Source of the DNA: an uncultured Bacteroidia bacterium
GTDB taxonomy: Bacteria; Bacteroidota; Bacteroidia; Bacteroidales; UBA932
Assembly: GCA_902778855.1 (NCBI GenBank)
Contig: CACYZM010000016.1
Span: 1 to 41,105, forward strand
DNA: 41,105 nt
Reading direction: 5' to 3'
Positions 1 through 41,105 of the stretch are shown one piece after another (positions within the stretch are counted from its first letter, which is position 1; each line of letters opens with the position of its first letter). The translations under genes were made by a program, and so were the position numbers. The notes beneath the pieces were generated by a model. That model saw nothing but the letters and a program-made list of their open reading frames with translations, did no database searches and was not told the origin of the DNA.

Positions 1-78
1 TTCGACGCCAGCAGCGTCTGGGGTCCCCTGATGGGCCGCAAATTCTACATCGGCCTCCGTTATACTTTGTGGAAATAA
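1..78 (+). CDS. C-terminal end of an outer-membrane beta-barrel protein, probably a TonB-dependent receptor (partial)
   Basis: Only the last 25 codons are inside the window, open from base 1 and ending with TAA at 76-78. The peptide ends in GRKFYIGLRYTLWK, an alternating aromatic/polar strand typical of the last beta strand of SusC/TonB-dependent receptors in Bacteroidota, which carries the signal read by the BAM machinery. The small HMA gene starts 29 bases downstream on the same strand and may be cotranscribed, which would suit a metal-related receptor, but the ligand cannot be judged from so short a piece. The family call rests on the C-terminal motif alone. Confidence 0.55.
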   Translation, partial: FDASSVWGPLMGRKFYIGLRYTLWK

Positions 79-107
79 CCTAGTCTAATCTATAACAATT
101 GTTCGAT

Positions 108-440
108 ATGAAACGCTTTTTCACCCTTATGCTGGCCGTGCTGCTGATCGCCGGCACCGCCACCGCCGCCCTGGCTCAGGACAAGAAACAGAAGAAGGCC
201 GCCAACATCCAGGAAGTGACCTTCGTCACCACCATCGACTGCAAGAACTGCGTCAAGAAGGTGGAAGCCAACCTCCCCTATGAGAAAGGCATCAAGGACA
301 TGAAAGTCACGCTGGACGACCGCACCGTCTGGATCAAGTACGACGCCAACAAGACCGATAAGGAGAAACTCGCCGCCGCCATCAACAAGCTGGGCTACGA
401 GGCCGAAGAGGTCACTCCCGCGGAGCAGGAAAAGAAATAG
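108..440 (+). CDS. Periplasmic heavy-metal-associated (HMA) domain protein
   Basis: 110 residues. The start is placed at the ATG at 108, not the in-frame TTG at 99, because MKRFFTLMLAVLLIAGTATAALAQ is a clean Sec signal peptide. The mature part has the ferredoxin-like HMA fold pattern: a beta strand, then DCKNC (a CxxC metal-binding pair), a helix, and the strand VTLDDRTVWIKYD. Such proteins bind Cu(I), Zn or similar soft metals and pass them to transporters; periplasmic versions in Bacteroidota often sit beside TonB receptors or efflux systems, and here a receptor-like tail lies just upstream. The metal is not determinable. Its end overlaps the convergent tilS by 29 bases. Confidence 0.8.
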   Translation: MKRFFTLMLAVLLIAGTATAALAQDKKQKKAANIQEVTFVTTIDCKNCVKKVEANLPYEKGIKDMKVTLDDRTVWIKYDANKTDKEKLAAAINKLGYEAEEVTPAEQEKK

Positions 441-1746
441 CCGCGACGCTGCGCGTCCGCGCAGTCACTTTGAAACGGTCGTCGATGCGACGGCCGGCAA
501 TGGCGACGATCACTTCGTCGCCATTTTCATTTTGCATCGTGACGACGACCTCCCGCCGCTTCTGCTCCACGTCGAGCTTCAGGTCGGTGAAGAAATCGCT
601 CAGGAGTTTGGTACCGCGATGCATGCCGAAGGGGCGGAAGCGGTCGCCCTCCTTCGGCGGACGGGCCGCCAGGGGCATCCGAACTTTATCGGCGTCCACG
701 AAGAGAACGTCGTCCGGCTTCTGCTTCGGATCGAAGCCCGGCATCACGGCAAAGGTCCGCACGTCGAGCCGGTCGGTCAGATCGGCCGAATCCGGAAGCG
801 ACAAGGGATAGACGCGTAGTTCCCGGCGGTCTTTCACCAGCCGGTGCGTCGCCGACAGGAAGGTTTTGCCGCTCAGGGCGTCCAGCGAACGCTCGATCTG
901 CCCGAGCTGGTCGGCATTGAAGCCACAGCCTTCCAGCAGCCGGTAGAGCCACCAACCGCACTGCCCCTTGCGGCGCAAAGCGGGAATGTCGATGCAAAGC
1001 ACGCCGTCGCGGTCCGAACAGATATCGGCCTTCCCTGCTGCGAACACCTCGTCGAGCAGCAGCTCCGCCTGGCCGAAATGCCGCATTTCCGTCTGCAGCG
1101 TACGCAGGAAAGCGGGGTTGATCTGCGCCAGTTGCGGGAAGACTTCGTGCCGCAGCCGGTTCCGCGCAATGGAGACATCTGCATTGGTGGCGTCCACGCG
1201 GAATTCCACGCCTGCCCGCACGGCATAGGCTTCGATCTCTCGCCGGCTGAAGTCCAGCAGCGGCCGGATGAGCCGCACGCCCGCCGACCCAGAAGCGTCC
1301 TCCGCCCCGCGCAGCAGCATCGTTTCCCGGATGCCCGTCAGGCCGCGCAGGCCCGTGCCGCGCAGCAGATGCAGCAGCAGCGTTTCGGCATTGTCATCGA
1401 GATTGTGCGCCACCCCGGTGAACCAGTCATAACGCAGCCGGCGCGCGGCCATCTCGACGGACAGCCCGTGCGCCGCGGCATACGCCTTCGTGTCGGCCTC
1501 CTGCCGGAAGAACAGAATCCCGTTCCTGCGGCACCAGTCCGCCACAAACGCTTCGTCGCCATTGCTGTCGGCACCGCGCAAATGAAAATTGAAGTGCGCC
1601 ACGGCCAGGGGAAGCCGCAGCGCACTGTGGAGGAACAGGTCCGCCATCGTCATCGAATCGATGCCGCCGCTCACTGCAAGCAGCACCCTGCTGTCCGGCC
1701 GGCCGTCGGTCAGCCGCGCCAACGTCCTGTCGAAGCGGTCCTGCAT
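412..1746 (-). CDS. tilS: tRNA(Ile)-lysidine synthase TilS
   Basis: 444 residues. TilS adenylates C34 of the tRNA-Ile with a CAU anticodon and attaches lysine, so that it reads AUA and is charged with isoleucine. The PP-loop ATP motif SGGIDS is at residues 26-31, and the segment AHNLDDNAETLLLHLLRG that follows is the conserved core of the N-terminal synthase domain. The remainder matches the usual linker plus C-terminal tRNA-binding domains, and full length is normal. It is the last gene of a leftward group with proS and the DUF3078 gene (6-base gap upstream). Its 3' end overlaps the convergent HMA gene. Confidence 0.93.
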   Translation of the reverse strand: MQDRFDRTLARLTDGRPDSRVLLAVSGGIDSMTMADLFLHSALRLPLAVAHFNFHLRGADSNGDEAFVADWCRRNGILFFRQEADTKAYAAAHGLSVEMAARRLRYDWFTGVAHNLDDNAETLLLHLLRGTGLRGLTGIRETMLLRGAEDASGSAGVRLIRPLLDFSRREIEAYAVRAGVEFRVDATNADVSIARNRLRHEVFPQLAQINPAFLRTLQTEMRHFGQAELLLDEVFAAGKADICSDRDGVLCIDIPALRRKGQCGWWLYRLLEGCGFNADQLGQIERSLDALSGKTFLSATHRLVKDRRELRVYPLSLPDSADLTDRLDVRTFAVMPGFDPKQKPDDVLFVDADKVRMPLAARPPKEGDRFRPFGMHRGTKLLSDFFTDLKLDVEQKRREVVVTMQNENGDEVIVAIAGRRIDDRFKVTARTRSVAAISFPAPRE

Positions 1747-1752
1747 CGCACG

Positions 1753-2658
1753 TTATTTCTTCGCCTGGCCGAAGGTGTAGGTGAAGCCGATCGAGAAGAG
1801 CTCCTTGAACTGGACGCCCTTGCCCTGATACAGTTCGTTCGTGATCCGGTCGTACTTGGGCACCAGCACGTTGTCATCGTAGATGAGGTTGGTGCGCAGC
1901 GTCACCGAGAAGAACTTCGTGACCTTGGCTTCGGCGTTGACGTCCCACAAGACCTTGATGTTCTGCGGCTTGTTGAGATAGTCGGAGAAGAGCACCAGCG
2001 CGGTGCCCACCTTGAAGTTCTCCACTTCCAGCTTGGCGTCCACACGCAGCTGGGCACCTAGTTCGAACCGGGCAAACTGGTCTTCCGCATTGCCGTAACG
2101 GGTGCGGAGCGCTTCCTGACGCACCATCGTGACCTTGCCCGTGAGGGGTGCGAAGTTGATGGACACATTCTTGGTCGGCGTGTAATCGATACCTAAACCG
2201 AGAGAGGTGTAGGCCGGCGCGAAGAAGTCGGAGATCACCACCTCATGCTTGGCATCCCAACCGTCCGCGAACTGCGTACGGAAGTTGTACACGGCCGAGA
2301 AGTACAGTTTTTCCGCCGCCTTGTAGCCGAACTTGCTGTCGAAGATCAGCCGGTCGTCGCTCTTGAGGAGATAGTCCTTGTCGAACGAGTGCACGAAGCC
2401 GTATCCGGCCTGCAGCTCGTTGTTCCAGATAATCTTCCCTTTCGTGACATTGGCATAGACGTCGGCGTAGGTATTGAGCGTCAGCTGTCCGACGCCGCCG
2501 GCGGCCCATTGCATCAGGGAAAGCTGGGAAAAGCCGATGGTAGTGGTGATACCCTTGTTCCATTCAGCCTTCGGGGCTTCCTCCGGCGCGGGAGCGTCCT
2601 GTGCAAACAACGCGCAGGTCGCGAAAACGGCCATGACGGCCAGAATCAGTTTCTTCAT
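1753..2658 (-). CDS. DUF3078 family outer-membrane beta-barrel protein
   Basis: 301 residues with a signal peptide (MKKLILAVMAVFATCALFAQ) followed by an acidic Pro/Ala linker. The rest alternates polar and aromatic residues as in an outer-membrane barrel and closes with FSIGFTYTFGQAKK. The stretch around WNKGITTTIGFSQLSLMQWAAGG is the signature of DUF3078, a Bacteroidota family of unknown function seen near translation and housekeeping genes. It lies between proS (12 bases upstream) and tilS, so it is probably translated from the same message. No substrate can be inferred. Confidence 0.82.
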   Translation of the reverse strand: MKKLILAVMAVFATCALFAQDAPAPEEAPKAEWNKGITTTIGFSQLSLMQWAAGGVGQLTLNTYADVYANVTKGKIIWNNELQAGYGFVHSFDKDYLLKSDDRLIFDSKFGYKAAEKLYFSAVYNFRTQFADGWDAKHEVVISDFFAPAYTSLGLGIDYTPTKNVSINFAPLTGKVTMVRQEALRTRYGNAEDQFARFELGAQLRVDAKLEVENFKVGTALVLFSDYLNKPQNIKVLWDVNAEAKVTKFFSVTLRTNLIYDDNVLVPKYDRITNELYQGKGVQFKELFSIGFTYTFGQAKK

Positions 2659-2670
2659 GGTATTCCGTTT

Positions 2671-4161
2671 TTAATAGGCTCTTGCAAAAATGACTCTCCG
2701 GTGCGAAGGCTTGCCGCTGTAGACGCAGGTACCCTCTTCCTCGCACACGCACGAATCGATGGGGATGCAGCGGATCGTGGCTTTGGTCAGCTCCTTGATC
2801 TTCTCTTCGGTTTCGGCCGTGCCGTCCCAGTGGCAGAGCAGGAAGCCGCCCTTCTCGATCTCGACCTTGAATTCTTCCCAGGTATCGACCTTGCGGATAT
2901 TCTCGTCGCGGAATTTCAGGGCCTTCGCGTAGAGGTTTTGCTGGATCTCGTCCATCAGCGCGGCGACGTGGTCGGCCAGACCTTCCTGCGAGATGTTCTC
3001 CTTGGTGGAGGTGTCGCGGCGGGCGAGCTCCACGTGGCCGCCTTCCAGGTCGCGCGGACCAATGACCACACGCACGGGCACGCCCTTGAGCTCCCACTCG
3101 GCGAACTTGAAGCCGGGCCGGAGATTGTCGCGGTCGTCGATCTTCACGCGCAGGCCCTTGGCCTCGAACTCTTTCTTAAGTTCTTCCATCCGGGCGAGGA
3201 TGGCCGCGCGTTCTTCGTCTTTCTTGTAGATGGGCACCATCACCACCTGGACCGGCGCCAGGGTGGGCGGCAGCACGAGACCGTTGTTGTCGCTGTGGCA
3301 CATGATCAGCGCACCCATCAGGCGCGTCGACACGCCCCACGACGTGGCCCACACGTATTCCAGCTTGCCTTCCTTGTTGGCGAACTGCACGTCGAAGGCC
3401 TTCGCGAAGTTCTGGCCCAGGAAGTGCGAGGTGCCGGCCTGGAGGGCCTTGCCGTCCTGCATCATGGCTTCGATGCTGTAGGTGTCGAGGGCGCCGGCGA
3501 AACGCTCGGTCTCGGATTTGTGCCCGATGACCACCGGCATGGCCATGAATTCGCGGGCGAACTTCGCATAGACGTTCACCATCTTCTGCGCCTCGGCCAC
3601 GGCCTCGTCGTAGGTGGCGTGGGCGGTGTGGCCTTCCTGCCAGAGGAACTCGGCCGTGCGGAGGAACAGGCGCGTGCGCATCTCCCAGCGCACTACGTTG
3701 GCCCACTGGTTGCACAGGATGGGCAGGTCGCGCCACGATTTGATCCAGTTCTTATAGGTGTTCCAGATGATGGTCTCGGAAGTCGGACGGACGATGAGCT
3801 CTTCCTCGAGCTTTGCATCGGGGTCGACCACCACGCCCTTGCCGTCGGGAGCGACTTTCAGCCGGTGATGCGTCACCACGGCGCATTCCTTGGCAAACCC
3901 TTCCACGTGTTCCGCCTCGCGGCTGAGGAACGACTTGGGGATGAACAGCGGGAAATAGGCGTTCACGTGGCCCGTTTCCTTGAACATCGCGTCAAGCTGG
4001 TGCTGCATGCGTTCCCAGATGGCGTAGCCGTAGGGCTTGATCACCATACAGCCGCGGACCGCCGATTGCTCGGCCAGGTCGGCTTTCACCACCAGATTGT
4101 TGTACCACTGCGAATAATTGTCTTCCCGGTTCGTCACCTCTTTGTTCGATACCTCTGCCAT
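2671..4161 (-). CDS. proS: Prolyl-tRNA synthetase, archaeal/eukaryotic-type ProS
   Basis: 496 residues, the length of the short class II ProS that lacks the inserted editing domain of the E. coli enzyme. It activates proline and charges tRNA-Pro in the cytosol. Visible class II features are the motif 2 region around [27 protein letters not shown], the anticodon-binding segment [14 protein letters not shown], and a C-terminal zinc-binding-like stretch with CVCEEEGTC. It ends in ARAY, and a C-terminal Tyr is usual for this type. It is the first gene of the leftward proS-DUF3078-tilS group. A TATTTTTG box about 80 bases upstream on the minus strand could be its promoter. Confidence 0.95.
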
Positions 4162-4186
4162 AATTTTTTATTGGTATAAAAATTGA

Positions 4187-4194
4187 TATATTTG
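4187..4194 (+). promoter_or_regulatory. -7 box TATATTTG upstream of the Tyr/Gly-rich lipoprotein
   Basis: TATATTTG matches the Bacteroidota primary-sigma -7 consensus TAnnTTTG exactly. A T-run at 4164-4169 could serve as a weak -33 element. A start near 4200 would give a leader of about 90 bases. Confidence 0.45.
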
Positions 4195-4242
4195 TATTCA
4201 AATTAAACGAACGGACAAAAAATGTGTCCAATCGACAAAGCG

Positions 4243-4250
4243 CAAAAATA
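4243..4250 (-). promoter_or_regulatory. -7 box TATTTTTG upstream of proS
   Basis: On the minus strand TATTTTTG is an exact TAnnTTTG match, about 80 bases before the proS start. No clear TTTG at the -33 distance was found, so it is a weak call. It overlaps the leader of the divergent lipoprotein gene. Confidence 0.35.
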
Positions 4251-4279
4251 CGAAAAATACACTTATTTATAAATTTCAC

Positions 4280-4286
4280 AGGAGGT
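4280..4286 (+). promoter_or_regulatory. Strong Shine-Dalgarno site AGGAGGT
   Basis: AGGAGGT lies 4 bases before the ATG at 4291. This is a full anti-SD complement, rare in Bacteroidota, whose leaders are usually A-rich without it; no other gene in the window has one this strong. It fixes the start codon of the following gene and hints at high or unusual translation. Confidence 0.65.
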
Positions 4287-4290
4287 AAAA

Positions 4291-5229
4291 ATGAAAAACA
4301 ATCGATTCGGATTCTTCGCAATCCTTGCTTTCGCGGCACTTGCCAGCTCTTGTGGTACGTCGGGGTACTATTCTTCTTCCCAGTACAACGACGGAATTTA
4401 TTACCGGCCTACGGCGGAGTCTCGAGCCAAGATCGTCGCCGAACAAGAAGCACAGCGTGAAAGGGAACGCCAGCGTCAATATGATCAATACCTCGCCAAA
4501 GACGATGAGGGCAACCTCTACGTCGTCACCGAACTGATGGACGGCGAGACCTATGAATCCCGTCTCCACAAGTTCGACAGCCCCTGGTACGTGAACTACG
4601 GGGTCTACGGCTGGGGCGCCGGCTATCCCTACTTCGGCTACTACGGCCTGCGCAGCCCCTGGTACACAGACTGGTACTGGCGGACGGCCTGGTATGACAG
4701 CTGGTATTATCCTTACTACGGTTACTACGGCTACTACAGCCCGTACTACTACGGCCTCTACGATCCCTGGTACTGGGGCGTCGGCTATGCCGGCTGGTAC
4801 GGATGGGACCGCTGGTATCACCGTCACTACTATCCCGGCCACTACGGCCCGGGTCCCGGCCCGCATCACGGCCACAGCGGCAACCACAACGTGGTCTACA
4901 CCCCGCGCAACACCACCAACGGCGGCGGCATGTACCGCACCACCGGTTCCACCGGCCGCAGCGGCATGTACACCACCCGCCGCACCAGCTCCGGCGGCAG
5001 CGTGAGCACCCGCACTTCCAGCGGCACGGTCCGCAGCTCCGGCAGCAGCCGTCCGACCCGTACCGGCGCCTCCGGCGGCGGCAGCTACACCCGCTCTTCC
5101 GGCAGCTACAGCAGCGGTTCGAGCTCCCGCAGCGGCGGTTACAGCGGCGGTGGCGGCTACAGCGGCGGTTCGAGTTCCGGCGGCAGCCACAGCTCCGGCG
5201 GCAGCCACAGCGGCGGCGGAAGACGCTGA
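4291..5229 (+). CDS. Tyr/Trp/Gly-rich and Ser/Gly-rich low-complexity lipoprotein, function unknown
   Basis: 312 residues. The N terminus MKNNRFGFFAILAFAALASSC ends in a lipobox with the acylated Cys at position 21. Residues about 43-70 are charged (REREROR-like Glu/Arg/Gln, possibly a short coiled coil). Residues about 97-185 are extremely rich in Tyr, Trp and Gly (YYGYYGYYSPYYYG), followed by a His/Gly/Pro patch. Residues about 205-312 are Ser/Gly/Thr/Arg repeats ending in SGGGRR. I do not recognise a family; the composition suggests a disordered, sticky cell-surface or matrix protein, which is inference. A FadL-like channel gene follows after 62 bases. The antisense frames are long only because the sequence is repetitive. 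Confidence 0.75.
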   Translation: MKNNRFGFFAILAFAALASSCGTSGYYSSSQYNDGIYYRPTAESRAKIVAEQEAQRERERQRQYDQYLAKDDEGNLYVVTELMDGETYESRLHKFDSPWYVNYGVYGWGAGYPYFGYYGLRSPWYTDWYWRTAWYDSWYYPYYGYYGYYSPYYYGLYDPWYWGVGYAGWYGWDRWYHRHYYPGHYGPGPGPHHGHSGNHNVVYTPRNTTNGGGMYRTTGSTGRSGMYTTRRTSSGGSVSTRTSSGTVRSSGSSRPTRTGASGGGSYTRSSGSYSSGSSSRSGGYSGGGGYSGGSSSGGSHSSGGSHSGGGRR

Positions 5230-5291
5230 TCAGACGCCCATCCCGCGCCAACCTTATCTTACTATCAAAACCTCTAATACTTCGAACTGAC

Positions 5292-6830
5292 ATGAAAAAG
5301 ATAATCACCTTGTTCCTGTCCCTGACGACGGCAGCCTGCCTCTTCGCCCAGACCGCGGAAGACGCGCTCAACATCGCGCAGGAATATTATGAGGGTACGG
5401 CCCGTTCGATGGCTATGGGCAATGCCTTTACCGCCCTGGGCGGCGACCTCGGCGGCCTGGCCATCAACCCGGCCAGCTCCGGCGTCTACCGCTGCTCCCA
5501 GTTCTCCTTCACGCCCGGTTTCACCACGAGCCGCTCGGCCGTGAACTACCTGGGCAAAGCCGACGATGCCAGGAAGACGGGCTTCACCGTCTCCAACTTC
5601 GGCGCCCTCCTCTCATTCGACACGGGCAACTACAGCGGCCTGCTGAACTACAGCTTCGGCTTCGTCTACAACAAGAAGAACAGTTTCCGTTCGGCGATGA
5701 ACGCCTACGGATCGACCGACAATACCTCCATGCTGAGCTCCCTGGCGGCCGGCCTCGAAGGCATCGATGCGAGCGTCCTCGATGAGAACAACTTCAACCT
5801 GGGCATCTCCTGGCCGGCCCAGCTGGCCTGGAACGCCTACGCCCTCGCGCCCCTGTCGGTCCTCGGCGGCAAATACGCCGATGTGGAAGATTCCTATCTC
5901 GCCTCTACGGAAAACTATGACGAGATCGCCGACGAACTGCAGATCGGCGGCATGCTGAACCAGCGGTTCAACCGCCGCACCTACGGCGGCAACGAGGAAT
6001 TCAGCCTCAACTTCGGCGGCAACGTGTCCGACTTCCTGTACTTCGGCGTGAACCTCAACATGCTCGCCGTGAGCAATACGGTGGAAGAGTACTACGAGGA
6101 AAAGGCCGGCAACCCTTCCGATTTCCAGGACGGCTTCGTGTCGATGGACAACAGCTACTGGCTGCGCACCACCGGCAGCGGCGTCAACCTCAAGGTGGGT
6201 GCCATCCTGACGCCGGTAGCCGGTCTCCGGCTGGGTGCCACCGTCACCACGCCGACCGTCTACGCCCTGGTCGATGAATGGGACTACACGATGAACACCT
6301 CGTTCAACAACGGCAATTCCTACACTGAGTACTCCCCGACCGGCCGCTACGACTACCGCATGACCGCGCCGATGCGCTTTAGCGTGGGCGCCGCCTATAC
6401 CTTCCTCGACCGCGGCCTGCTCAGCGTGGACTACGAACGCGTGAACTACGCCCGCACACGGCTGTCCGGCGAGAACGGCGCTCCCGCCGTCTTCACCGAC
6501 GAAAACGCCTATATGAGCCAGAACTTCCTCGGGTCGAACATCGTCCGCGCCGGTGCCGAGATCAAGCTGGGCCAGTCGATCGCGCTGCGCGGCGGCTACC
6601 AGTACTACTCGCCGGCCGTCAAGGGCTACGCCGCCCGTCAGGCCTACAGCGCCGGTATCGGCTTCAACCTGGGTCAGGCGACCACCCTCGACTTCGCCTG
6701 GACCAAACTGGCCGCCGTCTCCGACAGCTTCCAGCTCTACGACGACTACTCCAGCGCCGTGAGCGTCCCCGTCGGCACCAACACGCACAGCCTCAGCAAA
6801 GTGGTCTGCACGTTGGCCGTCAAGTTCTAA
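5292..6830 (+). CDS. FadL/OmpP1/TodX-family outer-membrane channel
   Basis: 512 residues from the ATG at 5292, which opens a signal peptide (MKKIITLFLSLTTAACLFAQ); the longer reading frame upstream is only the out-of-frame lipoprotein region. The mature N terminus has ARSMAMGNAFTALGGDLGG followed by INPAS, the conserved hatch motif of the FadL/OmpP1/TodX family (PF03349), whose members let hydrophobic compounds cross the outer membrane. The rest is barrel-like and ends with LSKVVCTLAVKF. Bacteroidota paralogs are often annotated as hemin or aromatic-hydrocarbon transporters without proof. The stop overlaps the convergent WbqC-like stop by four bases. Confidence 0.82.
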   Translation: MKKIITLFLSLTTAACLFAQTAEDALNIAQEYYEGTARSMAMGNAFTALGGDLGGLAINPASSGVYRCSQFSFTPGFTTSRSAVNYLGKADDARKTGFTVSNFGALLSFDTGNYSGLLNYSFGFVYNKKNSFRSAMNAYGSTDNTSMLSSLAAGLEGIDASVLDENNFNLGISWPAQLAWNAYALAPLSVLGGKYADVEDSYLASTENYDEIADELQIGGMLNQRFNRRTYGGNEEFSLNFGGNVSDFLYFGVNLNMLAVSNTVEEYYEEKAGNPSDFQDGFVSMDNSYWLRTTGSGVNLKVGAILTPVAGLRLGATVTTPTVYALVDEWDYTMNTSFNNGNSYTEYSPTGRYDYRMTAPMRFSVGAAYTFLDRGLLSVDYERVNYARTRLSGENGAPAVFTDENAYMSQNFLGSNIVRAGAEIKLGQSIALRGGYQYYSPAVKGYAARQAYSAGIGFNLGQATTLDFAWTKLAAVSDSFQLYDDYSSAVSVPVGTNTHSLSKVVCTLAVKF

Positions 6831-7498
6831 AGAAGATACTTCCCCGCGTCGGGTCCTTCTGCGGAAAGCAGATCGAGAATCGAAAGATTCGGTATGAAAG
6901 TCGACGCACCGTCATCCCCGGCCTGACCGGGGATCCGGTTGACGAAAACCTGATAGTAAGCCTGCTCCCGTCCATATTCGGCGAGCAGGCTTTCGCCTTT
7001 GTATTTGGGCTGGATGCGGGCCCGGCCGTCCAGGACATCCCCGGGCAGGCCGGGCTCATAGCGTTCCGTCAGCGCGACGGGCACGGAGAGATCCAAAAGG
7101 ACGAGCAGCTTCTCCAGTAAAGCCAGATTGAGGTCGAAAAGGAAAGCGGGCTTTTTTTCGAGAATCGGCAGGAGATCGTCGGCGTAATAATCGTAATAGG
7201 CGGAAGCGTTGTAGGCGGCGGAAAAGGCGCGGATGTGGTGCTGGAGCCAAGGCTCGCCGTAGTCGATGCGGATGTCGCGGATGGGACGGCTGCGCCGCTC
7301 CTCCTTGACGATGGGGATCGACAGGTCTTCCGGGCCGCCGGCCGAGAGGATGCGGCAACGGCTGCGCCACGACTGTTTCTGGTAGTTTTCGTGCTGTTCG
7401 AGCAGAAGCCGGTCGCTGTGGGCGATGGCGAAGAAATAGTCGACGGGCGGCAGGTAGGCCGTCGTCAGCAGGCAGGCGGAAAAGTGCGGGCCGCTCAT
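6827..7498 (-). CDS. WbqC-like family protein carrying an in-frame palindromic insertion
   Basis: 223 residues from the ATG at 7498, which overlaps the lpxA stop in an ATGA. This start gives MSGPHFSACLLTTAYLPPVDYF, the usual WbqC-family opening. Family members (PF08889) are small proteins linked to O-antigen and surface polysaccharide loci; their chemistry is not settled. Conserved blocks are visible: HENYQKQSWRSRC, LSIPIV, PWLQHHIRAFSAAY and near the end YYQVF plus FIPNLSILDLL. These last two blocks are normally adjacent but are here separated by about 12 extra residues (VNRIPGQAGDDGAS, 186-199) encoded by a palindromic repeat. Position at the end of the lipid A operon fits an envelope role. 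Confidence 0.82.
   Translation of the reverse strand: MSGPHFSACLLTTAYLPPVDYFFAIAHSDRLLLEQHENYQKQSWRSRCRILSAGGPEDLSIPIVKEERRSRPIRDIRIDYGEPWLQHHIRAFSAAYNASAYYDYYADDLLPILEKKPAFLFDLNLALLEKLLVLLDLSVPVALTERYEPGLPGDVLDGRARIQPKYKGESLLAEYGREQAYYQVFVNRIPGQAGDDGASTFIPNLSILDLLSAEGPDAGKYLL
6911..6935 (-). repeat. Palindromic repeat inside the WbqC-like gene
   Basis: A perfect 8-bp inverted repeat, ATCCCCGG and CCGGGGAT, with a 5-base loop. It resembles interspersed palindromic repeats such as Neisseria dRS3 (ATTCCC-n8-GGGAAT). It is translated in frame as IPGQAGDD and interrupts a conserved region of the protein. Only this one copy was seen in the window. Confidence 0.6.
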
Positions 7499-8268
7499 CG
7501 GATGATGCCGCGGGCGGACGACTCGATAAAGGCCAGGATGGTATCGCGGTGCGGGCTCTCGGGGAACAGTTCCCGTACGCTCCGGCACGCGTCGGACACG
7601 TTGTATCCGCTTTGGTAGATGACCCGGTAGATGGCGGAGATTTCCGTGATGACGGCCTCGTCGAAGCCCCGGCGGGAAAGGCCGACACGGTTGACGCCGG
7701 CATAACTCACGGGATTGCGGTTGGTCAGGACATAGGGAGGCACGTCCTTGGTGACGGCCGATGCGCCGGCGACCATCGAATGGGCGCCGATGTGGGTGAA
7801 CTGATGGAGCATCGAACCGCCGCCGATGATCACCCAGTCGTCGAGGTCGACTTCGCCGGCCAGCCCGGAGAAGCTGGAAACGATGCAGTTGTCGCCCAGC
7901 CGGCAGTCGTGCGCCACGTGGGTATAGGCCATCAGCAGGCAGTTGCTTCCCACTTTCGTCAGGTTCTTGCCGCTGGCGGCCGTGCCGCGGTTGACCGTGG
8001 CGTATTCACGGATCGTGGTGCCGTCGCCGATTTCGACCCAGGTCTCCTCGCCCTGGAACTTCAGGTCCTGCGGGACCGAGCCCAGCACGGCGTTGGGGAA
8101 CACCTTACACCCACGGCCCAGTTTCACATAGTCGAAGATGGTAACGTTGGGACCGATCCAGCAGTCGTCGCCGATTTCCACGTGGGCGGAAATGGTCGTG
8201 AAGGGAGAGATCACCACATTGCGGCCGATCTTGGCGTCGGGGTGGATACAGGTCATCGGATCATTCAT
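7495..8268 (-). CDS. lpxA: Acyl-ACP--UDP-N-acetylglucosamine O-acyltransferase LpxA
   Basis: 257 residues. LpxA transfers a 3-hydroxyacyl chain from ACP to the 3-OH of UDP-GlcNAc, the first step of lipid A synthesis. The hexapeptide repeats of the left-handed beta helix run through residues about 10-190 (IHPDAKIGRNVVISPFTTIS, IGDDCWIGPNVTIF), with the conserved catalytic region MAYTHVAHDCRLGDN. The C-terminal helical part is normal in size. The start at 8268 overlaps lpxC by 8 bases; the in-frame ATG at 8256 (MTCIHPDAKIG) is an alternative. It sits in the lpxD-lpxC-lpxA-wbqC-like operon. Confidence 0.95.
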   Translation of the reverse strand: MNDPMTCIHPDAKIGRNVVISPFTTISAHVEIGDDCWIGPNVTIFDYVKLGRGCKVFPNAVLGSVPQDLKFQGEETWVEIGDGTTIREYATVNRGTAASGKNLTKVGSNCLLMAYTHVAHDCRLGDNCIVSSFSGLAGEVDLDDWVIIGGGSMLHQFTHIGAHSMVAGASAVTKDVPPYVLTNRNPVSYAGVNRVGLSRRGFDEAVITEISAIYRVIYQSGYNVSDACRSVRELFPESPHRDTILAFIESSARGIIR

Positions 8269-9103
8269 GGCAAGGAGTAGCTAAGAAAAGTTGGAGGGCG
8301 TGCGCGTTGAAGCGGTGCCCGGGTTTATAGGCCTGGACGCGGCCCCGGATGGGCCGGCCGGCCAGGGAAAGGTCGCCCAGCAGGTCGAGCAGTTTGTGGC
8401 GGGCGGGTTCATTGTCAAAATGCAGCGCGGGGTCGCCCACATAGCCGCGCGGCTCGTCGACGACGAGCGCGTTGTCGAGGGAGCCGCCCCGGATCAGGCC
8501 GGTCAGGCGCATCATCCAGACTTCCTTCTTGAAGCAGAACGTCCGGGACGGAGCGACCTGGGCGGCAAAGTCGGTACCCGCGTCAAAGCGGGCGCGCTGC
8601 ACGCCGACCACCCGGGACGGATAATCGACGGTGACTTCCACGGAGAAATCCTCGGCCGGATCGATCCGGAGGGTCGAGCCGCTGCGGGTATCGGCATAGA
8701 CGAAGGGCTTCGTCACGACGATGGGCTTGCGGTCCGCATCCTGGGCTTCGAGGCCGGCGGCCAGGAAAGCCTCGGCGAAAGGCCGGGCGCTGCCGTCGAG
8801 AATCGGCACCTCTTCAGCGTCGAGGCGGAGCAGGGCGTTGTCCACGCCCAGGGCGTACAGGGCCGAAAGCAGGTGCTCCGGCGTCCGCACTTTCGCGCGG
8901 CCGGCCTGAAGCAGCGTGCTGCGGCGGGTCCGGCCGGCATTGGCGGCGAGCGCCGGGACGCAAGGCGCGCCGGGAAGGTCGGTCCGCTGAAAGACCAGGC
9001 CGTGCCCGGCGGGAGCCGGGCATACCTCCAGGGATACGGGACGGCCCGTATGGAGGCCGGTTCCCCGGAAGGTGCAGGCGGTTTTCAGCGTATGTTGTTT
9101 CAT
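8261..9103 (-). CDS. lpxC: UDP-3-O-acyl-N-acetylglucosamine deacetylase LpxC, stand-alone form
   Basis: 280 residues. LpxC is the zinc deacetylase that commits UDP-acyl-GlcNAc to lipid A. Zinc-binding residues are in place: H77 in [17 protein letters not shown] and H236/D240 in [11 protein letters not shown]; the conserved H263 follows in KPGH. In most Bacteroidota LpxC is fused to a C-terminal FabZ dehydratase (about 460 residues). Here the protein stops right after the deacetylase domain and lpxA begins over its stop codon, so the FabZ part is absent. Its start overlaps the lpxD stop in an ATGA, suggesting translational coupling. Confidence 0.94.
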
Positions 9104-10071
9104 TTCGAGCCGGATTTCGTGCCGCTGCGGCGGAACAGGGCGTAGGCGCGCATATAAGTGCCGTATTCGAGGGCCGGATAGCCGACCAGCGTGGTGTCGG
9201 GCTGGGTGATGTTCGCGATGATGCCGCTCTGGGCCGCCAGCGTCGTGCCGTCGGCCACGGTCACGTGGCCGTTGACGCCGGACTGCCCGCCGAACTTGCA
9301 GCCTCGGCCGATGCGGGTGGAGCCGGCGATGCCGGTCATCGCGGCCATCACCGTGTCTTCGCCCACTTCGACGTTGTGGGCCACCTGGCAGAGATTGTCG
9401 ATCTTGACGCCCCGGTGGATGCGGGTGGAGCCCATCGTGGCCCGGTCGACCGTGGCGTTGGCCCCGATCTCTACGTCGTCTTCGACCACCACGTTGCCCA
9501 GCTGGGGGATTTTCCGGTAGGAGCCGTCTTCCTGTGGGGCAAAGCCGAAACCGTCGGCGCCAATCACCGCGCCGGCGTGGAGGATGCAGCGGTCGCCGAT
9601 CTCGCAGTCGTGGTAGATGCGCACGCCGGGATAAAGAATGCAGTCGCTGCCGATCTTCACGTTCGGGCCCACATAGACCTGGGGATAGATGTACGTGCCC
9701 TTGCCGATGCGGGCGGAGCAGGCCACGGAGCGGCGGAAAGAAAGCCGCGCCCAGAAGCGGTTGCCGCGCTTCCGCGTCCGGCGGAGCCGGGCATAGAAAT
9801 CCAGCAGCACCGACACGGCCCGATACGCATCATCCACCCGGATGACCGTGGCGGGAATCGGCGCCTTGGGCTGAAAATCCTTATTGATCAGCAGGACGCT
9901 GGCCCGGGTATCGTAGATATAGTGCTCGTATTTGGGATTGGCGAAGAAACAGACATCGCCCTTGCGGGCCTGTTCAATGCGCGCGGGACCCGTGACCACG
10001 GTCTTCGGATCCCCTTGTATTTCACCGCCGAGCAATTCGGCCAGATACTGCGCTGTGATTTCCATAAACAT
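9100..10071 (-). CDS. lpxD: UDP-3-O-acylglucosamine N-acyltransferase LpxD
   Basis: 323 residues. LpxD adds the second 3-hydroxyacyl chain, at the 2-amino group, in the third step of lipid A synthesis. The N-terminal uridine-binding domain ([17 protein letters not shown]) is followed by hexapeptide repeats from about residue 110, with the conserved catalytic segment [15 protein letters not shown]. The C-terminal tail ends in basic residues. The start may instead be the ATG at 10065 (MEITAQYL), two codons in. It is the first gene of the leftward lipid A operon. A TATTTTTG box at 10074-10081 on the minus strand lies almost on the start codon and favours the shorter start if it is real. Confidence 0.93.
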
Positions 10072-10101
10072 TACAAAAATAATATATTTTCCTGCAAAAA
10101 T

Positions 10102-10132
10102 TTTGCCTTTTCATCGGATATTGCTAAATTTG
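10102..10132 (+). promoter_or_regulatory. Promoter of the rimP-nusA-infB operon
   Basis: TTTG at 10102-10105, 19 bases, then TAAATTTG at 10125-10132. This fits the Bacteroidota consensus TTTG-n19-21-TAnnTTTG exactly. The expected start is near 10138, giving a leader of about 45 bases before rimP. Confidence 0.7.
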
Positions 10133-10183
10133 CGGCCGAATCGAGGGGACAGGCAGTCTCCTTTTTTTTGTGCCAAATAGACC

Positions 10184-10411
10184 ATGATCCAGAAACAGAC
10201 CATCGAAGCCCTTGCGCAGGAGCATCTGCAGGGTACGGACCTCTCCCTGGTGGAGGTTACCGTGAGTGAAGACAACGACATCGAAGTGATCATCACCCGC
10301 GAAGGCGGCGTGGCGATCGACGACTGCGTGGCGCTGAGCCGCTACCTCGAGTCGAAACTCGACCGCGACAAGGAAGACTTTTCGCTGATGGTCGGATCGG
10401 CCGGCATTTAA
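10184..10411 (+). CDS. rimP: RimP, N-terminal domain only (truncated ribosome maturation factor)
   Basis: 75 residues, against about 150 in normal RimP, which helps mature the 30S subunit. The retained part is the N-terminal alpha/beta domain: LSLVEVTVSEDNDIEVIITREGGVAIDDCVALSRYLESKLD, ending in DFSLMVGSAGI. In full-length RimP this equals the VSSPGL segment that leads into the C-terminal SH3-like domain. Here TAA follows at once and nusA starts 32 bases later, so no room is left for the missing domain in any frame. The operon position (rimP-nusA-infB) is the standard one. It could be a working minimal form or an eroding gene. Confidence 0.82.
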   Translation: MIQKQTIEALAQEHLQGTDLSLVEVTVSEDNDIEVIITREGGVAIDDCVALSRYLESKLDRDKEDFSLMVGSAGI

Positions 10412-10443
10412 TTTCGGAAACAATCAATATTCAACATATAACA

Positions 10444-11682
10444 ATGGAAGTCAATCTGATCAGCACCTTTGCCGAATTCAAGGAGCTCAAGAACATCGAC
10501 CGTCCCACGCTGATGAGCGTGCTGGAGGACATTTTCCGTACCCAGCTGGCCCGTATGTACGGGGACGCCGACAATTTCGATATCATCATCAACATCGACA
10601 AGGGAGACATCTCGATCATCCGCAACCGCACGGTCGTCGAGACGGTGGAAGATCCCAACAAGGAAATCTCGCTCGAAGAAGTCCGGAAGATCGACGACTC
10701 CTACGAGGTGGGTGAAGAGTATGCGGAGGAAGTGCCGATGTCGAGCTTCGGCCGCCGCGGCATCCTCAACCTGCGGCAGAACCTGTCGAGCCGCATTACC
10801 GACATCGAGAAGGCCAACCTCTACAACAAATACCGCGAGAAGGTGGGCGAAATCCTGGTGGGCGAAGTCTACCAGGCCTGGAAGAAGGAAGTCCTGGTGA
10901 TGGACGAGGACGGCAACGAACTGGTCCTGCCCAAGACCGAGCAGATCCCTTCCGACTTCTTCCGCAAGGGTGACACCGTCAAGGCGGTGATCATCAGCGT
11001 GGAAATGAAGAACAACACCCCGATCATCACGCTTTCGCGCACCAGCAACCTCTTCCTCGAAAGACTCTTCGAGCAGGAAGTTCCCGAGATCTTCGACGGC
11101 CTGATCACCATCAAGAAGGTGGTCCGCATGCCGGGCGAACGCGCCAAGGTGGCCGTCGAATCGTACGACGACCGCATCGACCCGGTCGGCGCCTGCGTGG
11201 GCGTGAAGGGTTCGCGCATCCACGGCATCGTGCGGGAACTCCGCGGCGAGAACATCGACATCATCAACTGGACCACGAACACCCAGCTCCTCGTCCAGCG
11301 CGCCCTCTCGCCGGCCAAGATCTCGTCGATCCGCATCGACGAAGCCAGCAAGAGCATCCACATCGACCTCGAGTCGAGCGAACTGGCGCTGGCCATCGGC
11401 CGCGGCGGCAGCAACATCCTGCTGGCCGAGCAGCTCTCGGGCTACAAGATCGACGTCTACCGCCTGGGCGACCAGGGTCAGGAGGACGAAGAAGACGTGC
11501 TCCTCGACGACTTCGCCGACGAAATCGACGGCTGGATCATCGAGGCCCTCAAGAAAATCGGCTGCGACACCGCCAAGAGCGTCCTGGCCCTTTCCACCGA
11601 AGAGGTCATGCAGCGTGCCGACCTGGAAGAGGAGACCGTCCTCGACGTGCAGCGCATCCTCCAGGCTGAATTCGAAAACTAA
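10444..11682 (+). CDS. nusA: Transcription termination/antitermination factor NusA
   Basis: 412 residues. NusA binds RNA polymerase and nascent RNA, controlling pausing, termination and antitermination. The order is the N-terminal polymerase-binding domain (to about 130), an S1 domain (VGEILVGEVYQAWKKEVLVM), then two KH domains; the first contains RIDPVGACVGVKGSRI and the second LALAIGRGGSNILLAEQLSG. A short acidic C-terminal section follows (EDEEDVLLDDFADEIDG) with a helix-hairpin-like end, without the two long acidic repeats of the E. coli protein, as is usual in this phylum. It lies between rimP and infB with short gaps. Confidence 0.95.
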   Translation: MEVNLISTFAEFKELKNIDRPTLMSVLEDIFRTQLARMYGDADNFDIIINIDKGDISIIRNRTVVETVEDPNKEISLEEVRKIDDSYEVGEEYAEEVPMSSFGRRGILNLRQNLSSRITDIEKANLYNKYREKVGEILVGEVYQAWKKEVLVMDEDGNELVLPKTEQIPSDFFRKGDTVKAVIISVEMKNNTPIITLSRTSNLFLERLFEQEVPEIFDGLITIKKVVRMPGERAKVAVESYDDRIDPVGACVGVKGSRIHGIVRELRGENIDIINWTTNTQLLVQRALSPAKISSIRIDEASKSIHIDLESSELALAIGRGGSNILLAEQLSGYKIDVYRLGDQGQEDEEDVLLDDFADEIDGWIIEALKKIGCDTAKSVLALSTEEVMQRADLEEETVLDVQRILQAEFEN

Positions 11683-11706
11683 ACAAACACGACGGGAGAA
11701 CAAAGT

Positions 11707-14529
11707 ATGGCAGAAGGTACTATCAGAATCAACAAAGTCCTCAAGGACTTCAACATCGGTCTGTCGACCCTGACCGATTTCCTCAAGAAGAAGGGCTACA
11801 CCGACGAGCTCACCCTGACCTCGAAGATCTCGGAAGATGTCTTCGCGCTGGTCGCCAAGGAGTTCGGCAAGGAGCAGCTCATCAAGGAACAGTCGCGCAA
11901 GGTGGCCATCAAGGTCAAGGAAATCACCGAGATGGAAAGCAACCGCGCCGTCGAGGAAGACGAACCGATCCGCGAAGTCATCATCAAGTCCAACGTGTTT
12001 ACCGAGCAGAAGAAGGTGGAGACTCCCGCACCCGAACCTGCCCCGGAACCCGTCAAGGAGAAGCCGGCGGAACCCGCGCCGGCCACGCCGCGGAACGACA
12101 TCAAGGTCGTCGGCCACATCGACCTGACGCCTAAGAAGAAGCCGGCCCCGGAACCTGAACCGGAACCGGCCAGACCTGTGGTCCAGAAACCCGAGCCGCC
12201 GAAACCCGAACCGGCCCCTGCCCCGGCTCCCGCTCCGGCACCCGCCCCGGCGCCGAAACCTGCTCCCGCTCCGGCGCCTGCTCCGGCTCCGACCCCGGCA
12301 CCGGCTCCCGAAAAAGAGAAACCCAAGCACGACGAGCGCCCCGTCATCGAGCACATCGAGACCCGCGTCGAGAAACTCGCCGGTCCCAAGACCGTGGGAA
12401 CCATCGACCTGTCGAAGTTCGAGAAGAAACCGGCCGCACCCGCCGAGCACGGCAAGAAAGACAAGAACAAGCGCGAGCGCATCCACAAGGGCCCGGCCAA
12501 GGTGGATATCAGCAACCCGAAGAACAGCATCGCCCGTCCCGGCGCCCCGGCTGCCGCCAAGGACGCGGGCCGCGGTAAAGCCGCGAAGAAAGGCGAGCGC
12601 TTCAAACCCGTCCGCACCGAAATCGACAGCGACGAAATCCAGAAGCAGATCAAGGAAACCTACGCCCGGATGACCGAAGGTCACGGCAAGACCAAGACCT
12701 CGAAGCACCGCCGCGAGAAACGCGAGGAAATCTCCCTGAAGATGCAGGAAGAGCAGGAAATGCAGGAGCGCACCAGCAACGTCCTCAAAGTCACGGAATT
12801 CGTGACCGTCAACGAGCTGGCCATCCTGATGAACAACACCCCGGTGACCAAGGTCATCGAGGCTTGCATGAACCTCGGCCTGATGGTGTCCATCAACCAG
12901 CGTCTCGACGCCGAGGCCCTGGTGCTCGTGGCCGAGGAATTCGGCTACAAGATCGAATTCGTGACCGCCGAGATCCAGGGCGCCATCGCCCAGGACGAAG
13001 ACCGCGAGGAAGACCTGCAGCCGCGTCCGCCGATCGTCACCGTGATGGGTCACGTGGACCACGGCAAGACCTCCCTGCTCGACTATATCCGGAAGACCAA
13101 CGTCATCGCCGGCGAGGCGGGCGGCATCACCCAGCACATCGGTGCCTACAACGTGGCCCTGCCCGACGGACGGCACATCACCTTCCTCGACACCCCGGGT
13201 CACGAAGCCTTTACGGCCATGCGTGCCCGCGGCGCCAAGGTCACCGACCTGGCCATCATCATCATCGCGGCCGACGACGCCGTGATGCCCCAGACCATTG
13301 AGGCCATCAACCACGCCCAGGCTGCCGGCGTCCCGATGATCTTCGCCATCAACAAGATCGACAAGCCCGGCGCCAATCCCGAAAAGATCAAGGAGCAGCT
13401 GGCCAACATGAACATCCTGGTCGAAGACTGGGGTGGCAAGTACCAGTGCCAGGAGATCGCCGCCAAGAAGGGCATCAACGTCGAGGAACTCCTCGAAAAA
13501 GTGCTGCTCGAGGCCGATATGCTCGAACTCAAGGCCAACCCCAACCGGCTGGCCGTGGGCAACATCATCGAATCGTCGCTCGACAAGGGCCGCGGCTACC
13601 TGGCCACCGTCCTCGTCCAGAACGGCACGCTCCACGTGGGCGATCCCATCGTCGCCGGCTGCTACGCCGGCCGCGTGAAGGCCATGTTCAACGAACGCGG
13701 CCAGCGCCTCAAGGAAGCCGGCCCTTCCACGCCGGTCTCCGTGCTCGGCCTGAGCGGCGCCCCGACCGCCGGTGACACCCTCAACGCGATGGAAGACGAG
13801 AAGGAAGCCCGCGACGTGGCCAACAAGCGCGAACAGCTCATCCGCATCCAGGGCATCAAGACGCAGACCCACATCACCCTCGAGGAGATCGGCCGCCGCA
13901 TCGCCCTGGGCAACTTCCAGGAGCTCAACATCATCGTCAAGGCCGACGTGGACGGTTCCATCGAGGCTCTGTCCGATTCGCTGATCAAGCTCTCCACCGA
14001 AGAGATCCACGTCAACGTGATCCACAAGGCGGTGGGTGCCATCTCCGAGTCCGACGTCCTGCTGGCCGTCGCCTCCAACGCCATCATCATCGGCTTCCAG
14101 GTGCGCCCGATGCCCAACGCCCGCAAGCTGGCAGAGAAGGAGCAGATCGAAATCCGTCTCTACTCGGTCATCTACGACGCCATCAACGAGGTCAAGAGCG
14201 GTATCGAAGGCATGCTCGCCCCGGAAGAGAAGGAAGAAGTCACCGCCAACGCCGAAGTGCTCGAGACCTTCAAGATCTCGAAGGTCGGTACGATCGCCGG
14301 CTGTATGGTCCGCGACGGCAAACTCACCCGCAACGCGAAAGTCCGCGTCATCCGCGACGGCATCGTGGTCTACACCGGGCAGCTGGGTTCGCTCAAGCGC
14401 CTGAAGGACGACGTGAAGGAAGTCGCCGCCGGCTTCGACTGCGGTCTGAGCGTCGACGGATTCAACGACATCAAGATCGGCGACATGGTGGAAGCCTACC
14501 AGATCGTAGAAGTCAAACGCAAGTTATAA
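11707..14529 (+). CDS. infB: Translation initiation factor IF-2
   Basis: 940 residues. IF-2 is the GTPase that places fMet-tRNA on the 30S subunit and promotes joining of the 50S. The N terminus has the small IF2-N domain ([24 protein letters not shown]), then a long Pro/Ala/Glu/Lys-rich linker, a second IF2-N region and the G domain. GTP motifs are GHVDHGKT at 448-455, DTPGHE at 495-500 and NKID at 549-552. Domains II-IV follow and end in [12 protein letters not shown]. The linker between residues about 105 and 205 holds a Pro-Ala repeat. purB begins two bases after the stop, suggesting cotranscription. Confidence 0.97.
12211..12308 (+). repeat. Pro-Ala dipeptide repeat in the IF-2 linker
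   Basis: Codons for alternating Pro and Ala (with a few Lys, Thr and Glu) run through this stretch, using mixed codons (CCT, CCC, CCG; GCT, GCC, GCG). The mixed codons argue for selection on the peptide rather than fresh slippage. It produces long false frames on the other strand. Confidence 0.85.
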
Positions 14530-14530
14530 T

Positions 14531-15865
14531 ATGGATCCCCTGCTGGCCATCTCGCCCGTCGACGGGCGCTATGCCGCCAAGACGGCTGAACTTTCCGCAT
14601 TCTTTTCGGAATATGCCCTGATGCGCTACCGCGTTCTCGTGGAAGTGGAGTATTTCATCGCCCTGTGCGAACTCCCGCTTCCCCAGCTCGCGGAAGTGGA
14701 TCCGGCCTGTTTCCCCGCCCTTCGGGCCATCTACGGCGATTTCACGACCGAAGACGCCGCCCGCATCAAGGAAATCGAGGCCCGGACCAACCACGACGTG
14801 AAAGCCGTGGAGTATTTCCTCAAGGAACGCTTCCCCGCCCTGGGGCTGGAAGCGTATATGGAATTCATCCATTTCGGCCTCACTTCGCAGGACATCAACA
14901 ACACGGCCACGCCGCTGTCGCTGAAGGAAGCTCTGGCGGAGGTCTACGTGCCGGCCCTGCGCGAACTGATCGCCATGCTCGACGAGCGCGCCGCCCTCTG
15001 GGCCGACGTGCCGATGCTGGCCCACACGCACGGCCAGCCCGCCTCGCCTACGCGCCTGGGCAAGGAACTCAAGGTGTTCGTGGTCCGGCTCAAGGAGCAG
15101 CTGCGGCAGCTGGACGCCTGCACCTACCCCGGCAAGTTCGGCGGTGCGACGGGCAACCTCAACGCCCACTACGCCGCGTATCCCGACATCGACTGGAACG
15201 ATTTCGCCGAGAACTTCGTGGCCTCGCTGGGCCTGAAGCGCTCCTGGCCCACCACCCAGATCGACCACTACGACAATCTGGCCACCATCTTCGACGCGCT
15301 GCGCCGCATCGACACGGTGCTCGTGGACCTGAGCCGCGACTGCTGGCTCTATATCTCGATGGATTATTTCTCGCAGGCCATCCGGGCCGGCGAAGTCGGC
15401 TCCTCGACGATGCCGCACAAGGTCAACCCCATCGACTTCGAGAACGCCGAAGGCAACCTCACGCTGGCCAGCGCCATTTTCGACTATCTGTCGTGCAAGC
15501 TGCCGGTGTCGCGCCTGCAGCGCGACCTGACGGACTCCACCGTCCTGCGCAACATCGGCGTCCCCATCGGGCACGCCCTGATCGCGATCCGCTCGCTGGA
15601 AAAGGGAATCGGGAAACTGATCCTCAATGAAGAGAAAGTGTCGGCCGACCTGGAACGCAACTGGGCCGTGGTGGCCGAAGGCATCCAGACCGTGCTGCGC
15701 CGCGAGGGCTATCCGAAGCCCTATGAAACGCTCAAGGCCCTCACCCGCACCGGCGGACACATCTCCCAGGAAGCCATCAGCGCCTTCATCGACACGCTCG
15801 ACGTGTCCGAGGACGTCAAGGCCGAACTCCACGCCATCACGCCCCACAATTACACGGGCCGCTGA
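14531..15865 (+). CDS. purB: Adenylosuccinate lyase PurB
   Basis: 444 residues. PurB removes fumarate from SAICAR and from adenylosuccinate in purine synthesis. The fumarase/aspartase superfamily signature SSTMPHKVNPIDFENAEGN is at about residue 294 and includes the flexible catalytic loop; TSQDINNTATPLSLKEAL and AHTHGQPASPTRLG supply the other conserved active-site regions. Length and the TMPHKVNP variant resemble the E. coli-like branch. It starts just after the infB stop, so it probably reads from the same message. A hairpin terminator follows about 20 bases after its stop. Confidence 0.95.
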   Translation: MDPLLAISPVDGRYAAKTAELSAFFSEYALMRYRVLVEVEYFIALCELPLPQLAEVDPACFPALRAIYGDFTTEDAARIKEIEARTNHDVKAVEYFLKERFPALGLEAYMEFIHFGLTSQDINNTATPLSLKEALAEVYVPALRELIAMLDERAALWADVPMLAHTHGQPASPTRLGKELKVFVVRLKEQLRQLDACTYPGKFGGATGNLNAHYAAYPDIDWNDFAENFVASLGLKRSWPTTQIDHYDNLATIFDALRRIDTVLVDLSRDCWLYISMDYFSQAIRAGEVGSSTMPHKVNPIDFENAEGNLTLASAIFDYLSCKLPVSRLQRDLTDSTVLRNIGVPIGHALIAIRSLEKGIGKLILNEEKVSADLERNWAVVAEGIQTVLRREGYPKPYETLKALTRTGGHISQEAISAFIDTLDVSEDVKAELHAITPHNYTGR

Positions 15866-15876
15866 GGCCGGGGGCA

Positions 15877-15959
15877 TAAAAAGAATTAAGCGTTCATCTG
15901 CCGGAGGTGAACGCTTATTCTTTTTAACCTAAAACTTAACCTATGAAAAAACTATTCGA
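15877..15959 (-). ncRNA. Candidate sigma-54-dependent small RNA, copy B
   Basis: Read on the minus strand, a -24/-12 type promoter (15985-15971) would start RNA near 15959. The transcript contains CGAATAGTTTTTTCATAGG, then two TAGGTTAA repeats 12 bases apart, then a 12-bp hairpin and a T-rich tail, about 82 nt in all. It is almost identical over its 5' half to the element at 21188-21262 on the plus strand, while the hairpin sequence differs. It lies between the convergent purB and cyclophilin genes. No expression evidence exists here, and the same block could act only as the purB terminator plus an unknown repeat. Confidence 0.45.
15878..15925 (+). terminator. Rho-independent terminator after purB (usable on both strands)
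   Basis: Stem AAGCGTTCATCT with AGGTGAACGCTT, 12 pairs with one U-G wobble on the plus strand, loop GCCGG, flanked by AAAAAGAAT and ATTCTTTTT, which can extend the pairing. In the minus direction the wobble becomes a C-A mismatch, so the plus strand (purB) reading forms the better RNA hairpin. Confidence 0.8.
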
Positions 15960-15987
15960 TCGTAGGTTAAGCGAAGACCGTGCCAAA
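15917..15987 (+). repeat. Copy B of a 71-bp element repeated in inverse at 21160-21230
   Basis: 56 bases (15917-15972) are identical to the reverse complement of 21175-21230, and the next 15 differ at three positions, giving 68 of 71 identical. The three changes fall in or next to the spacer between the -24 and -12 boxes of the sigma-54-like promoter read on the other strand. Each copy contains TTAACCTA twice in direct order and once inverted. Confidence 0.9.
15971..15985 (-). promoter_or_regulatory. Sigma-54-like -24/-12 promoter, copy B
   Basis: On the minus strand TGGCACG, four bases (GTCT), then TCGC and TT. GG and GC are 10 bases apart as sigma-54 requires; one base in the -12 box (C for T) departs from TTGC, so it should be weaker than copy A. 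Confidence 0.5.
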
Positions 15988-16000
15988 CTTTTTCCAAACG

Positions 16001-16705
16001 CTACTTTCCAGCGGGCGTGATGGAAATAATCTGCACTTTGTTGAGCGGACGGTCGCGCATGTCGGTGCGCTCCGAGGCGATCTTGTCGATGACCGAGAGG
16101 CCGTCGACCACTTCGCCGAAGATCGTGTATTCGCCGTCGAGGTGCTTGCAGCCTTCCTCATCCTGCACGATGTAGAACTGCGAGCCGGACGATTCCTTGG
16201 CGGGGTTGACCTGGTCGCCGCGGCGGGCGGCCGCCAGGGCGCCTTTCTTGTGGGTCTTGCCGGCGACGATCTCGGCCGGGATGGTGTAACCCGGGCCGCC
16301 CGTGCCGAACTGCGCGATCTTGGAGGAATCCCGGGTGAAGGGATCGCCGCCCTGGATCATGAATCCCCGGATGATCCGGTGGAAGAGCAGGCCGTCGTAA
16401 AAGCCGGACTGGGCCAGTTTGACGAAATTGTCGCGGTGAAGCGGCGTATCGGAGTAGAGTTTGACGGTCATCGTGCCGTCGGTGGTCTTGATCTTGAGCA
16501 TCGGCTCTTCGCCGAGTTCGGCCCACAGGTTGGCGGGCGCTGCAGGGGCTTCGTTCATGGGTTTGATCTCCTTGTTGGGCTCCTCTGTCGTTTCGGTCGT
16601 CGTTTCGTTGGCCGGAAGCGGTTCTTCGGGGCCGGGTTTCTGATTCTTGCAGCCCGTCATCACGAGGGCCGCGGCCAGGAAATAACAGAATAAGCGGTAC
16701 TTCAT
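16001..16705 (-). CDS. Cyclophilin-type peptidyl-prolyl isomerase, lipoprotein
   Basis: 234 residues from the ATG at 16705, chosen over 16729 because MKYRLFCYFLAAALVMTGC is a lipoprotein signal with the acylated Cys at position 19. A Pro/Glu/Thr-rich linker follows, then a cyclophilin domain from about residue 70: FYDGLLFHRIIRGFMIQGGDP (the catalytic Arg in FHR), GSQFYIV and FGEVVDGLSVIDKI. It catalyses cis-trans isomerisation of prolyl bonds and is expected in the periplasm on an envelope membrane. It is transcribed away from the flippase gene, whose promoter region overlaps its leader. Its stop meets the sigma-54 element region. Confidence 0.9.
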   Translation of the reverse strand: MKYRLFCYFLAAALVMTGCKNQKPGPEEPLPANETTTETTEEPNKEIKPMNEAPAAPANLWAELGEEPMLKIKTTDGTMTVKLYSDTPLHRDNFVKLAQSGFYDGLLFHRIIRGFMIQGGDPFTRDSSKIAQFGTGGPGYTIPAEIVAGKTHKKGALAAARRGDQVNPAKESSGSQFYIVQDEEGCKHLDGEYTIFGEVVDGLSVIDKIASERTDMRDRPLNKVQIISITPAGK

Positions 16706-16746
16706 AGGAATGTTTTTTTCCAATCCCAAAATTAGTGATTATTTCG

Positions 16747-16754
16747 TAAATTTG
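16747..16754 (+). promoter_or_regulatory. -7 box TAAATTTG before the flippase gene
   Basis: Exact TAnnTTTG match 21 bases before the GTG start at 16776. Only a T-run is present near the -33 position. A transcription start near 16760 would exclude the ATG at 16710 and supports the GTG start. Confidence 0.5.
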
Positions 16755-16775
16755 TCTGTTAAATCGATCCGTCCC

Positions 16776-18247
16776 GTGGCAAATCCCATCAAACAGCTTG
16801 CCGGTGAAACCGCCATCTATGGCCTGAGCACCATTCTCGCCCGGGTCATCAACTTCGCCCTCGTTCCCCTCTACACGCGCGTCCTCAGCCAGTCGGACTT
16901 CGGGGTCATGTCGGAGTTCATGGCCTACATCGCGATGCTGCAGGTCGTCCTGACGATGGGGCTCGAGACGGGATGCTTCCGCTATGCCACCAAAGAGGGC
17001 GCCGATCCCCGGCAGGTCTTCTCCAACGCCTTCGTCACGGTCTTCGGCCTGTGCGCCGTATTCCTGGCCTGCATGGTCGCCTTCTCGGGCGACATCTCCA
17101 CGGCGATGGGCTATGCCGGGCATTCCAAGCTGATCGTTTACTGCGGCCTGATCCTGTTCCTCGACTGCACCACGGCCATCCTCTTCGCCAAACTCCGGCA
17201 CGAGCACAAGGCCCTCAAGTTCGCGGTCATCAAGACGCTCAAGATCCTTACCGAACTGGGCGTCAACCTGCTGCTCTACCTGGTGATGGCCGCCCGCTTC
17301 GCCGACGGGCAATCGCTCTGGCTCACGCGGTTCGTCAGCGCGACCCCCGACTTCACCTACCCCATCTTCGCCATCCTGGTCAGCTGCATCGTCTGCCTGG
17401 TCCTGATTGCGCCGGAGCTGCTCAAGCTCACCCTCCGGCTCGACCGCAAGCTCATCGGCCGGCTGCTGCTCTACTCCCTGCCGCTGATGATCGCCGGCCT
17501 TCCCGGCATCATGAACGACGTGCTCGACCGCGTGCTGATGCGCTTCTGCAACGCCGATCCCGTGAACTGGCGGGCCGACCTGGGCGTGTACCAGGCCGCC
17601 GTCAAACTGGCCGTGATCATGCAGCTCTTCGTGCAGATGTTCCGCTACGCCGCCGAGCCCTTCTTCTTCCAGCGTGAACGCGAAAAGGGCAGCCGGAAAA
17701 TCTATGCCGACGTGCTCGACTACTTCACGGCCTTCTGCATGTTCGGCTTCGTGCTGCTGATGCTCTTCATGGACGAGATCGGCCTGATCCTGGGCAAGGA
17801 TTTCCGCGTGGGCCTCGACATCACGCCCATCATGCTGATGGCCTACATCATCACCGGCATCCTGTTCAACGTCAACATCTGGTATAAGCTTTCGGAGAAA
17901 ACGGGCTATGCGGTCTGGATCACCCTGGCCGGCCTGGTGGTGACCGTCGTGATCAACGTGATCTTCATGCCGCGCTACTCCTACCACGCCGCCGCGTGGG
18001 GACACGTGGCCAGCTATCTGACCATGCTCGTGCTGACGGCCTGGCTGGGGCGGAAGCACTACCCCATCCCCTATCACTGGGGCGTGGTCTTCCTGCTGGT
18101 CGGCGCGGGACTCGGCGTCTGGGGCCTGAGCCTGCTGCTGCCGGAAATGGGTCTCTGGACAAAAATTTTCATCCATTTGCTCTTCGTACTGCTTTATATT
18201 GCCGCAGCATTTATTATATTTGTAGTTCATAAAAGAAAATCCGCAGC

Positions 18248-18251
<4 letters not shown>
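16776..18251 (+). CDS. Polysaccharide flippase-like membrane protein (MOP/Wzx family)
   Basis: 491 residues. A GTG start at 16776 is preferred to the ATG at 16710: it begins (M)[36 protein letters not shown], the normal start of this family, and lies just after a -7 box. About 12-14 hydrophobic segments run through the protein, with charged loops such as RLDRKLIGR and [10 protein letters not shown]. Family members move lipid-linked sugars across the inner membrane. Here it is joined to dut (ATGA overlap) and murF, a grouping that could suggest a role with cell-wall precursors, but the substrate is unknown. Confidence 0.85.
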
Positions 18252-18679
<428 letters not shown>

Positions 18680-18694
18680 AAAAGGATACGGAAT

Positions 18695-20020
<1,326 letters not shown>

Positions 20021-20027
20021 CGAAATA

Positions 20028-20057
20028 TTTGTATTTCAAAATTTATCCGTATATTTG
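20028..20057 (+). promoter_or_regulatory. Promoter of rpsP-rimM
   Basis: TTTG at 20028-20031, 18 bases, then TATATTTG at 20050-20057, an excellent Bacteroidota promoter. Start expected near 20062, leaving a leader of about 64 bases. Confidence 0.7.
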
Positions 20058-20125
20058 CAGGCCCTTTCTCGAGAAGATAGGGAAGTTAAAATTATTGTAT
20101 TAATTACTAACTTAACGCATTACAA

Positions 20126-20683
20126 ATGGCTGTTAAAATCCGTCTTTCGCGTCACGGCAAGAAGAACTACGCTTACTTCCACATCGTCGTGGCCGATTCA
20201 CGCGCACCGCGTGATGGCCGTCTGATCGAACAGATCGGCCTCTACAACCCGAACACCAACCCCGCTACGATCGTCCTCGACGGCGACAAGGCCCTCGACT
20301 GGCTCAACAAAGGTGCCCAGCCGACCACCACGGCCCGTCGTATCCTCTCCTATGAAGGTGTGATGCTTCGCAAACACCTGCAGGGTGGTGTCGCCAAGGG
20401 CGCTTTCACGCAGGAAGAGGCTGACCGCCGCTACGCTGCCTGGAAGGGCCAGAAAGATTCCAAGCTCGCTTCGAAGAAGCAGACCATCGCCACCGCCGCC
20501 GTGGAAGCCGCCAAGGCTGCCGTGAAGGCTGAGGCCAAGGTCAACCAGGAGCGCGCCGAGGCCATCGCCAAGAAGAAGGCCGAGATCGCCGCTGCCGCTG
20601 AAGCCGCCGCCCGCGAAGCCGCTGAGGCTGCCGCCGCCGCTGCTGCTGAAGCTGAAGCTCCCGCCGAGAATCCGGAAGCGTAA
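20126..20683 (+). CDS. rpsP: 30S ribosomal protein S16 with long Ala/Glu/Lys tail
   Basis: 185 residues. The first about 85 are a standard S16 ([32 protein letters not shown]), which binds 16S rRNA early in 30S assembly. The tail, from about residue 115, is a highly charged Ala-rich helix ([20 protein letters not shown], then poly-Ala/Glu), as is usual in Bacteroidota S16 proteins. rimM begins 7 bases after the stop; the rpsP-rimM pair is conserved widely. Codon choice is more T-rich (GCT, CGT) than in neighbours, consistent with high expression. Confidence 0.96.
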
Positions 20684-20690
20684 TTTCGGG

Positions 20691-21149
20691 ATGAAGGTGC
20701 TGAAGTCCTGGGGTGCCGAGGGGCAGGTCGTCCTGAGCCCCGATGCGGAAGATCCCCGGGATTTGAAGAGTCAGGAACCGGTATTCATCGAATTCGATGG
20801 ACTGCCGGTTCCTTTTTATGTCGAATCCGCCCAGCCGCGGGGCTCCCGCTTCATCGTCAAGTTCGAAGGCGTCGACTCGCTGGCCGAAGCCGAAGAACTG
20901 GTCGGCCGCCTGGTCAGCTTCCAGGAAGGCGACGAGGAAGAGGAAGACTCGCTGGTCGGCCTGCGGGTCCGCGACAGCCGCACCCGCCGCACCATCGGCG
21001 AAATCGTCGACGAGGCCGACTACGGCGGCAACCTGGTCATTACCGTGGAAACCGCCGGCGGCGACGTGCTTCTTCCGATTCACGAAGATCTCATCGTCAG
21101 CATCCACGACGACGTGATCACGCTCGATATTCCTGAAGGTTTATTCTGA
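20691..21149 (+). CDS. rimM: 16S rRNA processing protein RimM
   Basis: 152 residues, slightly short. RimM binds S19 and helps mature the 30S head. The N-terminal barrel begins MKVLKSWGAEGQVVLSP, where the Gly-x-x-Gly corresponds to the usual HGIKGE motif, so about ten N-terminal residues common in the family are missing. The C-terminal PRC-barrel part follows (VGLRVRDSRTRRTIGEIVD, VLLPIHEDLIVSI) and ends in LDIPEGLF, the normal family end. It follows rpsP directly. Just after its stop comes the sigma-54-like promoter of the candidate small RNA. Confidence 0.88.
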   Translation: MKVLKSWGAEGQVVLSPDAEDPRDLKSQEPVFIEFDGLPVPFYVESAQPRGSRFIVKFEGVDSLAEAEELVGRLVSFQEGDEEEEDSLVGLRVRDSRTRRTIGEIVDEADYGGNLVITVETAGGDVLLPIHEDLIVSIHDDVITLDIPEGLF

Positions 21150-21159
21150 GAATTTTAGT

Positions 21160-21230
21160 TTTGGCACGCCCTTTGCTTAACCTACGATCGAATAGTTTTT
21201 TCATAGGTTAAGTTTTAGGTTAAAAAGAAT
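21160..21230 (-). repeat. Copy A of the 71-bp inverted element (partner at 15917-15987)
   Basis: 68 of 71 bases match the reverse complement of the partner, 56 without any difference. Flanks diverge fully just outside the -24 box; on the other side a similar hairpin and CATAAA-like border continue to about 21270. Confidence 0.9.
21162..21178 (+). promoter_or_regulatory. Sigma-54 promoter, perfect -24/-12 match, copy A
   Basis: TGGCACG, four bases (CCCT), TTGCTT: the sigma-54 consensus TGGCACG-n4-TTGCW without a mismatch, GG and GC separated by 10 bases. Transcription would start near 21188. The gene for sigma-54 is in this window at 32836. No enhancer-binding protein gene is seen here. Confidence 0.65.
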
Positions 21231-21262
21231 TAGCGACCCGTTGTGAAACGAGTCGCTTTTTC
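21188..21262 (+). ncRNA. Candidate sigma-54-dependent small RNA, copy A
   Basis: About 75 nt from the predicted start to the T-run after the hairpin. It holds CATAGGTTAA and TTAGGTTAA, two near-identical unpaired repeats 12 bases apart, then A-rich sequence and the terminator hairpin. No reading frame on this strand starts within it. It lies in the convergent gap between rimM and the phosphohexomutase gene, and copy B has the same arrangement between purB and a cyclophilin gene. The arrangement recalls the multi-copy sigma-54-dependent Qrr RNAs of Vibrio, by organisation only. Confidence 0.5.
21232..21262. terminator. Bidirectional hairpin terminator between rimM/sRNA and the phosphohexomutase gene
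   Basis: Arms 21232-21242 and 21247-21257, 11 positions, loop GTGA. On the minus strand it pairs fully with one U-G wobble and is followed by AATTCTTTTT, serving the phosphohexomutase gene. On the plus strand one C-A mismatch occurs and TTTTTCT follows, serving the candidate small RNA. Confidence 0.75.
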
Positions 21263-21280
21263 TATTTATGTACTTCCGGT

Positions 21281-22633
21281 TTAGACGAACTGCTCGATGA
21301 TGGAACGCGCCCGGGCGATCTTCTCTTCCAGAAGCTCGAGGTCCGTGGCCTCGCAGAGGAAGCGGAGGTAAGGTTCCGTATTGGAAGGACGCACGTTGAA
21401 CCACCATTTCGGGAATTCCACGCGATAGCCGTCGAAATCGTAGAAGGCCGTGTGCTTTTCTTCCGCCATGAAGGCGTCCTTCACGGCGTCCATGGCTGCC
21501 TGCTTGTTCTCGACGCGGAAATTGATCTCGCCGGAATTCTCATAGTGCTTGATGCGGGCGACCATCTGCGAGAAGGTGACGCCTTCGCGCTTGAGGCGCG
21601 CCACGATGCCCAGCACGAGGATGCCGGCCAGGATGCCGCTGTCGCAATAGAAGAAGTCGCGGAAATAGTAGTGGCCGGCCACTTCGCCGCCCCATACGCC
21701 GTCGAGTTCCCGCAGGCGCGGCGCGGCAAACGCGCGTCCCACCTTCCACATAGCGATTTTGGCACCCAGCGGCTCGAGGTACTCGGCCACCGACTTGGAG
21801 CTGCGGATATCCTGCAGCACGATGCCGTTCTCCCCTTTCTCCTTGATGAAATACTCGCCCAGCAGCGCGATGATCAGGTCGGGCGCGATGAAGCGGCCCG
21901 TCTCGTCGATGAACATCACGCGGTCGGCGTCGCCGTCGTAGATGACGCCGACATCGCATTTCTCGGCGATGACCAGCCGCTGGAGGTCCACCACGTTCTC
22001 CGGCTGGAACGGATTGGCCTCGTGGTTGGGGAAGCTGCCGTCGAGGGTATCGTAGAGATAGAGGGGCTGTTCGCCGAAAATCTGATGCACGAAGATGGAA
22101 GCCATGCCGTTGGAGCAGTCCATGGCGATCTTCAGGTTGGAGAAGTCCTTCTTGAAGGCATTGAGGAATTCAACGTATTCCTCCCGAACGTCGAAATCGT
22201 GGACCGTGCCGCGCTGCGGCTGCACGGGCGTGGGACGTTCTTCGAGGATCCAGCGCTCGATGGTCTGCAGGCCGGAGTCGTAGCCGACCGGCAGGGCCAG
22301 TTCGCGGGAGATTTTCAGGCCGTTGTCTTCCTTGGGGTTGTGCGAGGCGGTGATCTGGATGGAGGCCTTGAAACCGTGGCGGGCCGTGACGTAGTAGACG
22401 AACGGGGTGGTGCTCAGGCCGAGGTCCCAAACTTCGGCGCCGGCATCGAGCAGGCCGCGGAGAACCGCTTCGTGCAGGGCGGGAGAGGAAAGCCGCATGT
22501 CGCGGCCCAGCAGGATACGGTGGGTATCGAGCAGCTCGGGAAGGAAGTACGCCACTTTGTAGGCGAGCTCTTCCGTCAGGTCCGTGCCGAAGTGGCCCCG
22601 GATGTCGTAAGCGTGGAATGCTTTCAGTTTCAT
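21281..22633 (-). CDS. Phosphomannomutase/phosphoglucomutase
   Basis: 450 residues from the ATG at 22633 (MKLKAFHAYDIRGHFG); the frame extends to 22660 but that would run into def. It interconverts hexose 6- and 1-phosphates, feeding nucleotide-sugar synthesis for surface glycans. The phosphoserine loop ITASHNP has the catalytic Ser at 97, the metal loop DGDADR is at about 233-238, and GGEVAGHYYFRDFF is the sugar-binding loop. The C-terminal phosphate-binding loop has RPSNTEPYLRF. Whether it prefers mannose or glucose phosphates (ManB, AlgC-like) cannot be told. It is third in the ruvX-def group. Confidence 0.92.
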   Translation of the reverse strand: MKLKAFHAYDIRGHFGTDLTEELAYKVAYFLPELLDTHRILLGRDMRLSSPALHEAVLRGLLDAGAEVWDLGLSTTPFVYYVTARHGFKASIQITASHNPKEDNGLKISRELALPVGYDSGLQTIERWILEERPTPVQPQRGTVHDFDVREEYVEFLNAFKKDFSNLKIAMDCSNGMASIFVHQIFGEQPLYLYDTLDGSFPNHEANPFQPENVVDLQRLVIAEKCDVGVIYDGDADRVMFIDETGRFIAPDLIIALLGEYFIKEKGENGIVLQDIRSSKSVAEYLEPLGAKIAMWKVGRAFAAPRLRELDGVWGGEVAGHYYFRDFFYCDSGILAGILVLGIVARLKREGVTFSQMVARIKHYENSGEINFRVENKQAAMDAVKDAFMAEEKHTAFYDFDGYRVEFPKWWFNVRPSNTEPYLRFLCEATDLELLEEKIARARSIIEQFV

Positions 22634-22637
22634 GGGT

Positions 22638-23198
22638 TTATTTTTTGTCTGTCTTGACACGGTAACGGGTGCGGACGTTGCCCCGGGTGATGTTCATCAG
22701 TTTCCCGGTCAGCATTTTCCGCCGGATGGGCGAGGCGTGGTCGGTGAACAGGATGCCGTCGAGGTGGTCCATTTCGTGCTGGATCATCCGGGCGGCGAAG
22801 CCGGTGAATTCCTCCTCCACCTCTTCGAAATCGAGGTTCAGGTAGCGGACCCGGATGGTTTCCGGGCGGGTGATGTCGGCGTCGACGTTCGGGATGCTCA
22901 GGCAGCCTTCCTCATAGGAGCAGGTCTTTTCGCTTTCGAACGTGAAGCTGGGATTGATCATCTCGCGGTGGAAGCCTTTCAACTCGGGATAGCGGTCGGC
23001 CAGGTCGTCGCCGTCGACCACGAGGATGCGTTTGGAAACGCCCACCTGCGGGGCGGCCAGGCCGCATCCGTCGGCGTGGTGCATGGTGTCGACCATGTCG
23101 GCGATGAAGGTTTTGAGCCAAGCCTTGTCGGAAAGGTCGTCCTCCTGGGCGGGGGTCCGCAGGACCTGGGAGCCATACAGATAAATCGGTAGGATCAT
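22638..23198 (-). CDS. def: Peptide deformylase
   Basis: 186 residues. It removes the formyl group from the N-terminal Met of new proteins. The three metal-enzyme motifs are GCGLAAPQVG (44-53), EGCLS (97-101, Cys ligand) and QHEMDHLDG (140-148, His ligands and catalytic Glu). It overlaps the ruvX stop in an ATGA, and the phosphohexomutase start lies 4 bases after its stop, so the three are likely translated in a chain. Confidence 0.96.
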   Translation of the reverse strand: MILPIYLYGSQVLRTPAQEDDLSDKAWLKTFIADMVDTMHHADGCGLAAPQVGVSKRILVVDGDDLADRYPELKGFHREMINPSFTFESEKTCSYEEGCLSIPNVDADITRPETIRVRYLNLDFEEVEEEFTGFAARMIQHEMDHLDGILFTDHASPIRRKMLTGKLMNITRGNVRTRYRVKTDKK

Positions 23199-23617
23199 AA
23201 CGTTGTCTTTTGCCGGTCCAGCCAGGTTTGCAGGATCAGGGCCGCGCTCACCTTGTCGACGGCCGCCTTGTCGCGGCGGGCCATTTTCTTCACGCCGCCG
23301 TCGATCATGGCGCGGTGGGCGAGCACGGAGGTGAAGCGTTCGTCCTCGAGGGTGACCGGGATGGCGGGGAAGTGTTTCTTCAGCTGTTTGAGGAACACGT
23401 CCACGTCGGCGGCGGCCTCGGAAGGGGTCTGGTCGAGGTTCATCGGGTAGCCTACCACGAAGCGCTCGACGGCCTGGCTTTCGGCATACTTTTTCAGATA
23501 ATCTATTATCTTTGCAGACGGAACAGTCTCCAGGGCAGAAGCGAAGATCCGGAGCGGGTCGCTGACCGCAACCCCCACGCGTTTTCTTCCATAGTCGATT
23601 CCTATGATTCTGTCCAT
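23195..23617 (-). CDS. ruvX: RuvX/YqgF-family putative Holliday junction resolvase / pre-16S rRNA nuclease
   Basis: 140 residues from the ATG at 23617 (MDRIIGIDYGRKRVGVAVSD), the normal family start; the longer frame would pass the promoter. YqgF proteins have an RNase H-like fold; the E. coli member trims the 5' end of 16S rRNA. Asp8 in IDYG, Glu in LEDERFTS and Asp in RRDKAAVDKVSAALILQ are the expected acidic residues. First gene of ruvX-def-phosphohexomutase. A minus-strand box TAACTTTG lies only five bases before the ATG, implying an almost leaderless message. Confidence 0.93.
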   Translation of the reverse strand: MDRIIGIDYGRKRVGVAVSDPLRIFASALETVPSAKIIDYLKKYAESQAVERFVVGYPMNLDQTPSEAAADVDVFLKQLKKHFPAIPVTLEDERFTSVLAHRAMIDGGVKKMARRDKAAVDKVSAALILQTWLDRQKTTL

Positions 23618-23622
23618 ATTTG

Positions 23623-23630
23623 CAAAGTTA
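23623..23630 (-). promoter_or_regulatory. -7 box TAACTTTG directly before ruvX
   Basis: Exact TAnnTTTG on the minus strand, five bases from the ruvX ATG. If used, the RNA would begin at or within a few bases of the start codon. Confidence 0.45.
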
Positions 23631-23639
23631 ACGATTTCT

Positions 23640-24422
23640 ATGGCAAAACAAGAAAGAAAGTTCGACAGGCGGGGACTCATCTCCTACGGGGCGTTCGCCC
23701 TGGTCGTGATGCTGCTGACCTACCTGCTCATCGCCCATACACCCCTGCGGTACACGCTTCCGGGCTATCCTTCCCGGGAAACCCGCCAGGCCGCCATCGA
23801 CAACTACAAGCTCGTCGACTCGCTCGAGCGGGTCATCGACCTGTGGGCGTTCCAGGTGGCCAACATCCAGCGGGTGGCCACGGGCCGGGAGGCCCTGCCC
23901 CTCGACTCCCTGCGGCTGGGCCGCACCGAAGAAGCTCCCGACGAAGAAACGCTCGCCGGCTACCGCCGCAGCGACTCGCTGCTGCGGGAACAGGTCGAAC
24001 AGCTGGAAGCCCTGCAGAACGCCAATCCCGCTCCGGGCAAGATCGAAGCCCTCGAAAAGGTGAAATTCACCCGCCCGCTGAAAGGCACGCTCAAGGAAGA
24101 TTTCAGCCGCAGCGAGCGGCAGCCCTACGTCCAGGTCAACGCCGCACCCGGCACGACCGTCGCCGCACCGCTCGACGGACGCATCGTCTCCGCCGAATGG
24201 AACGAACTGGAAGGCGGCTCGCTGCGCATGCAGCACGACAACGACTTGACCACCATCTACCGCCACGCCGGCCAGCTCCTCAAGCGGGTCGGTGAGGAAG
24301 TCAAGGCCGGCACGCCCGTCGCCGTCGTCGGCCAGACCGGCGAACTCTCCGAAACGCACATCCTGATCGAACTCCGCTACAAGAACCAGCGTGTCGATCC
24401 CACCCTCTATCTCACGTTCTGA
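23640..24422 (+). CDS. M23/LytM-like domain membrane protein with degenerate zinc ligands
   Basis: 260 residues from the ATG at 23640 (MAKQERKFDRRGLISYGAF). One transmembrane helix at about 15-35, a coiled-coil-like region (about 90-150), then a LytM/M23 domain (about 155-260): APGTTVAAPLDGRIV, YRHAGQLLKRVGEEVKAGTPVAVVGQTG, ETHILIELRYKNQRVDPTLYL. Active M23 enzymes have an HxxxD motif and an HxH pair. Here the first is replaced by YVQVNA and the last reads HIL, so a hydrolase is unlikely. It may act like EnvC or NlpD, which activate amidases; that is inference. Its stop overlaps the dxr start (TGATG). Confidence 0.85.
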   Translation: MAKQERKFDRRGLISYGAFALVVMLLTYLLIAHTPLRYTLPGYPSRETRQAAIDNYKLVDSLERVIDLWAFQVANIQRVATGREALPLDSLRLGRTEEAPDEETLAGYRRSDSLLREQVEQLEALQNANPAPGKIEALEKVKFTRPLKGTLKEDFSRSERQPYVQVNAAPGTTVAAPLDGRIVSAEWNELEGGSLRMQHDNDLTTIYRHAGQLLKRVGEEVKAGTPVAVVGQTGELSETHILIELRYKNQRVDPTLYLTF

Positions 24423-25588
24423 TGGAAGCATCTCCCAAAAGAAGGATCGCCATCCTGGGATCCACCGGATCTATCGGCACCCAGGCCCTCGACGTCATCG
24501 GACAGCATCCCGACCTGTTCGAAGTGGAGCTCCTCACGGCCAACCGCAACAGCCGCCTGCTCATCGAGCAGGCCCGGCAGTTCAATCCCGCCGCCGTGGT
24601 CATCTGCGACGAAAACCTCTACGAGGAAGTGTCCGCCGCCCTCGACCCGCTCGACATCAATGTCTTCGCCGGCATCGGCTCCGTGTGCGACCTGATGCGC
24701 TCGAGCCGCATCGATATGGTGCTCACCGCCATGGTGGGCTTCAGCGGCCTGCGGCCCACCCTGGCCGCCATCGAAGCGGGCAAGGCCATCGCCCTGGCCA
24801 ACAAGGAGACCCTCGTGGCCGCCGGCAGCCTGGTTACGGCGCAAGCCCGGAAGTACGGCGTTCCGATCCTGCCGGTCGATTCCGAGCACTCGGCCATCTT
24901 CCAGTGCCTTCAGGGCGAACACGCCACGCTCGAAAAGATTCTCCTCACGGGCAGCGGCGGGCCGTTCCGCCACAGCACCCGCGAAGAGATGGCCGCCGCC
25001 ACCCGGGAAGAGGCCCTCAACCACCCCCGCTGGAAAATGGGCGCCAAGGTCACCATCGACTCGGCGAGCCTGATGAACAAGGGGCTGGAACTGATCGAGG
25101 CCCGCTGGCTCTTCAACGTGGACCCGAAGGACATCGAGGTGGTCATCCACCCGCAGTCCATCATCCACTCCATGGTCCAGTTCTCCGACGGCTGCGTCAT
25201 GGCGCAGCTCAGCCAGCCCGACATGCGGCTGCCCATCCAGTACGCCCTCTCCTATCCCCGCCGCATCGACTTGAACGCCCGCCGCATCGATTTCGCCGAA
25301 CTCGGCACCCTGACCTTCGAAAAGCCCGACCTCGAGCGGTTCCCCTGCCTGCGTCTGGCCTACGAATCCCTCGAACGCGGCGGCAACGCCACCTGCACGA
25401 TGAACGGGGCCAACGAAGTGGCCGTGGCCGCCTTCCTCGAAGGCAAGATCCGCTTCACCGACATCCCGGAAATCGTCGCCACCGTCCTTTCGCGCAGCAC
25501 CTTCCTCAAAGAGCCCGGCCTCGAAGACATTTATAGCACGGATTTTGAAGCGAAACGGCTCGCTTCCGAACTTGTAAACAGACATTGA
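24422..25588 (+). CDS. dxr: 1-deoxy-D-xylulose-5-phosphate reductoisomerase
   Basis: 388 residues. It converts DXP to MEP with NADPH, the committed step of the MEP isoprenoid pathway. The NADPH loop is GSTGSIGTQALDVI (about 11-24). The metal and substrate residues lie in PVDSEHSAIFQCL and KVTIDSASLMNKGLELIEA, and GGNATCTMNGANEVAV is the conserved C-terminal loop. It shares one base with the M23-like gene upstream and precedes rseP by 4 bases; the dxr-rseP pairing is common in bacteria. Confidence 0.97.
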   Translation: MEASPKRRIAILGSTGSIGTQALDVIGQHPDLFEVELLTANRNSRLLIEQARQFNPAAVVICDENLYEEVSAALDPLDINVFAGIGSVCDLMRSSRIDMVLTAMVGFSGLRPTLAAIEAGKAIALANKETLVAAGSLVTAQARKYGVPILPVDSEHSAIFQCLQGEHATLEKILLTGSGGPFRHSTREEMAAATREEALNHPRWKMGAKVTIDSASLMNKGLELIEARWLFNVDPKDIEVVIHPQSIIHSMVQFSDGCVMAQLSQPDMRLPIQYALSYPRRIDLNARRIDFAELGTLTFEKPDLERFPCLRLAYESLERGGNATCTMNGANEVAVAAFLEGKIRFTDIPEIVATVLSRSTFLKEPGLEDIYSTDFEAKRLASELVNRH

Positions 25589-25592
25589 TAGG

Positions 25593-26978
25593 ATGGTCGT
25601 CCTGTTGAAAATCATCCAGGTGATCCTGGCTCTCTCCCTGCTCGTGCTTTTCCACGAGTTCGGGCACTATACTTTCGCCAAACTCTTCAAGACGCGGGTC
25701 GAAAAGTTCTACCTCTTCTTCAATCCGCGGATCTCGCTCCTGAAATTCAAGCGTTTCGACGGCAAGTGGCACTGCAAGGCCTTCTCGTCGAACGACGATC
25801 CCGTGTGGGACGTCCATCCCGAGAACACGGAATACGGCATCGGCTGGCTGCCGTTCGGCGGCTACTGCAAGATCGCCGGCATGATCGACGAGTCGATGGA
25901 CACCGAAGCGATGAAGCTCCCGCCCCAGCCCTATGAGTTCCGCACCAAGAAGGCCTGGCAGCGTTTCTTCATCATGTTCGGCGGCGTGCTGTTCAACTTC
26001 ATTCTGGCCGTCATCCTGTATGCGGCCATCCTGGGCACCTGGGGCGAAGAGTACCTGCGCAACGAAGACGCGGTCTACGGCATCGCCGTGAACGACCTGT
26101 CCTACGAAATCGGCTTCCGCGACGGCGACCGCATCCTGGCCTTCGACGGGGTCCCGACCGAGAACTTCTCGAACCTGCAGGTCGACCTGGTCCGCTCGCA
26201 GGCGCACGAAGCCACGGTTCTTCGCGGCGGCGACACCATCCAGGTCGCCATCGACCCGATCTATCTCCCGGCGATGCTCAACACGCCGGGCATGTTCGAC
26301 CTGGCCTTCCCGTTCGTGGTCAAGGAAGTCGCGCCCGAATCGCCCAACGCCGATGCGGGCCTGCTGCCGGGCGATGCCGTCACGGGCATCGACGGGCAGG
26401 ACATGTTCCTCGTCCAGCAGATCCAGAAGGAACTCCTGCAGCACCGCGACAGCCGGATCACCGCCACGCTCCGCCGCGATGCCGCGCAACTCGAAATGCC
26501 GCTGCAGGTCGACACGGCCGGCCATATCGGCGTGCTGCTCGACACCGACCTGACGAAGTTCTTCCAGGTCACCACCCACGACTACAACCTCCTCTCGGCT
26601 CTGCCGGCCGGCGCCAAAAAGACCTGGACCACCATCAAGGGCTATGTCCAGGAACTCGGCCTGATCTTCTCGCCCAAGACCCAGGCCTACAAGTCGGTGG
26701 GCAGTTTCATCGCCATCGGCCGCATCTTCCCCGACACCTGGGACTGGTACCGCTTCTGGACGCTCTGCGCCCTGCTCTCCATCATGCTCGGCGTGATGAA
26801 CCTGCTGCCCATCCCGGCGCTTGACGGCGGGCACATCCTCTTCCTGATCTTCGAGATGATTACGGGCCGCAAGCCGTCCGACAAATTCATGATGGTGGCC
26901 GAATGGATCGGCATGGCCCTGCTGATCATGCTGATGGTCCTGGCCTTCGGCAACGACATCCGGAGTCTTTTCCACTGA
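25593..26978 (+). CDS. rseP: Site-2 intramembrane metalloprotease RseP
   Basis: 461 residues. This M50 protease cuts anti-sigma factors and leftover signal peptides in the inner membrane. The zinc site HEFGH is at 21-25 in the first membrane segment and the third ligand is in LLPIPALDGGHILF (LDGG at about 410-413). Two PDZ-like regions lie between (about 160-210 and 245-300). Both membrane halves are present and length is normal for Bacteroidota. It follows dxr, and a DUF4837 lipoprotein follows it by 20 bases. Confidence 0.96.
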   Translation: MVVLLKIIQVILALSLLVLFHEFGHYTFAKLFKTRVEKFYLFFNPRISLLKFKRFDGKWHCKAFSSNDDPVWDVHPENTEYGIGWLPFGGYCKIAGMIDESMDTEAMKLPPQPYEFRTKKAWQRFFIMFGGVLFNFILAVILYAAILGTWGEEYLRNEDAVYGIAVNDLSYEIGFRDGDRILAFDGVPTENFSNLQVDLVRSQAHEATVLRGGDTIQVAIDPIYLPAMLNTPGMFDLAFPFVVKEVAPESPNADAGLLPGDAVTGIDGQDMFLVQQIQKELLQHRDSRITATLRRDAAQLEMPLQVDTAGHIGVLLDTDLTKFFQVTTHDYNLLSALPAGAKKTWTTIKGYVQELGLIFSPKTQAYKSVGSFIAIGRIFPDTWDWYRFWTLCALLSIMLGVMNLLPIPALDGGHILFLIFEMITGRKPSDKFMMVAEWIGMALLIMLMVLAFGNDIRSLFH

Positions 26979-26998
26979 TAGAAATAACTGTTTGCCAT

Positions 26999-27988
26999 AT
27001 GAAAACCAAAACCTTGTTTCTGTTCACCCTGCTGACGGGCCTGCTGATCCTGCTGCCTTCGGGCTGCAACAAGAAGGAGAAGCCGCCCGTGCTGGCTTCC
27101 ATCAGCGGAAAGGCCGGCGAAGTGGAAATCGTCTCGTCCAAATCCGTCTGGGAATCGGAGGCCGGCAACGCCGTCCGCACCGTCCTGCAGGCGGAGTATC
27201 CCTTCACCCCGCAGAAGGAGAACAAATACCGCATCTACAACGTGCCGCCGGAGGGCTTCGTCAACGTATTCCGCGCCCACCGCAACATTCTCTATCTCCA
27301 TATCGCCGACACCTGCAAGCCCAAACTCGCCATCAGCCGGAACGTCTGGGCCGAGCCGCAGACGATGATCACCGTCTACGCGCCCGACGAGGCCGCCGCC
27401 GCCAACGTCATCCTGACGAACGACGAGAAGATCTGCGAGACCTTCGAGGATGCCGAACGCGAACGCGTCATCATGAACGCCAAGGCGTTCCCCAATGAGA
27501 GCCTGGCCGCGGTCGTGCGCAACCAGTTCGGCGGAACTCCCTGGTTCCCCTCTTCCTACAGCATGAAGAAGCGGACCGACGACTTCGTGTGGATCTCCTA
27601 TGAGACCTCCTACACCACGCAGGGCATCTTCATCTACAAGTTCCCCTATACCGGCGAGAACCAGTTCACCCGCGACGCCCTGGTGGCCAAACGCAACGAG
27701 GTGATGAAGGAGAACGTCCCGGGCACCCTGGAGGGCAGCTATATGATCACCAACCCCGTGATCGAGCCGGGTTACTGGCAGAAATCCTACAAGGGCCGCA
27801 CCTTCACCGAAATCCGTTCGCTCTGGGAAACCCAGAACGATTATATGGGCGGACCGTTCATCAGCGACGCCTTCCTCAGCTCCAACGGCAAGGAGGTCAT
27901 CGTGATCGAGGGCTTCGTTTATGCGCCCAAATACGACAAACGCGATTACTTGCGCCAGTTGGAGGCCATAATCTACTCCTGGCACTAA
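26999..27988 (+). CDS. DUF4837 family lipoprotein
   Basis: 329 residues from the ATG at 26999, which gives a lipoprotein signal (MKTKTLFLFTLLTGLLILLPSGC, acylated Cys at 23); the frame starting earlier lies within rseP. The body (SISGKAGEVEIVSSKSVWES, then NVPPEGFVNVFRAHRNILYL, WISYETSYTTQGIFIYKFPY, and GPFISDAFLSSNGKEVIVIEGFVYAPKYDKR) matches DUF4837, a Bacteroidota family of unknown function. The protein would sit on the periplasmic or outer membrane. It is the last gene before tRNA-Glu and probably belongs to the dxr-rseP unit. Confidence 0.85.
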   Translation: MKTKTLFLFTLLTGLLILLPSGCNKKEKPPVLASISGKAGEVEIVSSKSVWESEAGNAVRTVLQAEYPFTPQKENKYRIYNVPPEGFVNVFRAHRNILYLHIADTCKPKLAISRNVWAEPQTMITVYAPDEAAAANVILTNDEKICETFEDAERERVIMNAKAFPNESLAAVVRNQFGGTPWFPSSYSMKKRTDDFVWISYETSYTTQGIFIYKFPYTGENQFTRDALVAKRNEVMKENVPGTLEGSYMITNPVIEPGYWQKSYKGRTFTEIRSLWETQNDYMGGPFISDAFLSSNGKEVIVIEGFVYAPKYDKRDYLRQLEAIIYSWH

Positions 27989-28017
27989 AAAAAATTTGTA
28001 ATCGAAAAAACTTTTTC

Positions 28018-28025
28018 TACCTTTG
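28018..28025 (+). promoter_or_regulatory. -7 box TACCTTTG before tRNA-Glu (position approximate)
   Basis: TACCTTTG is an exact -7 consensus about 30 bases before the tRNA, with TTTG near 27997-28000 at roughly the -33 distance. Start expected near 28031. Confidence 0.6.
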
Positions 28026-28054
28026 CGGTCCCATTCTACCAAGTATGGGATGCC

Positions 28055-28126
28055 GGCGGGTTCGTCTATCGGCTAGGACGAGAGATTTTCATTCTCTAAA
28101 GAGGAGTTCGACTCTCCTACCCGCTA
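28055..28126 (+). tRNA. tRNA-Glu (anticodon TTC)
   Basis: 72 bases folding as a cloverleaf. Acceptor stem GGCGGGT with ACCCGCT (first pair G-T), D arm GTC..GAC, anticodon stem AGAGA/TCTCT with loop TTTTCAT (anticodon TTC), T arm with TTCGACT loop, discriminator A. CCA is not encoded. rpsT begins 21 bases later with no promoter of its own visible, so the pair may be cut from one transcript. Confidence 0.95.
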
Positions 28127-28147
28127 CGAAATATAAAAATTGAAGTA

Positions 28148-28402
28148 ATGGCAAACCACGCATCCGCAGACAAGCGTTTCCGCCAAAGTGAGAAACGCAG
28201 AGTGCATAACAAGTACTATGCACGCACGACAAGAAACGCCATCAAGGCGATCCGCAATACTACCGACAAGGCCGCAGCCGAGGCTTCCATGCCGAAGGTG
28301 TTCGCCATGATCGACAAACTGGCCAAGATCGACGTCATCCACAAGAACAAGGCCGCCAACCTGAAGAGCGGAATTGCAGTTTACGTGAACAAGCTCGCTT
28401 AA
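28148..28402 (+). CDS. rpsT: 30S ribosomal protein S20
   Basis: 84 residues. S20 binds 16S rRNA in the 30S body. [36 protein letters not shown] is the typical basic N-terminal helix, and the protein ends in [12 protein letters not shown]. Alone apart from the tRNA upstream, with a strong terminator 28 bases after its stop. Confidence 0.95.
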
Positions 28403-28430
28403 ATTGCTTTTTTGTCGGACGAAATAGAAA

Positions 28431-28463
28431 AAACTTTCCAACCTTTGTTGGAAAGTTTTTTTT
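28431..28463 (+). terminator. Terminator of tRNA-Glu/rpsT abutting the radC start
   Basis: Perfect 12-bp stem, AAACTTTCCAAC with GTTGGAAAGTTT, loop CTTT, then a T-run to 28463. The radC ATG follows with no gap, so the T-run forms the radC leader. Confidence 0.88.
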
Positions 28464-29153
28464 ATGTCCATGTCCATCAAAACCTGGGATGAGGAAGAAA
28501 GGCCGCGTGAGAAACTGATGGAACAGGGCCCCTCCTCCCTCACGAACACAGAACTGCTAGCCATCCTGCTCCGGTCCGGAACCAGCCGCCAGAGCGCCAT
28601 CGACCTGGCCCGGAGCGTCCTCGCCGCCTGCCAGGGCTCGCTGACTACGCTTGCGCAGGCCGTCCCCGGCCAGCTGACGCGCATCGAAGGCGTCGGCCCG
28701 GCCAAGGCCACCGCCATCCTGGCCGCCTTCGAGCTCTCCCGGCGGCTTGCCGCCGAAATCCCCGACGACGACCTCACCATCCGCACGCCCGAAACGGTCG
28801 TCCGGATGCTGGCGCCCCGCCTCCGCGATCTCCCGCACGAAGAGTGCTGGGTCGTCTACCTCAACCGGCAGGGAAAACTCATCGGCAAAGAGAAAGTGAG
28901 CAGCGGCGGGATGAGCGCCACCATCATCGACATCAAGATCATCGTCAAGAAAGCCGTGGAGCGGCTCGCCAGCGCCCTGATCCTGGTCCACAACCATCCG
29001 TCCGGCAATCCGCAGCCCGGCGGGCAGGACCGCACCCAGACCGAAGCGCTCCGCAAAGCCGCCGCCGTCTTCGACATCGCCCTGACCGACCACGTCATCA
29101 TCGGCCGCAAAAAATATTTCAGTTTTTGCGACGGGGCGGAAAGCCGTTACTGA
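28464..29153 (+). CDS. radC: RadC-family JAB1/MPN domain protein
   Basis: 229 residues. A helix-hairpin-helix part (TRIEGVGPAKATAILAAFEL, about 70-90) precedes the MPN/JAMM metal domain with HNHPSGNPQPGGQD from residue 176. The old link to DNA repair is not well supported, and function is uncertain; a metallo-hydrolase is likely from the motif. The start may also be the ATG at 28470. A terminator lies directly before the gene, and an imperfect -7 box (AACCTTTG) falls in the terminator loop, so it could have its own promoter with a very short leader. Confidence 0.9.
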   Translation: MSMSIKTWDEEERPREKLMEQGPSSLTNTELLAILLRSGTSRQSAIDLARSVLAACQGSLTTLAQAVPGQLTRIEGVGPAKATAILAAFELSRRLAAEIPDDDLTIRTPETVVRMLAPRLRDLPHEECWVVYLNRQGKLIGKEKVSSGGMSATIIDIKIIVKKAVERLASALILVHNHPSGNPQPGGQDRTQTEALRKAAAVFDIALTDHVIIGRKKYFSFCDGAESRY

Positions 29154-29187
29154 TAAAATGACTATCTTTACATAATTATTCGCTGGT

Positions 29188-29811
29188 ATGAAACGTTTGA
29201 TGACCTTATTCTCCGCTCTCCTGCTTGCCTTCGCGGCCTTTGCGCAGACCCCGGAAGAGATCTTCGTACGTATGGAAGCGGTAATCGACCAACACGAAAA
29301 GGAAGGCGTCGTGATGACCGTCGACGCCAAAGTCCCCCTGCTGGGCACATTGAGTTCCAAAGTCTATTCGCTGGGCGACAAGACGCGCGTGGAAGCGAAA
29401 ATGATGGGCTTGCAGCTCATCACCTGGGACGACGGCACGACCGAATGGACCTACAACTCCAAAGCGGACGAAATCGAGATCCAAAGCGTGAACGCCCAGA
29501 GCAGTGAGCCGGAAGGCGATGTAGGCATGTTCGAAGGCCTCACCGACGACTACGACATCACCCTCAAGAAAGAAACGGCCGACACCTGGTATTTCGTCTG
29601 CAAGAAATCCAAGAAGAACACCGACAAAGACGCCCCGAAAACCATCGACCTGGCCATCGCCAAAAACACCTACTATCCCGTCAGCCTGAAGGCTACGGTT
29701 TCCGGCGTGACCATGACCCTGCGCGACATCGCATTCGGCGTGACCGAAAAACAGGTCACCTTCAATCCCAAGGACTATCCCACGGCCAAAATCGTGGACA
29801 AACGGAAATAA
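29188..29811 (+). CDS. LolA-like outer-membrane lipoprotein carrier protein
   Basis: 207 residues with a signal peptide (MKRLMTLFSALLLAFAAFAQ). The rest fits the open-barrel LolA/LppX-like fold: KVPLLGTLSSKVYSLGDKTRVE, then LITWDDGTTEWTYNSKADEIEI with the Trp-rich lid region, and a final FNPKDYPTAKIVDKRK. LolA carries lipoproteins from the inner to the outer membrane through the periplasm. This may be a Bacteroidota LolA or a paralog; assignment is by pattern only. A near -7 box (TATCTTTA) lies upstream, and upp starts 13 bases after its stop. Confidence 0.78.
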   Translation: MKRLMTLFSALLLAFAAFAQTPEEIFVRMEAVIDQHEKEGVVMTVDAKVPLLGTLSSKVYSLGDKTRVEAKMMGLQLITWDDGTTEWTYNSKADEIEIQSVNAQSSEPEGDVGMFEGLTDDYDITLKKETADTWYFVCKKSKKNTDKDAPKTIDLAIAKNTYYPVSLKATVSGVTMTLRDIAFGVTEKQVTFNPKDYPTAKIVDKRK

Positions 29812-29824
29812 GCCTGCATACCCT

Positions 29825-30478
29825 ATGAAAATCATTCCGCTCGGAGAAACCGATTCCCTGCTGGGCCACTATCTGGCACAGCTTCGTGACAAATCCGTCC
29901 AGAAAGACAGCCTGCGCTTCCGCAAGAATCTGGAACGGATCGGTGAGATCTTCGCCTACGAGATCAGCAAGACCCTCGCCTACCAGGAAGTGGAAGTCGA
30001 AACCCCGCTGGGCATCGCCACCAGCCGCGTGCTGGCCGAAGAGCCCGTGCTGGCCACCATCCTGCGCGCCGGTCTGCCGGTCCATCAAGGCCTGCTCAAT
30101 TGCTTCGATCACGCGCAGAACGCCTTCGTCGCCGCCTACCGGAAATACGGCAAGGGGAACGAATGCGAACTGCTGATCGAATACCAGAGCTGTCCGCCCC
30201 TCGAGGGCAAGACGCTCATCATCTCCGACGCGATGATTGCCTCCGGCGCTTCCATGGAGATGACCTACGAAAGCCTGACCTCCTGCGGAGAACCGGCCCA
30301 CACCCACATCGTCTGCCCCGTCGCCTCCCGCGACGGCGTGGAGTATCTCTCCCGGCAGCTCCCTCACAAGCGCGTCACCTTCTGGGTCGGGGCCATCGAC
30401 GAGGAACTCACGAACCACTCCTACATCGTCCCGGGATTGGGCGATGCCGGCAATCTGGCTTTCGGCGAGAAAGACTGA
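29825..30478 (+). CDS. upp: Uracil phosphoribosyltransferase
   Basis: 217 residues. It makes UMP from uracil and PRPP in pyrimidine salvage. The family core EEPVLATILRAGLPVHQGLL is present, with the PRPP loop as IISDAMIASGASMEMTYESL (usual DPMLATG becomes DAMIASG) and the uracil-binding tail YIVPGLGDAGNLAFGEKD. The variant loop fits the Bacteroidota/eukaryote-like branch. It follows the LolA-like gene and converges on miaB with a 5-base gap. Confidence 0.92.
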   Translation: MKIIPLGETDSLLGHYLAQLRDKSVQKDSLRFRKNLERIGEIFAYEISKTLAYQEVEVETPLGIATSRVLAEEPVLATILRAGLPVHQGLLNCFDHAQNAFVAAYRKYGKGNECELLIEYQSCPPLEGKTLIISDAMIASGASMEMTYESLTSCGEPAHTHIVCPVASRDGVEYLSRQLPHKRVTFWVGAIDEELTNHSYIVPGLGDAGNLAFGEKD

Positions 30479-30483
30479 TTATT

Positions 30484-31809
30484 TCAGCCGACGATTTCGC
30501 AACGCAGCGTCGCCGAGGTGCAGGAAAGCACCCGGACGGTGACGTATTCGCCGGCTTTGTGCCCTTCGGCGGGGAAGACGCAGGTCTTGTTCTGGGACGT
30601 GCGGCCCATCAGTTCCGCCGCGGAGCGTTTTGACGGGCCTTCGATCAGCACCTCGTACGTGCGGCCGACGCATTCGCGGTTGATTTCGAGCGAAATCTCA
30701 TTCTGCAGCGCGATGATTTCGTTGAGCCGGGCGGTCTTGACGGCCAAGGGCACGTCGTCGGGATAATGGCGGGACGCCAGCGTGCCCGGACGCTCCGAAT
30801 ACTGGAACATGAACGCACTGTCATAGCGCACGGCGCGGAACAGGGACATCGTGTCGGCGTGGTCGGCATCGGTTTCGCCCGAGAAGCCGGCGATCACGTC
30901 GGTCGTGATGGCGCAGTCCGGCAGGATCTCCCGGATTCGGGCGACCTGCTGCAGATAGTGGGCGCGGGTATATTTGCGCCGCATCTTTTCCAGCATCACA
31001 TCGCTGCCCGACTGGACGGGGAAATGGATGTGCCGGCAGATGTTGGCGTGCCGGGCCATGGCAAAGAGGACGGCGTCGCCGATGTCCTTGGGATGGGACG
31101 TGGCGAAGCGCACGCGGACCCGCGGATTCAGTTCGGCCACCCGCTCCAGCAGGTCGGCGAAGGTCACGCGGCGGGCCGGATCCTCGGGATCGCGCCAGTC
31201 ATAGGAATCGACATTCTGCCCCAGCAGATTGATTTCCTTGTAGCCGGCGGCAATAAGCCCGGCCGCCTCGCGGACGATGCTCTGCGGATCGCGGCTCCGC
31301 TCGGCGCCCCGGACGAAAGGCACGATGCAATAGGAGCACACGTTGTTGCAGCCGCGCATGATGGAGATGAAGGCGCTCACGCCTTCGCGGTCCATCCGCA
31401 CCGGGGTGACGTCGGCATAGGTTTCCTCGTGCGAGAGCAGGGTGTTGATCTGCTTACCTTCCACGGCGACGGCCGCCACCAGCCGCGGGACGTCGCGGTA
31501 GGCGTCGGGGCCGGCCACGAAATCGACGGCCGGGTTGTCGAGCAGTTTCTCCTTCATCCGCTGGGCCATGCAGCCCAGCACGCCGACCACCACGCCGCCG
31601 CGCCGCTTCTTCTCCTGACGGAACACGTCGAGGCGGCCCAGCACGCGCTGCTCGGCATTGTCGCGCACCGAACAGGTATTGATCAGGATCAGGTCGGCCT
31701 GGTCGAGCGTCCCGCACGACCGGTAGCCGGCTTTCTCCAGGATCGAAAGAACGACCTCGCTGTCGTTCACGTTCATCTGGCAGCCGTAGGTCTCGATATA
31801 CACATTCAT
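30484..31809 (-). CDS. miaB: tRNA-2-methylthio-N6-dimethylallyladenosine synthase MiaB
   Basis: 441 residues. MiaB adds the methylthio group to i6A37 in tRNAs that read codons starting with U. The N-terminal cluster domain has YGCQMNVNDSE with further Cys at NTCSVRDNAE and GCMAQRMKE. The radical SAM motif is CNNVCSYC with Cys at about 154, 158 and 161. The C-terminal TRAM domain is present (YEVLIEGPSKR to the end). Full length. Its promoter overlaps that of the divergent LEA-like gene. Confidence 0.96.
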   Translation of the reverse strand: MNVYIETYGCQMNVNDSEVVLSILEKAGYRSCGTLDQADLILINTCSVRDNAEQRVLGRLDVFRQEKKRRGGVVVGVLGCMAQRMKEKLLDNPAVDFVAGPDAYRDVPRLVAAVAVEGKQINTLLSHEETYADVTPVRMDREGVSAFISIMRGCNNVCSYCIVPFVRGAERSRDPQSIVREAAGLIAAGYKEINLLGQNVDSYDWRDPEDPARRVTFADLLERVAELNPRVRVRFATSHPKDIGDAVLFAMARHANICRHIHFPVQSGSDVMLEKMRRKYTRAHYLQQVARIREILPDCAITTDVIAGFSGETDADHADTMSLFRAVRYDSAFMFQYSERPGTLASRHYPDDVPLAVKTARLNEIIALQNEISLEINRECVGRTYEVLIEGPSKRSAAELMGRTSQNKTCVFPAEGHKAGEYVTVRVLSCTSATLRCEIVG

Positions 31810-31828
31810 CTGGGGTAGAATTTCGCAG

Positions 31829-31836
31829 CAAAGATA
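31829..31836 (-). promoter_or_regulatory. -7 box TATCTTTG of miaB
   Basis: Exact TAnnTTTG on the minus strand, 20 bases before the miaB ATG. It forms an inverted pair with the identical plus-strand box at 31845-31852. Confidence 0.6.
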
Positions 31837-31844
31837 ACTTTTTA

Positions 31845-31852
31845 TATCTTTG
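31845..31852 (+). promoter_or_regulatory. -7 box TATCTTTG of the LEA-SPOR-rpoN group
   Basis: Exact TAnnTTTG, 25 bases before the ATG at 31878; TTTC at 31821-31824 could be a -33 element with a 20-base spacer. That places it across the miaB -7 region, so the two promoters should compete. Confidence 0.6.
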
Positions 31853-31877
31853 TAAACGATTACGAAACTGAAAATAG

Positions 31878-32363
31878 ATGAAACGGATTCTCATCTGCCT
31901 CACGCTGGTTCTGCTGGCCGTCGCCTGCAAACCGACGCCCACCCCGGTGATCAGGGACTACCGCATCACCGATGCGGACGGGTTCAGCATCGGTCTCGAC
32001 GGGGTCACCGCCGATATGGTGCTCGAACTCGACGTCGAGAATCCCGCTTCCGTCGACTACACGCTGGAGTCGCTCGACGCCATCCTGTACAAAGGCGTGG
32101 ATACCAACCCGTACGCCAACCTGACCATGCGGGGAACCGCCTCCATCGCCCCCAAGAGCACCGAAACGGTCCCCGTCCCGGTCACCGTCCGGATTCTCCG
32201 CCCGCTCTCCATCCTGGCCACCGGCTTCGACACCGACCTGTCGAAATACGAAGCCGACGTGGATCTGACCATCCGCCGAGGATCCCTCAAAAAACGCATC
32301 CGTCAGGAACGGGTTCCGCTCGACCGGCTCACCGACCTGATCGCCAATCCCGACAAGAAATGA
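31878..32363 (+). CDS. LEA type 2-like lipoprotein
   Basis: 161 residues. The signal MKRILICLTLVLLAVAC ends in a lipobox with Cys at 17. One beta-rich domain follows: VLELDVENPASVDYTLESLDAILYKG with STETVPVPVTVRILRPLSIL, the pattern of LEA-2/WHy domains (also seen in small Bacteroidota lipoproteins). Function unknown. It opens a rightward group with a SPOR protein (ATGA overlap) and rpoN. Confidence 0.7.
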   Translation: MKRILICLTLVLLAVACKPTPTPVIRDYRITDADGFSIGLDGVTADMVLELDVENPASVDYTLESLDAILYKGVDTNPYANLTMRGTASIAPKSTETVPVPVTVRILRPLSILATGFDTDLSKYEADVDLTIRRGSLKKRIRQERVPLDRLTDLIANPDKK

Positions 32364-32836
32364 CCCTGAAATTCCATAGAATCGTCATCCTGGCAGCCGC
32401 CCTGCTTCTCTCGCTCAACGCTTTCGCCCAAAACGCGCCGGTCGACAGCACGATGCTGGGCGCCGACGTCCTGACGCTCATCTCCCAGAAGGGCAAAGGC
32501 AGCGCCACCGTCAACCAGTCCATCGAAATCCGCAACGCGCTCTCGCGCCACATCGTGGCCAACAGCAACAAGAAAATGCAGGGCTACCGCGTCCGCATCT
32601 TCTTCGGCAACGACCGCACCGCCCGCGCGAAATCGGAATCCATCGCCGCCGCCTTCTCGGAGCGCTATCCCAACATCCGCGTCTACCGCAGCCACGTCAG
32701 CCCCTATTTCAAGGTGACGGTGGGTGATTTCCGCACCCACGCCGACGCGCAGCGCTTCGCCACCCGGCTGACGAACAGCGGCGCCTACCAGACCGCCTTC
32801 GTGGTCAAGGAACAAATCAACTATCCCGGCTTCTGA
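32360..32836 (+). CDS. SPOR domain periplasmic protein
   Basis: 158 residues. A signal peptide (ILAAALLLSLNAFAQ) is followed by a short helical part and a SPOR domain at about 75-150: YRVRIFFGNDRTARAKSESIAAAF, then YPNIRVYRSHVSPYFKVTVGDF and ADAQRFATRL. SPOR domains bind peptidoglycan lacking stem peptides and are often found at division sites. Start overlaps the LEA-like stop in an ATGA; the stop overlaps the rpoN start (TGATG). Confidence 0.87.
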   Translation: MTLKFHRIVILAAALLLSLNAFAQNAPVDSTMLGADVLTLISQKGKGSATVNQSIEIRNALSRHIVANSNKKMQGYRVRIFFGNDRTARAKSESIAAAFSERYPNIRVYRSHVSPYFKVTVGDFRTHADAQRFATRLTNSGAYQTAFVVKEQINYPGF

Positions 32837-34242
32837 TGCTCAAGCAGACCCAACAACTCAAGCAGACCCAGAGGCTCTCCCCGCTGCAGATCCAGACCAT
32901 CAAGTTGATCGAACTGCCTGCACCGGAGCTGGAACAGCGTATCCAGAAGGAGCTCGAGGAGAATCCGATCCTTGAGGAAGTCGTGGACGATTCCCCGGAA
33001 GGGGAAGAGAAGAAGAACGTCTCGCTCAGCGAATACAGCGGCAGCGACCCCACGCCGTCGTACAAACTCTACGTCAACAACCAGGGCAAGGACCTCAAGC
33101 CCCAGTACAATACCTTCTCCGTCCGGGAGAGTTTCCACCAGAGCCTCGAGACCCAGCTGGGCTATTGCAAGATCGACGAGCGCCAGCGGCAGATCGCCCA
33201 GTTCATCATCGGCATGATCGACGACGACGGCTACCTGCGCCGCGACCTGGAAGCCCTGGCCGACGACATCTCCTTCCGCCTCGGCATCGAGACCGATGAA
33301 AACGAAGTGGAGGAACTGCTCCACCTCATCCAGGAATTCGACCCGGTCGGCGTCGGCGCCCGCGACCTGCGCGAGTGCCTGCTGCTCCAGCTCGAAGCCA
33401 AGAAGCAGACCGAACCGGTCGAACTGGCCACCCGCATCCTGCGCGACCACTTCACCGAATTCACCAAAAAGCACTACGCGAAAATCACCGCCAAACTGAA
33501 CATCTCGGAAGATCAGCTCAAGGAAGCCGTCACCGAGATCGTGCGGCTCAACCCGCGTCCGGGCGGTCAGATCGACGACTCCTATACCGAGCAGATCCAG
33601 CAGGTCGTTCCCGACTTCCTGGTCGAACTCAAGGACGGCGAGCCCGTGATGTCAATGCCCCGCTTCTCCGTTCCCGAGCTGAAAGTCAACAAACGCTACG
33701 CCGACGTCCTGATGGAAGCCGTGGGCAGCGCCACCCGGGAAAAGAAGGAAGCGGCCACGTTCGTCAAGCAGAAGCTCGATTCGGCCAAATGGTTCATCGA
33801 GGCCATCAAGCAGCGCCACAACACGCTGCAGAACACGATGAACGCCATCATCGACTACCAGCACGACTACTTCATCGACGGCGACGAGACCCGGCTCAAA
33901 CCGATGGTCCTGCGCAACATCGCCGAGAAGACCGGGCTCGACATCTCGACCATCTCGCGCGTGGTCAACTGCAAATACGTGCAGACGCACTTCGGCATCT
34001 ATCCGCTCAAGTATTTCTTCTCGGAAGGCCTGGTGGCCAACGATGGCGAAGAAGTCTCGACCCGCGAGATCAAGACCATCCTGACCGACAGCATCGCCGA
34101 AGAAGACAAGCGCAAACCGCTCACCGACGAAGAACTGGTCGCCGTCCTCGCGGAAAAAGGATACAAAGTAGCCCGTCGCACCGTGGCCAAGTACCGCGAG
34201 CAGCTCAACATCCCCATCGCCCGGCTCCGGAAAGAACTCTAA
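32836..34242 (+). CDS. rpoN: RNA polymerase sigma-54 factor RpoN
   Basis: 468 residues. Sigma-54 directs polymerase to -24/-12 promoters and needs an ATP-driven activator. Region I at the N terminus is Gln/Leu-rich (LKQTQRLSPLQIQTIKLIEL, EENPILEE). The core-binding and helix-turn-helix parts follow, and the RpoN box ARRTVAKYRE is at about 446-455 near the C terminus, so the protein is complete and should read the usual TGGCACG-n4-TTGC sites. It shares a base with the SPOR gene. Perfect and near-perfect sites of this kind are found at 21162 and 15985 in this window. Confidence 0.96.
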   Translation: MLKQTQQLKQTQRLSPLQIQTIKLIELPAPELEQRIQKELEENPILEEVVDDSPEGEEKKNVSLSEYSGSDPTPSYKLYVNNQGKDLKPQYNTFSVRESFHQSLETQLGYCKIDERQRQIAQFIIGMIDDDGYLRRDLEALADDISFRLGIETDENEVEELLHLIQEFDPVGVGARDLRECLLLQLEAKKQTEPVELATRILRDHFTEFTKKHYAKITAKLNISEDQLKEAVTEIVRLNPRPGGQIDDSYTEQIQQVVPDFLVELKDGEPVMSMPRFSVPELKVNKRYADVLMEAVGSATREKKEAATFVKQKLDSAKWFIEAIKQRHNTLQNTMNAIIDYQHDYFIDGDETRLKPMVLRNIAEKTGLDISTISRVVNCKYVQTHFGIYPLKYFFSEGLVANDGEEVSTREIKTILTDSIAEEDKRKPLTDEELVAVLAEKGYKVARRTVAKYREQLNIPIARLRKEL

Positions 34243-34260
34243 CATCCCGACATTTCCGAT

Positions 34261-34668
34261 ATGACCAAAATGAAAACCACCTACCTGGGCGCGTTGCGCT
34301 GCGAAGCGGAGCATCTCGACTCAGGCAGCCGGATCCAGACTGTCGCCCCCAAGGACAACAACGGCGACGGATCCCTTTTCTCCCCCACCGACCTTTTCGC
34401 CACTTCGCTGGGCTGCTGCATGCTGACCATCATGGGTATGACCGCCCGCACCTACGGCTTCTCGATCGACGGCACCACCATCACCACGGAAAAGATCATG
34501 GCCGCCAACCCGCGCCGCGTGGCGGAACTGCATCTGGAAATCAAGTTCCCCGAAGGCAGCGCCTACTCCGACAAGGAGAAGAAGCTCATCGAGAACGCAG
34601 CCAAGACCTGTCCGGTTGCCAACAGCCTGCACCCGGACATCAAGAAGGTCATCGAATTCATCTGGTAA
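34261..34668 (+). CDS. OsmC/Ohr-family protein
   Basis: 135 residues. The family reduces organic hydroperoxides with two Cys. Here the first lies in ATSLGCCMLTIMGM (about residues 57-58) and the second in KTCPVANSL (about 119), at the conserved positions. SPTDLFATSLG is the typical helix start. Start may be the ATG at 34270. It follows rpoN by 18 bases. A short GC hairpin at 34669-34684 without a T-run separates it from the convergent cysS. Confidence 0.88.
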   Translation: MTKMKTTYLGALRCEAEHLDSGSRIQTVAPKDNNGDGSLFSPTDLFATSLGCCMLTIMGMTARTYGFSIDGTTITTEKIMAANPRRVAELHLEIKFPEGSAYSDKEKKLIENAAKTCPVANSLHPDIKKVIEFIW

Positions 34669-34686
34669 GGCCCGCGGGCGGGCCGG

Positions 34687-36162
34687 CTACTCGACCGTCC
34701 ACTCGCACCCGTCCTTGGTGTCCTTGATGCGGACGCCGAGGGCGGCGAGTTCGTCGCGGATCCGGTCGCTGGTCGCCCAGTCCTTGGCGGCTTTGGCCTG
34801 CCGGCGCTGCTCCACGATCATACCGATCAGGCCGTCGACCAGCTTCCCGGAGGAAGCGTCGGCGGCTTCGTCGTGCAGACCCAGGACGTCCTGCAGGACT
34901 TCCGTAAAGAGCGTCTCCAGGATCTTCTTGTCGGCAGCATTGATTTTCAGCGACTTGTCTTTCACGCTATTGACCAGGCGCACCGCGTCGAAGAGCACCG
35001 AGAGGGCGATCGGCGTGTTGAGGTCGTCGCAGAGGGCGTCGTACACGCGGTCGGTCAGCGTGGCTATTTCGGCATTGGGCTGCGCCTGCGGGTCGACGGG
35101 AAGGGACTTCACGTCGCGGGCGGCCTGCAGCATCCGGCGAAGGCCCTTTTCGGCGGCCTGGAGCGCCTCGTTGCTGAAGTCCAGCGGGCTGCGGTAGTGG
35201 GCCTGCAGGATGAAGAAGCGCACGGTCATCGGGCTGTAGGCCTGGTCGAGGACCTGGTTGTTGCCCGTGAACAGTTCGTCGAGCGTGATGAAGTTGCCCA
35301 GCGACTTGCCCATCTTCTGGCCCTTGATGGTGATCATATTGTTGTGCATCCAGTAGTGGACGCCGCCCTGACCGCGGGACGCGGTGTTCTGGGCCAGTTC
35401 GCATTCGTGGTGCGGGAACATCAGGTCCATGCCGCCGCCGTGGATGTCGAACACTTCGCCGAGGTATTTCTCGCTCATCGCCGAGCATTCCAGGTGCCAG
35501 CCGGGGAATCCTTCGCTCCAGGGCGAGGGCCAGTGCATGATGTGCTCAGGCGAGGCTTTCTTCCAGAGGGCGAAGTCGAGGGGCGAGCGCTTGTCGTCCT
35601 GGCCGTCGAGATTGCGGGTTCCTTCGCGGGTTTCCTCCAGGTTGCGGCCGGAGAGGATGCCGTAGTGGTGCTTTTCGTCGTATTTGGCCACGTCGAAGTA
35701 GATGGAGCCGTTGCTCTCGTAGGCATAGCCGGCGTCGAGAATCTTCTTCACGAGGGCGATCTGCTCGATGATGTGGCCGGACGCGCGCGGTTCGATGGAC
35801 GGCGGCAGCACGTTCAGCTTGCGCATCGCATCGTGGTAGCGGATCGTGTAGGTCTGGACGACTTCCATCGGCTCGAGCTGCTCGAGGCGGGCTTTCTTGG
35901 CGATCTTGTCTTCGCCTTCGTCGGCATCGTGCTCAAGGTGCCCCACGTCGGTGATATTGCGCACGTAGCGCACCTTGTAGCCCAGGTTCTGGAACAGGCG
36001 GTACAGCACGTCGTAGGTGATGCCCGGACGGGCGTGGCCCAGGTGGGCGTCGCCGTAGACGGTCGGGCCGCAGACATACAGGCCGACACGGCCGGGATGG
36101 ACCGGTTTGAAAAGTTCCTTCTGGTGCGACAGGGTATTGAAGATATAGTAGGCGCGAGGCAT
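34687..36162 (-). CDS. cysS: Cysteinyl-tRNA synthetase
   Basis: 491 residues, class I. It charges tRNA-Cys. The zinc-bound active site begins with C31 in [16 protein letters not shown] (HIGH as HLGH at 40-43); other zinc ligands are in WHLECSAM and [13 protein letters not shown] is present as KMGKS at 283-287 ([15 protein letters not shown]). Full length with the C-terminal anticodon region. A minus-strand TAATTTTG box lies upstream within the end of the M3 peptidase gene. Confidence 0.96.
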
Positions 36163-36190
36163 AGTGGCTTGATGTTTAAGCGTTATCTTG

Positions 36191-36198
36191 CAAAATTA
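36191..36198 (-). promoter_or_regulatory. -7 box TAATTTTG upstream of cysS
   Basis: Exact TAnnTTTG on the minus strand, 28 bases before the cysS ATG, overlapping the stop codon of the upstream peptidase gene. No good -33 element was found. Confidence 0.45.
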
Positions 36199-38265
36199 TA
36201 CATTTTCGGGCAATAATCCCAGTTTTTCGAGCAGGGCGTCGGGTTCGGGGTCCCGGCCGCGGAAATTGCGGTAGAGGACGTCGGCATCGACGCTGCCGCC
36301 TTTCGAGAGCAGCTCGCGCCGGAAAACACCGGCGGCGTCGGCGCTGAAGATGCCGCGCTCCTTGAAAAAGGCGAACGCGTCGGCCTCCAGGACCTCCGCC
36401 CACTTGTAGGAATAATAGCCGGCCGCATAGCCACCCGAGAAGATATGGTTGAACGACGGGGAGAACGCGAAGCCGGGAACCAGCGGCAGCGTGGCTGCGG
36501 GCTGAAGCCGTTCTTGTTCGAAGGCCACGACATCGGCGGCTTCCATCCCCTGCAGGGCCGCCATTTCCTGCGTGGTATGCCAGGCCATGTCGACGAGGCC
36601 GAACTGGAGCTGACGCACCTGGGCGTAGCCGGCCAGGAAGTTGCGGGCGGCCACGATCCGGTCGATATAGGCCTGCGGAATGACCTCGCCGGTCTGCCAG
36701 TGGCGGGCGAAGGTCTGCAGGAAATCGGGCTCGTAGGCCCAGTTCTCCATCAGTTGGGAAGGCAGCTCCACGAAGTCGCGCACGACGTTCGTCCCCGTAA
36801 GCGACTTGTACCGGCCTTCGGCCAGCATCCCGTGCAGGGCGTGGCCGAATTCGTGCAGCAGGGTGGTCACTTCGTCGAAGGTCAGCAGCGACGGCCGGTC
36901 GGCGGTCGGCTTGCTGAAGTTGGTCACGATCGAGACGAACGGGCGCTCTTCCACGCCGCCGCGGCGGGTCAATTCACGGAACGAAGTCATCCACGCCCCG
37001 CCCCGCTTGCTCTCGCGGGGATAGTAATCCATATACAGGAGGGCCATGAACCTTCCCGAAGCTTCCGTCACTTCAAAGACCCGGACGTCGGAATGGTAGC
37101 GCGGCAAGTCCTCCCGGGGCTGGAACCGGAGGCTGTAGAGCCGGCCGGCCAGGTCAAAGACGGCCGCCTGCACCGCATCCAGCCGGAAGTAGGGCTTGAG
37201 TTGCTCCTCGTCGAGCGCATAGTGCTCCTTCCGGTATTTTTCCGACCAGAAACTGAAGTCCCAGGGCATCAGTTCTTCCTCGAACCCGTTCTCCCGGGCG
37301 AAAGCTGCGATGGCGGCCACCTCACGCCGGGCGGCGGGCAGCGAAGCGGCCATCAGCCGGTCGAGGAACGAGGCGACGGTTTCGGGTTTGCGGGCCATAC
37401 GCTCTTCCAGGGCGTAGGCGGCATAGGTTGGATAGCCGAGCAGCTGCGCCTTTTCGGTGCGCAGGGTCACGATCTTGCGGAGGATTCCGGCATTGTCGAG
37501 GTCGCCGCCGATGCATTTGCCGTTATAGGCCCGCCACATCCGCTCGCGCAGGGAGCGGCAGCGGCTGAACTTCAGGAAAGGCCCGTAACTGGGCTGGTTG
37601 AGCGTGAAGGTCCAGCCCGATTCTCCGCGGGACGCCGCTTCCGCGGCCGCCATATCGCGGACGTAGGCAGGCAGGCCTTCCAGCTGGGATTCTTCGGTCA
37701 GGTGCAGCGTGAAGGCGTTGGTGGCGGCCAGGACGTTCTGCCCGAACTTGAGGGTGGCCAGGGACAGTTCTTCGGAGATCTTCGCAAAGCGTTCCTTCTT
37801 TTCGGGCGGCAGGTTCGCGCCCTGGCGGACGAACGATTTCCAGGTCTCTTCCAGCAGTTTGGCGGCTTCCGTGTCAAGCGTGTATTCCGCCCGGTGCTCC
37901 CACACGGCCTTGACCCGGGCAAAGAGCTTCTCGTCGAGCAGGACCGACATGCTGTACTGCGTCAGCAGCGGCGAAACCTCTTCGGCGATGCGGTCCAGTT
38001 CGGGGTTCGTACAGGCCTCGATCAGATTGAAGAAGATGCCTTCGATGCGGTCGAGATCGCCGGCGGCCAGCTCCAGCGCCTCCACCGTATTGGCGAAGGT
38101 CGGCGGCTCAGGATTGTCGGTAATCGCCCGGATTTCGGCGCGGGCGTGGGCGATGGCTTCCCGGAAGGCGGGCAGATAATCATCGTCGCGGATTTCCTGA
38201 AAGACCGGAGCCCCGTAGGGAAGCGGGGACGGGGTCAGCAGCGGATTGGGTCGTGTCTCTGGCAT
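36196..38265 (-). CDS. M3 family zinc metallopeptidase (oligopeptidase A / dipeptidyl carboxypeptidase type)
   Basis: 689 residues from the ATG at 38265 (MPETRPNPLLTPSPLPYGAP); the longer frame upstream is the out-of-frame zinc-ribbon gene. The zinc site HEFGHALH is at about 471-478 in TFDEVTTLLHEFGHALHGML, with the downstream GYAAGYYSYKWAEVLEADAF region that shapes the active site. Length and pattern fit Dcp/PrlC-like enzymes, which break down short peptides. No signal peptide is visible, so it is probably cytoplasmic. The start lies inside the 3' end of the zinc-ribbon gene (86-base overlap). Confidence 0.93.
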   Translation of the reverse strand: MPETRPNPLLTPSPLPYGAPVFQEIRDDDYLPAFREAIAHARAEIRAITDNPEPPTFANTVEALELAAGDLDRIEGIFFNLIEACTNPELDRIAEEVSPLLTQYSMSVLLDEKLFARVKAVWEHRAEYTLDTEAAKLLEETWKSFVRQGANLPPEKKERFAKISEELSLATLKFGQNVLAATNAFTLHLTEESQLEGLPAYVRDMAAAEAASRGESGWTFTLNQPSYGPFLKFSRCRSLRERMWRAYNGKCIGGDLDNAGILRKIVTLRTEKAQLLGYPTYAAYALEERMARKPETVASFLDRLMAASLPAARREVAAIAAFARENGFEEELMPWDFSFWSEKYRKEHYALDEEQLKPYFRLDAVQAAVFDLAGRLYSLRFQPREDLPRYHSDVRVFEVTEASGRFMALLYMDYYPRESKRGGAWMTSFRELTRRGGVEERPFVSIVTNFSKPTADRPSLLTFDEVTTLLHEFGHALHGMLAEGRYKSLTGTNVVRDFVELPSQLMENWAYEPDFLQTFARHWQTGEVIPQAYIDRIVAARNFLAGYAQVRQLQFGLVDMAWHTTQEMAALQGMEAADVVAFEQERLQPAATLPLVPGFAFSPSFNHIFSGGYAAGYYSYKWAEVLEADAFAFFKERGIFSADAAGVFRRELLSKGGSVDADVLYRNFRGRDPEPDALLEKLGLLPENV

Positions 38266-38650
38266 GGTCGTTTGGATTGGGGGTGTAAAGATACGCATTA
38301 TTCCGGCAGACGCTCTCGGCAATCCGGACGATCCCCCGCCGGGAAATCCAATAGATGCAGTTATAACACCAGTACAGGCGATGCGGGAACCGCCACTGCG
38401 TCGCCGTATAGACGCCGAAATTGAATTGCTGGGCGGCGAGTTCAGCGCTGGGCAGCCGCGTGCGGCCCTGGCGAAGCTGGGCCGAGAGGATCTTCCAGTT
38501 GGCCGCCAGGATGCGGTTGACTTCGCGCAACGCCTTTTCATCCTGCCGGCGCAACTCGTTGTGATAGTCCGTCCGGCAGGCGTCGCTGCAGAATTTGCGG
38601 TCGACGCGCCCGCGCAGCGGCGCGCCACATCGGATGCATCGTCGTTCCAT
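38180..38650 (-). CDS. Small zinc-ribbon protein of unknown function
   Basis: 156 residues from the ATG at 38650 (MERRCIRCGAPLRGRVDRKF). The ATG at 38668 is unlikely because a -7 box overlaps it. The N terminus has two Cys pairs (CIRC at 5-8, CSDAC at 21-25), then a basic helical part (EVNRILAANWKIL), and FGVYTATQWRFPHRLYWCYNCIYW. This resembles a Bacteroidota family of about 120 residues beginning with a Cys-rich knuckle and GRVDKKFCSDACR. The last about 30 residues run into the peptidase gene in another frame and look like read-on, perhaps after loss of an earlier stop. Confidence 0.72.
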   Translation of the reverse strand: MERRCIRCGAPLRGRVDRKFCSDACRTDYHNELRRQDEKALREVNRILAANWKILSAQLRQGRTRLPSAELAAQQFNFGVYTATQWRFPHRLYWCYNCIYWISRRGIVRIAESVCRNNAYLYTPNPNDHARDTTQSAADPVPASLRGSGLSGNPRR

Positions 38651-38667
38651 AGTCCTTCGCTTTTCCA

Positions 38668-38675
38668 CAAAGATA
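38668..38675 (-). promoter_or_regulatory. -7 box TATCTTTG of the zinc-ribbon gene
   Basis: Exact TAnnTTTG on the minus strand, 17 bases before the ATG at 38650. It supports that start and may drive the zinc-ribbon and M3 peptidase genes together. Confidence 0.55.
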
Positions 38676-38769
38676 AGGCATCGTCAGACCGAGAAAAAAC
38701 TCGGTTGAAAGATTTACCGATTCTCGGGAAAAGCGGCGAAAATCCAATCTTTTCCGGGGCGCGCTTATC

Positions 38770-38781
38770 CGTTTATAAACG
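38770..38781. promoter_or_regulatory. Perfect 12-bp palindrome CGTTTATAAACG upstream of the broken ssb
   Basis: Lies about 80 bases before the ssb start and about 50 before a near -7 box (TTACTTTG at about 38823-38830). A dyad here could be an operator, but only one copy is visible. The rest of 38676-38859 holds a small hairpin (ACCGAG/CTCGGT, 38688-38705) and nothing else I can name. Confidence 0.3.
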
Positions 38782-38859
38782 TTTCTATCCATTTAGCGGC
38801 TGGTTATCGCCTTCATCGTCCATTTACTTTGCATCCCAAACGATAAACACACAAGCGTT

Positions 38860-39167
38860 ATGATCGAAACTGAATTTTTGAACCGAGTAGAACTCCGGGG
38901 CCGTGTGGGACACGACCCGCGGATTACCAGCGTGGGAGATTCGCAGGTCGCGCGGAACTCCGGGAAGAGACCACCTGGCACAACATCACGGCCTGGGCCG
39001 GCCGGAACATCATGGACTTCAAGGATATCCGGAAAGGATGCTTCGTCAGCGTGGTCGGCCGCCTGCGCAACAACAAATACGTGGGCAACGACGGCAACGA
39101 GCGCTACGTTGTCGAAGTGGTAGCCGGCAGATTGCAACCGTATGCGCCGGCCGAACGGGCAGTCTGA
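38860..39167 (+). pseudogene. ssb: Single-stranded DNA-binding protein, broken by an internal deletion and frameshift
   Basis: The first part, MIETEFLNRVELRGRVGHDP through VGDSQVAR, is the start of a short Bacteroidota SSB (OB fold). After about base 38960 the matching sequence continues in another frame as REETTWHNITAWAGRN, then IRKGCFVSVVGRLRNNKYVG, ending LQPYAPAERAV with TGA at 39165-39167. About 15-17 residues that normally join VAR to ETTWHN (the FSVATNYAY-like strand) are missing, so the lesion is a deletion of 3n+1 bases, not a single base slip. The frame continuing from the start ends at 39123 as unrelated peptide. A natural mutation seems likely; a read or assembly error is possible. 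Confidence 0.75.
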
Positions 39168-39183
39168 AAGGAATGGGGTATCG

Positions 39184-39209
39184 GGCCTGCCGGGAAAGCC
39201 CGGCGGGCC
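39184..39209. terminator. Hairpin between the broken ssb and the M48 gene
   Basis: GGCCTGCCGGG and CCCGGCGGGCC pair over 11 positions (one T-G) with loop AAAG. It lacks a T-run on either side, so it may be a weak or Rho-assisted terminator for both convergent genes. Confidence 0.45.
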
Positions 39210-39214
39210 GGTGC

Positions 39215-40000
39215 CTACTTCTTGCCGTAGGCTTCAGCGGCGGCCTTCATTCGCGCGGCGCGCTCCTGCGTGGCCGGGTGCGAAGAGAAGGCGGTCTGGG
39301 TGCCGGAAGGACGGTCGGCCGACTCGCCGTTAAGCTTCAGCAGCTTCATCAGGGAGTTGTACATACTGTAGGGGCTGTATCCCTGATCGATGGCGAACTG
39401 GAATCCGTGTTCGTCGGCCGCAAACTCCTGCTTCTGGGAGTACTGGGCGTTGAGATAGGACTGGGCGATGTCGCCGAGAACACTGGTGGAGAGCTGGCCG
39501 ATGACGCTGCCTGTGGAACCCAGGGCGATGCGCGCCGCATAGGCCATATAGGTCTTCTTCATGGCGTTCTTGGTATCCTTGTGGACCACGTGGCCGATTT
39601 CGTGGCCGATGACGGCCATCAGTTCGGCATCGTCCATCGCATCCATCAGGCCGGAATACACGCGGATGGATCCGTCACCGCAGGCGAAGGCGTTGATTTC
39701 TTTCGTCCGGTAAACCTTCAGATTGATCGGCATGCCGTCGACGGTCTTGATTTTCGACATCAGTTTCCGCAGGCGGGCGTCATAGGCGCCGCGGTCCACC
39801 GTATTGATCGAGTCCATATAAGCGACCGACTGGGCGCTGAGCTGGGCAATCTGCTCATCGGAGATGGACAAGGCCGTCATCGCGGTATTGGCCGCCGTGG
39901 CGAGAGCCGCGGGATCCATATTGGAAAGACCGTTGGCGAGAATGCCGCATCCGGACAGCAGCATGGACGCAACCAGCAGGGCGAAGAATGATTTTTTCAT
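39215..40000 (-). CDS. M48 family metallopeptidase, lipoprotein
   Basis: 261 residues from the ATG at 40000, chosen because MKKSFFALLVASMLLSGC is a lipoprotein signal with Cys at 18. The zinc motif HEIGH is at 133-137 (VIGHEIGHVVHKDTKNAMKK) and the third ligand Glu is in FAADEHGFQFAIDQGY. This is the Oma1/YcaL/LoiP-like branch of M48, envelope proteases for quality control. No TPR repeats, so not BepA. A minus-strand TAAATTTG box (40022-40029) lies 21 bases upstream, in the end of the radical SAM gene. Confidence 0.92.
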   Translation of the reverse strand: MKKSFFALLVASMLLSGCGILANGLSNMDPAALATAANTAMTALSISDEQIAQLSAQSVAYMDSINTVDRGAYDARLRKLMSKIKTVDGMPINLKVYRTKEINAFACGDGSIRVYSGLMDAMDDAELMAVIGHEIGHVVHKDTKNAMKKTYMAYAARIALGSTGSVIGQLSTSVLGDIAQSYLNAQYSQKQEFAADEHGFQFAIDQGYSPYSMYNSLMKLLKLNGESADRPSGTQTAFSSHPATQERAARMKAAAEAYGKK

Positions 40001-40021
40001 GGTCTGAAGGTTATTAACTTT

Positions 40022-40029
40022 CAAATTTA
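40022..40029 (-). promoter_or_regulatory. -7 box TAAATTTG of the M48 gene
   Basis: Exact TAnnTTTG on the minus strand, 21 bases before the ATG at 40000; it lies in the gap just after the radical SAM stop. No good -33 element was found. Confidence 0.55.
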
Positions 40030-40041
40030 CAAAAAAATCAA

Positions 40042-41105
40042 TTACAACGTTTTTCTGTAGTGACAATTAATCACTTCGGCACAGTCGCCATGCCAGTTGT
40101 GCATCCCGTTGCCCAGGCAGTCGCGCCAGACCGGGCAGTCGGCGCAACGGCCGCGGCAGGCCCAGTCGCGGTTGCGGAACGGCTCGAAGCGGGTCTGCCA
40201 GACTTCCCACAGGCTGTCCTGATAGATGTTTCCCTGTGAAAACCGGTCCCGGTCGATGTTCGGGCAGCCGCAGATCCGGCCGTCGATGAGCACCGAAGCG
40301 ATGTTGACGCCAGCCCGGCAGAAGAAAGGAGTCTGGCGGACCTTCCGCTCATAGCGGCCCAGGTACCCTTCGCAACTGAAGGTCACGTTCATCGGGCGCG
40401 GCCCTTCCTTCACGGCCGCAGCCGCCTCGCGTTTGGCCTGGATGAAGTCCATCAACTGTTTGAATTCCGCATCGGTCAGGTGCATATCCGGATCGTCCTT
40501 GGCCCGGCCGATGGGGATGATCGTGAAAATGCGCCATTGCCGGACGCCGAGCGACTGCAACCTGTCGTGCAGGGCATCCAGTTGCCCGATGCTGCGACGG
40601 TTGATGCAACTCACCACGTCGAAATTGAGGCAGGGTTCTTTCGCGGCGATGGCGATGGCCCGTTCCGCGCGCCCGAAGGCGCCGGTGCGGCCCCGCATCC
40701 AGTCGTGATTCTCCCCCAGCCCATCGAGGCTGATGGTCAGCGCGCCCATCCCGGCGCCCATCAGTTTGCGGTGCATCGCCTCGTCGTAAAACCAGCCGTT
40801 AGAGACCATGCTCCAATGCACCCCGTGCTGGCGGATGGCACGCCCCACCTCAGCGATATCGGGGCGCAATAGCGGCTCGCCTCCGGTAAGGACAACCGTG
40901 AATTCCGGTGGACGCTCCTTCACCGGAATGGTGTCGAGCGCCTTCAGGAAATCGCCGAGCGGCATATCGATGTCTTCACTCGCCGCCATACAATCACTGC
41001 CGCAGTGGCGGCAGTGAAGATTGCAGCGCGTGGTGCACTCCCAGAACAGATAGTTCAGTTCGTGGACCTTCGTCTCATTGGCCCGGAACAACCGGAAAAG
41101 CGCGT
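40042..41105 (-). CDS. Radical SAM protein with SPASM-like C-terminal Cys region (5' end outside window)
   Basis: At least 354 codons; the frame stays open to the window edge, so the true start is outside. The TTG at 41091 is not a likely start, since related proteins have a basic stretch before NETKVHELNYLFWECT. The cluster motif CNLHCRHC (Cys 23, 27 and 30 counted from that TTG) binds the 4Fe-4S used to split S-adenosylmethionine, with VVLTGGEPLLRPD following. The C-terminal part (CGCPNIDRDRFSQGNIY, CRGRCADCPVWRDCLGNGMHNW) looks like a SPASM-type region holding extra clusters, as in peptide-modifying enzymes. No precursor peptide gene is seen downstream. Confidence 0.85.
   Translation of the reverse strand, partial: ALFRLFRANETKVHELNYLFWECTTRCNLHCRHCGSDCMAASEDIDMPLGDFLKALDTIPVKERPPEFTVVLTGGEPLLRPDIAEVGRAIRQHGVHWSMVSNGWFYDEAMHRKLMGAGMGALTISLDGLGENHDWMRGRTGAFGRAERAIAIAAKEPCLNFDVVSCINRRSIGQLDALHDRLQSLGVRQWRIFTIIPIGRAKDDPDMHLTDAEFKQLMDFIQAKREAAAAVKEGPRPMNVTFSCEGYLGRYERKVRQTPFFCRAGVNIASVLIDGRICGCPNIDRDRFSQGNIYQDSLWEVWQTRFEPFRNRDWACRGRCADCPVWRDCLGNGMHNWHGDCAEVINCHYRKTL

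Follow-up and report, generated by a model that had tools for sequence, protein, structure and literature searches.

Two copies of a short intergenic element in a Bacteroidales genome are probably, as judged from sequence, paralogous genes for a small RNA of the FopS type that is transcribed from sigma-54 promoters. The kind of RNA is already known. What is new is the wiring, in which a sigma-54-class promoter is found on FopS-type genes.

The two elements lie 5.2 kb apart and inverted relative to each other in the window, a stretch of 41,105 nucleotides from a Bacteroidales MAG that is 98% complete and whose family includes Candidatus Cryptobacteroides. Both occupy convergent gaps, as the initial annotation had it. 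Copy 1, with a predicted FopS-like RNA of ~82 nt (15878..15959, minus strand), is convergent with purB (adenylosuccinate lyase; 14531..15865, plus strand; Pfam Lyase_1 and ASL_C) and has the cyclophilin gene ppi (16001..16729, minus strand; Pfam Pro_isomerase) upstream. Copy 2, with a predicted RNA of ~75 nt (21188..21262, plus strand), follows rimM (20691..21149, plus strand; Pfam RimM) and is convergent with a phosphoglucomutase/phosphomannomutase gene (21281..22660, minus strand; Pfam PGM_PMM domains). Each copy is preceded by a predicted sigma-54 -24/-12 promoter, which reads TGGCACG-CCCT-TTGCT (TGGCACGCCCTTTGCT; conserved in relatives) at 21162..21177 on the plus strand for copy 2 and TGGCACG-GTCT-TCGCT (TGGCACGGTCTTCGCT) at 15970..15985 on the minus strand for copy 1. 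We confirmed both sites, the 10-base distance between GG and GC in each promoter and the end of the sequence likeness at the -24 box, and the RpoN reported at 32836 indeed contains three Pfam sigma-54 domains (rpoN, 32836..34242, plus strand). The putative 5' ends, 21188 on the plus strand and 15959 on the minus strand, were placed 12 bases past the C of the -12 box.

Both RNAs, predicted at 75-82 nt, consist of an open 5' seed, GUUUUUUCAUAGGUUAAGUUUUAGGUUAA, that leads into an intrinsic terminator. The seed of copy 2 (21195..21223, plus strand) comprises GTTTTTTCAT, the complement of ATGAAAAAAC, and two TAGGTTAA repeats, and that of copy 1 is located at 15924..15952 on the minus strand. The terminators extend over 21232..21262 (plus strand; stem 21232-21257) and 15878..15916 (minus strand; stem 15916-15888), and a T-run follows each stem. 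With up to one mismatch, TGGCACGNNNNTNGCW matches the window at the two elements only, exactly in both cases, but shuffled sequences give a mean of 1.7 such matches, so that chance could produce the boxes by themselves, though not the repeats or the conservation. All six occurrences of TAGGTTAA in the window fall inside the two elements, against an expectation of 0.16, and the elements are each other's sole DNA matches at E 0.001 across the 2.4 Mb genome. A search allowing one mismatch from the strict sigma-54 consensus returned, besides the two copies, a pair of poor sites; the reversed control gave 3.

The RNA had been put forward as a new small RNA family, a claim that is right only in part, because the RNA is homologous to FopS (Rfam RF04319). 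RF04319 aligns over its full length (model 1-71 of 71) to copy 1 (15876-15952, 31.6 bits) and copy 2 (21195-21266, 31.0 bits), and these are its best scores in the genome (E 0.0077 and 0.0106). However, neither copy reaches the gathering score of 56 bits, RF04319 makes no call in the window genome at E 0.001, and at a lax threshold it also matches in 8 of 14 control genomes. The case for homology therefore rests on the return search with R1, a model built from family copies using the transcript columns only and excluding the promoter. Built without the RF04319 loci, R1 recovers all 30 of them at E <=0.007, and 23 of the 30 exceed the RF04319 cut-off. In a joint scan of 20 loci, seven of them family copies, RF04319 at E 0.1 matched just two, L313 and L124, neither of which belongs to the family. 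By sequence, then, the RNA of the two elements is a FopS homolog, although its seed is short and T-rich and convergence is formally possible.

The RNA resembles FopS of Bacteroides thetaiotaomicron in its multiple copies per genome, in the full-length match in both search directions and, according to the folds predicted here, in an open 5' seed (GUUUUUCAU..AGGUUAA) ahead of an intrinsic terminator. It differs in that UAGGUUAA is present twice in the seed, whereas FopS has GGUAUUAG..AAGGUUAA, and in that the genome holds three copies against the 12-15 given for Bacteroides in the available text of the FopS study (PMC11697453). The third copy is a candidate, diverged paralog (G000:C5:2929-3011) with TGGCATATGTTTTGCA upstream and an R1 score of 29.7 bits, compared with 82.1 bits for copy 2 (21189-21272) and 81.9 bits for copy 1 (15874-15958), both of which are part of the model. 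R1 was found in 192 of 198 family genomes, nearly all with 1-6 matches (10 in G338). Across 57 sequences the seed is nearly invariant, with 19 invariant columns in the stretch corresponding to 21195..21223, and the stem sequences vary.

Which promoters do these genes carry? Among the R1 matches listed, 33 of 39 family copies chosen without regard to the promoter have sigma-54 boxes, a score that 7 of 7800 letter-shuffled upstream regions reach; because R1 was trained on sigma-54-type copies, some bias may remain in this count despite the exclusion of the promoter. These copies come from 40 places hand-picked from the middle of the matches listed, which gave 39 distinct copies (L392 and L401 gave none). 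The count bears out the proposal of a small RNA gene family with conserved sigma-54 boxes and is fairer than an earlier tabulation (60 of 64 copies at a sigma-54 score >=12), which stemmed partly from a query containing the promoter, omitted L008 and L048 (no terminator found, contig end soon after) and used a seed expression that missed, for example, L030, L034, L035, L039, L042, L044 and L054. For the best 30 R1 matches, 32 copies were read, 28 of them with a sigma-54 score >=13. Copies that keep the repeat and lose the boxes, which the initial annotation had named as counting against its reading, do occur: among the same 39 copies from the matches listed, four have a TAnnTTTG promoter only and two have neither. 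In three of those four, 2-4 bases separate the end of the TAnnTTTG box from the same predicted start, a placement that speaks for promoter exchange rather than against transcription, and in L188 both kinds are found side by side. Outside the family, the primary TAnnTTTG promoter is found on 24 of 27 FopS-type copies (27 copies read from 30 loci, 22 from 25; L320 among the unread). Promoter types differ between lineages, and the two elements have sigma-54 boxes in place of the canonical sigma-ABfr promoter of FopS. A first reading of the genome as that of a Desulfovibrio relative, prompted by the sigma-54 promoters, was abandoned because TAnnTTTG promoters in relatives point to Bacteroidales.

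In the available text of the FopS study from 2025 (PMC11697453), the canonical sigma factor drives FopS and RbpB binds it; its authors remark broadly that small RNA paralogs could fall under different sigma factors and, in the same text, see no strong sign of sigma-factor diversification inside FopS. In addition to rpoN, the window genome contains three strong matches to sigma-54 activators, one of them without an HTH. Counts of word pairs across 141 upstream regions, dereplicated to 116, revealed no upstream activator site: the word pairs were ppi coding sequence, and after removal of 29 such regions the remaining 87 gave A-rich words and TGGAnnTTCC, the latter read as gene-end coding sequence. 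An activator without an HTH would need no upstream site, which makes the HTH-less match (L155) the first candidate.

The seed repeats are complementary to TTAACCTA. A start-codon search returned 21 sites (18 besides the two copies and the third paralog), with 1 for the reversed control, but it cannot serve as a fair test, given how often AUGAAAAA stands at the starts of exported proteins, and we therefore ran a permutation test of TTAACCTA. Four of the nine non-self genomic sites of TTAACCTA lie just upstream of an ATG that opens an ORF of at least 100 codons, compared with 7.7% (211 of 2749 sites; binomial P 0.003) for 559 permuted 8-mers within 441 kb, and two of these four, L356 and L367, belong to TonB-dependent receptors (Plug domain). 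TTAACCTA is not over-represented in the genome (15 sites, against 23 when the word is reversed), and a permuted word, ATATTCCA, outdoes it in the 441 kb sample, with 3 of 5 sites start-adjacent against 2 of 4. Of the sites from the start-codon search, 10 of 14 read open with a signal-peptide-like sequence, as judged by eye (5 sites unread). The duplex energies at L356, L367, L360, L358 and L370 were matched by 2, 5, 1, 1 and 66 of 300 partly shuffled RNAs, respectively, a comparison that is partly circular in that the sites were chosen for complementarity. On this evidence, the prospects of TonB-dependent receptors as targets are evenly balanced. As a separate post hoc observation, on which we do not rely, CCT directly precedes ATGAAR at 6 of 76 starts and other ATG starts at 4 of 242.

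A general pairing test over 318 translation starts was negative, in that RNAs with a shuffled 3' half of the seed pair equally well (at -18 kcal/mol, 9 real vs 10.5 shuffled; at -22 kcal/mol, 3 real vs 1.1 shuffled, with 21 of 200 shuffles reaching 3). The anti-AUGAAAAAA part thus accounts for most of the predicted pairing. This result, together with the position of the repeats within the most conserved part, would suit the same small RNA acting mainly as a protein-binding or sponge RNA, with its two AGGUUA repeats bound by a protein, instead of by mRNA pairing. We regard such a role as unlikely, though worth keeping in mind, since the seed also contains a perfect complement of AUGAAAAAAC, TTAACCTA is enriched before start codons, and an RRM_1 protein, the published partner type, is absent from the window genome. 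Moreover, FopS in Bacteroides pairs with susC mRNA and represses SusC translation, according to the available text of PMC11697453.

The terminator stem shows double changes at all 6 consensus pairs in relatives; the consensus fold is weak (-2.0 kcal/mol), and each pair is broken in 4-14 of the 57 sequences, partly as an alignment effect. The caveat that the hairpin pairs better on the opposite strand holds for copy 1 (reading strand -20.3 kcal/mol, opposite strand -26.4) and fails for copy 2, where the strands tie; of 62 distinct copies, 39 fold better on the reading strand and 20 on the opposite one, and 3 show no difference. The better opposite-strand fold of copy 1, the T-rich stretches on both sides of the hairpins and the inverted repeat formed by TTAACCTA..TAGGTTAA could indicate that the block between the convergent genes is a DNA operator or a terminator working in both directions and makes no small RNA of its own. 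Such an element would also account for the AACCT in the spacer, which 26 of the 28 copies in the two-copy clade retain, as do 7 of 29 others near that clade. We hold this to be very improbable, because AACCT is found in none of the 39 wider-family copies from the matches listed, 33 of which have sigma-54 boxes, and the seed is retained. Furthermore, a bare terminator has no need of -24/-12 boxes, and FopS homologs are expressed, as stated in the available text of PMC11697453. A repeat of REP or MITE type, mobile or selfish, with the promoter match as part of it, which the inverted pair and the greater likeness of copies within one genome than between genomes might suggest, is scarcely credible given two copies and one diverged candidate in the window genome, the low number of matches in nearly all family genomes, fixed positions downstream of ppi and rimM that are shared by the 15 two-copy genomes examined, hairpins that differ in sequence and retain the stem, and a within-genome likeness that fits gene conversion of fixed copies.

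For the FopS-type small RNA we infer transcription, an activator and its signal, pairing and repression as follows. The two elements would be paralogous genes for a trans-acting small RNA of FopS ancestry, on which sigma-54 RNA polymerase and an enhancer-binding activator would start at 21188 and 15959 and produce an RNA of 75-82 nt that opens with an unstructured 5' seed and closes with an intrinsic terminator. The seed complements a translation start, GUUUUUUCAU against AUGAAAAAAC, and the two UAGGUUAA repeats that come next could base-pair with either UUAACCUA or ACCU within 5' leaders. The RNA would thereby mask the start sites of mRNAs for exported and outer-membrane proteins, TonB-dependent (SusC-type) receptors foremost, and target translation would be blocked while the sigma-54 signal is on.

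Qrr RNAs of Vibrio are multi-copy small RNAs expressed from sigma-54 promoters. The comparison with Qrr holds for copy number and promoter class, at most as a functional analogy; Qrr is absent from the 10 Rfam matches up to E 10. The GibS model (Rfam RF04182) scores the elements very weakly (23.7 bits against a cut-off of 115). GibS shares the R1 seed with FopS, according to the available text of PMC11697453, and differs from the elements in a second seed, R2, and a longer model of 142 positions. It also differs in its promoter, PM2, which has -10/-30 rather than -24/-12 boxes and is near-palindromic in the available text of PMC7366714; PM2 was considered as a sigma-54 promoter and ruled out on these grounds.

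With no RRM_1 (RbpB-type) protein in the window genome (98% complete), the Bacteroides partner of FopS is missing there. RRM_1 proteins are present in 62 of 198 family genomes, spread over 16 of the 20 genera, and the RNA is kept in many RRM_1-less genomes, mostly those of Cryptobacteroides and of some members of the window's genus. As a natural experiment, these genomes allow the extent to which RbpB is required to be gauged.

RybB and MicA of Escherichia coli are Hfq-dependent sigma-E small RNAs that block the translation of outer-membrane proteins. The arrangement proposed here would resemble them in that an alternative sigma factor directs a small RNA against outer-membrane proteins, with a sigma factor of another class and with the sequences compared through the Rfam scan alone. 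Throughout an uncultured gut and rumen family, FopS-type genes carry a promoter of a different sigma class with the predicted start much alike, which provides a series for the study of promoter exchange on one fixed small RNA and gives the sigma-54 of gut Bacteroidales a concrete output. We tentatively suggest that a FopS-type RNA directed against start codons, and capable of acting independently of RbpB, may have moved from the housekeeping sigma factor to sigma-54 in the Cryptobacteroides family, such that one envelope signal might simultaneously shut off the translation of TonB-dependent receptors and other exported proteins while paralogs with housekeeping promoters keep a basal level. If this is true, the Bacteroidota would gain a counterpart of the E. 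coli sigma-E/RybB-MicA response.

The two elements form a conserved pair of predicted small RNA genes that carry sigma-54 promoters and are homologous to FopS, a small RNA of Bacteroides (Rfam RF04319) that is reported to repress SusC translation. FopS and its RRM_1-type partner protein, RbpB, have been described (PMC11697453). As the initial annotation had outlined, sigma-54 boxes are located at 21162-21177 on the plus strand (TGGCACGCCCTTTGCT, copy 2) and at 15985-15970 on the minus strand (TGGCACGGTCTTCGCT, copy 1), and placing the start 12 bases after the C of each -12 box reproduces its predicted positions, 21188 and 15959, respectively. The boxes by themselves are not beyond chance for a window of this size (expectation 1.7 at one mismatch). 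Six copies of TAGGTTAA are present in the window, every one inside the two elements, against 0.16 expected. The neighbouring genes are purB, ppi, rimM and PGM, and each element sits after ppi or rimM and is directed towards the convergent gene. The rpsP frame at 20126-20683 encodes 185 residues; its Pfam S16 domain is confined to residues 9-67 and is followed by a long C-terminal extension.

We built a covariance model, R1, from the transcript columns of 57 sigma-54-type copies. The top Rfam match of both copies is RF04319, spanning the whole model on the predicted strand, with scores of 31.6 and 31.0 bits (E 0.085 and 0.11) that do not reach the cut-off of 56. The two copies also rank first and second in a whole-genome RF04319 search (E 0.0077 and 0.0106). 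This direction of the comparison is weak alone because RF04319 matches 8 of 14 control genomes at the same lax threshold and makes no call in the window genome at E 0.001. In the return search over 136 kb, R1 recovers all 30 RF04319 loci, 23 of which exceed the RF04319 cut-off, with E values no higher than 0.007. When seven loci with family copies (L019, L041, L054, L165, L169, L178 and L188) were scanned against all of Rfam, nothing matched them at E 0.1. Given the sub-cut-off scores, the return search and the Rfam-negative family loci, the predicted RNA is a FopS homolog that lies outside RF04319 as Rfam defines it, and not the new small RNA family that had initially been proposed. RF04319 loci over the cut-off, present in 19 of 119 sampled genomes of the order, are laid out as the primary sigma factor word TAnnTTTG, a segment such as GTGTTTTTCATGGTATTAGATTTAAGGTTAA and a terminator; the predicted window RNA consists of GTTTTTTCATAGGTTAAGTTTTAGGTTAA and a terminator. 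A further form, TTTTTTCATAGTTAAGGTTTAGGTTAA plus terminator, is found in several genomes that belong to the order and not to the family (L317, L318, L321, L326 and L328-L335); the five of these loci that were scanned (L317, L318, L321, L326 and L335) matched no Rfam family at E 0.1 or below.

Among the 57 sequences, 19 columns are invariant, all from the T-run to the second AGGTTA. The hairpin sequence is free to vary, with double changes in all six consensus pairs. The predicted fold is an open 5' part followed by a terminator. The consensus is shallow (-2.0 kcal/mol), and each pair is broken in 4-14 of the 57 sequences, partly because stems of unequal length share one alignment. The initial objection that the hairpin pairs slightly better on the opposite strand holds for copy 1, and in copy 2 the strands tie; of 62 copies, 39 fold better on the reading strand, 20 on the opposite strand and 3 equally well on both.

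The covariance-model search of the genome and its relatives that the initial annotation had suggested yielded R1 matches in 192 of 198 genomes of the family, which we take to be GTDB UBA932. At E 1e-4, R1 matches 60 of 295 order genomes, 5 of the 60 belonging to the family. A pattern scan listed at least 117 stretches, named as uncultured Bacteroidales, Candidatus Cryptobacteroides and Candidatus Coprenecus, along with a few Rikenellaceae, Prevotellaceae or Alistipes records. For the window's genus, contigs match MAGs from the guts of goat, sheep, buffalo and deer. One family genome, G338, has 10 R1 matches; the others searched have at most 6. In the window genome, no further DNA copy was found at E 0.001, and R1 detects a third, diverged FopS-like candidate (29.7 bits) at 2929-3011 of contig C5 (L054:1499-1581) with a sigma-54-like TGGCATATGTTTTGCA upstream. 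The same-strand reading frame after this candidate opens with a signal-peptide-like sequence.

All 15 of the two-copy genomes examined have one copy after ppi and one after rimM. In the comparison of these 15 genomes, which draws on the window and loci L060-L073, the spacer from the -12 box to the seed is 89% identical within genomes versus 68% when the same locus is compared between genomes, a likeness equalled in none of 10,000 partner shuffles. The simplest account that this pattern suggests is gene conversion between the inverted copies, which are separated by about 5.2 kb; it would also explain why the similarity stops at the -24 box.

Promoter type was counted independently of the query by choosing 40 places midway down the list of R1 matches and scoring the upstream 48 bases, which gave 39 distinct family copies. 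Sigma-54 boxes are kept in 33 of them (29 alone, 4 with an additional TAnnTTTG), and letter-shuffled upstream sequences attain the sigma-54 score in 7 of 7800 trials. Copies without boxes, which the initial annotation had named as evidence against its reading, do occur (6/39: 4 with TAnnTTTG only, 2 with neither). Outside the family, RF04319 loci carry TAnnTTTG in 24 of 27 copies, including L124 with additional sigma-54-like boxes, and neither promoter in 3. Another 22 R1 copies outside the family comprise 8 with TAnnTTTG, 14 with neither under a strict rule and none with sigma-54 boxes; L320, not among these 22, comes close (TGGCACAGATATTGTA). At three loci (L383, L387 and L413), the end of the TAnnTTTG box lies 2-4 bases ahead of the start predicted for sigma-54 copies. 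Locus L188 (G319, contig C40, Cryptobacteroides) contains tandem FopS-like genes at 913 and 1509, 596 bases apart, one with sigma-54 boxes and the other with TATATTTG. The RNA itself has probably stayed fixed while its promoter type was exchanged at least once.

The window genome encodes RpoN, as initially stated, and contains three strong and four weak matches to the sigma-54 activator domain. One of the strong matches has a receiver and an HTH, and a second an HTH with no receiver found. The third (L155:1090-2250, contig C33) has receiver, AAA and lid domains and no HTH; the adjoining gene is presumably the GTPase gene der, as read by eye. No common activator site was found in the upstream regions of the copies. 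An HTH-less activator would not need such a site, and we infer that it may be linked to these promoters.

What might the RNA regulate? Its seed is complementary to a translation start, UUAACCUAAAACUUAACCUAUGAAAAAAC. Of two target searches, the fairer one used TTAACCTA, the complement of the repeats, which is not over-represented in the genome (15 sites in all versus 23 for the reversed word). Four of its nine non-self sites directly precede the ATG of an ORF of at least 100 codons (P 0.003), compared with 211 of 2749 sites (7.7%) for 559 permuted 8-mers in a 441 kb sample. These four belong to two TonB-dependent receptors (L356 and L367), a POR-type oxidoreductase (L360) and a GNAT-domain protein (L358). 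The predicted pairing at L367 (-30.6 kcal/mol) is equalled by 5 of 300 partly shuffled RNAs. Against such targeting, pairing tested at 318 starts of the 441 kb sample showed no excess over partly shuffled RNAs. Putative repression of TonB-dependent receptors thus has two sites and the analogy with published FopS in its favour, without a genome-wide signal.

No RRM_1 protein was found in the window genome. RRM_1 is present in 62 of 198 family genomes, spread over 16 of 20 genera, so its absence is concentrated in certain genera; counted from tables, it occurs in 1 of about 113 Cryptobacteroides genomes (G269) and, in the window's genus, in 5 of 13. At least 130 genomes would have the RNA without RRM_1 if both surveys took the same 198 genomes, as their equal size and shared handles suggest.

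Published work describes GibS and the PM2 promoter (PMC7366714) and, in Flavobacterium psychrophilum, sigma-54 promoters ahead of chaperone, envelope-stress and gliding genes (PMC9723704). A literature search, with most subscription journals and all bioRxiv preprints outside its coverage, found no sigma-54-driven small RNA in Bacteroides or Bacteroidota and no Cryptobacteroides small RNAs. What is new is the change of sigma factor, together with the persistence of the predicted RNA in many genomes without RRM_1.
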